DNA of 49,815 bases from NCBI RefSeq assembly GCF_017940685.1, contig NZ_JAGAYD010000160.1:1-49815 (forward strand), read 5' to 3'. The translations under genes and the position numbers were made by a program. Every line of letters begins with the position of its first letter. The stretch's first letter is position 1. Origin of the DNA: Butyrivibrio sp. (GTDB lineage Bacteria > Bacillota > Clostridia > Lachnospirales > Lachnospiraceae). Under the pieces are notes generated by a model, which saw only the letters and a list, made by a program, of their open reading frames with translations, searched no databases and was not told the origin of the DNA. Below, one piece after another: positions 1-49,815 of the stretch.

Positions 1-1152
1 ATCTCTTGCTGCATCACCAATAGTCTTAAGGAACAGCTCCTCATCCATAAAGTGTGAACAGGAACATGTTGCGAGATAGCCGCCATCCTTTACAAGGCGC
101 ATTCCACGAAGGTTAATTTCCTTATAGCCTGTCACAGCCTTCTTTATTGAAGCTCTTGACTTGGTAAATGCAGGAGGATCCAGGATTACCACGTCAAACT
201 TCTCTCCCTTTTTCTCAAGCTCCGGAAGAAGCTCAAATACATCAGCACACTGGAATGTGGCAACACCTTCAAGGCCGTTTAGAGCCGCGTTTTCCCTTGC
301 CTGATCGCAGCCAAGATCTGAAGCGTCAACTCCAAGAACTGATGTAGCTCCTGCTGCCGCTGCGTTAAGTGCAAAAGAGCCTGTATGTGTAAAGCAGTCT
401 AAAACTTTTTTACCCTTGCAAAGCCCTCTTATAGCCTGTCTGTTAAACTTCTGGTCCAGGAAAAATCCAGTCTTCTGGCCGTTCTCAACGTCCACGTAGT
501 ATTTTACGCCGTTCTCCTCTATAAGGACCTTGGTGTCAAAAGAATCTCCGATAAAGCCCTTGGTCCTCTCAAGGCCCTCAAGCTCTCTTACCTTGGCATC
601 ACTTCTTTCGTAAATCCCCCGGATCACAACTCCATCTTCCGCCAGGACTTTTTTGCAAAGGTCAAGGATCTTGTTCTTCATCCTGTCTGTACCAAGTGCC
701 AGAGACTCAATAACAAGAACATCTGAAAACTTATCTATGGTAATTCCCGGGAGAAAATCTGCCTCCCCAAAGATAAGCCTTGTGGATAGCCTTGTAAGGG
801 CGCCAGATCTCTCTTCATCAGTAATTGTCGACAGCTCTTTTCCTCCAAGGAGATAATCCTTGATGTAGCTGCGCATGATATTCTTTCTGTGGTTCCAGGC
901 ATCCCTTACTCTCTTTTCAAGGAGCATCAGATCCACAGGATTATCCTTTTTCCTGGACATGATGCGGACTCTTATCTTGGATTTCTCGTTGATAAAGCCG
1001 TAACCTAGAAAATATCCATCAAAATCGTGAAGCTCAATTATATCGCCATTTTCAAAAGAGCCTTCCACGCGGTCAATTTCATTGTCATATATCCAAAGGC
1101 CTCCCGCCTTAAACTCTCTGCCCTGTCCTTTTTTCAAGATCACATTTGCCAT
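1..1152 (-). CDS. rlmI: 23S rRNA (cytosine-C5) methyltransferase, RlmI-like, partial at window edge
   Basis: The frame is open from an ATG at 1152 to the left edge (384 codons), so only the last few C-terminal residues should be missing. The N-terminal part reads as a PUA-like RNA-binding domain (GGLWIYDNEI, then FLGYGFIN). The C-terminal half is a Rossmann methyltransferase with the SAM motif VLDCFTHTGSFALNAA, an acidic LGVDAS motif, the catalytic-region motif VILDPPAFTKS, and CSCSHFM near the edge, which is where this family has its second cysteine. Members use SAM to methylate C1962 of 23S rRNA. A GAGAGG Shine-Dalgarno lies about nine bases before the ATG. It starts 39 bases after the CapA-like gene with no terminator between them, so they are probably co-transcribed. 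Family assignment is strong; the exact target base is inferred. Confidence 0.9.
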   Translation of the reverse strand, partial: MANVILKKGQGREFKAGGLWIYDNEIDRVEGSFENGDIIELHDFDGYFLGYGFINEKSKIRVRIMSRKKDNPVDLMLLEKRVRDAWNHRKNIMRSYIKDYLLGGKELSTITDEERSGALTRLSTRLIFGEADFLPGITIDKFSDVLVIESLALGTDRMKNKILDLCKKVLAEDGVVIRGIYERSDAKVRELEGLERTKGFIGDSFDTKVLIEENGVKYYVDVENGQKTGFFLDQKFNRQAIRGLCKGKKVLDCFTHTGSFALNAAAAGATSVLGVDASDLGCDQARENAALNGLEGVATFQCADVFELLPELEKKGEKFDVVILDPPAFTKSRASIKKAVTGYKEINLRGMRLVKDGGYLATCSCSHFMDEELFLKTIGDAARD

Positions 1153-1191
1153 ATACATTATCCTCTCTGTCTCTATATTACTGGTTATGGA

Positions 1192-2361
1192 TTACCAAAC
1201 TTTGTTTGCCAGCTCTCTACAGTACTGTGCAGAAAAGCCAGGATCCTGCTTCACAATTTCATTGGTTTTCCCTAGTTCATCAGTATATTCCGTTAGCGGA
1301 TATACTATAACCCCTTCATGTCCTTTCTGCAAATGGGTTACAACAGGGGTTACACCATGGGACTTGATCACAACTTCGCCCTTGGCGTTCCTTCCTATTG
1401 TGACATCAGCCATTCCACCCACCATGCGGTTTGCAACTCCCTTTCCTTTGCCAGAGGTCCAGTTTACGAAATTGCCAAGGGAATAGTACACAAGCATGTC
1501 CCCATCTCCATGGTTATTTGTTATGCCAATACCTACATCTTCCAGCATCTCTATGGGTTCTATCACGTGGGAGTGGGTTCCCAAAACCAGATCCGCGCCG
1601 TTCTTTCTAAAGATCTCTGTCCAGTACTTCTGGCTCTTATCCACACCCAGATTGTACTCCGTCCCCCAGTGGGGGCATACAATGGTAAAGTCCGCATTTT
1701 CCTCTGCAAACTTAAGGTCCCTCTCAACCTTGTCCTTATCCAGCATATCCACTGCGTGGGGCATTCCCTTTGGCTGTGGGATCCCATTAGTTCCATAGGT
1801 GTAATTAAGGATGGCTATCTTGATACCTTTCTCTTCTACAATGTCGATATTGTTGTAGGCATCTTCTGTTTCATTTATTCCAACAACTGTTATCTCCGGA
1901 TGCTGCTCCCTCCAGTATTTACAGCAATTAAGAAGCCCCCTTTTCCCCTTATCCAGCGCATGATTGGTTCCGTGACATACCACATCAAATCCTGCCTCTA
2001 CCAACGCATCTCCAATCTGATACGGAGCATTAAACGACGGGTATCCTGAAACACCGAGCTCCTGTCCTCCGATTATGACTTCCTGATTGACGATGGCAAT
2101 GTCTGCGCTACTTATATCTTTTTTCAGCTTCTCAAAAATAAAGTCAAAATTGTATGTCCCATCCTCTGCCATTGCAGTCTCTTCCACCGGCGTGTGCAAG
2201 AGAATATCCCCCACCATAACGATGGTAACATCCTGGTCCGTGGCTGTTTTGGCCACCTTTGCAGCCTGCCTGTTTCCGGCGAGAGAAGATGTATCTAACG
2301 TAAAAAATATCCATAACGATAATAAAAAACCTATAAACACAGTGAATATCCGCTTTTTCAT
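1192..2361 (-). CDS. CapA-like metallophosphatase (PGA_cap family), membrane-anchored or secreted
   Basis: A 389-residue protein with an N-terminal hydrophobic segment (about residues 5-24) that is a signal peptide or anchor. The rest is a calcineurin-like PGA_cap domain: GDILLHTP at 51-58, NQE at 92-94, CHGTNH at 129-134, HWGTEY at 231-236 and GTHSHV at 261-266 supply the expected metal-binding Asp, Asn and His residues. CapA/PgsA proteins take part in poly-gamma-glutamate or other capsule metabolism, but many solitary members have no known substrate. No pgsB, pgsC or other capsule gene is nearby, so I do not infer capsule synthesis. A GAGG Shine-Dalgarno precedes the ATG. It diverges from the first tRNA-Gly gene and is followed closely by the rRNA methyltransferase. 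Confidence 0.85.
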   Translation of the reverse strand: MKKRIFTVFIGFLLSLWIFFTLDTSSLAGNRQAAKVAKTATDQDVTIVMVGDILLHTPVEETAMAEDGTYNFDFIFEKLKKDISSADIAIVNQEVIIGGQELGVSGYPSFNAPYQIGDALVEAGFDVVCHGTNHALDKGKRGLLNCCKYWREQHPEITVVGINETEDAYNNIDIVEEKGIKIAILNYTYGTNGIPQPKGMPHAVDMLDKDKVERDLKFAEENADFTIVCPHWGTEYNLGVDKSQKYWTEIFRKNGADLVLGTHSHVIEPIEMLEDVGIGITNNHGDGDMLVYYSLGNFVNWTSGKGKGVANRMVGGMADVTIGRNAKGEVVIKSHGVTPVVTHLQKGHEGVIVYPLTEYTDELGKTNEIVKQDPGFSAQYCRELANKVW

Positions 2362-2389
2362 CTGATCCTCAAAAAGATTAAAAATAATA

Positions 2390-2419
2390 TTGACAATTTG
2401 TTTATCTATCGTGTATCAT
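2390..2419 (+). promoter_or_regulatory. Promoter of tRNA-Gly (copy 1)
   Basis: TTGACA at 2390-2395, an 18-base spacer and TATCAT at 2414-2419 match the housekeeping sigma consensus. The tRNA begins 35 bases after the -10 box. Confidence 0.75.
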
Positions 2420-2453
2420 AGTTTTTGCGCTGCGAGAGCAGCTTAATATATAT

Positions 2454-2526
2454 GCGATAGTAGCTTAGTTGGTAAAGCGCCACCTTGCCAAGGTGGAGAC
2501 CGCGGGTTCGAGCCCCGTCTATCGCT
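2454..2526 (+). tRNA. tRNA-Gly (anticodon GCC), copy 1
   Basis: A 73-base cloverleaf. The acceptor GCGATAG pairs with CTATCGC and the discriminator is T. The anticodon stem CCACC/GGTGG encloses loop TTGCCAA, giving anticodon GCC. The T-arm loop is TTCGAGC. The 3' CCA is not encoded. A promoter lies upstream and an intrinsic terminator downstream, so it is a single-gene unit. It is identical to the copy at 14025. Confidence 0.97.
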
Positions 2527-2536
2527 CTTTTCTTTC

Positions 2537-2569
2537 CCGGAATGCTTGATTTGAGCATTTCGGTTTTTT
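2537..2569 (+). terminator. Intrinsic terminator of tRNA-Gly copy 1
   Basis: CCGG-AATGCT, a seven-base loop, then AGCATT-TCGG form a stem with one G-T wobble, followed by six T residues. Confidence 0.85.
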
Positions 2570-2618
2570 ATTATCAGTTTTCCTCATAATCTATTAAAAT
2601 TATACAACACCACACTGT

Positions 2619-2648
2619 AAAAAAGGACTATTCCGCCTGGAATAGTCC
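2619..2648 (-). terminator. Intrinsic terminator of flagellin gene
   Basis: A perfect 10-base-pair stem, GGACTATTCC/GGAATAGTCC with loop GCCT on the plus strand, is followed on the minus strand by a run of six T. It lies 26 bases past the flagellin stop. Confidence 0.92.
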
Positions 2649-2674
2649 CTCTTGTTATTCACTTTCGCGTGCTG

Positions 2675-4300
2675 TCATTGCAATAATGATATCACTCCCT
2701 GATTTGATTGGTTGGCTTGAGCCAAAATACTTTGTCCAGCCTGAGAAAGAACACTATTGTTTGAGTATTTTACCATTTCACTGGCCATATCCGTATCGCG
2801 TATCCTTGATTCCGCAGCGGTGGTGTTTTCAACCGTGTTTTCCTGCCTTTTAACTGTATGTTCTAGTCGATTCTGCTGTGCACCAATATCGCTACGTATT
2901 TCAGAAACAATTCCTAAAGCATTTTTAGTTCGGGAAATTGTCTCTCTAGCCTTGTCCCCAGTCAAAACACTTACTTCGCTAATTCCAAGAACATCTGTAT
3001 CCATATAGCCAAATTCCAAATACATTCCGTCATCTGGTTCACATCCGGACTGGATCCAAAAAACATTCTTCTGTACTATTTCACCTTCTTCGCTTGGGTT
3101 GTCAGGAATCTCCGGTTGTGCAGTCATCATAAGATATATATCTGTTGCAATATCCATGACATCTTGACCATTTACTTCCGGATTAATAACTTGTTCTGAA
3201 TTAAATATTCTAGATATGCTGTCATATATTTTACCTGATCTAATACCTTTACTATTCAAAAGTCTTTCTATCGCATATGAGAAATCTGCTGTTGAACGGT
3301 TAATTCTTCCTTCAAATCTTTGGTTATAATTGTAGTCCCTAAAAGTATCCGCCACTTCAGACATTCCTAGTGAAGCAAAAGCTGCCACAGGCGAATCTGC
3401 TCTAATACCCAAATTGTAACAGTGATTGTAATCTAGTCGTGCGGAATCGTAGTATTCCACCGAATAAGGATATCTAGCCCACCCGTTTTTCATCATATTC
3501 CCAGCTGAATTTATATCAGCAACATAATTCTCATTATCAATATAATTACATCCTACTTTACAGTTATCTGTTAGTATGTCTGTTTTTTCCCCTAGATATT
3601 TTTGCATAGCTTTTGCATTTGCTAATATCGTATCTAAATCCACTCCTTTATAACTTTCTTCATATCTTTTTAATGCGCCTCCCATAATAGCAACATTGCT
3701 TAAAAGCTGTATTATTGCATTTGCATCATCAGCAGAAATACTTTGTCCTGGACTAACTTCTATTGGGGCAGTAACACTATCAAAAGTTCCCTTCAAAAGC
3801 TTCTGCAGTGCTTCATTCCTTTTTGTTTCTTTGGATTTTTCAGGATCTATTCCCTCTTTTTCAACTGCTGGATTACAAAAAATCTTCTTTTCATTAAATG
3901 TTGTAGTATCAGAAACCCTGTCTATTTCTTTCAATATTTGATTTATTTCAGCCTGAATAGCTTGACGATCATCTTTATCATTCGTATCATTTGACGCTTG
4001 AACAGACAGTTCAGTTATCCTATGAAGCATCTCCGATACCTCAGAAAGAGCTGAGTCTGCAACTTGGCACAAAGAAATCCCATCCTGCGTATTATCTGTT
4101 CCTTGTTTCAGTCCACGTATCTGTCTACGCATCTTCTCAGATATTGCAAGACCTGCAGCATCATCTGCTGCCCTGTTGATCTTATATCCAGATGCTAATT
4201 TTTCAGCAGATTTTGCTTTATTTAATTCTGTTATTCCCAATTGCCTGTTCGAAAACATGCTTTGGAGATTATGTGCAACCACATTTATGCTACCAGGCAT
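2675..4300 (-). CDS. Flagellin with long, unusual central domain
   Basis: The subunit of the flagellar filament, 541 residues from the chosen start. The N-terminal D0/D1 region is classical (SINVVAHNLQSMF, then ASGYKINRAADDAAGLAISE), and so is the C-terminal helix (SRIRDTDMASEMVKYS, then ILAQANQSNQGVISLLQ). The middle, roughly residues 150-410, is not standard D1 sequence; it is rich in Tyr, Asn and Asp and has several Cys (NHCYNLG, KVGCNY, SGCEPDD). I saw no HExxH that would mark a flagellinolysin. The open frame runs 12 codons further upstream, but a GGAGG at 4308-4312, seven bases before the ATG at 4300, fixes the start. It is a single-gene unit with a sigma-28 promoter and its own terminator; no other flagellar gene is in the window. 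Confidence 0.95.
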   Translation of the reverse strand: MPGSINVVAHNLQSMFSNRQLGITELNKAKSAEKLASGYKINRAADDAAGLAISEKMRRQIRGLKQGTDNTQDGISLCQVADSALSEVSEMLHRITELSVQASNDTNDKDDRQAIQAEINQILKEIDRVSDTTTFNEKKIFCNPAVEKEGIDPEKSKETKRNEALQKLLKGTFDSVTAPIEVSPGQSISADDANAIIQLLSNVAIMGGALKRYEESYKGVDLDTILANAKAMQKYLGEKTDILTDNCKVGCNYIDNENYVADINSAGNMMKNGWARYPYSVEYYDSARLDYNHCYNLGIRADSPVAAFASLGMSEVADTFRDYNYNQRFEGRINRSTADFSYAIERLLNSKGIRSGKIYDSISRIFNSEQVINPEVNGQDVMDIATDIYLMMTAQPEIPDNPSEEGEIVQKNVFWIQSGCEPDDGMYLEFGYMDTDVLGISEVSVLTGDKARETISRTKNALGIVSEIRSDIGAQQNRLEHTVKRQENTVENTTAAESRIRDTDMASEMVKYSNNSVLSQAGQSILAQANQSNQGVISLLQ

Positions 4301-4381
4301 CCTACTTCCTCCAAGAAGTTTTCGGCTGTCACTCAACTAATTTCCGATCGATAATAATCCTTTTTCACCTCTCTTTATCTA

Positions 4382-4409
4382 ATATCGGCATTTTTTATTC
4401 TATATTTTA
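4382..4409 (-). promoter_or_regulatory. Sigma-28 (SigD/FliA) promoter of flagellin
   Basis: On the minus strand TAAA (4406-4409), 16 bases and GCCGATAT (4382-4389) match the flagellar sigma consensus TAAA-N15/16-GCCGATAT. It lies about 80 bases upstream of the flagellin ATG. This places flagellin in the late flagellar regulon. Confidence 0.88.
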
Positions 4410-4463
4410 CCTAAAAACCACCGTTTGTTTAAGCTTAATTTAGCCTCCATTACAGCAACAAGC

Positions 4464-4509
4464 AAAAGACTGCTGCCAGCGGGTATACATCCCCAGGCAA
4501 CAGCCTTTT
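4464..4509 (-). terminator. Likely terminator after the sugar transporter operon
   Basis: AAAAGACTGCTGCC (4464-4477) and GGCAACAGCCTTTT (4496-4509) are near-complementary arms around an 18-base loop. T residues end the minus-strand transcript, and the run of A could make it work in both directions. It lies 38 bases after the permease stop. Confidence 0.7.
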
Positions 4510-4547
4510 GTAAAGAAATAAGAGAAAGAATTTTGGCAACAAGTACG

Positions 4548-5738
4548 TTAGTTTTTAACTATCATCTTTCCGCCACGCTTTGATACTACATCAAAGATAA
4601 CCGCTGCGAGAAGAACTGCGCCCTTAACCACCTTCTGCATGTTGGCATCAACGCCCATAAGTGACATGCCAAGGTTGATAACACCCATGAGAACCGCACC
4701 TACAATAACTCCAGGAACTGTTCCGATTCCGCCGTAAGCTGATGCTCCACCGATGAAGCAGGAACCGATAGCGTCCATCTCGTAGTTCTGACCATATGTT
4801 GGCTGAGCAGATGTAAGTCTTGCGATTGTAACCATAGCAGCCAGAGCTGCAAGGAATCCCATGTTTGTGTATGCAAGGAAGTAAACCTTGTTAGTATTGA
4901 TACCGGAAAGCTTGGTAGCCTTCTCGTTACCACCTACTGCGTAGAAATGTCTTCCTACTGTAGTGTTCTGTGTGATGTAACCATAAACAAGAACTACAAC
5001 TAAAACCCAGATAAGAACTGTAGGAATACCTTTATGCTGTGCAAGCTTGTAAGCAAAGAGAATAACCACACCAACGATGACAACCATCTTTATTACGAAG
5101 GTCCAAAGAGGCTCTGTGTCATAGCCATGTTTCTTTCTGTTAACCCTGGTTACAAACTGCAGGATCACGAAAAGAGCTGCTGCAAGTATGCCACATACAA
5201 GGCATGTAAGGTTGATTCCGTTTCCGCCTAGAACATCGTGAACATAGCAGTCAGCACCGCCTCCGAAGAGGTTTACGAATGTGGTCTCATCCTTAATGGA
5301 TACTGTAAGACCGTTAAGTACAACGTTTGAAAGACCTCTGAATGCCAGCATTCCTGCCAGTGTTGTGATGAACGGAGGAATTCTTACAAAGGCGATCCAG
5401 AATCCCTGGAATGCACCAATGGCTGTTCCGATAAGTACCATGATGATGATTGTAAGCCATACAGGTACATCTAAGTTAACCATCAAAGTAGCGCCGATGG
5501 CACCAACGAAACAAACAACAGATCCAACTGAAAGGTCGATGTTACCACCAGTTAAGATACAAAGAAGCATACCAGTTGCAAGAATGAACACGTACGCGTT
5601 CTGTGAGATCAGGTTACTTACGTTCATGGGAAGCAGGATCGCTCCACCAGTTCTCCATGAGAAGAATCCAAGTACAATGACCAGAACAATGATCATCGTA
5701 TTCTTTTTTATAAAATCAAGTGCTTTAGTATTATTCAT
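4548..5738 (-). CDS. mmsB: Monosaccharide ABC transporter permease (MmsB/XylH/GguB type)
   Basis: A 396-residue polytopic membrane protein of the BPD_transp_2 family. About ten hydrophobic segments are visible, with the family signatures LCILTGGNIDLSVGSVVCF near residues 59-77 and GSCFIGGASAYGGIGTVPG towards the C terminus. It forms the channel for sugar taken up by the adjacent ATPase and ChvE-like binding protein. The length and a central insertion (HKGIPTVLIWVLVVVLVYG) fit the multiple-monosaccharide subgroup better than ribose RbsC. It starts two bases after the ATPase stop and is the last gene of the operon. Substrate specificity cannot be read from sequence; aldopentoses or hexoses such as xylose, galactose or glucose are typical. 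Confidence 0.92.
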   Translation of the reverse strand: MNNTKALDFIKKNTMIIVLVIVLGFFSWRTGGAILLPMNVSNLISQNAYVFILATGMLLCILTGGNIDLSVGSVVCFVGAIGATLMVNLDVPVWLTIIIMVLIGTAIGAFQGFWIAFVRIPPFITTLAGMLAFRGLSNVVLNGLTVSIKDETTFVNLFGGGADCYVHDVLGGNGINLTCLVCGILAAALFVILQFVTRVNRKKHGYDTEPLWTFVIKMVVIVGVVILFAYKLAQHKGIPTVLIWVLVVVLVYGYITQNTTVGRHFYAVGGNEKATKLSGINTNKVYFLAYTNMGFLAALAAMVTIARLTSAQPTYGQNYEMDAIGSCFIGGASAYGGIGTVPGVIVGAVLMGVINLGMSLMGVDANMQKVVKGAVLLAAVIFDVVSKRGGKMIVKN

Positions 5739-5740
5739 TA

Positions 5741-7288
5741 TTATCCAACCTCCCTTTTTCCGGATGACTGTAAAATATAAGTCATAATCTTCTCCTGGGT
5801 AGCATCTTTGCCATCCAGTTCGCCAACCATTCTGCCCTCGTTCATGACATAGATCCTGTCACACATTCCGAGGATCTCCGGAAGCTCAGAAGAGATCATG
5901 ATAACGGATTTACCTTCGCTTACCAGCTGGTTGATAATACAATAGATTTCATATTTTGCACCTACGTCAATACCTCTTGTAGGCTCGTCAAGGATAAGGA
6001 TATCAGGATCAGCAAACATCCACTTAGCCAAAAGAACTTTCTGCTGGTTACCACCTGAAAGGTTTCCAACGTTCTGTTCTACAGTAGGGCACTTGGTCTT
6101 AAGCTTTTCCTTGTAGTCTACTGCTACCGAGTACTCTTTATCCTTATCAATTACAGTCTTGTTACTTACTGCGCCAAGATTTGCAAGAGTTGTGTTTATC
6201 TTGATTGGGTTAGAAAGAATAAGGCCGTTGCCCTTTCTGTCTTCAGTAACATACGCAAGTTTGTGCTTGATGGCATCCTGAACTGAGTTTAGGTGTACCT
6301 CTTTTCCCTGAATAAAGATCTGTCCTGAGATATTCTCACCGTAGCTCTTACCAAAGATACTCATTGCAAGCTCAGTTCTTCCTGCTCCCATAAGTCCTGA
6401 GATACCAAGAACCTCGCCCTTTCTTACGTTGATACTTACGTCATCAACAATCTTTCTCTCGCTATATAATGGATGGTAAACATTCCAGTTCTTAACTTCC
6501 ATCATTACTTCGCCAACATGAGATTCACGCTTAGGGAATCTGTCAGAAAGTTCTCTTCCTACCATTCCCTTGATGATCCTAGCTTCTGAGAAGTCATCAA
6601 CGCCCTTTGTAAGAGTCTCGATAGTTGCACCATCACGGATAACTGTGATCTTGTCAGCTACATATGAAACCTCATTGAGCTTATGAGAAATAATGATTGA
6701 TGTAAGATTCTGCTCTTTTTTCAACTTAAGAAGAAGATCAAGAAGTGCTCTTGAGTCTGTCTCATTAAGTGACGATGTAGGCTCGTCAAGGATAAGAAGC
6801 CTTGCATGTTTGGAAAGAGCCTTTGCAATCTCAACAAGCTGCTGTTTACCAACACCAATGTCCTTAATCAATGTCTGTGTTCCATCTGGAAGACCAACAG
6901 TATCAAGATACTGTCTTGCCAAAGCACTGGTCTCGTTCCAGTTGATCTTAAACTTCTTTCCTCTTTCATTTCCGAGGAACATATTTTCAGCGATGGTCAT
7001 GTATGGAATAAGTGCCAGTTCCTGATGGATGATAACTATTCCTTTGCCTTCACTGTCTTTAATGTCATTAAATTTGCATATTTCGGAATCGTAAACAATA
7101 TCGCCTTCATAGGAGCCATATGGATAAATTCCGCTAAGAACATTCATCAAAGTGGACTTTCCAGCTCCGTTTTCTCCAACGAGTGCGTGGATTTCTCCTT
7201 CTTCAACCTGTAAATTTACATTATCTAAGGCTTTCACACCGGGGAAGGTCTTGGTGATGTTTTTCATTTCCAGTAATATCTTCGCCAA
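5741..7288 (-). CDS. mmsA: Monosaccharide ABC transporter ATPase (MmsA/GguA/XylG type)
   Basis: A 515-residue tandem ATPase. The first nucleotide-binding domain has Walker [10 protein letters not shown] (38-46) and [11 protein letters not shown]. The second has a degenerate Walker A ([10 protein letters not shown]) but an intact signature LSGGNQQK and [11 protein letters not shown], which is the usual asymmetry of sugar importers in this family. It energises uptake with the permease downstream. The start is TTG at 7288, supported by GGAGGGG about six bases upstream; the first in-frame ATG is seven codons later and too far from that site. It lies 105 bases after chvE with a stem-loop in the gap. 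Confidence 0.94.
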
Positions 7289-7329
7289 AATAACCCCTCC
7301 TTCTCTCTCTTAATCTCTTTTCTCTAATA

Positions 7330-7355
7330 GAGGCGGGTCATATTGCGCCCGCCTC
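7330..7355 (-). other. Intercistronic stem-loop between chvE and mmsA
   Basis: GAGGCGGG (7330-7337) and CCCGCCTC (7348-7355) form a perfect, GC-rich eight-pair stem with a 10-base loop. No T-run follows on the minus strand, so it is not a normal terminator. Such hairpins after binding-protein genes typically protect the upstream mRNA and allow excess binding protein over the membrane components. Confidence 0.75.
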
Positions 7356-7393
7356 ATAGTAATTATAGTTTTTTACCGTAACCCGTCTAAATA

Positions 7394-8527
7394 TTACTTA
7401 AGCTGATCCTCTGTGTAGTAACCAGAATCGATAAGAAGTTCCTTGTAGTTGTTAACGTCTGCAAATACAGGCTCGCAAAGGTATGAAGGAATGATACCTG
7501 TTCCGTTGTCGTATGTCTTTGTATCGTTAACTGGAGCCTCTGAACCCTTCATGATAGCGTCAACCATCTCTACAGTCTTAGCTGCAAGAGTACGTGTATC
7601 CTTAAAGATAGACATTGACTGCTTACCAGCGATCATGTTCTTTACAGAAACGATATCACAGTCCTGACCTGTGATGATTGGCCAATCACCTGTGTAGTTA
7701 GCTTCAAGAGAGTTTGTAACACCCTGTGCTGTTGAGTCGTTTGAGCACATAACAGCGTCAAGCTTTGTTCCGTCTGCATAGTTTGCAGAAATGATAGCAT
7801 CCATTCTTGACTGAGCGTTCTCTGTTGCCCAGTTAGCTGTAGCAACTGCATCGAAGTCTTTCTGACCTGACTTAACTACAAGCTTGCCCTCGTCGATGTA
7901 CTTGTTAAGTACGTCCATAGCGCCGCCGAAGAAGAATCTTGCGTTGTTGTCACCAGGATCACCTGTGAAGAGCTCGATGTTGAATGGGCCTGCAGCGTTG
8001 TCAAGATCAAGCTGATCTCTGATATACTCACCCTGCTTTGTTCCAACCATGTAGTTATCGAATGTAGCATAGTAAGAAACAGCGTCTGAATTCATGATAA
8101 GACGGTCGTAAGCGATAACAGCTACGCCCTGCTCTTTAGCCTGCTCAAGAACTGTTCCAAGTGAATCACCATCGATAGATGCGATTACAAGAACCTTAGC
8201 GCCAGATGAGATCATGTTCTCAATCTGTGAAACCTGTGTAGGAATGTCGTTTGATGCATACTGAAGGTCAACTTCGTATCCAGCTGCCTCAAGCTGCTTC
8301 TGCATGTTCTCGCCGTCCTGATTCCATCTCTGGAGATCCTTTGTAGGCATTGCAACACCTACTCTTCCGCCGCCTGCTGCCTCAGCTGCAGGTGCTTCTG
8401 CTGCTGGTGCTTCTGCTGCTGGAGCCTCTGCTGTCTCTGTTGCTGCTGGTGCAGATGAGCCGCAACCAACGAGTAATGACATTGTCATTGCTGTTGCAAG
8501 AAATCCACTTAAAAGTTTTCTTTTCAT
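7394..8527 (-). CDS. chvE: Sugar-binding lipoprotein of ABC transporter (ChvE/XylF-like)
   Basis: A 377-residue extracytoplasmic binding protein. A lipoprotein signal (LLVGC, modified Cys22) is followed by an Ala/Glu/Pro linker at about 26-54 with repeats of APAAE. The Peripla_BP_4 domain carries DLQRWNQDGENM, IASIDGDSL, IAYDRLI, MCSNDSTAQGV and TGQDCDIVSVKNMI, the pattern of ChvE and XylF. It delivers sugar to the MmsA/MmsB importer. An AAGGGAGGG Shine-Dalgarno precedes the ATG. It is first in its operon and sits downstream of a 10-base inverted repeat that may be a regulator site. The neighbouring sensor genes suggest it is induced by their regulator. Confidence 0.94.
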   Translation of the reverse strand: MKRKLLSGFLATAMTMSLLVGCGSSAPAATETAEAPAAEAPAAEAPAAEAAGGGRVGVAMPTKDLQRWNQDGENMQKQLEAAGYEVDLQYASNDIPTQVSQIENMISSGAKVLVIASIDGDSLGTVLEQAKEQGVAVIAYDRLIMNSDAVSYYATFDNYMVGTKQGEYIRDQLDLDNAAGPFNIELFTGDPGDNNARFFFGGAMDVLNKYIDEGKLVVKSGQKDFDAVATANWATENAQSRMDAIISANYADGTKLDAVMCSNDSTAQGVTNSLEANYTGDWPIITGQDCDIVSVKNMIAGKQSMSIFKDTRTLAAKTVEMVDAIMKGSEAPVNDTKTYDNGTGIIPSYLCEPVFADVNNYKELLIDSGYYTEDQLK

Positions 8528-8563
8528 GATTACCCTCCCTTAAAAATAAGTTGGTTTGTTTAC

Positions 8564-8605
8564 ATTCATAAATTATCACAAAACAAATAGCAATGATTTA
8601 TGAAT
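8564..8605 (-). promoter_or_regulatory. Inverted repeat upstream of chvE, candidate operator
   Basis: ATTCATAAAT (8564-8573) and ATTTATGAAT (8596-8605) are perfect inverted copies with a 22-base spacer. Half-site centres are 32 bases apart, about three helical turns. They lie in the chvE promoter region. Binding by the adjacent AraC-type regulator is an inference from position only. Confidence 0.5.
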
Positions 8606-8636
8606 TGCAGCACATTTTTATTTACAAAAATTTAAT

Positions 8637-8674
8637 AAAAAAGGCTGTGCTAGCATTTTTTTGTTAGCACAGCC
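8637..8674 (-). terminator. Terminator of the sugar-sensor operon
   Basis: GGCTGTGCTA (8643-8652) pairs with TAGCACAGCC (8665-8674). T residues follow the stem on the minus strand. It lies 25 bases after the stop of the second binding-protein gene and separates the sensor operon from the transporter operon. Confidence 0.9.
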
Positions 8675-8698
8675 AAAAATATCAATTTTTTGCTACCA

Positions 8699-9772
8699 TC
8701 AATTGGATGGCATCTTACCAGGTACATTCAGATATACATCTTCCTTTAAGTGGAAACCGCTCTTTATTATGACCTCGTTGATGTTACTCTCAGTGACGCT
8801 TACAGGATCTATCTTAAGATACGGGACCTTTTCAGTTCCGTCATCGTACTGGGAGAGGTTCTCGTCCTCAACGCCCTGGCCCTCTGCCAGCATAACTGCC
8901 GACTGGGCAGCCTTCTGAGCCAGCTTTTCAATAGGCTTATACACAGTCATCAGCTGTGTCCCTTCAACGATCCTCTGGCAGGCCTCAAGATCTGCGTCCT
9001 GTCCTACAACAAGGATCTTACCTGCAAGTCTCTTTTCCGCAAGGGCATGCACCACTCGGCTTGCAAGGTCGTCATTACCGCACATGATTGCATCTGCCAT
9101 GACAACTTTGTCCATGTTCTTATAAACGTAGTTGCCTGCTTCTTCTGCTTTCCAGCCGTCTGCATAAAAAACATCAATGATGTCGTTCCTGTTCTCCATC
9201 ATGACTTTCCTAAAGCCATTTTCCACCATTGGGACATTAAAGTCAGTGGGAGATCCGCATATCATCAGGATTTTTCCATTTTTTACATCTCTCTTTACGA
9301 TGGCTTCTCCCATCATCTGACCGACTTTTTCGTTGTCAAAAGAGATATACAGATCTACACCAGCATCCATAATTGGCCTGTCGTATGCAATGACCTTGAT
9401 CCCTTCATCCTGGGCCTTTTTCACTGATTCTGCAATGGCGGCGGAGTCAATGCAGATGATCACGATCACATCCATCCCGCTCTTTATGAAATATTCTATC
9501 TGTTTTTTCTGCTCCTGAGGGTCGCCATTGGCGTTCTGAATGTTGACTTCAGCCCCCAGCTCCTTTGCGGTTGACACAAAAACATCTCTGTCCCTCTGCC
9601 ACCTCTCTATAACAAAAGAGTCAAAGCACATTCCAATCGATATCTTGTCGTCATCTTCTTTATCCTTCTTGCTGCTGTCAGCCCGCTCCCCACCGCAGCC
9701 TGATAGCATTGTGATAACAAGCACAAGTGCCAGGACAAAAGAAATCCCCCGTAATTTACCTTTTTTCCCCAT
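8699..9772 (-). CDS. Second sugar-binding lipoprotein (ChvE/XylF-like), partner of sensor genes
   Basis: A 357-residue Peripla_BP_4 protein with a lipoprotein signal (TMLSGC, Cys26) and an acidic Lys/Asp linker. Core motifs are SFVIERWQRDRDVF, IICIDSAAIAE, IAYDRPIMDAG, MCGNDDLASRVV and VGQDADLEAC. It is a diverged paralogue of the transporter binding protein at 7394, yet it sits three bases after the response regulator, in the sensor operon and ahead of that operon's terminator. It could feed the same importer with another sugar, or present ligand to the kinase. Sequence alone does not decide between them. Confidence 0.88.
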   Translation of the reverse strand: MGKKGKLRGISFVLALVLVITMLSGCGGERADSSKKDKEDDDKISIGMCFDSFVIERWQRDRDVFVSTAKELGAEVNIQNANGDPQEQKKQIEYFIKSGMDVIVIICIDSAAIAESVKKAQDEGIKVIAYDRPIMDAGVDLYISFDNEKVGQMMGEAIVKRDVKNGKILMICGSPTDFNVPMVENGFRKVMMENRNDIIDVFYADGWKAEEAGNYVYKNMDKVVMADAIMCGNDDLASRVVHALAEKRLAGKILVVGQDADLEACQRIVEGTQLMTVYKPIEKLAQKAAQSAVMLAEGQGVEDENLSQYDDGTEKVPYLKIDPVSVTESNINEVIIKSGFHLKEDVYLNVPGKMPSN

Positions 9773-9775
9773 CTT

Positions 9776-11371
9776 TTACCTTCTCTCTTTGAACTCAGTT
9801 GGTGTAACTCCCACGTTCTTTTTAAAGCTGCGACTAAAGTAGTTGGGATCTGTGTATCCGCAGGTAGCGCAGACCTCTTTGATTGACATATCAGTGCCAG
9901 ACAAAAGCTCTTTTGCCTTATCTATTCTGACATTGGTCAGATACTCGATAAAGTTAAGACCGCTCTCCTCCTTGAATATCTTGCTGAAGTAGTAGGGCGA
10001 AATATTAACCTGCCTTGAGACTTCATCCAAAGATATCTCCTTGCTGTAGTTGTCATTAATGTACTCCATGGCGGTCCTTATTATATCATTGGACCTCTCT
10101 TCCCTTTTACTTACGACATCACTGCAGGCGGTTTGGAGCTTACCCATAAACCAGTCCTTTACTTCCTCTGCCGTATCAAGCCCCATGATCTCAGGAAGGT
10201 AGGTGTTTCTGCCTGAGTAGCGGTAGGTTTGGCCTCCACTCTGGTATGCTATATGCTCAGCGTAAAGAGCAAACTCAAGGGCCTTAAGTCTCATGGACAT
10301 CAGGTCTCCGCCACTTGCCCTCTGGCACATCCAGTCTGCGTATTTACCGGCATACACCAGCATTCCATTGAGGTCACCCTTTGAAACTGCCTCAAACATA
10401 GGCTTCTCCAGTTCCTTAGGGTAATCATCCTCATAGCTGCAGCTGATGGTAAGGTCGTCTACATGGGCTACGCTTCCCGTGGTGGCTATCAGCGCATTAA
10501 GAGCTTCCCTGTAGGACTCACCAAGGTCCCTTAATGGATGCAGGGCCCCGATTCCAACCCTGAAGTTGATATCTGTCTTTTTCCTTAGGTATCGGCACAG
10601 TTCCCTTGCCCTGTCAATGAGCCTTGTTCTGTCGTTGTACTCAAGAACGTTGCTGCTATAGGGCACCAGCACAGCAATCTTGTTGGCCATGACATTACCG
10701 ATCTTGCAGTCAAAAAAGCTCTTGACCCCTTCACGGATCTCTCTATACATGCCAGATACCTTGACCGAGCTTCCAACAGCATTGGTCATGTGGTTGCCCT
10801 CCTGGGATTCACCACATACTATGGCCATCATATATCCGTAATCCTCTTCTATTCCAAGGATGCTCTTGTAGCTGTCCACATCCTCCTCAAAGTGTTCCTG
10901 CAAAAGAATGTCATAGATAAGTCCATTTTCAATGATTGGCTCTATGGTCTCTAGCTTTTCTTTTATGAGAAGGTCATTGCTTCTCTTGGCTCTGTCAGAA
11001 TCTATCTGATCCATGGCGCGCTTTAAGGTATCCACAACCTTCATCCTGTCCATGGGCTTGGTGATGTATTCCATAACCCCAAGTTTGATGGCCTCTTTAG
11101 CATAGTCAAACTTGTCATAGGCTGACATTACAATAAATACTGCATTGGGACAGAACTGCTTCATCTCCTTGATGGCATCTATTCCGTTGATCCCTGGCAT
11201 ATGAATGTCTACCACTGCAATGTCTGGCCTGAACTGCTCAGCTACTTCTATGAGCCTTCGCCCGGTCTTGGCAAATTCGAGACTGCACTTATCCCCAAAC
11301 TCTTTCTCAATTATGAACTTCATTGAGTCGATAACGATACCCTCGTCATCTGCGATCATCACTCTGTACAT
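9776..11371 (-). CDS. Response regulator, receiver plus AraC-type DNA-binding domain (YesN-like)
   Basis: A 531-residue regulator. The receiver domain (about 1-120) has the acidic pair DDE (8-10), phosphoacceptor Asp55 in VVDIHMPG, Ser83 and Lys105 in TKP. A long middle region of unassigned function follows. The C-terminal ~100 residues are an AraC double helix-turn-helix (VSRQVNISPYYFSKIFKEES and CGYTDPNYFSRSFKK). YesN-type regulators usually activate sugar transport and hydrolase genes next to them, so the chvE-mmsA-mmsB operon is the likely target. The ATG lies 26 bases inside the end of the kinase gene, which points to translational coupling. Confidence 0.94.
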   Translation of the reverse strand: MYRVMIADDEGIVIDSMKFIIEKEFGDKCSLEFAKTGRRLIEVAEQFRPDIAVVDIHMPGINGIDAIKEMKQFCPNAVFIVMSAYDKFDYAKEAIKLGVMEYITKPMDRMKVVDTLKRAMDQIDSDRAKRSNDLLIKEKLETIEPIIENGLIYDILLQEHFEEDVDSYKSILGIEEDYGYMMAIVCGESQEGNHMTNAVGSSVKVSGMYREIREGVKSFFDCKIGNVMANKIAVLVPYSSNVLEYNDRTRLIDRARELCRYLRKKTDINFRVGIGALHPLRDLGESYREALNALIATTGSVAHVDDLTISCSYEDDYPKELEKPMFEAVSKGDLNGMLVYAGKYADWMCQRASGGDLMSMRLKALEFALYAEHIAYQSGGQTYRYSGRNTYLPEIMGLDTAEEVKDWFMGKLQTACSDVVSKREERSNDIIRTAMEYINDNYSKEISLDEVSRQVNISPYYFSKIFKEESGLNFIEYLTNVRIDKAKELLSGTDMSIKEVCATCGYTDPNYFSRSFKKNVGVTPTEFKERR

Positions 11372-12857
11372 TATTTGCTTCTTTCTTTTGTCTTGGAATC
11401 CTGACTATAAATTCGCATCCCGTATTTTCGCCCTGACTGTGGATCTCAACCACGTCTCTTCTTTCTGCATAGAGCCGCAGCCTTGAGATAACATTGTCAA
11501 GTCCGATACCATTGTTATCGTACTGCTGCTCTCTTGGTTCATAGCTTCCATCAAGGATTCTGTCGATCTCTTCTTTTGCTATTCCCTTTCCATTGTCAGC
11601 TACACTTATGCAGACGTCCTCAGAATCCCTGTAGACCTTGAGGCTTATCTTTCCCTTATCTCCCATTTCTCTTATGCCATGATTTACAGCATTTTCAACA
11701 ATGGGCTGGAGGATCATGCTGGGCATCTTGATATCAAGAAGCCTTTTATCTATCTGCTTTTCATAGCCAATATCTCCTGAAAATCTAACATTCAGGATCT
11801 GAATATAGTTATCAACAAGTTCAACTTCTTCCCTTACCGTAACGTCATTCTTGTTGTTTTTAACGTTATATCTAAAGAAGTCCGCCACTGTCTGGACATA
11901 CTCGTAGGTCTTATCTGCTCCCTCCATCATAGCCAGCTGAGCACCTGCGTTTAGGGTGTTAAAAAGAAAATGTGGATTGATCTGGGCCTGAAGATACTTA
12001 AGCTGAGCCTCTTTAAGATGCGCGGTCATCATCAGCTCTTTTTCCTGAAGGAGTCTCTCTTTTTCCATACTCTCTTTGAGCTGCTCGATATACTCCTTGA
12101 TGCTGGCAACCATCTTGTTAAAGGTCCTTGTTACAATTCCAATCTCATCGTTATAGGAAGTTGCTGGAAGCTCTGTGTCAAAATTACCCTTTGACACTTC
12201 ATCCGCCGAATTTGCAAGATTCTTAAGCGGCATGATCATGGTATTTACAAGACCGGAAATAAGGATCACGTTACCAACCATGATAAGAGCCATAACAAAC
12301 ACTCCTGCCACCTCGAACTTCTTAAAGGCTCTGGTAAGGGCCGTGTATTTCTCTGAGTTTACAACAAAGAGCTCAAGATCAAGATTGGTGATATATGCTT
12401 CTATGTCTTCACATAGCTGGGTCGCATTTTCGTAGTAGGTGCGATATTTCTCAACATTACGGCCTCTCTTGGCCTCAACGGTCTGAGCGACAACATCAAG
12501 ATAGGTCCTGGACATAAACTTGATATTTCGCTCCATCCTGTCATAGCTCTGGTCTGTTACTGTGTCGCTCAAGGCTTCTGAAAGGTCCTGGTATCTCTGG
12601 GCACTTCTGTAGTAGTTCTCCAAGGACTCGCTGGTCTTTGAGCTAAGATACTCAGTCATGGAATCCTGCACATCAGTAAGGGCTGACGATAGTTCACTTA
12701 GCTGTCTGTTGTCCTGATAAGCCATTTCCATATCGTTGGACATGGAGTTGATTCCAAGGATAAGGAAAATATTTACCACAAAAACTATCATATTTGTAAT
12801 GGCGCAGATAATTATGATCTTAAAATGCAGGGGTTTGTCAAAGAATCTAGTCTTCAT
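11346..12857 (-). CDS. Sensor histidine kinase, YesM/LytS type
   Basis: A membrane kinase of 503 residues from the chosen start. It has TM1 at about 12-34, a helical extracytoplasmic region of about 145 residues, TM2 at about 183-205, a HAMP linker, and a His_kinase domain with phosphoacceptor His in QINPHFLFNTLNA (about residue 296). The ATPase domain has PIVENAVNHGI, DNGKGI and GIGLDNV. It should phosphorylate the downstream regulator. Two ATGs lie six bases apart; GGGGAGG at 12864-12870 abuts the first but is six bases from the second, so I chose 12857. It overlaps the upstream binding-protein gene by 11 bases. Confidence 0.94.
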   Translation of the reverse strand: MKTRFFDKPLHFKIIIICAITNMIVFVVNIFLILGINSMSNDMEMAYQDNRQLSELSSALTDVQDSMTEYLSSKTSESLENYYRSAQRYQDLSEALSDTVTDQSYDRMERNIKFMSRTYLDVVAQTVEAKRGRNVEKYRTYYENATQLCEDIEAYITNLDLELFVVNSEKYTALTRAFKKFEVAGVFVMALIMVGNVILISGLVNTMIMPLKNLANSADEVSKGNFDTELPATSYNDEIGIVTRTFNKMVASIKEYIEQLKESMEKERLLQEKELMMTAHLKEAQLKYLQAQINPHFLFNTLNAGAQLAMMEGADKTYEYVQTVADFFRYNVKNNKNDVTVREEVELVDNYIQILNVRFSGDIGYEKQIDKRLLDIKMPSMILQPIVENAVNHGIREMGDKGKISLKVYRDSEDVCISVADNGKGIAKEEIDRILDGSYEPREQQYDNNGIGLDNVISRLRLYAERRDVVEIHSQGENTGCEFIVRIPRQKKEANNVQSDDRR

Positions 12858-13926
12858 CCTCATCCTCCCCTGTCAAGAACTGAGCGACGTTATCCTGATT
12901 GATAAGGGTAACATCCGCCAGATAGTATTCACTTGTATTGCCAAGCTCAAAATAATCAGAGAGGGCTTTTACACTGTACTCACCAAGCTGCCTTGCATCT
13001 ATTGAAACAGTGGCATAGATTCCGCCTCTGTCTATGGCCGTAAGTATATCTTTTGAATCGTAGTATCCAAGGATATTCACCTCTCCAACCTTGTTAAAGT
13101 CAACAACCGCCTGATAAGCGCAGACTGTACTAAGTTCGTTGAGGCATACGATGACATCAGGTACTTCCTCCTCCATGAAGATGTCCCTTATGGACTCCTC
13201 AACAGAAAAAGAACTTGAGCTGTCAACAGTCATGATCGATATGGAAAACTCCGCATCTGTGGCATTTTCTTCCATTATCGCATCCTGCATGGCAGGAATT
13301 ATGATATTCTGGCCGGTATCCTTGGTGTCAGAGTTGGCGACAACTACCACCTTAACGTGAGAGCGTTCCTCAAAGCTCTCTGCCTCAATAAAGTCCTCTC
13401 TGCGCCTCTCCTTGATGACATTGATGACCTCTTTTCCATACATCTTGCCGATGCTGTAGCCACCAACCCCTACAAAGCTCAGCCTGTCAGATCTGGTGTT
13501 GTCTCCGTAAAGAGTCACCACAGGAATCTCATCTGCAACAGCCTCATTGATAAGCTCAGTCATTAGGTCAGATTCATCTGCGGCTACCATAATAGCATCC
13601 GGTCTTGCAGCAATAGCGATCTTCATAAGATCTTCTGTGGAGTAATCTCCTGGAAGGTTGCTTCCTAAAAGGTCAACGTAAATGTTTTCCTCCTTCGCGG
13701 CCTCTAAAGCTCCCTCATACACAGACTGCCAAAAGTCAGATTTATAATTATCAGTTATGAGACAATAATACTTATCGTATTCTCTGATGTCAGACTTGCC
13801 ACCAACGCTCTGTTTATAAAACCTGAAGACAAAAGCGCCCAGTATCATGGTGACCATAACGAAGATTATGGTTATGACAAATATCAGATATTGTCTGTTT
13901 TCGCTGTTTTTATACTGCTTGTCCAT
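12847..13926 (-). CDS. Membrane-anchored sugar-binding sensor protein (XylFII-like)
   Basis: A 359-residue protein with a single N-terminal transmembrane segment (about 12-36) and no lipobox, followed by a Peripla_BP_4 sugar-binding fold (CLITDNYKSDFWQSVYEGA, AIMVAADESDLM, VVVVANSDTKDTG, VIVCLNELSTVCA, LGYYDSKDIL). In Clostridium beijerinckii, XylFII binds xylose outside the cell and activates the LytS kinase, with YesN as output; this gene has the same position and build. It is first in the kinase/regulator operon. No Shine-Dalgarno is visible and an extended -10 box ends seven bases before the ATG, so the message may be leaderless. The ligand is not known. Confidence 0.85.
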   Translation of the reverse strand: MDKQYKNSENRQYLIFVITIIFVMVTMILGAFVFRFYKQSVGGKSDIREYDKYYCLITDNYKSDFWQSVYEGALEAAKEENIYVDLLGSNLPGDYSTEDLMKIAIAARPDAIMVAADESDLMTELINEAVADEIPVVTLYGDNTRSDRLSFVGVGGYSIGKMYGKEVINVIKERRREDFIEAESFEERSHVKVVVVANSDTKDTGQNIIIPAMQDAIMEENATDAEFSISIMTVDSSSSFSVEESIRDIFMEEEVPDVIVCLNELSTVCAYQAVVDFNKVGEVNILGYYDSKDILTAIDRGGIYATVSIDARQLGEYSVKALSDYFELGNTSEYYLADVTLINQDNVAQFLTGEDEDED

Positions 13927-13933
13927 AAATCCG

Positions 13934-13942
13934 ATTGTATCA
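13934..13942 (-). promoter_or_regulatory. Extended -10 promoter of the sugar-sensor operon, probably leaderless
   Basis: On the minus strand TGATACAAT (an extended -10) ends seven bases before the ATG at 13926. No good -35 is visible. Transcription would start at or next to the start codon. Confidence 0.5.
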
Positions 13943-13966
13943 AATCAGCGCCTTAAGAAAAAGCTA

Positions 13967-13995
13967 TTGACAAAGCCAGCGTTGTGGTTTATTAT
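13967..13995 (+). promoter_or_regulatory. Promoter of tRNA-Gly (copy 2)
   Basis: A perfect -35 TTGACA (13967-13972), a 17-base spacer and TATTAT (13990-13995). The tRNA starts 30 bases after the -10 box. Confidence 0.88.
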
Positions 13996-14024
13996 TTATC
14001 TTGCTGTCGGCAATGACAGAAAAT

Positions 14025-14097
14025 GCGATAGTAGCTTAGTTGGTAAAGCGCCACCTTGCCAAGGTGGAGACCGCGGGTTCGAGCCCCGTCTATCGCT
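14025..14097 (+). tRNA. tRNA-Gly (anticodon GCC), copy 2
   Basis: Identical over all 73 bases to the tRNA at 2454, including stems, anticodon GCC and discriminator T; CCA is not encoded. The flanks differ, and each copy has its own promoter. Confidence 0.97.
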
Positions 14098-14144
14098 TAT
14101 TTTTATGCTATTTTTGAGTTCAATACATCCACAAAATATGTACC

Positions 14145-14177
14145 AAAAAACAGGGCACGAGATCATCTCGTGCCCTG
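14145..14177 (-). terminator. Terminator of the ECF sigma operon
   Basis: CAGGGCACGAGA (14151-14162) and TCTCGTGCCCTG (14166-14177) form a perfect 12-pair stem with a three-base loop, followed on the minus strand by TTTTTT. Plus-strand T residues are weaker, but it may also end tRNA-Gly transcription. Confidence 0.93.
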
Positions 14178-14197
14178 TCTGTTTTAAATGTTATTTA

Positions 14198-14452
14198 TCA
14201 AGTCAGCGCGTTTTTGGAATGTACACCGTTTTTGGAACGTATAGCGTTCTTTGAATTCTTAGAATCCTTTTCAGCAGTTCTTTTCATAAGTGCATCTACA
14301 CTGCCTGCTGCATTGAGCATTCCAAGCTCGTCATCTGAAAGGACCTCAATATCAGACGGATATCTTGATTCTACATCCGCAATAATAGATGCCAGCTTAT
14401 CATTAGGTGAGAACTTCTGATAGTCAAACAGTCTTGCCAATTTATTTTCCAT
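14198..14452 (-). CDS. Small protein downstream of ECF sigma factor; function unknown
   Basis: An 84-residue protein from the chosen ATG at 14452, which has GGAGG seven bases upstream; an ATG six codons earlier has no such site. I do not recognise a domain. The middle reads LSDDELGMLNAAG, which resembles the E/D-rich helix and small-residue end of double-glycine leader peptides. The C-terminal tail is basic and repeats SKN four times, with no transmembrane segment. It is downstream of the sigma gene and has its own promoter-like element of a type seen elsewhere in the window. It could be a sigma regulator or a target; neither is shown. Confidence 0.75.
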   Translation of the reverse strand: MENKLARLFDYQKFSPNDKLASIIADVESRYPSDIEVLSDDELGMLNAAGSVDALMKRTAEKDSKNSKNAIRSKNGVHSKNALT

Positions 14453-14497
14453 AATTAACCTCCAATTCATTAAGCGTCTTTATTTTGCTTTCAATGT

Positions 14498-14534
14498 TTT
14501 ATACGAATGAATAAAACCTGTGGCAAAAATTTTT
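14498..14534 (-). promoter_or_regulatory. Candidate ECF-sigma promoter, copy B
   Basis: On the minus strand AAAAATTTTTGCCAC (14520-14534), 13 bases and TCGTATAAA (14498-14506) lie between the sigma gene and the 84-residue protein gene. The same two blocks with the same spacing occur at 42813-42849. The predicted 5' leader is about 40 bases. Confidence 0.65.
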
Positions 14535-15006
14535 ACAACATTTCTCTAAGTTTTCCTAAAGCCTCTCTGTGCCTTAACTTGGCGACGCCATATGACAGGT
14601 TCATCTTAACTGCTATATCCTGAAGAGTAAGTCCCTTGTAATACCTAAGGACAATTATGTCCATGAGTTCCTGCGGGAGCTTACCGAGAGCATCTGCTAA
14701 GAGCTCAAGGCTCTCGTTGTTTAAGATCTCATCCTCAATAGTGCTGCCTTCATCGCTAAGATCCTCCGGAATCTCAGAATGAACGTGATTGGTCCTGTAA
14801 AAATCTATAACTGTATTGCTGGTCATTGAGTAGATCCATGTCGAAAGACTGGCCTTGGTCTCATCGTAAGTATCAAGTTTACTATAAATCTTTACGAAGA
14901 TATCGCTGGTAATATCCTCAGCGTCCTCTGGTGAATTAACATGATTTCTTACATATCCAAAGACTTTGTCTCTGTACTGAGTATAAATCTCTTCTTTTGT
15001 CAGCAT
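14533..15006 (-). CDS. ECF-type RNA polymerase sigma factor
   Basis: A 157-residue sigma-70-family factor containing only region 2 (YVRNHVNSPEDAEDITSDIFVKIY and ASLSTWIYSMTSNTVIDFYR) and region 4 (LPQELMDIIVLRYYKGLTLQDI and AVKMNLSYGVAKLRHREAL), the ECF pattern. A GTG three codons upstream is possible, but the AGAGGG site sits directly against it and is eight bases from the ATG at 15006, so I chose the ATG. No transmembrane anti-sigma factor is adjacent; the only operon partner is the small 84-residue protein. Promoter-like elements at 14498 and 42813 are the best candidate targets. Confidence 0.93.
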   Translation of the reverse strand: MLTKEEIYTQYRDKVFGYVRNHVNSPEDAEDITSDIFVKIYSKLDTYDETKASLSTWIYSMTSNTVIDFYRTNHVHSEIPEDLSDEGSTIEDEILNNESLELLADALGKLPQELMDIIVLRYYKGLTLQDIAVKMNLSYGVAKLRHREALGKLREML

Positions 15007-15040
15007 ATTTTCCACCCTCTTAAAGATAATATAATAATTA

Positions 15041-15068
15041 ATTATACCCTAATTCCAGCACTTGCTAA
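15041..15068 (-). promoter_or_regulatory. Promoter of ECF sigma gene
   Basis: TTAGCA (15063-15068 on the minus strand), a 16-base spacer and a perfect TATAAT (15041-15046). Its -35 box overlaps the -35 box of the divergent tRNA-Pro promoter. Confidence 0.6.
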
Positions 15069-15090
15069 AGAAAAGAATATCAAATATAAT
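15062..15090 (+). promoter_or_regulatory. Promoter of tRNA-Pro
   Basis: TTGCTA (15062-15067), 17 bases and a perfect TATAAT (15085-15090). The tRNA begins 10 bases after the -10 box, so the 5' leader would be only about three bases. Confidence 0.75.
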
Positions 15091-15099
15091 ATGTGGGTG

Positions 15100-15173
15100 C
15101 GGGGCGTGGCTCAGCTTGGTAGAGCGCTGCGTTCGGGACGCAGAGGTCGCGTGTTCGAATCACGTCGCCCCGA
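15100..15173 (+). tRNA. tRNA-Pro (anticodon CGG)
   Basis: A 74-base cloverleaf. Acceptor CGGGGCG pairs with CGCCCCG and the discriminator is A. The anticodon stem CTGCG/CGCAG holds loop TTCGGGA, giving anticodon CGG for codon CCG. The T loop is TTCGAAT. CCA is not encoded. Confidence 0.97.
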
Positions 15174-15176
15174 TCT

Positions 15177-15203
15177 GGCTTACCACAAGGTAGGCCTATT
15201 TTT
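15177..15203 (+). terminator. Terminator of tRNA-Pro
   Basis: GGCTTACC (15177-15184), loop ACAA and GGTAGGCC (15189-15196) form an eight-pair stem with one wobble, followed by TATTTTT. It reaches the stop codon of the convergent AAA+ gene. Confidence 0.75.
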
Positions 15204-16404
15204 ATGCCTCTGTATCAGTGCTGTCCTCTTTAGCATCACTGTTTTCTAAAGTGCTTTCAGACTCTGAAGGTTTTTCTTCTGGTTTTTCTTCTGGCTTTTC
15301 CACTGTATCTGCAAGATCCTCAAGCTTAATGCACATCATATCCTCACTTGTAGGATTCTCAAGACTTGCTACCCTTCTTGCCTGGTTGGTAATGATCTCT
15401 TCAAAGAGATTTCTCACCTCTCTGGCATTGGCGAAATTGTCGATGTTCTCGATCTTCTTGGCTGTGATAAGAGCCCTTATCTGGTGCTGCACATCCTCGT
15501 CAACCTTGTAGTCGTACTTCTTGCAGTTCCTGTCAAAGATTTCCTCAAGCTCATCGATATTGTAATCAGGGAACTCAATGTACTTGTTGAAACGGGACTT
15601 AAGACCAGGGTTGGATTCGATGAACTTCTTCATTGGCTCTGTGTAGCCAGCAACAATAACAACGAAGTCATCTCTATTATCTTCCATAGCCTTAAGTATC
15701 GTATCTATAGCTTCCTGACCGAAGGCGTCATCCTTCTGTGCAAGAGCATATGCCTCATCAATGAACAAAACGCCGCCCTTAGCCTTGGCGATCTGCTCCT
15801 GTGTCTTGATGGCTGTCTGTCCAACGTATCCCGCAACCAGTCCTGACCTGTCAACTTCCACAAGCTGACCCTTTGACAGAACACCGATCTGCTTGTAGAT
15901 CTGAGCAATGATCCTTGCAACAGTTGTCTTACCGGTTCCTGGATTACCTGTAAATACCAGATGAAGTGAAACCGGAACAGACTTAAGTCCCTGTTCCTGT
16001 CTGGCTTTCTGAACCTTAACAAAGGCTGTAAGCTCTTTTACATCCGCCTTGATGGTGGACAGACCAACCAGCTTATCAAGAGTCTCCATAGGATCCTCTT
16101 CCGGCTCCTTGACCTCTTCTTCCTTAGGTGTATTTACATTGCCATCTTTTGCAAAAAGAGCCTTGGCCTCCTCTAATGCCTCATTGGCATCTGCAACAGC
16201 ATCCTTCTTTTCTTCTGGCGCAGCAGAAACCTCTTCTGGCTTTTTTACTGCATCGCCTGTGTTTGTGCTTCCAGAGAAACTGCTCCCTGAAGATGTGCTG
16301 CTTCCTGCTGAAAAGAAATCTCCATATATCCCGCCAAGAAGATCCTTTTGCATATTTGTTATCTTTTCAAGTGTTTCAAGTTCCTTGTCTAAATCTCTTC
16401 CCAT
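15202..16404 (-). CDS. AAA+ ATPase of the CbbX/SpoVK family
   Basis: 400 residues from the ATG at 16404, which has GGAG five bases upstream. The first ~105 residues are low-complexity (Ser/Gly, then Glu/Lys-rich). The AAA+ core has Walker A GNPGTGKTT, Walker B VLFIDEAYAL, the pore-loop-like GYVGQTA, sensor VIVAGY and an arginine finger in NPGLKSRF. The C-terminal tail is acidic with repeated PEEK units. CbbX remodels Rubisco and SpoVK acts in sporulation, but this solitary form sits by tRNA-Pro with no partner gene, so its client is unknown. Transcription likely starts at an extended -10 (16437-16445). Confidence 0.88.
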   Translation of the reverse strand: MGRDLDKELETLEKITNMQKDLLGGIYGDFFSAGSSTSSGSSFSGSTNTGDAVKKPEEVSAAPEEKKDAVADANEALEEAKALFAKDGNVNTPKEEEVKEPEEDPMETLDKLVGLSTIKADVKELTAFVKVQKARQEQGLKSVPVSLHLVFTGNPGTGKTTVARIIAQIYKQIGVLSKGQLVEVDRSGLVAGYVGQTAIKTQEQIAKAKGGVLFIDEAYALAQKDDAFGQEAIDTILKAMEDNRDDFVVIVAGYTEPMKKFIESNPGLKSRFNKYIEFPDYNIDELEEIFDRNCKKYDYKVDEDVQHQIRALITAKKIENIDNFANAREVRNLFEEIITNQARRVASLENPTSEDMMCIKLEDLADTVEKPEEKPEEKPSESESTLENSDAKEDSTDTEA

Positions 16405-16436
16405 AACTACTCCATAACACAATATTTGCCATAACG

Positions 16437-16445
16437 ACTATACCA
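16437..16445 (-). promoter_or_regulatory. Extended -10 promoter of AAA+ ATPase gene
   Basis: TGGTATAGT on the minus strand fits TGnTATAAT with one mismatch, about 33 bases before the start codon. The -35 region is poor. Confidence 0.45.
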
Positions 16446-16473
16446 TTGTAAATCAAAGTCCACTAAATAAAAA

Positions 16474-16510
16474 GAAAAAAATAACGGTACGCCCTGTGGC
16501 GTACCGTTAT
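16474..16510 (-). terminator. Terminator of the flavodiiron/kinase operon
   Basis: ATAACGGTACGCC (16481-16493), loop CTGT and GGCGTACCGTTAT (16498-16510) form a perfect 13-pair stem followed on the minus strand by a run of T. It is 10 bases after the stop of the DUF5722-like gene. Confidence 0.95.
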
Positions 16511-16519
16511 CTGTAATTA

Positions 16520-18172
16520 TCAGTCGTTTAAGAACCATCCGTTTCTTGAAAGGAATGTTCTGTTTGTAACAAGTGAATCTACGCTCTGGCCAATGATGGT
16601 TGAAGCCTGTGCCTTATAGGTTGCAGCGTTTGCTGTACCAAGGTTCTTGTAGAAGTCATAGGCCATCTTATGACTGCCATCAAGGTTCTTAAGTCCCTGA
16701 GCAATGTGGCTCTCCATCTCGTGAGCGTCATCTGTCTCTCTAAAGAGGATAAAGCTTGAGATATATGGATTGTTCTCAGCCATTGTATATGCGTAGGTTA
16801 TTGAAGCAGCCTGTGCATCCTCGCCAAAGCTTGATGTGTATCCGATCTCTGAAAGAGAGATGTTTCTAACTGCGCCGCTTGGTGCAAGGAAGGATGCCTG
16901 GCACATGTAATCTGTAAGGATGTAGATGTTCTCCATTGTGATATATGGAGTTGTTAGGCTTGTGTTTACGTACTGAGCCTGCTGCTTCCATGCATATGGG
17001 TCAAAGAGTGGTGCATTGTATGGATGAACTGAAAGTGACCAGTCAATGTTACCCTCTCTGTTGATGTAATAATTAAATCTGTCCAGATACTCTTTTGAAA
17101 GGAAGCATCCGGGGTTTGACTTTCTGTTCCACTCCTGATCAAAGGAAGTGTAAACTCTTGCATTGGCATTAACTGCCTTGATCTCGTTGTAGAAGATACG
17201 GAAAGCCTTAACGTACTCGCTGACGTTGAGCTCTATGTTTGTAGAATTTAAGTAGTACCACTCTGTTCTTGCATTAACTTCGTTACCGATTACCCAGTTA
17301 TCAACAGTTCCGTAAGCTCCGCCTGAATATCTCTGAGCAAGGAAAGCTGCAATAGCCTTAAGGTGCTGTGTACCGCCATCTTCATCGGTATTCATTGCAT
17401 AACCAGGGCAGACATGATCATCTCTTGAAAGAGGATGGATAAGATCTGCTCCAGCCTCAGTCTTGTTGTTGAGGACTGTCATTGTAAGCTGGAAGTTGTT
17501 GATAGCGCACCAGCGAACGAATCCGTCATACTGTGCAAGAGCTGAACCGTTGAACTGATAAGGAACACCGTTGTATGTAAAATCGATAGTCTTTCCATCA
17601 GGGCTTGGTCCAACAATATCTCCCATGTAGAGGTTGTAGACCATCTGAGCAACTCCAAGATCCTTGAAGGTTGCTGCGTCTGCACTGTTAGGAAGGATTC
17701 CCTTCATACCGTGGTCATTTCTTGCAACTGTCTTGGTAGCCTTAGCCTCTGGGTTTGTGATGTAGTGCTCATCACTTACCTGCTGCATTGATCCGCCGCT
17801 TTTTACAGCTACAAGGAACTTTTTGCTAAGGTTTGAACCTTCTGAATAGAAATTAAGAGGGAATGTAAATGTAGCATTTGCGCCTCTGTCTGTTGTCGCA
17901 ACAACTGTTCCAACGCATCCATCCTGGTATACTTCATCTGCATAGAGGTAATACTTACCATCATCTGAGGATGGAACATTTTTAGCTGATACATTTACAA
18001 CTACGTTATCGCCTGAGATCACGCAGGAGTCAATGCTTACAACTCTTCCTGCTGCCTCAGCTACCGCTCCCCTGTTATCTGTTACAATTCCTGTTACCTT
18101 ACTGGAAAGAGCCACTGTTGCAAGAACTGTGACAGCTGCCAGTATCTTTTTTACTGCATACATTTTTTTCAC
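16520..18172 (-). CDS. Secreted DUF5722-like protein with glycoside-hydrolase-type barrel
   Basis: 550 residues beginning with a signal peptide (KKILAAVTVLATVALSS). About 100 residues of beta-rich sequence precede a domain I recognise as DUF5722. It has clan-A glycosidase features: WVIGNEVN, where Glu would be the acid/base, and SLSEIGYTS, where Glu could be the nucleophile, plus SVHPYN between them. No enzyme activity is established for this family as far as I know. The frame extends to a GTG at 18187, but that codon lies in the GGAGG site; the GTG at 18172 is eight bases away and is preferred. It is last in the operon, 24 bases after the flavodiiron gene. Confidence 0.8.
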   Translation of the reverse strand: MKKMYAVKKILAAVTVLATVALSSKVTGIVTDNRGAVAEAAGRVVSIDSCVISGDNVVVNVSAKNVPSSDDGKYYLYADEVYQDGCVGTVVATTDRGANATFTFPLNFYSEGSNLSKKFLVAVKSGGSMQQVSDEHYITNPEAKATKTVARNDHGMKGILPNSADAATFKDLGVAQMVYNLYMGDIVGPSPDGKTIDFTYNGVPYQFNGSALAQYDGFVRWCAINNFQLTMTVLNNKTEAGADLIHPLSRDDHVCPGYAMNTDEDGGTQHLKAIAAFLAQRYSGGAYGTVDNWVIGNEVNARTEWYYLNSTNIELNVSEYVKAFRIFYNEIKAVNANARVYTSFDQEWNRKSNPGCFLSKEYLDRFNYYINREGNIDWSLSVHPYNAPLFDPYAWKQQAQYVNTSLTTPYITMENIYILTDYMCQASFLAPSGAVRNISLSEIGYTSSFGEDAQAASITYAYTMAENNPYISSFILFRETDDAHEMESHIAQGLKNLDGSHKMAYDFYKNLGTANAATYKAQASTIIGQSVDSLVTNRTFLSRNGWFLND

Positions 18173-18196
18173 AACCAAAACCTCCACTTAGTCCAC

Positions 18197-19393
18197 TTAT
18201 GCCTTACAGATGGCATCAGTGAAACTATCCAGTGCCTCTAAATCTTTTGTTCCAAGAGCACTCTTAATAGTTAATACATTCTCAAGGATATTCACGTTCT
18301 TGAGATTTGTCAATTTCTCTGACATCATCTTACCTGTTACAGGTGCCCAGGTTCCGTTCTGTGCCAGGGCAAAAGTCCTGTTTTGAACGCCCAGTGCGAT
18401 CATGTCATTAATAAATGCTTCCATAGGTGGATATATACCGCCGTTATAGGTTGGGCACATAAGAACAATCTTTTTTGCTCTCCACACTTCACCTATGAGA
18501 TAGGATACGTCAGTCCCGGATACATCGTAGACCTTAACATCCAAAGCGCCCTTATCACGCATAGATGAAGCAACTTTTTCTGCTGCAGATGCTGTGTGTC
18601 CGTAGAGACTGCCATACACTACTATAACACCATCTGACTCAGATTGATAGGTGCTCCATTTCTGATATTTTTCTAAAATTACGTTAAGGTCCTTTCTCCA
18701 AACCGGTCCATGGAGTGGAAGGATCAGCTGAATATCAAGCCCTGCAGCCTTTTTCAGCACAGCCTGTACCTGCACTCCATATTTTCCAACGATATTTGCA
18801 TAATACCTTCTGGAGCTGTCAAGGAACTGCTTTTCAAAATCGTACTCATCTGCAAAAATACCGCCGTCCAGAGCACCAAAGGTTCCAAAGGCATCCGCAG
18901 ACAATAAGGCTTTTGTAGTAGCATCATAGGCAAATAAAACCTCTGGCCAGTGAACCATAGGCGCAGAAACAAAGTTAAAGGTGTGAGCTCCTGTTGAGAG
19001 GCTGTCCCCTTCCTTTACTTCGAGCTTGTTATAGTCTTTCGACTCAGGGAAGAACTGCTCCATGAACACGAAGGTCTGCTTTCCGCCAACTACTGTAACC
19101 TCTGGGAAAAGAGCTGTCACCTTGTCGATAAGTGAGCAGTGGTCAGGCTCCATGTGGAGAACTACAAGATAGTCAAGTTTTCTTCCATTAAGGGCAGTTT
19201 TTAAGTTTTCAATGTACTGATCTGCCACTGTAATATCAGCCGTGTCAAATACAGCAGTCTTTTCATCATCGATAAAATAGCTGTTGTAAGACACTCCCTC
19301 TGGTATAGGGAAAATGTTCTCAAACCTTGCAAGGCGTCTGTCGCTTCCGCCAATCCAGAAAATTCCATCAGTGATCTTTTTTACGTTATTCAA
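18197..19393 (-). CDS. A-type flavodiiron protein (FprA-like)
   Basis: A 398-residue protein with an N-terminal metallo-beta-lactamase-like diiron domain (HMEPDH near residue 81, APMVHWPEVLF, LLSADAFG, LPLHGPVW) supplying the His/Glu/Asp iron ligands, and a C-terminal flavodoxin domain (VVYGSLYGHTASAAEKV, MCPTYNGGIYPP, GTWAPVTGK). Such enzymes reduce O2 to water or NO to N2O and protect anaerobes. It lacks a fused rubredoxin, so it needs an external electron donor; the flavin reductase in the same operon is the obvious candidate. The start is TTG at 19393 with GGAGG eight bases upstream. It follows the hybrid kinase by 17 bases. Confidence 0.95.
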   Translation of the reverse strand: MNNVKKITDGIFWIGGSDRRLARFENIFPIPEGVSYNSYFIDDEKTAVFDTADITVADQYIENLKTALNGRKLDYLVVLHMEPDHCSLIDKVTALFPEVTVVGGKQTFVFMEQFFPESKDYNKLEVKEGDSLSTGAHTFNFVSAPMVHWPEVLFAYDATTKALLSADAFGTFGALDGGIFADEYDFEKQFLDSSRRYYANIVGKYGVQVQAVLKKAAGLDIQLILPLHGPVWRKDLNVILEKYQKWSTYQSESDGVIVVYGSLYGHTASAAEKVASSMRDKGALDVKVYDVSGTDVSYLIGEVWRAKKIVLMCPTYNGGIYPPMEAFINDMIALGVQNRTFALAQNGTWAPVTGKMMSEKLTNLKNVNILENVLTIKSALGTKDLEALDSFTDAICKA

Positions 19394-19410
19394 GTCTTCT
19401 TCCTCCTGGT

Positions 19411-22400
19411 TTATTTTTTAAACTCCAAAATTGTCTTTTCAACAATCTTTATATCTATAGGTTTTGATACGTGAGCGTTCATGCCTGCATCAAAGGCCAG
19501 CTGAACGTCATCAGCATAAGCATTTGCCGTCATTGCTATGATAGGTATCCTCTGAGACCAGTCAGTGCCCAGAGCTCTTATGGCTGCAGCCGCCTCATAT
19601 CCATTCATAACGGGCATCTGAATGTCCATAAGGATCATATCATAGTCGCCTTCATTTGCCGCTTTGAACATTTCCACAACTTCCTGACCATTGACAGCTC
19701 TTGTAACTGTAGCACCCTCCATCGCCATCAGCTCTGTCAGGATATCTGCATTGATGTCATTGTCTTCTGCTGCCAGGAACTTCATGCCATCAATAGGATT
19801 CTTTTCTTCCTTCTGAGTATTTACGCTTACTCTGCTGGAAATATCCTCGATAAGCTGCTTGAAGGTAGATACAAAGAACGGCTTTTGCATCAGGTCATTG
19901 GCTCCTGCTGCCCTTATCTCATCCTCAACAGCTGAGAAGTCATCCACCATTGCAATGATAAGGACGTTGTTCCTCTTGTCTTTTGCCCTGATGGTCTTTA
20001 TTATCTCAGCTGCATTCATATTGCCTACAGTCTCATCTACCATAATAACATCAAATGGCTTGTTTTCGCTCTCACAGACATCAATAAGATGAAGGGCTCC
20101 AAATCCTGTCGGAGACTCCATAACCTCCACACTGTCATTTTCAAGAAGGTTTGCTATCTTGTCGCACTCATAGTGGTTGGCATCTACGAAAAGAACTCTC
20201 TTAATGCCATGGGTTATCCAGAAGTCACCGTAGCTGCTGTCTGCAACCTTAAGGCGAAGGTTTACGATAAACTCACTTCCCTTGCCCTCTTCGCTCTCTA
20301 CACGGATAGTTCCTCCCATGAGCTCAACAAGGCTCTTAGTGATGGCCATACCAAGACCAGTTCCCTGGATGCCCTTGGTCTCACCCTTTTCTTCCCTGGT
20401 AAAGGCGTCAAATATCTTATCCTTGTACTCTGGCTTCATTCCGATTCCGTTGTCCTTTATTGTAAAGCGCAGGTTAGAGAAACCTTCTGAAGCTGTAGCA
20501 CTTTCATTTATTATGAATTCGATCCTTCCGCCTTCTTGAGTATATTTTACAGCATTTCCAAGGATGTTCATCAGGATTTCATTGATCCTTTGCTTATCTC
20601 CCATGAATATGTCATGCTCCATGTTGTCGAGGCGCACTAAATATTCCTGCTTTTTAGCCTTGGCCTGGAAGCTGATAACAGAATTTATCTCTTCAAGCAA
20701 TAGTCCCATTGCCATCTCGCTGATATCAAGAGTTGTCTTTCCGCTTTCAATCTTACTCATATCTAAAACGTCGTTGAGAAGTGCAAGCAGGTTCTGGGAT
20801 GCCAGCGATATCTTGTGAGTGTACTCCCTAACTTTATCAGGCTCCTTGGCGTGCTTATCTATGAGGAGATTAAAGCCCGTGATGGCGTTCATAGGAGTCC
20901 TGAAATCATGAGACATATTGGCAAGGAAGCTTGTTTTTGCCTTATTTGCAGTCTCTGCAGAATTAAGTGCCTCCTGCAGAGTATGGTTTCTTCTGATCTC
21001 AAGTGTTCTGTCGTAGAGGGCGATGGCAAGTCTCTTTCCACCATCATCGATGGTGCTAATGATAACGCCACGATAGTAAAGGTGTTCATTGGTCTTTACG
21101 TTCTTAAGCCTTAGCTCTTCAAATACCTGTACGTCCTTGGCATCTCTTGATGCAGTGATTATCTCGCCAAGCTTTCTGTCCTCTCCGCTTCTCTGAGCCT
21201 TTTCAAGCGTTCTGATATCGGCCTTTAATTCATCAATTGGAATTCCAAGTATCTTTTCTGCATTGGCAGTAATGAAGCTCGCTTCAAATGAGTCCTCATT
21301 GACCACCGCCAGGATATCATTATTTCTCTCAACCACGAAGTCAAAGAGCCATTCTCTGTAATGAATATCACTCTCTTTAAGAGCCAGCTGCTCTTTGTTC
21401 ATCCTGTCGATCTCAAGCACCATGTTACTCAGCGTATCCGCCATGTCCTTCATGGATGCTGACAGCTGACTTATCTCATCACTTCCAGTGTCATTATTCT
21501 CAACTCCAAAATATCCATTCTTGATCTCGTTAGCCATGTTGTTGATGGCTACAATCCTTGAACTAAGATTCTCTGATACCTTGGTTCCTAGGAAAATGGT
21601 AACCATAAACAAAACAAGGGCAATGACTACGACCGAGAACAGGATCCTGAATACGTCAGATGTGATCTCATTTCTGTCTATGTAATAATACAAAACCCAG
21701 TCACTGGCGATACTGGATGAAGGAACCAAAAAGTATCCTCTCTGGTCCTCGAACCCTTCAACATCTTCTGTCTTAATATGCTCTAAAATCTCCTGCTCAA
21801 GAGCGCTATCCGTAATTGAACGATGGCTTACAACTTCATTGTTTCTATCAAGAATCACAACGCCGTTATCAAGGTAGCTACTCTGATTGACCAGGGAGAA
21901 AAAGTTCTCATTCCTGACCTTTAGAACGATCATTCCGATTCTTTTTGAAGAAGTCCCGGAATCTAAAAGTGCCTTGACCAGGTAAACCCCGCCTTCGCCG
22001 TCAACCATCCAGGTTGTTCCATACTCGTTGTTTGTATATTCATACCACTCTTTCTCAAGCTCGGTCTCTGGGCGTTTTAGGAAGTCACCCACATGATTTT
22101 CAAGTATGAGGTCTGAGCAGATGACTATGGACTCAATATTGTTGTCGCTGCTTAGGTAATACCAGATGAGCGGCTCGATCTCTTCGTTTAGTTCATCTGT
22201 CAGAGCATACGGGTCAATATGATTTCTTTCAAGGGCTTTTCTGAAATCATCTTCATAGGAAAAGAACTTTACTACGTCATTTTCTCTTTTGACATTATTC
22301 TCAATACCGTAGGATATGACATCCGCATTTCCTATCATGGTTATCCTGGTCTGCTCGATAAGATTGTTCTTAGCCACAATATATGCATAGATACCCAATA

Positions 22401-22491
22401 TAACGATAGGAATGATGATCAGTACTGCAAACATGGCGATAAGGCCGCTTTTTATGCTTCCCCGTTTTTTTGTTTTATCAGTGTAATCCAT
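19411..22491 (-). CDS. Hybrid sensor histidine kinase with two receiver domains
   Basis: A 1026-residue membrane kinase. In order: TM1 (about 15-37); a Cache-like extracytoplasmic sensor (about 40-280); TM2 (about 280-303); HAMP; a PAS-like region (about 390-510); HisKA with phosphoacceptor His in ANMSHDFRTPMNAITGF; HATPase with ILMNILGNAVKYT, DNGIGM and GTGLGMAI; a receiver with Asp in IMVDETVG and Lys in QKPF; and a second receiver with Asp in ILMDIQMP and Lys in SKP. No Hpt or DNA-binding domain is present, so output must pass to another protein. It starts 10 bases after the binding-protein gene, which probably provides its input. Confidence 0.95.
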   Translation of the reverse strand: MDYTDKTKKRGSIKSGLIAMFAVLIIIPIVILGIYAYIVAKNNLIEQTRITMIGNADVISYGIENNVKRENDVVKFFSYEDDFRKALERNHIDPYALTDELNEEIEPLIWYYLSSDNNIESIVICSDLILENHVGDFLKRPETELEKEWYEYTNNEYGTTWMVDGEGGVYLVKALLDSGTSSKRIGMIVLKVRNENFFSLVNQSSYLDNGVVILDRNNEVVSHRSITDSALEQEILEHIKTEDVEGFEDQRGYFLVPSSSIASDWVLYYYIDRNEITSDVFRILFSVVVIALVLFMVTIFLGTKVSENLSSRIVAINNMANEIKNGYFGVENNDTGSDEISQLSASMKDMADTLSNMVLEIDRMNKEQLALKESDIHYREWLFDFVVERNNDILAVVNEDSFEASFITANAEKILGIPIDELKADIRTLEKAQRSGEDRKLGEIITASRDAKDVQVFEELRLKNVKTNEHLYYRGVIISTIDDGGKRLAIALYDRTLEIRRNHTLQEALNSAETANKAKTSFLANMSHDFRTPMNAITGFNLLIDKHAKEPDKVREYTHKISLASQNLLALLNDVLDMSKIESGKTTLDISEMAMGLLLEEINSVISFQAKAKKQEYLVRLDNMEHDIFMGDKQRINEILMNILGNAVKYTQEGGRIEFIINESATASEGFSNLRFTIKDNGIGMKPEYKDKIFDAFTREEKGETKGIQGTGLGMAITKSLVELMGGTIRVESEEGKGSEFIVNLRLKVADSSYGDFWITHGIKRVLFVDANHYECDKIANLLENDSVEVMESPTGFGALHLIDVCESENKPFDVIMVDETVGNMNAAEIIKTIRAKDKRNNVLIIAMVDDFSAVEDEIRAAGANDLMQKPFFVSTFKQLIEDISSRVSVNTQKEEKNPIDGMKFLAAEDNDINADILTELMAMEGATVTRAVNGQEVVEMFKAANEGDYDMILMDIQMPVMNGYEAAAAIRALGTDWSQRIPIIAMTANAYADDVQLAFDAGMNAHVSKPIDIKIVEKTILEFKK

Positions 22492-22500
22492 TTGGCACCT

Positions 22501-23847
22501 CTAGTTATCTTTTCTTAGTATGTCTTCTACTTTCTTATCGACATTTGAAAGGGCTTTGGCTGTGGACTGCTTGCCCCTTACCACTTGCTGCAATTCTTTT
22601 CCAAGCTGATATCGTATTGGACGGTTCAGTTCAATGCCCCACTCTGTCCAAGGTAAATATACCAGCTCCTGGGTGATACACGCCTTGATCCCATCGTATA
22701 CCTCGCTGTTTTCAAACTGTGTATCCATAAGATATGTCTGACTTCCTGGGCGATCCCTCCAAAGAGCCTGCTGACCTTCTTTTGTAGCAAGGGATTCCAA
22801 CACCTTTCTGGCCTCATCTATTTTTATAGTGTTGGCATTTAATGCCAGCCCAACATCACAGCCACCTATAAGAGCCTTTGTCTTTCCTGTTTTACTGTAG
22901 AAAGGAAGCGTTCCCATTTCAATATCAGGATTTAAGCGGATTATGGCGTTATAAGTCTCCGGGCCTCCCACCGTCATAGCAGCTTCCCCATAAGCAAATT
23001 TCTCAATGGTTGTCCTGTTGTCAGTGGTGTACATATCTTTTGTAATGATCTTATGTTGGATCAGATCCTGCCAGTCCTTGAAGTAAGGCGCAAGCTCCTC
23101 AGAAAAAGTTGTTCTTCCGTACTGGAGCCTTCCTCCAAACCCACTTCCTCTGTCTGTACAAAAGTAGTTTCCAGCAACAATTGCAAGTGCGGTGTCTGTA
23201 AGTGTGAGAGGATCTTTTAAACTCAGCGAAACTGGCCTTATCTTTTTCTCGACCCTGAGTTCATCGCATGCATCAAGAAACGCCTGGAATGAATAGGGTA
23301 TCTTAATATCATTTTCTTCAAATATATCTTTGTTGTAGTAAATACACTCGAACTGCGCAGTATTTGGAAGGGCATAGACTCTATTTCCATAGTCAAAAGA
23401 TCTTTTTGCTATATCTGAAAAACCCTCACAAATATCAGTTACATCAGCAATATATCTGGTGATGGCGTGCTTTTCTACCATCTCCTGATCCATATATATG
23501 ATGTCGGGAGCACCATTATAGGATAGCTGTGCATCCATGATGGACTCATAGTTGCTCTTATCAACATATACAAATTCAAATGAATAGTCTGGAAACTTAT
23601 TGGCTAGATACGCCTTTAGATTGACAAGGTCATACTCCTGGTACCAGGAAGCGATCCTTATTAAGGTCTTTCCCTGTCCAAGAATATAATCCATGTCTTT
23701 TGTAACATCTTCTTCCTCTGATCCATCATTAGAAGACGCCGCAAATACAAGGCCCGCCTGAGAAAAATTCTCAAAAAGCGCACCAAGTGTAAGTGAAAGT
23801 AAGAAACCAATGGAAATAAAGATTCTTCGAAGCCTTTTACTCTTCAT
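22501..23847 (-). CDS. Extracellular solute-binding protein, family 1 type
   Basis: A 448-residue protein with an N-terminal signal or anchor (about 8-26, no lipobox) and an SBP_bac_1-like fold: TLIRIASWYQEYDLVNLKAYL, GAPDIIYMDQEMVEKH, VYALPNTAQFECIYYNKDIF, GEAAMTVGGPETYN and ALWRDRPGSQTY. Family members usually feed carbohydrate or oligosaccharide importers, but no ABC permease or ATPase is nearby. It directly precedes the hybrid kinase, so a ligand-presenting role for that sensor is more likely than transport; this is inference from context. An AGGG Shine-Dalgarno precedes the ATG. Confidence 0.88.
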   Translation of the reverse strand: MKSKRLRRIFISIGFLLSLTLGALFENFSQAGLVFAASSNDGSEEEDVTKDMDYILGQGKTLIRIASWYQEYDLVNLKAYLANKFPDYSFEFVYVDKSNYESIMDAQLSYNGAPDIIYMDQEMVEKHAITRYIADVTDICEGFSDIAKRSFDYGNRVYALPNTAQFECIYYNKDIFEENDIKIPYSFQAFLDACDELRVEKKIRPVSLSLKDPLTLTDTALAIVAGNYFCTDRGSGFGGRLQYGRTTFSEELAPYFKDWQDLIQHKIITKDMYTTDNRTTIEKFAYGEAAMTVGGPETYNAIIRLNPDIEMGTLPFYSKTGKTKALIGGCDVGLALNANTIKIDEARKVLESLATKEGQQALWRDRPGSQTYLMDTQFENSEVYDGIKACITQELVYLPWTEWGIELNRPIRYQLGKELQQVVRGKQSTAKALSNVDKKVEDILRKDN

Positions 23848-23878
23848 ATGTCCCTCATAAGAATAACGGTAAAAATGC

Positions 23879-24385
23879 TTATCTTATCAATATCTTCTTT
23901 ATTTCCCCAACATAAACCATGTGATAATCGCCGTTTTTATAAAACTCGTCTATTATCCCCTTATCTACAATGCCATCCTCTGAAAACTCTTGGTAATAAA
24001 GCAGTTTACAGGTAATTACATTGTCTGCCTCGTCTATAAATGGAATTCCATCGTCGTAATTCACATTGAGCCTTGCTCCGGCAATCTTGTTCTCGTCACG
24101 GCCGGAAACAGCATCAATGTACTTGATGGCTCCCCTGAATTCATCATGATTAAGAAAGCTAAGAGAAAACGCTCCATTTTGCTCTACTAGCTCTCTTGTA
24201 AATCTCTTTTCCCTAAGGAAAATATATACTACTCTCCTGTTCCACAGGTATCCAACTGCTCCAAAAGAAGCTGCTGCAGTGTTTACCTTGTCACCACTGC
24301 CTGCAGTAACAAGCACTTTTAAGCCGGTGAACTTAAATGGTCCCTCATCGACGTCTGTTGGGTCTACTGGCTGAAAAACATGCAT
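23879..24385 (-). CDS. Flavin reductase family protein, likely electron donor for the flavodiiron protein
   Basis: A 168-residue flavin-reductase-like, FMN-binding split-barrel protein (VLVTAGSGDKVNTAAASFGAVGY, FLREKRFTRELVEQNGAFSLSFL, VITCKLLYYQEF, YHMVYVGEI). In Moorella, Hrb (flavin reductase fused to rubredoxin) shuttles electrons from NADH to FprA; here the reductase domain stands alone, with no rubredoxin motif, two genes upstream of FprA. GGAGA precedes the ATG. It starts 33 bases after the greA-like gene and ends 31 bases before the binding protein gene. Confidence 0.88.
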   Translation of the reverse strand: MHVFQPVDPTDVDEGPFKFTGLKVLVTAGSGDKVNTAAASFGAVGYLWNRRVVYIFLREKRFTRELVEQNGAFSLSFLNHDEFRGAIKYIDAVSGRDENKIAGARLNVNYDDGIPFIDEADNVITCKLLYYQEFSEDGIVDKGIIDEFYKNGDYHMVYVGEIKKILIR

Positions 24386-24418
24386 AGATATCTCCTTTTT
24401 AAGCGCGGAAACAAAAGA

Positions 24419-24922
24419 TCAGAAGTCCCTTATGGTGTCCTCTTCTGTTAGTCCGGTATTTTCAATTTTTGTTATCGTTACATCGTAACTAATCTGGTCG
24501 TTCACTTTAATAGTAACACGGTCTCCTACCCTGTGTCCAAGTAATTGTTTACCAAGGGGAGATTCAATGCTGATGAGGCCTTTTAAGGAATTTTTCCTCA
24601 TGGTTGTAACGATCTTGTAGGTTTCCACAGACCCGTCATCCTCCATCTTTAAGGTGACAGTTTTGTTCATGCCAACTTCATCGTCCTTGGCATCATCATC
24701 TATTACTCTGGCAGTCTTTATCATCCTCTCCAAAAATCTGATCCTGCTCTCGTTCTGATTCTTGGCCTTTTTGGCTGCGTAGTATTCGAAATTCTCAGAC
24801 AGATCACCCTGGGCTCTCGCTTCCTTAACGTGCTCAAGAAGCTCTTTTCTGACAACCACCTTGCGGTGCTCTATCTCTTTTTCCATGTCCTCAATGTCTT
24901 TTTTTGTAAGTTCGTTATTCAT
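24419..24922 (-). CDS. greA: GreA/GreB-type transcription elongation factor
   Basis: 167 residues. The N-terminal coiled coil (ELTKKDIEDMEKEIEHRKVV, GDLSENFEYYAAKKAKNQNE, IRFLERMIKTARVID) inserts acidic residues into the polymerase channel to rescue backtracked complexes. The C-terminal FKBP-like domain has ISIESPLGKQLLGHRVGDRV. The ATG at 24922 has GTGGAG six bases upstream; a GTG four codons earlier is inside that site. The gene lies directly behind the aldolase terminator and leads the flavodiiron/kinase unit. Many genomes have more than one Gre-type gene, so the exact member is uncertain. Confidence 0.9.
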   Translation of the reverse strand: MNNELTKKDIEDMEKEIEHRKVVVRKELLEHVKEARAQGDLSENFEYYAAKKAKNQNESRIRFLERMIKTARVIDDDAKDDEVGMNKTVTLKMEDDGSVETYKIVTTMRKNSLKGLISIESPLGKQLLGHRVGDRVTIKVNDQISYDVTITKIENTGLTEEDTIRDF

Positions 24923-24947
24923 GTCATACTCCACAATTATTTGGATT

Positions 24948-24976
24948 AAAAAAGGGTAAAGCCATAGGCTCTACCC
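24948..24976 (-). terminator. Terminator between aldolase and greA-like gene
   Basis: GGGTA-A-AGCC (24954-24963), loop ATA and GGCT-C-TACCC (24967-24976) form a stem with one mismatch, followed on the minus strand by six T residues. Only 25 bases separate it from the greA-like start. Confidence 0.85.
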
Positions 24977-25000
24977 TTTGCATAAACTCTTTTGTAGCTA

Positions 25001-25864
25001 TCAAGCCTTTCCAACTGATCCGAAGAGTTCCATCTTCTCTTTAACTGTGCCCTTGATTGCCTCAGCACCAGGAGCGAGAAGTTTACGAGGATCAAAGCCC
25101 TTGCCCTCAAGGTCCTTGCCTGCCTCAACATACTTACGTGTTGCATCTGCGAATGAGAGCTGGCACTCAGTATTAACGTTGATCTTGGATACACCAAGTG
25201 TGATTGCCTTCTTGATCATGTCAGCAGGGATTCCTGTGCCGCCGTGAAGTACAAGTGGCATGATTCCTGTCTTCTGCTGGATAGCATCAAGTACGTCGAA
25301 TCTAAGTCCTGGCCATCCCTCTGGATACTTACCATGGATGTTACCAATACCAGCTGCAAGCATATCAACGCCGAGATCAGCGATTCTCTTGCACTCGTCT
25401 GGATCTGCGCACTCGCCCATTCCAACAACACCGTCTTCCTCACCGCCGATAGAACCAACCTCAGCCTCGATTGAAAGACCAAGCTGATGAGATACGTTAA
25501 CAAGCTCAGATGTCTTAGCTACATTCTCTTCGATGTCGTAGTGAGATCCATCAAACATGATTGATGTGAATCCAGCCTTGATGCACTTGTAGCATCCTTC
25601 GTATGTGCCGTGGTCAAGGTGAAGTGCTACTGGAACTGTGATTCCAAGGCTCTCATCCATTGCCTTAACCATTGCTGCTACTGTGGTAAAACCAGTCATA
25701 TACTTACCAGCGCCCTCAGAAACACCAAGGATAACAGGTGACTTGAGCTCTTCTGCTGTAAGAAGAATTGACTTAGTCCACTCAAGGTTGTTGATGTTGA
25801 ACTGACCAACTGCATAGTGGCCTTCTTTTGCTTTTACAAGCATATCTTTTGCGGATACTAACAT
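25001..25864 (-). CDS. fba: Class II fructose-bisphosphate aldolase
   Basis: A 287-residue zinc aldolase of glycolysis and gluconeogenesis that splits fructose-1,6-bisphosphate. Zinc ligand and active-site motifs are present: ALHLDHGTYEG, SIMFDGSHYDIEENV, EAEVGSIGGEEDG, LVLHGGTGI and KINVNTECQL. An AAAGGGG Shine-Dalgarno precedes the ATG. It has a strong promoter (25905-25933) and a terminator, consistent with a highly expressed single gene. A tagatose-bisphosphate aldolase is the main alternative; the sequence fits the fructose enzyme better. Confidence 0.94.
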   Translation of the reverse strand: MLVSAKDMLVKAKEGHYAVGQFNINNLEWTKSILLTAEELKSPVILGVSEGAGKYMTGFTTVAAMVKAMDESLGITVPVALHLDHGTYEGCYKCIKAGFTSIMFDGSHYDIEENVAKTSELVNVSHQLGLSIEAEVGSIGGEEDGVVGMGECADPDECKRIADLGVDMLAAGIGNIHGKYPEGWPGLRFDVLDAIQQKTGIMPLVLHGGTGIPADMIKKAITLGVSKINVNTECQLSFADATRKYVEAGKDLEGKGFDPRKLLAPGAEAIKGTVKEKMELFGSVGKA

Positions 25865-25904
25865 TTTGATTTCCCCTTTACTATAGTTTTTGATGGTTAT
25901 TACA

Positions 25905-25933
25905 ATTATATACTTGCTTTAATTTGGTGTAAA
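25905..25933 (-). promoter_or_regulatory. Promoter of aldolase gene
   Basis: TTTACA (25928-25933), 17 bases and a perfect TATAAT (25905-25910) on the minus strand, directly downstream of the GH13 stop codon. Confidence 0.88.
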
Positions 25934-25937
25934 GGCA

Positions 25938-28028
25938 CTAGAACTCGATTACGTTGTCTGACCAGAACTCTTCATCCGTCACTGCCTGGTAGCTGTTGAA
26001 CCTTAGAACGTATCCGGTGTTCCTTGACATTGTGAGGCTCAAAATGCCATCTGTGACAGTTTTTGTGGCAGAAGAAGTAGCAAATCCTGTCTGATCCGTG
26101 ACTATGAGCTGCCTTATCCTGACATCCCTTGGAATACCAAGAGGCCATACCTGTATATCCCTGGTGACCTCAAAGCTGTTGTTGTTTATTGCAACGATAA
26201 CCGCCGCTGTTCTGTTGAATCTGCCATACACTATTATGTTATTTTCAGCGTAAAGTTCTTTTACTGATCCCTTTTTAAGCTCTGGACAGGCATTGTGGAT
26301 ACGGATCATCTCCTTGTGGAAAGCGATCATCTGCTTGTCCTCTTCGCCCCAAGGATATGTTCGCCTGTTATCAGGATCTGTAAAGCCGCATACTCCAGCC
26401 TCATCTCCGTAATAGATTGTTGGCGCTCCAGGCCAGGTCATCTGTACCATAACAGCCTGTCTCATCTGATATTTTTTAATTCCAGTCTCAGCTGATCCAG
26501 GAACCAGTGTATCGCACCTTCCAACCTTCTGGTTAGTCCTTGTAAGGAATCTTGAGTGGTCGTGGTTAGACAGCTCATTCATAGCTGTGTAAAGAGAAGG
26601 CATTGTGAAGTTCTGCCCTCCCTGATAGAGCATGGTATCAAAGAACTCCCTGGCGTTTCCAACTCTAAGGGGCTTAAACTCATCGCTGTGCTTGTCCATT
26701 CCGGTGAGGAACCATGTGAGAGGCTCCATGAAGGCATCATAGTTCATGACAGTATCCCATTCATCTCCCATGAGCCAGTCTTTTGCTGGTCCGTAGTGCT
26801 CAGCAAGGATTATGGCGTCAGGCTTTGCCTTTTTGACTTCCTGCCTGAACCTCTTCCAGAACTTGTGATTATATTCTGGGGAATGTCCCAGATCCGCAGC
26901 AACATCCAGGCGCCATCCATCAGCATTATAGGGCTCTGACACCCACTTTTTACCTATCTGTATTATGTAATCCTCAAGCTCTTGTGACCCTTCGTAGTTG
27001 AGCTTGGGAAGAGTATCGTATCCCCACCAGCCGTCGTAGCTGCCGTTGTAGGGCCAGTTGTCACCAGAAAAAGAGAAATAGGATCTATATGGGCTGTCGG
27101 CTGAAATATAGGCTCCCTTTTCATAGTCCTTGGCGTCTTCATAGATCCTTTCTCTATCAAGCCATTTGTTAAAGGAACCGCAGTGGTTGAACACGCCGTC
27201 AAGGATAACCCTCATATCCCTGTTATGAGCTTCCGATACAAGCTTTGCAAAGAGCTTGTCACTGGCTTCAAGGTTCTTTTTGCTGGTAACTCTCTTAATA
27301 TAGCGCTCCGCTCTCTTGTTATTATTTTCATACTGGGGAAGTATATCCCCTCCATCTTCGACGATCTTTCCAAAATGTGGATCTATATGATCGTAGTCCT
27401 GGGTGTCATATTTGTGGGATGAAGGCGAAACAAAGATAGGATTGAGGTAAAGAACTTCTACCCCAAGGTCCTTAAGGTAATCCAGTTTATCAATAACGCC
27501 CTGAAGATCTCCGCCGTAGAAATTGCAAAAATCTCTGCCTGCTTCCGGATCCTTTTTCCAGTCTTCAATATTCTTGGAATGAAAGCCATTATATGAGTAC
27601 TCCCCTGAGTACACATCATTGGACCTGTCAGCGTTATTGAACCTGTCCACAAAGATCTGGTACATAACTGCGCCCTTGGCCCAGTCAGGAGTTGAAAAGC
27701 CAGGGATGACAACAAACTTCATGCTGTCCATAAGGCTGTTTACAGCGCCTCGCTTATCATAATAAGAAAAATTCTCATCATTGCCAGTTATCTCAAAGTG
27801 GTATATAAAGGGATCTTTTCCAATGTTTACTGAAATGTCATAGTAGTCGAAACCGCCTTCGGTCTCGTTGAGCTTCATCTCCTTTCTTTCATTTCCATAC
27901 ACTAAAACTACCTGCGCTGCGTCTTTATGGGCGCATCTGAATCTGAAGTTCGTGATTCGAAATGCGTCCGGCTCCGCAGGGCGAAGGTAGTCCAGAGTCA
28001 TATCATGAAAGAAAGCGTTTGTATTCAT
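25938..28028 (-). CDS. Cytoplasmic alpha-glucosidase/neopullulanase-like enzyme, GH13
   Basis: A 696-residue GH13 enzyme without a signal peptide, so it acts on imported maltodextrins or internal glycogen. An N-terminal beta domain (about 1-120) precedes the barrel: VYQIFVDRFNNADRSND, DYDHIDPHFG, VILDGVFNHCG, nucleophile Asp in GWRLDVAADLG, acid/base Glu in IILAEHYG and transition-state Asp in LSNHDHSRFL. The C-terminal beta domain follows. This architecture matches neopullulanase and cyclomaltodextrinase types; exact linkage specificity cannot be told. An AAGGA lies 13 bases before the ATG, which is long. A bidirectional-looking terminator sits between it and ftsH. Confidence 0.9.
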   Translation of the reverse strand: MNTNAFFHDMTLDYLRPAEPDAFRITNFRFRCAHKDAAQVVLVYGNERKEMKLNETEGGFDYYDISVNIGKDPFIYHFEITGNDENFSYYDKRGAVNSLMDSMKFVVIPGFSTPDWAKGAVMYQIFVDRFNNADRSNDVYSGEYSYNGFHSKNIEDWKKDPEAGRDFCNFYGGDLQGVIDKLDYLKDLGVEVLYLNPIFVSPSSHKYDTQDYDHIDPHFGKIVEDGGDILPQYENNNKRAERYIKRVTSKKNLEASDKLFAKLVSEAHNRDMRVILDGVFNHCGSFNKWLDRERIYEDAKDYEKGAYISADSPYRSYFSFSGDNWPYNGSYDGWWGYDTLPKLNYEGSQELEDYIIQIGKKWVSEPYNADGWRLDVAADLGHSPEYNHKFWKRFRQEVKKAKPDAIILAEHYGPAKDWLMGDEWDTVMNYDAFMEPLTWFLTGMDKHSDEFKPLRVGNAREFFDTMLYQGGQNFTMPSLYTAMNELSNHDHSRFLTRTNQKVGRCDTLVPGSAETGIKKYQMRQAVMVQMTWPGAPTIYYGDEAGVCGFTDPDNRRTYPWGEEDKQMIAFHKEMIRIHNACPELKKGSVKELYAENNIIVYGRFNRTAAVIVAINNNSFEVTRDIQVWPLGIPRDVRIRQLIVTDQTGFATSSATKTVTDGILSLTMSRNTGYVLRFNSYQAVTDEEFWSDNVIEF

Positions 28029-28065
28029 AAATCAGTAATTGTCCTTAGAAAAATTTATTAATAGT

Positions 28066-28095
28066 AAAAAAGACAGCGGGTAAGCTGTCTTTTTA
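28066..28095 (-). terminator. Terminator between ftsH and GH13 gene
   Basis: AAAAAGACAGC and GCTGTCTTTTT flank the loop GGGTAA (28078-28083). The T-run is good on both strands. On the minus strand it would end ftsH transcripts just before the GH13 gene. Confidence 0.85.
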
Positions 28096-28147
28096 GAGAA
28101 GGTATTTCTTTCTTATGGGGTATAGCAAAAAACTATATAATGTATTG

Positions 28148-28178
28148 GGGGGTTACGCATATTATAATAGCAACCCCC
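28148..28178. repeat. GC-capped inverted repeat in ftsH/GH13 gap
   Basis: GGGGGTT (28148-28154) and AACCCCC (28172-28178) flank an AT-rich centre that includes the self-complementary TATTATAATA. It could fold as a hairpin or be a protein site. The rest of the gap (28029-28250) shows a weaker repeat, CAAAAACA/TGTTTTTG (28215-28236), and no gene. Confidence 0.5.
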
Positions 28179-28250
28179 AGGCCCCGCGTAAAGACTAATA
28201 CTTCACAAATTTGTCAAAAACAGCTTGTTGTTTTTGTGAAAATTGCACAA

Positions 28251-30110
28251 TCAAATTGTCACTTCAACATCTTCTGTAATGGTGTGACCTTCAAAAAGAG
28301 CTTCGAACTCTTCTCTTCCAATCTTCTCTTTCTCGATCAGAAGATCAGCGCTGGCGTGGAGGATATCCTCATACTGCAGGATGATCTCTTTTGCCTTGGC
28401 GTAGCACTTCTCAATTATGGTCTTAACTTCCTTGTCGATCTCACCTGCCACCAGCTCTGAATGTTTCTTGCTGTGGGAGATGTCATATCCGATAAATACG
28501 TCCTCTTCGTTGTCATCATAGCTTACAACGCCGATGCTATCGGACATTCCATACTTGGTAACCATGCTTCTGGCTTCCTGTGTGGCCTTTCTGATGTCGC
28601 TGGATGCGCCAGTTGTAATATCACCAAAGATGATCTCCTCAGCGATCCTGCCTCCCAGGGATACCATGATATCCTGAAGCATCTTGCGCTTTGTAAGGAA
28701 CATCTCATCCTTTTCAGGAAGAGGCATTGTATAGCCTGCTGCCCCAAGACCTGTAGGAATAATTGAAATTGTATGTACAGGACCTACATCCGGAAGGACA
28801 TGGAACAGTATTGCGTGTCCTGTCTCGTGGTAAGCGGTAATCTTCTTTTCCTTGTCAGAGATAATGCGGCTGTGCTTCTCAGTTCCGATACCAACCTGGA
28901 TAAATGCCTTGTTGATGTCGTCCTGTTTGATGAACTGTCTGTCATCTACTGCGGCATTAATTGCTGACTCATTTAAAAGGTTCTCTAGATCAGCGCCTGT
29001 AAAGCCTGCTGTAGTCTGCGCAACCTGCTTGATATCCACATCATCAGCAAGAGGCTTGTTCCTTGCATGAACCTTAAGGATCTCCTCTCTTCCGCCAACA
29101 TCAGGCCTTGAAACAGTGATCTTACGATCAAATCGACCTGGTCTTAAGATGGCGGGATCAAGAATATCTACTCTATTGGTGGCTGCCATTACAATGATGC
29201 CTTCGTTGACGCCAAAACCATCCATCTCAACAAGCATCTGGTTCAGGGTCTGCTCACGTTCATCGTGGCCGCCGCCCATACCAGTTCCACGCCTTCTCGC
29301 CACAGCGTCGATCTCGTCGATAAATACGATACATGGAGAGTTCTTTTTTGCCTCAGCAAAGAGGTCTCGTACTCTGGAAGCTCCCACACCTACAAACATC
29401 TCAACAAAGTCTGAACCGGAGATACTAAAAAATGGTACTCCAGCTTCTCCTGCAACAGCTCTTGCAAGAAGAGTCTTACCCGTTCCAGGGGCACCTTCAA
29501 GAAGGACACCCTTTGGGATTCTGGCACCGACCTTGGTGAACTTCTCAGGGTCCTTTAAGAATTCTATGATCTCTGACAGCTGCTCTTTTTCCTCTTTAAG
29601 ACCAGCCACATCGTTTAGTGTGATCTTGTTGTCTTCTCCAGTGGACATCTTGGCTCTGCTCTTGCCAAAATTCATCATCCTGCTGTTTCCGGAATTGGCA
29701 TTCTGAGCCCCGGAGAACATGGAGAACACAAATACCATTACCACCAGTCCCACAATTATGGGAATGATGCCATTTATCAAAACGTTCTCTGTGGGAACAT
29801 CCTTAACTTCTACGTTTACTCCATTAGAAACAAGATATGTCTCGATTGCAGCAACATCTGTAGAATAGAACACCACCTCGTCGCTTCCATCACTGAAGCT
29901 TACCTTGACAGATCCCGTAGGTGTTTCAGCATTAGGCATGATCGCAACATATCTTACTCTCTTAGCTGCCACATCGCTCTCAAGAGAACTTCTTGAATAC
30001 AGAGTATCTCTGCTGTTAACAAGACCTCTTCCATACTCAAGTAGCACTACTGCAAGAAGCAGCACGATAACAAATATGAAAATAGAATTATAATTTCTAG
30101 AACGGTTCAC
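28251..30110 (-). CDS. ftsH: ATP-dependent zinc metalloprotease FtsH
   Basis: A 619-residue membrane protease that degrades misfolded membrane and regulatory proteins. TM1 is at about 9-25, a short extracytoplasmic domain at 27-110, and TM2 at about 112-132. The AAA+ domain has Walker [10 protein letters not shown] (205-213), Walker B IVFIDEID, the pore motif MFVGVG and arginine fingers in RPGRFDR. The zinc protease motif HETGH is at 428-432. The start codon is GTG at 30110; a GGGGG tract lies about 11 bases upstream. It follows hpt by 38 bases, as in the tilS-hpt-ftsH order of many Firmicutes. Confidence 0.97.
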
Positions 30111-30148
30111 TTTACGTGTAATCCCCCTTCACAATACTTTCCAGGATA

Positions 30149-30673
30149 TCAGTTAAACTCCACTACCCCAATATATGGAAGATTACGATATCTCTGGTCA
30201 TAGTCAAGACCGTAGCCCACAACGAACTCATCTGGGATCTCAAATCCTGTGTAGTCTACCTTGACGTCTGTAACTCTTCTCTCTGGCTTATCAAGCATAG
30301 TGCAGAGCTTGATGCTTGCTGGTCCTCTGTCACCGAGCATCTTGATAAGGTATGAAAGAGTTCTGCCTGAATCAACAATATCCTCAACTATAATAACATG
30401 CTTGTCCTTAAGCGGCTCATCGAGATCCTTAACGATCTTAACAACTCCGCTTGACTTGGTTGCGCTTCCGTAGCTTGAAGCTGACATGAAATCCATGGTC
30501 ACAGGAACAGTGATGCGCTTTGCAAGCTCACACATAAAGAAAACACCGCCCTTAAGGACACATACAAGGTGAACAGTCTTGCCGGCATAATCCTTACTGA
30601 TCTGATCTCCAAGTTCCTTGATTCTCTTGTCCACCTCTTCTTCTGAAAGTAGTATACGCACTGATTCAGCCAT
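30149..30673 (-). CDS. hpt: Hypoxanthine phosphoribosyltransferase
   Basis: A 174-residue purine salvage enzyme that converts hypoxanthine or guanine plus PRPP to IMP or GMP. The PRPP loop VIIVEDIVDSGRTLSYL and the flexible loop region MDFMSASSYG are clear, and VVGYGLDYDQRYRNLPYIG is the usual C-terminal motif. The ATG overlaps the tilS stop by eight bases (ATGGCTGA), which indicates translational coupling. Gene order tilS-hpt-ftsH supports the call. Confidence 0.97.
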   Translation of the reverse strand: MAESVRILLSEEEVDKRIKELGDQISKDYAGKTVHLVCVLKGGVFFMCELAKRITVPVTMDFMSASSYGSATKSSGVVKIVKDLDEPLKDKHVIIVEDIVDSGRTLSYLIKMLGDRGPASIKLCTMLDKPERRVTDVKVDYTGFEIPDEFVVGYGLDYDQRYRNLPYIGVVEFN

Positions 30674-32081
30674 TACTCATTCCTCCATCATCGATTTTTA
30701 TCTCTAAAATATATCTGGTAGCTTCACTGACCTTGCAGGAAGCACTAATACGGTAACCCGGCACCCATAAAACATTGTTGCCATCAGCAATTATCACCAT
30801 TAAATCCCTCATATCTCTGGGAATCTTTTCGTCTGTCATAAACTTTTGCAGACTCTTTTGGTGAATAGCATCGCCCTGGCTGATACATATATGATCGTCC
30901 CCTCTTCTCGTCCTAAAGGAAACTTCTTGTATTCTACCATAATCGAGCCATTTAGTATATGTCTCAGTAGGAACCTCTTTTTGCTTATCGTAGGGAAAAA
31001 CTGACAATTTAGCCCTTCCGAGTCCTGGAATCACAATTTGAGTTTCCTCACCTATTGTAGGTTTGACCGTGATCGGTTCATTTGTGTTGGTCTGGTTTCC
31101 TTTTTTGTATATTTCCAGTTTCTCGTAGGTTCTTTTTGCACAAAGTCCGTATGGAAGATCCACCGACGCCTGACCACCATTTGTTTTTAAAAGATCAAGC
31201 ACCGCTTCTACATGCACCGCCCCAATATCCTTGCGGTTTTTAACCAGCTCTTCAAACATAAGGAGAACCATGTTTTCTCGGATTATCTCTTTTTCAGAAA
31301 GAAGGTCCTTTATATCTGCGAAAACTCTGCCCTCACTAAAGGTTACTATTTTGCTATAGGTTTCCTTGGTCACATCTTTAATAAACTCATCTGCCTTGTC
31401 AAAAGAAATAGCCGCTGCGCAAAGATGCTCCACCGCCCTTACATTTATATTTTCTTCAAGTTCCGGGATAATCTCATTTCTTATGAAGTTCCTTGTGTGT
31501 ATGCTCTCAAGGTTGGTTTTGTCCGTGCAAAAAGAGATCTCTCTTTCCTTAAGATACTCCTCGATTTCTCGCCTTGTGACGCAAAGAAGCGGGCGCACTA
31601 TGTTGTCTCTGACAGGCCTTATGGAAGCGCCTCCGTGAAGTCCTGAGCCCCTAAGAAGGTTCATAAGAAGGGTTTCTGCCACATCGTTTTGATGGTGGGC
31701 AACAGCAATAAAATCTGCTGAAATCTCTTTTGCGTAGGCTGAAAAAATCTCGTACCTCGCGATCCTTCCGGCTTCTTCCTCTGTAAGTGACTTTTCTTTT
31801 GCCATAAGAGGGATATCTACAGCCTTGCTTATAAAAGATACTCCAAGATTCTTACAAAAAGACCTGCAGAAAGCCTCATCTTCAGAAGCCTCACTGCGAA
31901 TAAGGTGATTAACGTGGATAGCAAATAGCTCATGCTTTAAAATAGGCCGCAGCGCATCGAGAACTGTCAAAAGAGCTGTTGAGTCCCCTCCTCCGGAAAA
32001 GCCCACAACTACTCTTGCGCCTTCAGGAAACATCTTATTCTTTTGTATGTAGTTTAGAACTTTTTTTGAAAAATTATCCAT
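30666..32081 (-). CDS. tilS: tRNA(Ile)-lysidine synthase
   Basis: 471 residues from the ATG at 32081. The N-type ATPase PP-loop VVVGFSGGGDSTALL lies near residue 24, followed by HVNHLIRSEASEDE and AHHQNDVAETLLMNLLRG; a C-terminal TilS substrate domain follows. It converts the wobble C of tRNA-Ile(CAU) to lysidine. The frame stays open to a TTG at 32135, but those 18 codons are the terminator hairpin after divIC, so I start at the ATG. That ATG is only 10 bases beyond the T-run and has no Shine-Dalgarno, which is unusual. Confidence 0.94.
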   Translation of the reverse strand: MDNFSKKVLNYIQKNKMFPEGARVVVGFSGGGDSTALLTVLDALRPILKHELFAIHVNHLIRSEASEDEAFCRSFCKNLGVSFISKAVDIPLMAKEKSLTEEEAGRIARYEIFSAYAKEISADFIAVAHHQNDVAETLLMNLLRGSGLHGGASIRPVRDNIVRPLLCVTRREIEEYLKEREISFCTDKTNLESIHTRNFIRNEIIPELEENINVRAVEHLCAAAISFDKADEFIKDVTKETYSKIVTFSEGRVFADIKDLLSEKEIIRENMVLLMFEELVKNRKDIGAVHVEAVLDLLKTNGGQASVDLPYGLCAKRTYEKLEIYKKGNQTNTNEPITVKPTIGEETQIVIPGLGRAKLSVFPYDKQKEVPTETYTKWLDYGRIQEVSFRTRRGDDHICISQGDAIHQKSLQKFMTDEKIPRDMRDLMVIIADGNNVLWVPGYRISASCKVSEATRYILEIKIDDGGMSNG

Positions 32082-32091
32082 ATCAGCATGT

Positions 32092-32132
32092 AAAAAGCGC
32101 AGACTAATACGTCCCCGTATCGATGTCTGCGC
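32092..32132 (-). terminator. Terminator-like hairpin between divIC and tilS
   Basis: GCGCAGAC (32097-32104) and GTCTGCGC (32125-32132) form a perfect outer stem; ATACG/CGTAT adds an inner one. Five T residues follow on the minus strand. It overlaps the open frame upstream of tilS and could attenuate tilS-hpt-ftsH. Confidence 0.88.
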
Positions 32133-32148
32133 CAAGTGTCAAAAACAT

Positions 32149-32460
32149 TTAGTTATCCGAGTTCTTAAAGATGATCTCTCCCGGATAAACCAGTCCCAGC
32201 TTCTCTTTAGCTGTGTCCTCTATGTATTTACGCGTCTCTGTGTACCTCTCGTACTCAGCTATCTCGTCGCTTCTTTGAGTTTCGTACTCAATCTGCTCCT
32301 CAAGTGCCTGTTCCCTGGCCTGGTATTCTCTGGCTTTTTGAAGAAGTCCTATACTCTTGATGGAGACTACAGTCACAAGAATAAGAACCACTATGCTGGC
32401 CCAGACTATACCTGCCCGGTTTTGGAAGCGACGCCTTTTATAACGTGCTCTGGTCGCCAT
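32149..32460 (-). CDS. divIC: Septum formation initiator, DivIC/FtsB family
   Basis: A 103-residue bitopic division protein. A basic cytoplasmic tail (TRARYKRRRFQNR) precedes one transmembrane helix (about 18-37), then a coiled coil (AREYQAREQALEEQIEYETQ) and a short C-terminal region ending KEKLGLVYPGEIIFKNSDN. DivIC works with FtsL and DivIB at the septum. Its place after rqcP and before tilS matches Bacillus order, but the sporulation genes yabP, yabQ and spoIIE that belong in this interval there are absent. Confidence 0.92.
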   Translation of the reverse strand: MATRARYKRRRFQNRAGIVWASIVVLILVTVVSIKSIGLLQKAREYQAREQALEEQIEYETQRSDEIAEYERYTETRKYIEDTAKEKLGLVYPGEIIFKNSDN

Positions 32461-32526
32461 ATTTTACCCCACTCACAATCTCTTATCTGTTAATTTCATT
32501 GTAATACAGTGATTTTGGCGCGTCAA

Positions 32527-32766
32527 TCAGATGTACTTATAGAGATTTGTTACATCTTCCTTGTGTATGGTCTCCTGAACATCTAAAACTTCAACGGATA
32601 CATCCTTGTTTCCAAATCCAATGGTGATCTTATCTCCCACCTTCACCTCAGCTGATGCCTTGGCTGGTCGGCCGTTGATCTGAACCCTTCCTGCATCACA
32701 GGCTTCATTGGCCACTGTCCTTCTCTTTATCAGTCTTGTTACTTTTAAATACTTATCCAGTCTCAT
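32527..32766 (-). CDS. rqcP: RqcP-like S4-domain RNA-binding protein
   Basis: A 79-residue protein made almost entirely of an S4 domain (MRLDKYLKVTRLIKRRTVAN, then AGRVQINGRPAKASAEVKVGD). RqcP (YabO in Bacillus, related to Hsp15) stabilises peptidyl-tRNA on stalled 50S subunits while RqcH adds alanine tails. Genomic position before divIC supports RqcP over other short S4 proteins. It begins four bases after the PEGA gene. Confidence 0.92.
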   Translation of the reverse strand: MRLDKYLKVTRLIKRRTVANEACDAGRVQINGRPAKASAEVKVGDKITIGFGNKDVSVEVLDVQETIHKEDVTNLYKYI

Positions 32767-32770
32767 TTAT

Positions 32771-34537
32771 CTAGTCTCCTGATGCACTGGCAGTGCTCGC
32801 TGCATCTGCCGTTTCTTTATTTGAATTTCCATTTGTACTTTCATCTTCCCCGCCATCTGTGGTGTCCTGGCCTGTTTCAGAGCTCTTTCCTATAGAAGCG
32901 TCCTCTGATGGCAATGAAGATTCCTTGGTTGAATCTTCAGAAGGAGTGGATGAATCCTCTGTGGACGTATCCTCTGCTGATGAAGCATCTGTTGCAGAGT
33001 CATCTCCCGAAGCTGAATCCCCTGTAGATGCGGAATCTGCAGAGGATGAATCATCTGAACTTGCAGATGACGCTGCAGAAGATGACGATCCTGAGGAGCT
33101 CTCCTCATCGTCACTTTTATGCTTAACAAGATCTGGGAACGTGTAATTTAAGTCAACCTCATCCTTGTCAATGCTGATCCTGTAGCTCTTGGTCTCATAC
33201 CCCTCCATTTTAAGGATAACCTCATGGGTTCCGGATATCTTTGGAACATGTGTCGGGATCATGCCAATATAAGCGCCATCAAAATACAGCTCAGCAGCAT
33301 AAGGCTTGTCAAAATAAATATAATAGCCATTTATTACCTTGTTACCAGGTTTTTCCTCCGATGAATTGCTACTAACTGTGGCTGCAGTAGTTGCTGCAGA
33401 AGCAGAAGTAACAGAGGAACTGTCGTGGCTTGTATCCTTACTGCTTTTAGAAGATGCGCTGTTTGAGCTGTCTGAGTCAGAAGAAGTGTCTCCTGAAGAA
33501 CTGTCTGCGGAATCGTCCTTATCTTTTTCCATCTCGATAGAGATAACGCTCTTGGCTGTTCCGATCTTTAGGTACTTGTCCTGAGTCTTGTAGCCATCAG
33601 CAATTATCTTAAGGTTGTGATAACCATACTTTATTGACTGAGGAACTCCCGTAAGAACCTTTTCTCCATCCACAAATACTTCAGCAGTATCCGGAATGAT
33701 CTCAAAGGTAACCAGGCCCTCTTTTGGCTTGGTGATATTTACGTTGCTTGTATCGACTACAGTTTCCTGATTTCTTGAAACATTTACTTCAGATGTGTAG
33801 CTTGCTCCATTTCCCAGGATCTGCAGGGTGTAATCTCCTTCCGGAGCACTGAGCAGCATGTTTGGTGAAATCTTGTAGATAACCTCGTTGTCAAGCTCGA
33901 TCCAGGAGCCCACCAGGCTGTGATCTTCAACGGTATCGGATGAAAGGCTCACATATCCGTGGCCGCTTGTTACAACTACGCTGTAAATATCCTTGCCAAT
34001 GCCACTTACTGTGACCTTGTCTGTTGAAAGAACGTCCTCCGCAAGGGCAATATTCCCGTCAGCCATGACCAGGGTCTTAGGGTCTATCCTGTAGAGCTCG
34101 CCCTTTACCTTGGCTGTACCATTTCCCCTTACAAGCTCATGCTCTCTTGTATCCTCTACCGTCCAGGCCTCTGATGATACATTCAGGGATGTGATGTGCT
34201 TACTGCTCTTTAAAAACTTCACATCAACAATCTGTCCCACCTCTAAAAGCGCTGCTGAAAGCGCCGTTCCTCTCACATCGTAGATCATGCTGGTATTGTC
34301 ATAGGAGAGAGTGTAGGTCTTACCTGTCTTGTGATTTCTGAATCTTATCTGTTTTTTTACAGTATCGATATCCCTTATGGCTGCTGTGTCAAAAGAGTCA
34401 TACTTACCTATAAGAGATACACTGACTTTGTCTGCATTCTCAGCCGCATAGGTTATGCTTTGAGGCGAAGAAACAAGCATCGCCATTAAAAGCACGCCTG
34501 ATATCGTTATTTTCAAAGCCTTTCTAGTTCTAAACAC
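32771..34537 (-). CDS. Surface-exposed PEGA-domain protein with Ser/Asp-rich tail
   Basis: 588 residues from GTG at 34537. A signal peptide (about 8-31) is followed by a beta-rich region that mentions no family I know. There are two PEGA repeats: GLVTFEIIPDTAEVFVDGEK around residue 270, and YYIYFDKPYAAELYFDGAYI around 405. Two Ser/Asp/Glu-rich stretches, between the repeats and over the last ~120 residues, look disordered and suggest a cell-wall-spanning or exposed protein. The frame extends to a TTG at 34549, but that codon touches the GGAGG; GTG 34537 is five bases from it. PEGA domains often bind envelope components. It is squeezed between cca and rqcP. Confidence 0.82.
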   Translation of the reverse strand: MFRTRKALKITISGVLLMAMLVSSPQSITYAAENADKVSVSLIGKYDSFDTAAIRDIDTVKKQIRFRNHKTGKTYTLSYDNTSMIYDVRGTALSAALLEVGQIVDVKFLKSSKHITSLNVSSEAWTVEDTREHELVRGNGTAKVKGELYRIDPKTLVMADGNIALAEDVLSTDKVTVSGIGKDIYSVVVTSGHGYVSLSSDTVEDHSLVGSWIELDNEVIYKISPNMLLSAPEGDYTLQILGNGASYTSEVNVSRNQETVVDTSNVNITKPKEGLVTFEIIPDTAEVFVDGEKVLTGVPQSIKYGYHNLKIIADGYKTQDKYLKIGTAKSVISIEMEKDKDDSADSSSGDTSSDSDSSNSASSKSSKDTSHDSSSVTSASAATTAATVSSNSSEEKPGNKVINGYYIYFDKPYAAELYFDGAYIGMIPTHVPKISGTHEVILKMEGYETKSYRISIDKDEVDLNYTFPDLVKHKSDDEESSSGSSSSAASSASSDDSSSADSASTGDSASGDDSATDASSAEDTSTEDSSTPSEDSTKESSLPSEDASIGKSSETGQDTTDGGEDESTNGNSNKETADAASTASASGD

Positions 34538-34549
34538 CGTATCCTCCAA

Positions 34550-35899
34550 TCAAGTCTGATCCTTCATGTACTTATTTCTTAGGCGCTCCGGCTCTAGCAA
34601 ATAATCCTTGGTGTTTCTGGATGGATCCTCTAAAACATCCTCCAGCATTGCCTTTAAAATATCCCCCATCTGTTTAGAGGGCTTGATCCCCAGTGATATC
34701 AGATCTTTTCCATTAACTGCAAGGCTCTTTAGGCTTACGCAGTCCTTTTTGTCTATTATATCCTGATAAACCTTTCTGGTCTCTTCTATAAGCAGGAGCT
34801 TTTCCTGCCTCATATATGTGCTCTGAGCCATGGTATCAGCATATCTTATATCGAACAAAAGAGGAAAATCCTCTTCTCCCACTCTGTTTATGGCCCTTCT
34901 GATCACTGAAGGACTTGGTTCATACCTGTCGTCATGGTATTTTACAAGGTTGCTTACCCTGTCCATGGTATCACGGTCAAACTTAAGGCGCTTTAAAATG
35001 TCTTTTGCCATCTTGCTGCCAAGGGCAGCGTGACCTTTAAAGTGCGTAACGCCTTCCTCATCTATAGTCATTGTAGCAGGTTTACCAAAGTCATGCATCA
35101 GCATGGTCAGGCGAAGAAGCTTGTCATTTCTTATGTTTTCAAGTGCTACTACCGTGTGCTCTCCAACGTTATACATGTGGTGGATGTTATTTTGCCCTGT
35201 CTCCATGCACCTGTCAAATTCCGGAAGCACAACTGCTGTGATGCCAAGCTCATAAGCAAGCCTTATCTTTTCCGGATGATCAGATGTAAGGAGCTTTACA
35301 AGTTCAGTCTGTATTCTCTCAGCGCTTATCTTTTTTAAGGTTGGTGACAGCTCTTTTATGGCTGCAACCGTCTTCTCTTCTATATCATAGTCAAGCTGTG
35401 CGGCGAACCTGACAGCTCTCATTATTCTGAGGGCATCCTCGGTAAATCGCTCTGTGGGCTCTCCAACACAGCGGATTATCCGGTTATTAAGGTCTTCTAT
35501 CCCTCCAAACCTATCAACCAGACCCTCTTCTTCATTATAGGCCATGGCATTTATGGTAAAATCCCTTCGCTTCATGTCTTCAAGAAGGTCCCTTGTGAAG
35601 GTAACCTCGCTTGGATGGCGGCTGTCTTCGTACTTGCCATCGATACGGTATGTTGTTACTTCATAGCCCTCTTTCCCAGCCATTACTGTAACGGTTCCAT
35701 GCTCTATTCCAGTATCAATGGTCCTTCTAAACAGCTCTTTTACCTGTGCTGGAAGGGCGTTGGTGGTGATGTCCCAGTCCGATGGCTCTTTTCCCAGGAT
35801 CGCATCCCTTACGCATCCACCAACAATATATGCCTCATACCCTGCTTCGTGCATGGTATCAAGTATCATCTTTGCATTCTTTGGTATTTCTATCTTCAT
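34550..35899 (-). CDS. cca: tRNA nucleotidyltransferase/poly(A) polymerase family with HD domain
   Basis: A 449-residue protein. The class II nucleotidyltransferase head has AYIVGGCVRDAILGKEPSDWDITT, where DWD supplies metal ligands, and RRDFTINAMAYN and RIMRAVRFAAQL. An HD domain (HHMYNVGEHTVVAL and LTMLMHDFGKP) follows. It adds or repairs 3' CCA, which fits the three tRNA genes here that do not encode CCA. A strong promoter places its -10 box six bases before the ATG, so the message may be leaderless; there is no clear Shine-Dalgarno. It leads the cca-PEGA-rqcP-divIC operon. Confidence 0.93.
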   Translation of the reverse strand: MKIEIPKNAKMILDTMHEAGYEAYIVGGCVRDAILGKEPSDWDITTNALPAQVKELFRRTIDTGIEHGTVTVMAGKEGYEVTTYRIDGKYEDSRHPSEVTFTRDLLEDMKRRDFTINAMAYNEEEGLVDRFGGIEDLNNRIIRCVGEPTERFTEDALRIMRAVRFAAQLDYDIEEKTVAAIKELSPTLKKISAERIQTELVKLLTSDHPEKIRLAYELGITAVVLPEFDRCMETGQNNIHHMYNVGEHTVVALENIRNDKLLRLTMLMHDFGKPATMTIDEEGVTHFKGHAALGSKMAKDILKRLKFDRDTMDRVSNLVKYHDDRYEPSPSVIRRAINRVGEEDFPLLFDIRYADTMAQSTYMRQEKLLLIEETRKVYQDIIDKKDCVSLKSLAVNGKDLISLGIKPSKQMGDILKAMLEDVLEDPSRNTKDYLLEPERLRNKYMKDQT

Positions 35900-35905
35900 A
35901 CCTTC

Positions 35906-35934
35906 ATAATAGCCTAAAGACCTAGATTTGTGAA
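35906..35934 (-). promoter_or_regulatory. Promoter of cca, predicted leaderless transcript
   Basis: TTCACA (35929-35934), 17 bases and TATTAT (35906-35911) on the minus strand. Only six bases separate the -10 box from the ATG. Confidence 0.7.
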
Positions 35935-35937
35935 TAA

Positions 35938-35968
35938 TTGACTAGGAATTTTATCGTTATGGTAATAT
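35938..35968 (+). promoter_or_regulatory. Promoter of the diguanylate cyclase pair
   Basis: TTGACT (35938-35943) and TAATAT (35963-35968) with a 19-base spacer; the -10 box is extended (TGGTAATAT). It diverges from the cca promoter, with the two -35 boxes three bases apart. Confidence 0.5.
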
Positions 35969-35999
35969 ACTTAATATATGTAATCATGAGGAATAATGT

Positions 36000-37721
36000 A
36001 TGAAATTATGGAACTATAGACGGCTAGAGAAACTGATCCCGGCCTTTGTGCTCATCGCGATCGTAGCCATTGCTATCTTATCTTCTAATAAATTCTTTGT
36101 TAGTAGTACCTCTCGCTACGCCCTTGACGATGGATGGACCATCACTTTTAAGGGTAATAAACTACCTTCTACAAGTCTGTCCAATTCTAATGTTGGAGTT
36201 GTGAACTCCGGAGAGATCGTAACTATTTCAGGTACTCTGCCAGATGTCGGCATCGAAAATCCCTGTGGCTCAATGTACACAGTCCATGCTGTAATTGACG
36301 TATACCTTGACGGCAAGATGATCTACACCTATGGAAGAGAATATAGGGAAAGCAAGAAATCAGTTCCCAAGCATGCTAATTTATTCTCCCTTGGCAAAGA
36401 CTACGTTGGTAAAAAACTGACTATAATCCTTACAGGATCAAGAATCCATTCTTTTTCTGGTCTTACCCCAGTTATTATTGGGGACAAGAACTCGCTTTTT
36501 ATAGAGCGTATCCTTTCCATGAGGCGTAACATCGTCATTGGAGCATTCCTTATAGTTCTAGGTGTAATTCTGATGGCTCTTTCCCCATATATGGTGCTGT
36601 ACCACAACAACGATTTCCGTCTGTTCTTTAGTGGTTTCATCTCACTTATGCTTGGCCTTTATACCTATTCGTTTTACGGTATCATAGACCTCATTACTGA
36701 TAATCCCAATCTAAACATGATCATGGAATATTCATCTCTTTACAATATTCCAACTGCAATAATCGGCTACTTTATGTCTGTTTATAAAGACAGGCTTAAG
36801 AAGGCATTCCAGTTTCTGTTCATTTTTAACTGTATCATCTATTGTATAGTCTTTGTGTTCTGTGTATTTGGAAAAGGCAGAATTTACGAATATACACCAA
36901 TCCTTCATTCCATGGCCGGATCTGAAGGCGCTTTTGCTGTGGCAATGATAATCAAAACCTTTATCGGTTCTTATAAGAACAAGAAAAAGAGACTTGTGTC
37001 ATCAGACAATGTCTTTGCTCTTGGCCTTCTTATCCTGATGATGATGTCTATCCTGGATATAGTTAAATACAATTACAGGAAATTTACTCCTGATATCAGC
37101 GATTCAGTAGCTTCTATAAATGGTTTCATGTTCGGATCACTTATCTTTGTGTCAGGTCTTCTTGTAAGTTACATGCTGTATGTCATCTACAATTCTGACT
37201 TGGATACCATGCAGAACAAGATATCTTCTTTGGCATATACTGATCCGCTCACTGGCCTGGCAAACAGAGCCCGCTGCGAACAGGTTATGGAAATGCTGAC
37301 CTCGGAGCATGGTTCATACACTATCATCAGTCTTGACCTTAACAAGCTTAAGGAAGTTAACGACAACCTGGGACATCACGAAGGCGACAGACTGATTGCC
37401 GGATTTGCCACAATTCTTTCAGACTCCTTCTGGGATGCCAACCTGGTTGGCAGAATGGGCGGTGATGAGTTTATCGTTGTTCTTACAGAGGACAGGGCCC
37501 TTAACTGCACAAGAAGGATCCACAATCTCTATTCAATGATCAATGACTGGAACCGCAAAGAACAGCATTTCCAGTACAGTGCTTCCTACGGCTATGCCTA
37601 CAGCTACGAAGTTCCATCAGGCTCAGCTCAGGAAGTCTATATGCTTGCTGACAACAGAATGTATGAGATGAAGCGCGAGCATCAGAACTCTATTGCGAAG
37701 GGAGGTGTTGTACGTGCGTAA
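36000..37721 (+). CDS. Membrane diguanylate cyclase (GGDEF), first of tandem pair
   Basis: A 573-residue protein: TM segment (about 12-30), an extracytoplasmic beta-rich domain (about 35-170), a 7TM-type bundle (about 175-390), then GGDEF. The active site is intact (GGDEF at 487-491, DLNKLKEVNDNLGHHEGDRL, DPLTGLANRARCE). I see no RxxD inhibitory site ahead of GGDEF. It should make cyclic di-GMP in response to an external ligand. AGGA precedes the ATG by about eight bases. It diverges from cca, and its stop overlaps the start of the second cyclase. Confidence 0.94.
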   Translation: MKLWNYRRLEKLIPAFVLIAIVAIAILSSNKFFVSSTSRYALDDGWTITFKGNKLPSTSLSNSNVGVVNSGEIVTISGTLPDVGIENPCGSMYTVHAVIDVYLDGKMIYTYGREYRESKKSVPKHANLFSLGKDYVGKKLTIILTGSRIHSFSGLTPVIIGDKNSLFIERILSMRRNIVIGAFLIVLGVILMALSPYMVLYHNNDFRLFFSGFISLMLGLYTYSFYGIIDLITDNPNLNMIMEYSSLYNIPTAIIGYFMSVYKDRLKKAFQFLFIFNCIIYCIVFVFCVFGKGRIYEYTPILHSMAGSEGAFAVAMIIKTFIGSYKNKKKRLVSSDNVFALGLLILMMMSILDIVKYNYRKFTPDISDSVASINGFMFGSLIFVSGLLVSYMLYVIYNSDLDTMQNKISSLAYTDPLTGLANRARCEQVMEMLTSEHGSYTIISLDLNKLKEVNDNLGHHEGDRLIAGFATILSDSFWDANLVGRMGGDEFIVVLTEDRALNCTRRIHNLYSMINDWNRKEQHFQYSASYGYAYSYEVPSGSAQEVYMLADNRMYEMKREHQNSIAKGGVVRA

Positions 37722-39393
37722 GATCTTTTCGCTCATAACCCTTTCAACGCTCATGGTAATTGCTTTCCTCTACACCGCACACCGGCTCTTTTACTTTAAG
37801 CCAGAGAACATGGTTTATAAGCTTGAACGTGGCTGGACTGTTACTTACCACAATCAGCAATACCTAAATACTGACCTGGAAAAGCTTGGAGATCAGCTGG
37901 AAACCAAATTTGCAAAGGGTGATAATATAGTTCTTTACTATTCAAAGCCTCTTATAGATCTTGGCGTTGACACTCCGTACCTGTTCTTCAAATCCCAGTT
38001 CTGCTCCTATGAGGTTTATCTTGATGGAGTTTTGATTGCCAGCCAGTATACAGATTCTCACAGCAATAACTTTGTGGGAATAAGCTATCAGCCTATCGCT
38101 CTTCCTTCTAACTATCCGGGAAAAAAGCTGTCAATAAACCTTACTGTTATTGAAAACGAGACAAAAGCCAATCTTATAAACCCTATGATTGGCCAGTATG
38201 AAGATATATACAGATCCCTTCACCAGTCCGTAATCTTCCCGTTCTTTACAGGATGTTTCCTCTTAGTGTTCGGAATGGTATTCTTTGTGATCTCACTGAT
38301 CTTTTACATGGGATCTCCTGGCGTTACCAATCAGCTGTTTTGTTCACTTCTGACCTTGATCCTGGGAGTGTGGACACTTACAGCCTTTGATATCATGGAC
38401 CTTATCGTTCCATCAGGAATGGCAACCACTCTGGAATTTGTATCTTTATACCTCATTGCGCCCTGCATTTACCTTATTGTTTACGACCTTCATAAGCGCC
38501 AGAACAATAAGATACTTATTATAATGGGTACCGCCACCTTAGGATTCTCGCTCCTGTTCATGGTTCTTCACTTCTCAAACATCGTACATTTAAACCACTT
38601 TGAAGACCCCTATTATCTTATGTCATTTGTAGGCTTTGCTCTTCTTGTAGCCTATGACTATATCGATATAAGGAGCAAGTCCAAGAATTCTTCATTGATA
38701 GTGACAATGATCGGGCTTACAATTCTCACTATTTCGCTTTTGGCCTACTCCCTCACATCTGTTATCGGTAAGATAGCAGATTACAGGCAAAGCTGGTTCC
38801 ATATTATACTGATTCCCTTTGGATCCATCTTTTTTGTGGTCATGCAGCTGCTTAACTACTTTATTTTCATGACTCACTCTTTTGCCCGGAAAAAAGAGTA
38901 CCAGGCCCTTACAAAGATCGCCTATGTTGACAACCTTACAGGCCTGCCAAACAGAGTCGACTTCGATGAAAAAATGGCTGCTCTTGATAAGTCAGATTAT
39001 GATTTCTGCCTTATCAGCCTTGACCTTAACGGTCTTAAGGAGGTCAACGACAACTCTGGACACCCTGCAGGAGACAGACTCCTTAAATCCTTTGCCCAGG
39101 CTCTATCCAAGACCTTTGAAGACATTGGTGATTGTGCAAGAATTGGCGGCGATGAATTTGTTGTAATGATAAAAGACATTGACTCAGACACTTTAGATGG
39201 TCTTTTAAAGAAACTTGATGAAACACTTCTAGAGCTTGATAAAGTTGATGTAGAGATCAATCACAGCGTATCCTATGGCTACGCCTACAGACATGAAACC
39301 GAGGACAGAAATACCCACACCGTGCTGATGCTTGCTGACAAGCGCATGTACAGCTACAAGAAGCAGCATTACGCCCACATGATGACAAGATAA
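37714..39393 (+). CDS. Membrane diguanylate cyclase (GGDEF), second of tandem pair
   Basis: 559 residues from GTG at 37714, chosen because GGGAGG at 37700-37705 lies eight bases upstream; the frame opens seven codons earlier at a TTG ahead of that site. It has the same build as its neighbour: TM, extracytoplasmic domain with VYLDGVLI, a 7TM-type bundle and GGDEF (478-482, with DLNGLKEVNDNSGHPAGDRL). No RxxD inhibitory site is evident. It overlaps the first gene by eight bases (GTGCGTAA), so the pair is likely translationally coupled and arose by duplication followed by strong divergence of the sensor part. Confidence 0.94.
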   Translation: MRKIFSLITLSTLMVIAFLYTAHRLFYFKPENMVYKLERGWTVTYHNQQYLNTDLEKLGDQLETKFAKGDNIVLYYSKPLIDLGVDTPYLFFKSQFCSYEVYLDGVLIASQYTDSHSNNFVGISYQPIALPSNYPGKKLSINLTVIENETKANLINPMIGQYEDIYRSLHQSVIFPFFTGCFLLVFGMVFFVISLIFYMGSPGVTNQLFCSLLTLILGVWTLTAFDIMDLIVPSGMATTLEFVSLYLIAPCIYLIVYDLHKRQNNKILIIMGTATLGFSLLFMVLHFSNIVHLNHFEDPYYLMSFVGFALLVAYDYIDIRSKSKNSSLIVTMIGLTILTISLLAYSLTSVIGKIADYRQSWFHIILIPFGSIFFVVMQLLNYFIFMTHSFARKKEYQALTKIAYVDNLTGLPNRVDFDEKMAALDKSDYDFCLISLDLNGLKEVNDNSGHPAGDRLLKSFAQALSKTFEDIGDCARIGGDEFVVMIKDIDSDTLDGLLKKLDETLLELDKVDVEINHSVSYGYAYRHETEDRNTHTVLMLADKRMYSYKKQHYAHMMTR

Positions 39394-39408
39394 AAGGGTA
39401 AAAATATA

Positions 39409-39439
39409 GACCTGAGCAGCAAACTGCTCAGGTCTTTTT
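39409..39439 (+). terminator. Terminator after diguanylate cyclases
   Basis: GACCTGAGCAG (39409-39419), loop CAAA, CTGCTCAGGTC (39424-39434) and five T residues. It may also serve convergent proS. Confidence 0.93.
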
Positions 39440-39452
39440 GGGTTTTATGTAA

Positions 39453-40886
39453 TTAGTATGCTCTTCCCCAGTAAACCATCTTGGTTGCTGGCTTGCCACA
39501 TACTACGCAGGTATCTGAAAGCTTTTCCTGCTCAAAAGGAATACATCTGCTGGTAACGTTGTAATCCTCCTTGATCTTGTCTTCGCATTCCTGACATCCG
39601 CACCACATTGCCTTAACAAATCCCTTAGTCTCTTTGAAAGCATCTGCGAACTCTTCCTTGTTATGTGCTGCAAATGTATGCTCCTCAAGGTGCTTCTTAG
39701 CTCTAGCGTACATATCCTTCTGGATTGTATCAAGAAGCTCACCAACCTTTGCTGAAACCTCAGAAATAGCACACTCGATCTTCTCTCTGGTGTCTCTTCT
39801 AACAAGTACGCACTTACCTGCCTCAAGATCCTTAGGTCCAATCTCAACGCGGACAGGAATACCTCTCATCTCCTGCTCAGCAAACTTAAAGCCTGGTGTT
39901 CTGTCAGTGTCATCTGTCTTTACTCTATAGTCTGAAAGGCTCTTTTCGATGTCTCTTGCAGCCTCTAAAACGCCTTCCTTCTTCTGCTGGATAGGAATAA
40001 CCACTACCTGAATTGGAGCGATCTTAGGAGGTACTACAAGTCCTGAGTTGTCGCCGTGTACCATGATCATAGCTCCGATCGTACGGGTTGTAAGTCCCCA
40101 TGAAGTCTGGTACACATAGTGGAGCTGATTATCTTTTCCTGCATACTGGATTCCGAATGCCTTGGCAAAACCATCGCCGAAGTTATGGCTGGTTGCGCTC
40201 TGAAGAGCTCTTCCATCATGCATGAGAGCCTCTACTGTGTAGGTAGCCTCAGCACCTGCAAACTTCTCCTTGTCGGTCTTCTGGCCCTTGATCACAGGGA
40301 TTGCCATATCATTCTCAAGGAAGTCAGCGTAGACATTCAGCATCTGCTGTGTACGCTCCTCAGCCTCTTCCATAGTAGCGTGGGCTGTGTGGCCTTCCTG
40401 CCAGAGGAACTCACGGCTCCTTAAGAATGGTCTTGTCTCTTTTTCCCATCTGACTACGCTGCACCACTGGTTGAGAACCTGTGGAAGATCCTTGTAGGAG
40501 TGGATCTCTCCCTTGTAGTAATCACAGAAAAGTGTCTCTGAAGTAGGACGAACGCAGTATCTCTCTGTAAGAGGCTCAAGTCCACCATGAGTTACCCATG
40601 CAACTTCTGGAGCAAAGCCTTCCACGTGATCTTTTTCTTTCTGAAGAAGTGATTCAGGAATGAACATAGGAAGATATGCATTCTGAACTCCTGTCTCCTT
40701 AAATCTTGCATCAAGATGCTTCTGGATAAGCTCCCAGATAGCATAGCCTGCAGGCTTGATGACCATACAGCCCTTGATGTTTGAGTAGCTTACAAGGTCT
40801 GCCTTAATGCATACGTCAGTGTACCATTGTGTGAAATCCTCATCCATGGATGTGATCTCTGCGACTAATTTCTTGTTGTCTGCCAT
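39453..40886 (-). CDS. proS: Prolyl-tRNA synthetase, short archaeal/eukaryotic type
   Basis: A 477-residue class II synthetase. Motif 2 and 3 regions are visible ([42 protein letters not shown]), followed by an anticodon domain and a C-terminal zinc-like domain (CGCQEC and CVVCGKPA) ending in Tyr. This is the ProS type 3 form, which lacks the bacterial INS editing domain. It charges tRNA-Pro, one of which lies at 15100. A T-box leader with a proline specifier precedes it, so expression rises when tRNA-Pro is uncharged. Confidence 0.96.
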
Positions 40887-40933
40887 TTTTTCTCCTCTTT
40901 CTTTCTATAGAAGTTGTGGATACGAGGTCTGTC

Positions 40934-41181
40934 AAAAAAATAAGCCTTCGCATCCCTAAAAACAGGGACCGAAAGCTCGGCGGTACCACCCTATTTAAAC
41001 CTGCAACAGCAGATTTCACTTCATTTACACCCTTAACGCGGGACACGCTGTATTTATGCTTTCGCTTTCATACAGGACTCCAAGGCAGGTTCGCTGTTTT
41101 TCCGTAAGAGCCTTCCACCAATGGCTCTCTCTCTGAAACGTGATTACAGTTACTATTCCTCTTCAACGTCTGTTTATATTT
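40934..41181 (-). promoter_or_regulatory. T-box riboswitch leader of proS (Pro specifier CCT)
   Basis: The minus strand carries the T-box core AGGGTGGTACCGCCG (40978-40992), which base-pairs with uncharged tRNA ends. Stem I is upstream, with AGAGAG and GGTGGAAGG landmarks and GAA-CCT-GCC at the specifier position (CCT, 41087-41089), a proline codon. Downstream a terminator hairpin (GGTCCCT/AGGGAT core) ends in seven T (40934-40940). Uncharged tRNA-Pro should favour antitermination. The full fold was not computed. Confidence 0.93.
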
Positions 41182-41188
41182 AAATTTG

Positions 41189-41217
41189 ATTTTAGTTATT
41201 TAAGCTTTCCTTGTCAA
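41189..41217 (-). promoter_or_regulatory. Promoter of proS
   Basis: TTGACA (41212-41217), 17 bases and TAAAAT (41189-41194) on the minus strand, just before the T-box leader. Confidence 0.88.
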
Positions 41218-41262
41218 TAACTATTGTGGCGTCAATATGCCTTCGCCCGCTGATAGACAAGC

Positions 41263-41292
41263 AAAAAGACCGGCTGGGGACCGGTCTTTTTT
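41263..41292 (-). terminator. Terminator of kdgK-like gene
   Basis: GACCGG (41268-41273) and CCGGTC (41281-41286) with a seven-base loop; five A and six T residues flank it, so it can act both ways. The 83 bases between it and the kdgK stop show nothing else. Confidence 0.85.
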
Positions 41293-41375
41293 CCGTGGAT
41301 TTTCTTCCACAATTTAGAGGTTTTTTATAAGGAAATACGTTATGGCGAACGTAATTCGGCAAATTTGGGGGCCTG

Positions 41376-42398
41376 TCAGCGATTAAGCTCGCTTGTTGGG
41401 CCATCTGTGTGGTGATTTTTGATGATGCTGTCAATGACCTTAAGGTCACATGCAGGAAGATCACCTGGCACTGTATTTTTAACTGCTGATGTGGCATTTC
41501 CGTAGAAAAGAGCTTTCTCAGGATCATCATATTTAAGCAGTCCATAAAGAACTCCTGAGACATATGCATCTCCTGATCCGATTCTGTCTATTACATCAAT
41601 ATCCTTGTAAGGATCCTCTGTATAGAACCTGTCACTCTCAGCGCTGTATATAGTCGATGTAAAGTTGTGTTTCTTGGGAGAAATAACTTCTCTCTGGGTG
41701 GTGCATACTATCTTTACTGGATAATCCTTAGTGTAACTCTTCATAATATCTGTAAGATTGCCACTTTTTTGCATCATACGGCGAGATGTCTCTTCAGATA
41801 CAAAGAGTACGTCCACATATGGAAGTATGGCATTTATAGCATTTCTGGCCTCTTCTTCGCTCCAGAGATTAGCTCTGTAGTTACAGTCAAAAGAAACCTT
41901 GGCGCCATTTTCCTTAAAGCGCTTAATAAGCTCTGTCGCAACCTCTCTTGTGCTTTTGTTAAGAGCGAGGGAAATTCCGCTTGTGTGGAACATCCTGGTG
42001 CTTGAGTAAACGCTGTCTGGAATCTCATCCAGTGAAATCCTTGTGATTGAGGAATTCATTCTGTCATAAACTATTGATGGCTTACGAGGTGCAGCGCCAT
42101 TTTCATAGTAGTAAATTCCAAGTCTGGCCTCAGGTGATTCATCGTAGATGAGGTAATCGTCAGAGACGCCTTCAAACCTGATCCTGTTCTTGATAAAAGT
42201 TCCAAGTGCATTAGCTGGAAGCCTTGATATAACGCCGGTACGAAGCCCAAGAAGAGCAACACCGGACGCTACATTAAGCTCGGAGCCGCCTGCTCGCTTA
42301 TCAAACACATCTCCCCGAGTCATAAGCTCATAGTTGGGCGGGGAAAGTCGAAGCATAATCTCACCAAATGTTAAAAGATCAAATCTTCCATCTCCCAT
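41376..42398 (-). CDS. kdgK: PfkB-family sugar kinase, 2-keto-3-deoxygluconate kinase-like
   Basis: 340 residues. PfkB signatures are present: FDLLTFGEIMLRLSPPN at the N terminus, the substrate-pocket motif AGGSELNVASGVALLG, MFHTSGISLAL and the C-terminal catalytic motif IDRIGSGDAYVSGVLYG with the base Asp. It most resembles KdgK, which phosphorylates 2-keto-3-deoxygluconate in uronate and pectin breakdown, though other ketose or nucleoside kinases in this family are close. No eda or uronate genes are adjacent. GGAGG precedes the ATG. A LacI/CcpA-like palindrome sits 76 bases upstream. Confidence 0.85.
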   Translation of the reverse strand: MGDGRFDLLTFGEIMLRLSPPNYELMTRGDVFDKRAGGSELNVASGVALLGLRTGVISRLPANALGTFIKNRIRFEGVSDDYLIYDESPEARLGIYYYENGAAPRKPSIVYDRMNSSITRISLDEIPDSVYSSTRMFHTSGISLALNKSTREVATELIKRFKENGAKVSFDCNYRANLWSEEEARNAINAILPYVDVLFVSEETSRRMMQKSGNLTDIMKSYTKDYPVKIVCTTQREVISPKKHNFTSTIYSAESDRFYTEDPYKDIDVIDRIGSGDAYVSGVLYGLLKYDDPEKALFYGNATSAVKNTVPGDLPACDLKVIDSIIKNHHTDGPTSELNR

Positions 42399-42430
42399 AG
42401 CAGGCCTCCTAAAAAAGTCCCATCAAAAAC

Positions 42431-42471
42431 AAAAAACTTACTGACATCTTGATGATATCAGTAAGTTTTTT
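42431..42471 (-). terminator. Bidirectional terminator upstream of kdgK
   Basis: AAAAAACTTACTGA (42431-42444) and TCAGTAAGTTTTTT (42458-42471) are perfect inverted arms around a 13-base loop. It ends the small membrane protein gene, but on the minus strand the arm also contains an extended -10 box, TGATATCAT, that could start kdgK. Confidence 0.85.
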
Positions 42472-42473
42472 CT

Positions 42474-42491
42474 AGTGTAAGTGCTTACACT
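42474..42491. promoter_or_regulatory. LacI/CcpA-like operator upstream of kdgK
   Basis: AGTGTAAG-TG-CTTACACT is a perfect inverted repeat with a two-base centre. It matches the cre consensus TGWAANCGNTWNCA except for TG in place of the central CG, and resembles LacI-family operators. It lies just upstream of a possible kdgK -10 box. Confidence 0.7.
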
Positions 42492-42557
42492 GTCTTTAAT
42501 GTGGAAAATCTTGAACTGTGTGCGTTTATATAACGGGAGGCGTTATATTTATATAAT

Positions 42558-42761
42558 TCAGGCAACTGCTGCCTTCCTGACAGAAATAGTAACATATCTC
42601 TTCTTATCAAATTTCTTGATGATGTGATATATGATAACTGCTAAAACTACGATGCCACTTACAATTGCTAATGCAGGGTAGAATGCGTTCATTCCAAGAA
42701 TTGTCATTCCCTCAAATACCAGTGTCATGATGATGAATACCTTTGCTAATGTCTTTGCCAT
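42558..42761 (-). CDS. Small membrane protein, likely ECF-sigma target
   Basis: A 67-residue protein I do not recognise. It has two hydrophobic helices (about 6-24 and 28-48) and a basic C-terminal tail (KKFDKKRYVTISVRK), so it should sit in the cytoplasmic membrane with the tail inside. GGGAG lies nine bases before the ATG. Its upstream region holds promoter element copy A, identical in both blocks and in spacing to the element behind the ECF sigma gene at 14.5 kb. That suggests an envelope stress or adaptation role, which is inference. Confidence 0.75.
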   Translation of the reverse strand: MAKTLAKVFIIMTLVFEGMTILGMNAFYPALAIVSGIVVLAVIIYHIIKKFDKKRYVTISVRKAAVA

Positions 42762-42812
42762 ATCTTTGATCTCCCTTCAGAGTTTTTATTGTGTTGTTTT
42801 TGTTTACATCTA

Positions 42813-42849
42813 TTTATACGAGGGGAAAACATTCGTGGCAAAAATTTTT
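42813..42849 (-). promoter_or_regulatory. Candidate ECF-sigma promoter, copy A
   Basis: On the minus strand AAAAATTTTTGCCAC (42835-42849), 13 bases and TCGTATAAA (42813-42821) lie about 50 bases before the ATG of the small membrane protein. Both blocks and the spacing equal those of copy B at 14498-14534, while the 13-base spacers differ in sequence. Confidence 0.65.
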
Positions 42850-42884
42850 TAAAAGATATTTTTGGTTTTGCAGTGCAATATATC

Positions 42885-42893
42885 TGTTATAAT
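42885..42893 (+). promoter_or_regulatory. Extended -10 promoter of DUF975-like gene
   Basis: TGTTATAAT is a perfect extended -10 box, 40 bases before the ATG at 42934. No convincing -35 is present. Confidence 0.6.
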
Positions 42894-42933
42894 AAATTGT
42901 CAATAAATGTATGAAAAAAAGGAGGTTTCAGTT

Positions 42934-43629
42934 ATGTGGTCAATTTCAGAACTGAAAGAAAAAGGCAAAGCTGCCTTTAAAGGTAACTATTGGAAATGTG
43001 TTCTTGTTTCACTTATTCTTGTGATAATCACAGCAGGTTCTGCCGGCGGATCATCATCAAGCACATCACAGCAGGCACAGAATGCCCAGCAGCCAATGAC
43101 AGAAGAACAGCTTGCAGTAATTGGTGCAATCCTCGTTACAGCATCTGTTTTCCTGGTAATCTGGACTATCATCAAGATATTCCTGCTTAACCCTGTTGAA
43201 GTTGGTTGTCACAATTTCTTTAAGAACAACCTCTTTGATCAGAATGTTAATCTTTCAGAGATCAAAGCAGCTTTTGGACCAAACTACAAAAGATCCGTTG
43301 GAACAATCTTCCTTCGCGACCTGTTCATTTTGCTTTGGATGCTTCTTCTCTTCATTCCTGGTATTATTAAGAGCTATTCCTATGCAATGGTTCCATACCT
43401 TATCATTGATGAGCCTGAGCTTTCAGCTACAGAGGTCATCACCCGCTCAAGGGAAATGATGAATGGCAACAAGTGGAGAGCTTTCCTTCTTGATCTTTCC
43501 TTTATCGGATGGATCCTTCTTACCATCATCACTTGCGGAATCGTTGGTATCTTCTGGACCAACCCATATATGTACTCCACAAGAGCAGCTCTTTACCAGG
43601 AGCTTAGAAAAGGCTCAGCTGAGCAGTAA
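42934..43629 (+). CDS. DUF975-like integral membrane protein
   Basis: 231 residues from the ATG at 42934, which has GGAGG eight bases upstream; an ATG nine codons earlier does not. The opening WSISELKEKGKAAFKGNYWKCVLV is typical of DUF975 proteins. Several membrane segments follow, with a Ser/Gln-rich loop at about 35-55 and the conserved core IPGIIKSYSYAMVPYLIIDEP, then SREMMNGNKWRAFLLDLSFIGW. The function of the family is unknown. It diverges from the small membrane protein gene. Confidence 0.85.
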   Translation: MWSISELKEKGKAAFKGNYWKCVLVSLILVIITAGSAGGSSSSTSQQAQNAQQPMTEEQLAVIGAILVTASVFLVIWTIIKIFLLNPVEVGCHNFFKNNLFDQNVNLSEIKAAFGPNYKRSVGTIFLRDLFILLWMLLLFIPGIIKSYSYAMVPYLIIDEPELSATEVITRSREMMNGNKWRAFLLDLSFIGWILLTIITCGIVGIFWTNPYMYSTRAALYQELRKGSAEQ

Positions 43630-43656
43630 TTAGACTGGGCAACTAAATAATATCGC

Positions 43657-43692
43657 AAAAACAGGGCGGCAATGTTTTCACATTGCCGCCCT
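43657..43692 (-). terminator. Strong hairpin after DUF975-like gene
   Basis: AGGGCGGCAATGT (43663-43675), loop TTTC and ACATTGCCGCCCT (43680-43692) form a 13-pair stem. The T-run is on the minus strand (five T), not the plus strand, so it is better placed to stop transcription coming from the NERD gene side, although it also ends the plus-strand gene. Confidence 0.75.
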
Positions 43693-44147
43693 AAATTGTT
43701 GATAAAGAATAGCTTATATATAGTCGCTTGGCTTTATACGCATTTTGTCTAAGAAAACTCTTTCTGAAAGGACAATCGTCTATCAGGCACAATAGGCAAG
43801 ATTGAGCCGTAATATGTGCCAAGAATTACGTCTGAATCAGCGGTTTTCATAAATTAGATAACTACATAAAATTTCATTACATCTTTCTTTGCTGGTCCTG
43901 CTATCAAGACGTAGGAAATACCTACGTTTAAGAATTGCCCTACGTCTCATATTCTATTTTTCATTAGTCAGTAGTAATTTTTACAGCAGTTCTCGGTGTT
44001 ACAAGCCAAGACATGAAAAAACTTGGACTGTTCCTACGACTCTAATCACAAAATAAAGAATACAGCTGTACGTTAATTATTTAACAGTGTCCCTTTTTTA
44101 AGAATTTCTGTAAAAGCCGTAAATATCTTTATTTAATGGCTGCCTCT
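43693..44147. other. AT-rich intergenic stretch without a supported gene
   Basis: No gene call is justified. On the minus strand a 33-codon frame (43749-43850, beginning MKTADSDVILGTYYGSILP) has no Shine-Dalgarno and no recognised match. A short hairpin ACGTAGG/CCTACGT lies at about 43910-43930, with a further copy of CCTACGT just downstream. The area may hold degraded gene remnants. Confidence 0.4.
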
Positions 44148-44894
44148 TTAAGTATTTCTTATATACTTGCACCTAGGATAATTTGAACAGCCATAAAAAC
44201 ATTTTCCTTTATATTTTCCCTGTTTAGCTTCTCGCAAAACTAGTTTTCCTCCGCACCAGGGGCAAGTATCTAATTGATTATCATTACCTATATTTTGAAT
44301 ATGCTGTCTTTTCGCACTACTACTTACATTTGTTAGTTTGACTAATCTATTCCGAATATCTTTGATCTGCTCTTCTGTGTATATATCTGGCTCTCTATTC
44401 CAGATATCTTTTATCACTTTGCTAAGCGTCTTTGTATTACATACATATATCCCTGGCTTTGTTATAGTAATGTCTTTTAATTCACTTTTATCGCCAAATA
44501 CTATTAATGAGAATGAGTACAGTTCTCCCAAATATTCTGTCAACGCTTTGAGATGAGCGTAGTTTTGTTTTACTGGATTATAGAAATGCCTTTTGTCAAT
44601 CTTCTTTGTTCCGTACCACGTTTTTCCGCCATACAACGTGCAGGTCCAATTCTCAGCTTTATCATTTCCAAATATGTATCCAATATAGTTCTTGCTTTCT
44701 ATAATAAATACCCCTTTTGGGGTAATATATACTAAATCGATTTCAGTAGTCGAACCATCATACCTTGGAACATATAAATTTCTTAGGCATTTTCCATGAT
44801 AACCAAAGAAGTCTAAATTATCTAATTTAACTTCTATCTTTGTTTCTCCTTTTGTGCCTTTATGCCCATTGATAAAGTCTGTAAATATCCCCAT
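44148..44894 (-). CDS. NERD-domain protein with C4 zinc finger
   Basis: 248 residues. The N-terminal half is a nuclease-related (NERD) domain with EIDLVYITPKGVFIIESKNY, giving the Asp, Glu and Lys of the predicted restriction-endonuclease-like active site. The C-terminal ~40 residues are a topoisomerase-type C4 zinc finger (CPWCGGKLVLREAKQGKYKG, CFYGCSNYPRCKY). NERD proteins are linked to DNA processing or defence but their activity is mostly unproven. It follows nrdG by 12 bases and is clearly more AT-rich than nrdD and its other neighbours, which suggests recent acquisition. No restriction or defence partner is adjacent. Confidence 0.85.
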   Translation of the reverse strand: MGIFTDFINGHKGTKGETKIEVKLDNLDFFGYHGKCLRNLYVPRYDGSTTEIDLVYITPKGVFIIESKNYIGYIFGNDKAENWTCTLYGGKTWYGTKKIDKRHFYNPVKQNYAHLKALTEYLGELYSFSLIVFGDKSELKDITITKPGIYVCNTKTLSKVIKDIWNREPDIYTEEQIKDIRNRLVKLTNVSSSAKRQHIQNIGNDNQLDTCPWCGGKLVLREAKQGKYKGKCFYGCSNYPRCKYIRNT

Positions 44895-44906
44895 TTCACA
44901 TCACTT

Positions 44907-45458
44907 TCATCCTTGTCTGGAAGTATCTCTATCATTATACTTTGACAATATAACCTCTCCAGACTTTAATGTTTCCTGTACATCAATAACTCTCTGGTTG
45001 GATGAGCCGCGGAATCTCAGCATCAGATCTCGCTTTGCCTCCACAAATTCCCCATCCACAAGTACATCTGTCATAGAAAGTATTGCATCTGTGTCGTCTC
45101 CATGGCAACGCTTGTTATCTGGATCTGTCAGTTCATCCCATAAGTATCCGGAATAGATCCAGATAGTTTTATTTGGAAGTTCTCTCTTGATTCGTTCAAG
45201 AAGCGGTCTGATTTCTTTCTGATTGACGATTTCCATTGGCTCTCCGCCAAGAATTGTTAATCCTGCTATATAATCAGGTTTCAATGATTCTATTATGTCA
45301 TCTTCAACTTCTTTAGTGTAAGGCTCTCCATAATTGAAGTCCCATGTCATCTCATTGAAACAGCCTTTGCAGTGATGAGTACAGCCACTTACAAAAAATG
45401 CAGTTCTGCACCCTACTCCATTTGCAACATCATTATAATAAACCTGTCCGTAATTCAT
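44907..45458 (-). CDS. nrdG: Anaerobic ribonucleotide reductase activating protein
   Basis: A 183-residue radical SAM protein. CTHHCKGC gives the cluster cysteines 26, 30 and 33, followed by TILGGEPM. It generates the glycyl radical on NrdD using SAM. AGGAG precedes the ATG by four bases. It is separated from nrdD by an unusual 660-base gap and probably has its own promoter (45497-45524). Confidence 0.95.
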   Translation of the reverse strand: MNYGQVYYNDVANGVGCRTAFFVSGCTHHCKGCFNEMTWDFNYGEPYTKEVEDDIIESLKPDYIAGLTILGGEPMEIVNQKEIRPLLERIKRELPNKTIWIYSGYLWDELTDPDNKRCHGDDTDAILSMTDVLVDGEFVEAKRDLMLRFRGSSNQRVIDVQETLKSGEVILSKYNDRDTSRQG

Positions 45459-45496
45459 GACTCTCCTCTAAAAACTATAGTTGGAATACCTTGATC

Positions 45497-45524
45497 ATTA
45501 TATGGTAAATATCCAAAAATCAAT
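45497..45524 (-). promoter_or_regulatory. Candidate promoter of nrdG
   Basis: ATTGAT (45519-45524), 16 bases and a perfect TATAAT (45497-45502) on the minus strand, about 40 bases before the nrdG ATG. Confidence 0.5.
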
Positions 45525-45602
45525 TGGGTGAAAACATGTGTTATGCGAAAAGAAGTACCATCAGAAATGCTTTTTTTATATGATATTCACGGTAAACAAG
45601 CT

Positions 45603-45720
45603 CAATAATTGTACCTCTTTATTTCAGAATATCCTTTTCACCCACAGAAGTTCGATAATCCGTCAACTTTTACAAAAACTAGTATACCTCTTTTTGCGAA
45701 TCCTTGCCCTTCACCCACAA
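45603..45720 (-). repeat. Degenerate tandem direct repeat in nrdD-nrdG gap
   Basis: On the minus strand two related ~45-base units share TGTGGGTGAA, AAGGAT, TTC and AAAGAGGTA in the same order: unit 1 at 45673-45720 and unit 2 at 45603-45647. Translated in the matching frame both read LWVK...KEV, but unit 2 has a stop. They look like duplicated, decaying coding sequence. Confidence 0.5.
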
Positions 45721-45830
45721 GCCACCTTTCGCGCATTCTACTATCATATTGAGCCTGTTCACATAAAACAAAGAACCTTTAGGAATCTCTTTTAATTGGA
45801 TTGGCAGTTTGTGCAGTGGCGGAACTAGGG
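45679..45830 (-). pseudogene. Possible gene remnant, C-terminal fragment
   Basis: A frame on the minus strand reads LPIQLKEIPKGSLFYVNRLN, then MIVECAKGGLWVKGKDSQKE and a stop. It has protein-like composition but no start signal; the only Met gives 22 residues. Upstream it runs into the long hairpin element. I do not recognise the parent protein. It may be the truncated end of a gene cut by the insertion of that element. Confidence 0.3.
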
Positions 45831-45981
45831 GCGTGGCGGAAAATCTACGGATTTGCGAGTTTAAACCGTGGAGCTAAGACCAATCAATCTCAAGTGCCTT
45901 ATGCACGCAGAGATTGATGCTCTGGGCTTAGCGGAGCGCTTGGTTTAACCGAACAAATCCGGAGATTTCCGCTACACCCCT
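45827..45981. ncRNA. Long imperfect hairpin: structured RNA or fold-back element
   Basis: About 155 bases fold back on themselves in five helices: AGGGG/CCCCT plus GCGGAAA/TTTCCGC; TCT and CGGATTTG with CAAATCCG and AGA; TTAAACC/GGTTTAA; GCTAAG/CTTAGC; ATCAATCTC/GAGATTGAT. The tip is GTGC-CTTAT-GCAC (45894-45906). Internal loops separate the helices. Transcribed strand is unknown. It lies between nrdD and nrdG. A MITE-like fold-back element is the main alternative to an RNA gene. Confidence 0.5.
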
Positions 45982-46023
45982 CGCCCTGTCATCACGTAAA
46001 CTCTGCAGCCCCCAACTACAACA

Positions 46024-46047
46024 CAAGCCGGGATGGCTCCCGGCTTG
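46024..46047 (-). terminator. Terminator-like hairpin after nrdD
   Basis: CAAGCCGGGA (46024-46033), loop TGGC and TCCCGGCTTG (46038-46047) form a perfect 10-pair stem 71 bases after the nrdD stop. The following minus-strand sequence is only mildly T-rich, so termination may be partial. Confidence 0.55.
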
Positions 46048-46117
46048 CATCTATTTTAACTTTTTCATCCCCTTAAAATGCGATCATCTCTGTGCAAATG
46101 CGAGATGGTAGCACTTA

Positions 46118-48355
46118 TCAGCAAGAAATCTTAGGATTGGACATATGGAGAACTCTTTCCTTGATCTCCTGTGTACGTCCCTGGTTCCAGAACTGAGTTC
46201 CGATGTAGCCACAAGTACGTCTTGCAACATTCATCTTGTTCTGATCACGGTTGCCACAGTTAGGGCACTCCCAAATGAGCTTGCCATCTGTATCTGTAAC
46301 TACCTTGATCTCTCCGTCATAACCACAGCACTGGCAGTAGTCAGACTTGGTGTTGAGCTCTGCATACATGATGTTGTCATAGATGTACTTCATTACAGAG
46401 ATAACAGCCTCGATGTTGTTGTTCATATCAGGAACTTCAACGTAGCTAATTGCTCCTCCTGGTGAAAGAGCCTGGAACTCTGATTCAAATTTAAGCTTGG
46501 TGAAAGCATCGATCTGCTCTGTTACATGTACGTGATAGCTGTTTGTGATGTAGTTCTTGTCTGTAACATCAGGAATAACACCAAATCTCTTCTGAAGAGC
46601 CTTAGCAAACTTATATGTTGTGGACTCAAGTGGTGTTCCATAGAGACTGAAAGAGATATTCTCTTTTGCTCTCCATGCTGCACACTTGTCGTTAAGGAAC
46701 TGCATTACCTTAAGGGCGAAGTCTTTTCCTCTTGGATCTGTATGTGAAACGCCCTTCATGTACTTGGTACACTCGCAAAGTCCTGCATAGCCAAGTGAGA
46801 TTGTTGAGTAGTTACCGAAAAGAAGTGGATCAATAACTTCACCCTTTTCAAGTCTTGCAAGAGCTCCGTTCTGCCAAAGGATAGGTGCTACATCTGAAGG
46901 TGTTCCAAGAAGTCTGTTGTGTCTGCACATAAGTGCTCTGTAGCAAAGCTCACATCTCTCCTCAAGGATCTGCCAGAACTTGTCCTCATCCTTAGCTGAT
47001 GAGCAGGCAACATCTACAAGGTTAAGAGTTACAACACCCTGGTTGAAACGGCCGTAGTACTTGTGAGCACCCTCTACATAGTTGCGAGCTTTTGCTTTAT
47101 TGCCCTGGTTGCAAAGTCCCTCTGCATTGGACTCTGAATCAGGAGTAAGGAAGGATCTGCATCCCATACATGGATATACATCGCCCTTCTTTAATTCTTT
47201 CATCTTCTTAGCTGAGATATAATCAGGAACAAGTCTCTTAGCTGTGCACTTAGCAGCAAGCTCTGTCAGATACCAGTACTTGGAATCTTCTGTGATGTTA
47301 TCCTCGTCAAGAACATAGATGAGCTTAGGGAATGCTGGTGTGATAAGCTGTCCCTTCTCATTCTTAACACCGTAAATACGCTGCTTAAGCATTTCCTCGA
47401 TTACCATTGCAAGGTCTTCTCTTTCCTGACCTTCTGGAACCTCATCAAGGTACATATATACAGTGATGAAAGGAGCCTGTCCGTTGGTTGTCATCAGTGT
47501 GATAACCTGATACTGGATAACCTGGCATCCTCTCTCAATCTCTTTCTTAACACGCATTTCTGCGATCTCGTTTACCTGCTTCTTGTTGATCTTCATTCCA
47601 GCAGTCTCGAACTCGCGAGCAACTTCATTTCTGAACTTCTGTCTGCTGACATCAACAAATGGAACAAGATGAGATAGTGTGATGCTCTGTCCGCCGTACT
47701 GTGAGCTTGCGATCTGAGCAATTGCCTGTGTTGCGATGTTGCAGGCTGTTGCAAAACTGTGAGGCTTCTCGATCATAGTCTCAGAGATAACTGTTCCGTT
47801 CTGGAGCATATCCTCTAAGTTTACAAGACAGCAGTTGTGCATATGCTGTGCAAAGTAATCAGCGTCATGGAAGTGGATAAGGCCTTCTTCATGAGCCTTA
47901 ACAACATCGTCAGGAAGAAGGAATCTTCTTGTGATATCCTTGCTGACTTCACCAGCCATATAGTCTCTCTGAACGCTGTTAACAGTAGGATTCTTGTTGG
48001 AATTCTCCTGCTTAACTTCCTCGTTGCTGCACTCGATAAGAGACATGATCTGCTCATCAGTTGTGTTGGACTTTCTTACAAGGGCATGTTTGTAACGATA
48101 TGTGATGTATTTCCTTGCAACCTCGAATTTTCCGGATTTCATGAGGCCATCCTCAACCATATCCTGAATTTCTTCCACACTGGCTGCACGGGTAAGAGAT
48201 GCGCACTGCTTCTCCACGGCTTTCTCTATATCGCTGATCTGTCCTTCTGTCAGCTTCTTTTCCTCTGTTACTTCGTTGTTAGCCTTTTCGATAGCAGCTA
48301 TGATCTTGCTTCCGTCAAAAGCAACTTCTTTTCCGCTTCTCTTGATAATCTTCAT
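46118..48355 (-). CDS. nrdD: Anaerobic (class III) ribonucleoside-triphosphate reductase
   Basis: A 745-residue glycyl radical enzyme making deoxyribonucleotides without oxygen. An N-terminal ATP-cone (MKIIKRSGKEVAFDGSKIIA, YITYRYKHALVR) gives allosteric control. Core motifs include HDADYFAQHMHNCCLVNLEDM, and the C-terminal zinc site is CQCCGYDG with CPNCGNRD. The glycyl radical site RTCGYIG places the radical on Gly716. GGGGGG precedes the ATG. Its activator nrdG lies downstream beyond a 660-base gap. A promoter and a 12-base inverted repeat sit upstream. Confidence 0.97.
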   Translation of the reverse strand: MKIIKRSGKEVAFDGSKIIAAIEKANNEVTEEKKLTEGQISDIEKAVEKQCASLTRAASVEEIQDMVEDGLMKSGKFEVARKYITYRYKHALVRKSNTTDEQIMSLIECSNEEVKQENSNKNPTVNSVQRDYMAGEVSKDITRRFLLPDDVVKAHEEGLIHFHDADYFAQHMHNCCLVNLEDMLQNGTVISETMIEKPHSFATACNIATQAIAQIASSQYGGQSITLSHLVPFVDVSRQKFRNEVAREFETAGMKINKKQVNEIAEMRVKKEIERGCQVIQYQVITLMTTNGQAPFITVYMYLDEVPEGQEREDLAMVIEEMLKQRIYGVKNEKGQLITPAFPKLIYVLDEDNITEDSKYWYLTELAAKCTAKRLVPDYISAKKMKELKKGDVYPCMGCRSFLTPDSESNAEGLCNQGNKAKARNYVEGAHKYYGRFNQGVVTLNLVDVACSSAKDEDKFWQILEERCELCYRALMCRHNRLLGTPSDVAPILWQNGALARLEKGEVIDPLLFGNYSTISLGYAGLCECTKYMKGVSHTDPRGKDFALKVMQFLNDKCAAWRAKENISFSLYGTPLESTTYKFAKALQKRFGVIPDVTDKNYITNSYHVHVTEQIDAFTKLKFESEFQALSPGGAISYVEVPDMNNNIEAVISVMKYIYDNIMYAELNTKSDYCQCCGYDGEIKVVTDTDGKLIWECPNCGNRDQNKMNVARRTCGYIGTQFWNQGRTQEIKERVLHMSNPKISC

Positions 48356-48400
48356 ACGACCCCCCTGAAATTTGGTGCTAAATTACACTTATACAAAATT

Positions 48401-48432
48401 GTAGCCACAAGAAAACTATATCTTGTGGTTAC
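48401..48432. promoter_or_regulatory. Inverted repeat in nrdD leader, candidate operator (NrdR-like?)
   Basis: GTAGCCACAAGA (48401-48412) and TCTTGTGGTTAC (48421-48432) are inverted arms with one wobble and an eight-base centre. On the minus strand ACCACAAGATATAGTT resembles the NrdR box (CACwAtATaTwG), but a second box at the usual spacing is not obvious. It lies at or just after the predicted transcription start. Confidence 0.5.
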
Positions 48433-48438
48433 ATTTAT

Positions 48439-48467
48439 ATGATAATACATTATATTGATTAATTCAA
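48439..48467 (-). promoter_or_regulatory. Promoter of nrdD
   Basis: TTGAAT (48462-48467), 17 bases and TATCAT (48439-48444) on the minus strand, directly after the murI stop codon. Confidence 0.65.
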
Positions 48468-48469
48468 GC

Positions 48470-49282
48470 TCAAATATTTCTTACTTCTTCCAGGCGCAAA
48501 TGCAGTCGCTGCAAGCGTTTTAAGGTTTCTTCATCCGAAATTTCTTTTCCAGAGAAAAAATATTCTGTATTTCGTAAACACAATATATTGTGTTTCTCGT
48601 CCAATTTCATGTCTTTATCTGGTGATATTGATAATCCCATTACATCTGCCAGATGCCTTACTGTACCGTCATTACCGTCAATTAAAAGAGTATTCTCACC
48701 AAAAAAGCTCCTGTAAGCGGGCTTAAAATAATTAAAGTGCGTGCATCCCAGGACCAGTGCGCAGTAGTCAGACTTATCATAAGAAGAAAACTGGCTGTTT
48801 ACATAGTCCGTCACTTCCGGGGATTCAAATTCCTCCCTCTCAGCAAACTCCACAAGCCTTGGCATAGCCAAAAGATCGACTCTGTGCTGCTCATCTACCC
48901 TGTGAAGAAGGTCTTTTAACTTATCTTCCCTTATGGTCACTGGTGTTGCGATGACCATTATCCGCTTATCTTCCGTGCCTTCAACTGCAGGCTTAACAGC
49001 TGGCTCCATTCCAAGGATCGGAAGGTCAAAGCGCTTTCTAAGTTCCTTAATGGCAACACTGGTGGCTGTATTACAGGCTACAACTATGGCATCCACGCCC
49101 TTATCAATGAGAAACTGCGTAATCTCTGTAGCGTAGCCTATTATCTGCTCTGGGGTCTTAAGCCCATATGGAACATGCTCTGTATCTGCGTAAAAAATAT
49201 ATTCCTGGTCCGGAAGCTGGTGATAAGCTTCATGAAGGACTGACAGTCCTCCAATTCCGGAATCGAAAATTCCAATTTTCAT
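48470..49282 (-). CDS. murI: Glutamate racemase
   Basis: A 270-residue enzyme that interconverts L- and D-glutamate for peptidoglycan. The two catalytic cysteines are in VACNTATS (Cys70) and LGCTHF (Cys180), with the N-terminal GIFDSGIGGLSVL. GGAG lies eight bases before the ATG. It is upstream of nrdD on the same strand, but nrdD has its own promoter. It diverges from the unrecognised gene at 49351. Confidence 0.96.
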   Translation of the reverse strand: MKIGIFDSGIGGLSVLHEAYHQLPDQEYIFYADTEHVPYGLKTPEQIIGYATEITQFLIDKGVDAIVVACNTATSVAIKELRKRFDLPILGMEPAVKPAVEGTEDKRIMVIATPVTIREDKLKDLLHRVDEQHRVDLLAMPRLVEFAEREEFESPEVTDYVNSQFSSYDKSDYCALVLGCTHFNYFKPAYRSFFGENTLLIDGNDGTVRHLADVMGLSISPDKDMKLDEKHNILCLRNTEYFFSGKEISDEETLKRLQRLHLRLEEVRNI

Positions 49283-49333
49283 ATTCTTTTCTCCTGCAGG
49301 GATTAAGGCTTTATGCTGTACCCTGCCTCAGAT

Positions 49334-49344
49334 TATGATAGAAT
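49334..49344 (+). promoter_or_regulatory. Extended -10 promoter of the last gene, predicted leaderless
   Basis: TATGATAGAAT contains TGATAGAAT, an extended -10 box that ends six bases before the ATG at 49351. No Shine-Dalgarno and no good -35 are visible. Confidence 0.45.
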
Positions 49345-49350
49345 AAGTAC

Positions 49351-49800
49351 ATGGACGAAAAGATATTTGATGAACTGCAAAAATTATATGACAACCAGCG
49401 CCTTGGGGAACTGGTTCAGGAAATATGCGAGTACTATGCCACAAAGGAAAGCTACGAGGACAATTCCTACGAAGATGAAATTGAACCCCCTGAAATTGTG
49501 GAGTCCGCATATATTCTCTTTTGCCTTCAGAGCAGAGAGCAGATCCTGGATGAGTTTGCCATCGTAAGGAAAAAGTACCCTTCTATTTATGAAAAGATAA
49601 GTCCCCTCTGCGATACTATCCTCATAAATATGGACTACCGCGCCCTGGAAGAAAAAAACGCCGAGGCGATTACAGGTTACCTTAAGGATACCTCTGTAAC
49701 AGATATCCTTGACCATGTGGAAACCTACTCCCGCTCCAGCGAGAGCCTGTCTGAGGCTCTTGATAAGTTCTACAAATATATCCACTCTAAAAAAGCGTGA
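49351..49800 (+). CDS. Hypothetical acidic helical protein
   Basis: A 149-residue protein I do not recognise. It is acidic and mostly helical, with no signal peptide or membrane segment. An acidic stretch (ESYEDNSYEDEIEPPEIVES) lies at about 34-52, followed by an amphipathic helical region that ends in a basic tail. The ATG at 49351 has no Shine-Dalgarno, and a -10-like TAGAAT lies six bases upstream, so it may be read from a leaderless message. It diverges from murI; its downstream context is cut by the window edge. Confidence 0.7.
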   Translation: MDEKIFDELQKLYDNQRLGELVQEICEYYATKESYEDNSYEDEIEPPEIVESAYILFCLQSREQILDEFAIVRKKYPSIYEKISPLCDTILINMDYRALEEKNAEAITGYLKDTSVTDILDHVETYSRSSESLSEALDKFYKYIHSKKA

Positions 49801-49815
49801 TCACTTTTCTTTTAA

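Follow-up and report, generated by a model that had tools for sequence, protein, structure and literature searches.

A dispersed promoter family often preceding double-glycine leader peptide genes in Butyrivibrio is probably read by an ECF sigma factor

ECF sigma factors of the Firmicutes, such as SigW of Bacillus subtilis, are associated with an AAC-type −35 box and a membrane anti-sigma factor. Alternative sigma factors of Clostridium, among them UviA, which acts at a plasmid bacteriocin locus, control toxin and bacteriocin genes. FlgM is an anti-sigma factor that is itself exported. The Butyrivibrio locus described here resembles the SigW type in its two-domain sigma factor, the CGTA of the −10 box, the fixed spacing and the dispersed regulon, but differs from it in the −35 (TTTTGCCA), in a small leader-like partner protein and in the many leader peptides among the targets. 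The likeness to UviA, drawn by description only, lies in an alternative sigma factor driving bacteriocin genes in Clostridia; in contrast, a partner protein accompanies the many scattered leader peptides of the present system, and the exporter is of the NHLM type. Systems of NHLM/NHLP bacteriocin export (TIGR03796, TIGR03797, and TIGR03794) share with the present one a sigma-adjacent transporter, which in genome G058 scores above the TIGR03796 cut-off, but five leader peptides scanned here showed no match to NHLP or Nif11 leader models and were therefore not filed as NHLP precursors; against leader models for class II bacteriocins, RiPPs, and lanthipeptides, these peptides scored weakly and below cut-off. 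The likeness to FlgM is offered as a hypothesis only and concerns a small soluble sigma partner that might be coupled to an export machine. Among titles and abstract openings of the open-licence literature we found no ECF sigma factor tied to NHLM/NHLP export or to Butyrivibrio double-glycine peptides, and no paper of that literature that joined NHLM or NHLP with sigma terms; the word sigma is absent from PMC13289728 as far as its main text goes.

The window is the whole analyzed stretch of 49,815 nt (contig NZ_JAGAYD010000160.1, the fifth of 281 contigs in a 3.67-Mb draft genome). On its minus strand, AAAAATTTTTGCCAC-N13-TCGTATAAA occurred with an exact letter match and equal spacing at 14498..14534 and 42813..42849, as the original prediction had it. 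No third copy was found in the window with up to three mismatches allowed, and none was present in 100 shuffled windows; GCCAC-N14-CGTATAA likewise occurred twice in the window vs. 0 times in the shuffles. Element 1 (14498..14534, minus strand) comprises an A/T tract, a −35 box (TTTTTGCCAC), a 13-nt spacer, and a −10 box (TCGTATAAA), and it shares bases with the sigma stop codon; element 2 (42813..42849, minus strand) has the identical two blocks and spacing. With a weight matrix built on 128 exact sites from related loci, the two elements scored 42.2 and 40.9 and the next best window position 2.6, the matrix being strict because it was made from exact sites.

The predicted gene assignments were also recovered: an ECF sigma gene (P0001, 157 aa; 14533..15006, minus strand), with Pfam and NCBIfam profile matches; an 84-residue open reading frame encoding the partner protein P0002 (14198..14452, minus strand) behind element 1; and a gene for a membrane-type protein of 67 aa, P0003 (42558..42761, minus strand), behind element 2. 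The distance from CGTATAA to the ATG was 46 nt for P0002 and 52 nt for P0003. Homologs of P0003 lie behind the element in G006, G022, G029 (two), and G068. A strong inverted repeat flanked by a T-run at either end (14150..14178), predicted on the plus strand and with its minus-strand T-run read from the sequence, is a likely terminator behind P0002 and likely also serves the tRNA-Gly gene of the opposite strand. A terminator-like hairpin stands behind P0003 (42431..42471, minus strand). No promoter element was found before the sigma gene in this genome by pattern search or by weight-matrix scan of the window; a housekeeping-type promoter-like site, TTAGCA-16-TATAAT (15041..15068, minus strand), lies there by consensus match alone. 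The sigma–partner pair is flanked by tRNA-Gly (14025–14097) and tRNA-Pro (15100–15173) genes on the other strand.

P0001 scored 64.5 bits against Pfam Sigma70_r2, 46.1 bits against Sigma70_r4, and 100.6 bits against the NCBIfam sigma70-ECF model (cut-off 42.9). Its start may be placed at the ATG at 15006, which is common to homologs, and a GTG at 15015 is open too. The r2 and r4 regions cover residues 10–76 and 109–158 of 160, so that sigma2 and sigma4 alone are present with a linker of <50 residues, which excerpts of a review give as a feature of ECF sigma factors (PMC8103513). A −10 box with CGT, of the ECF type, was present at both window sites as TCGTATAA, and CGTATA also occurred at the sigma–partner junction of distant loci that were chosen without any Butyrivibrio pattern; in the genus-wide and held-out scans, the −10 was itself part of the search pattern. 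The usual AAC box was not found in the −35, which is TTTGCCA here. The same excerpts name AAC as usual for the ECF −35 and describe ECF target promoters as variable, with no clear-cut rule; the non-AAC −35 thus weakens the label of a typical ECF factor but not that of an ECF factor by domain build (PMC8103513). The element stands before the partner–sigma genes themselves in G019, G058, and FCS014, and in the window the partner alone lies behind it.

A genome search for GCCAC-N14-CGTATAA with 0–1 mismatch, put forward with the original prediction, returned 16 matches vs. 10 for the reversed pattern; only two were exact in the whole genome, both inside the window. This difference was not decisive, and the pattern was replaced by forms based on TTTGCCA. 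Both elements belong to the family TTTGCCA-N14/15-TCGTATAA (strict form), with 9 strict sites in this draft genome. The sigma factor has its nearest named relatives in Butyrivibrio, and the genus sample consisted of 80 Butyrivibrio genomes, 24 of which carry a close sigma ortholog (69–100% identity) and 3 more a relative of 43–48% identity. The strict form was present in all 24 genomes with a close ortholog and in 2 of the 56 others. A longer pattern with two mismatches allowed gave a bimodal distribution over 61 genomes (at least three matches in 19 genomes and two or fewer in 42). With the gap left free (TTTGCCA-N13..17-CGTATAA), matches were observed in all 18 close-sigma genomes among the 61 and in G009 and G051; one or two matches each were found in 7 of the remaining 41 genomes, and none of these eight matches had the strict form. 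Reversed-pattern controls gave 0–1 match per genome and strand.

The 20 site-rich genomes contained 113 sites, of which 110 were examined after exclusion of two sites with a 13-base gap (G019 contig 9, G051 contig 7) and one site (G029 contig 37) whose sequence matched a window site exactly. The gap between TTTGCCA and CGTATAA was 15 nt in 92 sites, 16 nt in 16, 14 nt in one, and 17 nt in one. The base preceding TTTGCCA was T in 83%, TTTGCCA itself being imposed by the search. The last base of GCCAC was variable: among 101 distinct sites, C accounted for 46% and T came second, so that the −35 first proposed as GCCAC holds for GCCA and fails for its final C. The median distance from a site to the next start codon was 45 nt (5–95% range, 29–100 nt), and sites fell inside an open frame of at least 100 codons in 18 of 128 distinct cases vs. 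350 of 530 random 29-mers, which bears out the predicted family of promoter-like elements of fixed spacing before small-protein genes. The near identity of the two window blocks could also have arisen if both copies came from one duplicated sequence, as with a repeat or mobile element. However, the spacers differ, as had been noted at the outset, the flanks differ too, the 101 distinct sites have a nearly fixed length, and the sites point at start codons; the probability of such an origin is negligible, and duplication and chance alike were rejected (0 in shuffles, 101 distinct sites).

We then consider the tie between the element and the sigma factor in 19 held-out genomes, which were unused for derivation and whose sigma status was fixed beforehand. 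The strict pattern was present in 6 of 6 sigma-bearing genomes (with 7, 11, 4, 3, 5, and 6 sites) vs. 0 of 13 others, two of which carry a distant sigma factor (Fisher's exact test, P = 3.7e-5, uncorrected for relatedness); one reversed-pattern match was found in the set. The sigma-bearing genomes are related, and the counts are therefore not independent. No strict sites occurred in G008, G077, and G078, which carry the distant sigma factor (43–48%).

The comparison was extended to 17 distant loci of Clostridia (L242–L258) with sigma factors 43–60% identical. The partner was present in 15 of these loci and followed the sigma gene in 10, and in 6 of the 10 the sigma–partner gap contained GCC(A/G)-N14-(T/A)CGTATA (L243, L244, L245, L246, L248, and L249; sigma identity 46–55%); L243/L244 and L245/L246 are near relatives. 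The gap of L255 has GCGA at the same spacing, that of L257 has the same −10 with a different −35, and in L250 and L254 the gap is just 13–15 nt long. Where the partner precedes sigma (five loci), no clear element was seen in the 130 bases upstream of the partner, and elsewhere in the distant loci the loose pattern was not in excess (9 further matches vs. 12 reversed).

Taken by comparison of sequences, these data make it very probable that the elements act as promoters for the ECF sigma factor whose gene lies at 14533–15006 and that they belong to a dispersed Butyrivibrio regulon rich in double-glycine-leader peptides. Reading by the adjacent sigma factor had originally been proposed without genome comparison; it is now supported by the co-occurrence in 80 genomes, the held-out test, and the distant junction sites, from which we infer recognition of the element by this factor in the cell. 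The element might instead be a promoter or operator for some other factor, whether another ECF sigma or a repressor, that happens to be inherited together with the adjacent sigma, and the atypical −35 would agree with this, as would G009 (6 sites, 6 strict) and G051 (8 sites, 7 strict), where neither sigma nor partner was detected. Against it stand the held-out result and the junction element in other Clostridia, which points to the adjacent sigma, and we regard reading by another factor as improbable. One candidate, the ECF factor adjacent to a site in G051, is an unlikely reader, since 35 of the 61 genomes have relatives of it, and many of these genomes lack strict sites. Repeats are often lost from draft assemblies, and the missing sigma of G009 and G051 may therefore be an assembly effect. 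The site sequences of these two genomes are close to those of G066, which seems to be FCS014 from its three sigma copies on contigs that bear the same numbers; FCS014 is a likely relative, and the sigma locus may be absent from the two drafts through assembly. The sigma–partner locus of FCS014 is present in three copies on three contigs (L231, L232, and L233) with an adjoining UPF0236 gene. These copies are 99–100% identical on pieces of 2.4–7.5 kb and represent either true repeats or assembly redundancy.

Regulon content and the exporter link, both established by comparison, are additions beyond the original prediction. When the first open reading frame behind each of 100 distinct discovery sites was assigned by simple rules, 36 were double-glycine leader peptides, 8 belonged to the partner family, 10 were lipoproteins by pattern, 24 were other small proteins, and 11 were other proteins, with no open reading frame in 11 cases. 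The held-out genomes had 36 sites, and the 28 distinct ones in the 30 loci retrieved were classified as 7 leader peptides, 3 partner proteins, 5 lipoproteins, 7 small proteins (one of which, in L304, is also a partner homolog), and 6 others. Among open reading frames of 40–110 aa, a text pattern for the double-glycine leader of class II bacteriocin type, LxxVxGG near the start of short precursors, matched 40 of the 74 behind sites vs. 5 of 55 controls (Fisher's exact test, P = 7e-8); 11 of the 74 encode the partner. Of the five control matches, three were leader-like, including two that are alternative starts of a single gene, and the others were membrane proteins. Two further control sets, 18 of 127 with a looser double-glycine pattern and 26 of 206 with double-glycine, were set aside, because both drew on loci selected by their sigma or exporter genes; the 55 controls come from other loci. 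CxxC pairs occur in some peptide cores, and one peptide showed weak zinc-ribbon matches.

The TIGR03796 exporter was found in all 24 sigma-bearing genomes vs. 26 of the 56 others. It is also present in G009 and G051, and with these two counted the contrast is 26 of 26 vs. 24 of the remaining 54 (Fisher's exact test, P = 2e-7). Sigma goes with the exporter and not the reverse, because 24 of the other 54 genomes also have TIGR03796; twelve candidates were scored per genome, so that absences are less sure than presences. The exporter of the genome under study scored 886.7 bits for TIGR03796 (cut-off 853.3), and no element was found in the 1 kb upstream of it; none of 14 control genomes had a match above this cut-off. 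In G019 and G058 the gene order is element, 43–45-aa peptide, partner, sigma, and peptidase-ABC transporter; the G058 transporter scored 875.5 bits for TIGR03796 (cut-off 853.3), and the next gene 664.8 bits for TIGR03797, below the cut-off of 709.4. A peptidase-ABC transporter lies 4–6 kb upstream of sigma in G012, G014, G041, G050, and G053, and 8 of the 17 distant loci have a strong match to the profile of these transporters in their flank. Export and trimming of the leader peptides are most likely the work of peptidase-ABC transporters of the NHLM/NHLP type, which the sigma gene adjoins in other species. As a separate observation, an unannotated 403-aa gene and a gene for a STAS anti-sigma-antagonist (TIGR00377, above cut-off) lie beside sigma in FCS014 (L231:5504-7035), a SpoIIE-type phosphatase gene adjoins an exporter in L286:2-679, and STAS-like genes similar by eye occur in L268 and L288; such neighbors are a possible partner-switching input.

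P0002 was present in 18 of 18 close-sigma genomes and in G008 (43% sigma identity) but in 0 of 42 others among the 61 genomes. Of 41 loci, 34 have the partner next to sigma, the three FCS014 copies being counted among these, and in G014 and G039 it is on a different contig from sigma. Its layout consists of a conserved MExKLxxLFDYQKFxxNxxLxxxI, a leader-like LSDDELxxVxAAG (LSDDELGMLNAAG in the window), and a variable tail; the leader-like end is SGG in L242 and AGG in L258. Next after the partner gene of L057 comes a double-glycine peptide gene. By its position, P0002 could be an inhibitor (anti-sigma factor) of the adjacent sigma, a reading we place somewhat short of an even chance. When sigma and partner were modeled with AlphaFold as a single read-through chain, partner residues 6–25 had block means of 82 and 92 (pTM 0.51); the partner alone, with a different alignment, had values of 70, 74, and 85 over residues 1–30 (pTM 0.27). 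Judged by these confidence values, which are moderate for the partner, the models lend weak support to a sigma–partner contact.

It is about equally conceivable that the regulon is real and that P0002 is another exported leader peptide, a substrate and not an inhibitor. Its leader-like end followed by a variable tail is what such a peptide would have, and in the L057 and L257 homologs this tail is zinc-ribbon-like, as in some other leader peptides. However, P0002 strictly co-occurs with and mostly adjoins sigma, and its conserved FDYQKF..N..L..I was not seen by eye in other leader peptides. The two roles might also be joined in an anti-sigma factor with an export-substrate leader, whose N-terminal helices would hold sigma and whose LSDDEL..AAG end the NHLM exporter would recognize through its C39 peptidase; free exporters would then cut or remove P0002 and release sigma. 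We consider this rather unlikely. If true, the synthesis of secreted peptides would be paced by export capacity, and a peptide-secretion ABC transporter would here underlie a Gram-positive equivalent of FlgM. The leader-like end of the partner makes a coupling of export and transcription testable.

Under our preferred reading, in which the adjacent sigma reads the elements, sigma would be made from the candidate housekeeping-type promoter at 15041–15068 and would direct transcription of P0002 and the peptide genes. P0002 would perhaps hold sigma back, such that sigma switches on its own antagonist in a negative feedback. The remainder of the regulon would consist of lipoproteins, further small proteins, and, in certain species, structured transcripts that contain no evident gene. 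From this arrangement, a single regulator seems to coordinate a program of peptide secretion that has been overlooked in Butyrivibrio gut bacteria. Small secreted peptides scattered in the genomes of Clostridia are easily missed by cluster-based mining tools, and the promoter signature offers a direct route to listing candidate secreted peptides of Butyrivibrio, with one sigma factor and one partner as a handle for switching them.

Several minor observations concern the sites themselves. In G051 (L147:601-2072), a strict site is followed by a double-glycine peptide gene, a different and widespread ECF sigma gene, and another small gene. Eleven element promoters in seven genomes, all with sigma factors of 69–74% identity, precede transcripts without an evident gene (L122, L123, L128, L129, L130, L159 on the minus strand, L163, L165, L173, L177, and L183), two of which (L129 and L165) fell among the small proteins in the tally of open reading frames. 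No Rfam family reached its gathering score on these transcripts, with tRNAs found in one locus only; the matches below threshold were to unrelated families and were taken as chance. In their first 200–330 nt, the transcripts carry repeated hairpins of the form GC-N2-5-GCUU whose stem letters differ. Hairpins of this form with at least four pairs numbered 20 in 4.6 kb (4.3 vs. 0.028 per kb in other loci), several of the copies being near identical, and these structured transcripts behind the same promoters are a further output to explain. Finally, proteins of 42–45 aa with a common ..DV.K(Y/F)(L/M)KEE-like end lie behind the element in L094, L110, L121, L132, L148, L164, L175, and L297, and a protein of this kind is encoded by the first gene ahead of partner and sigma in G019 and G058.
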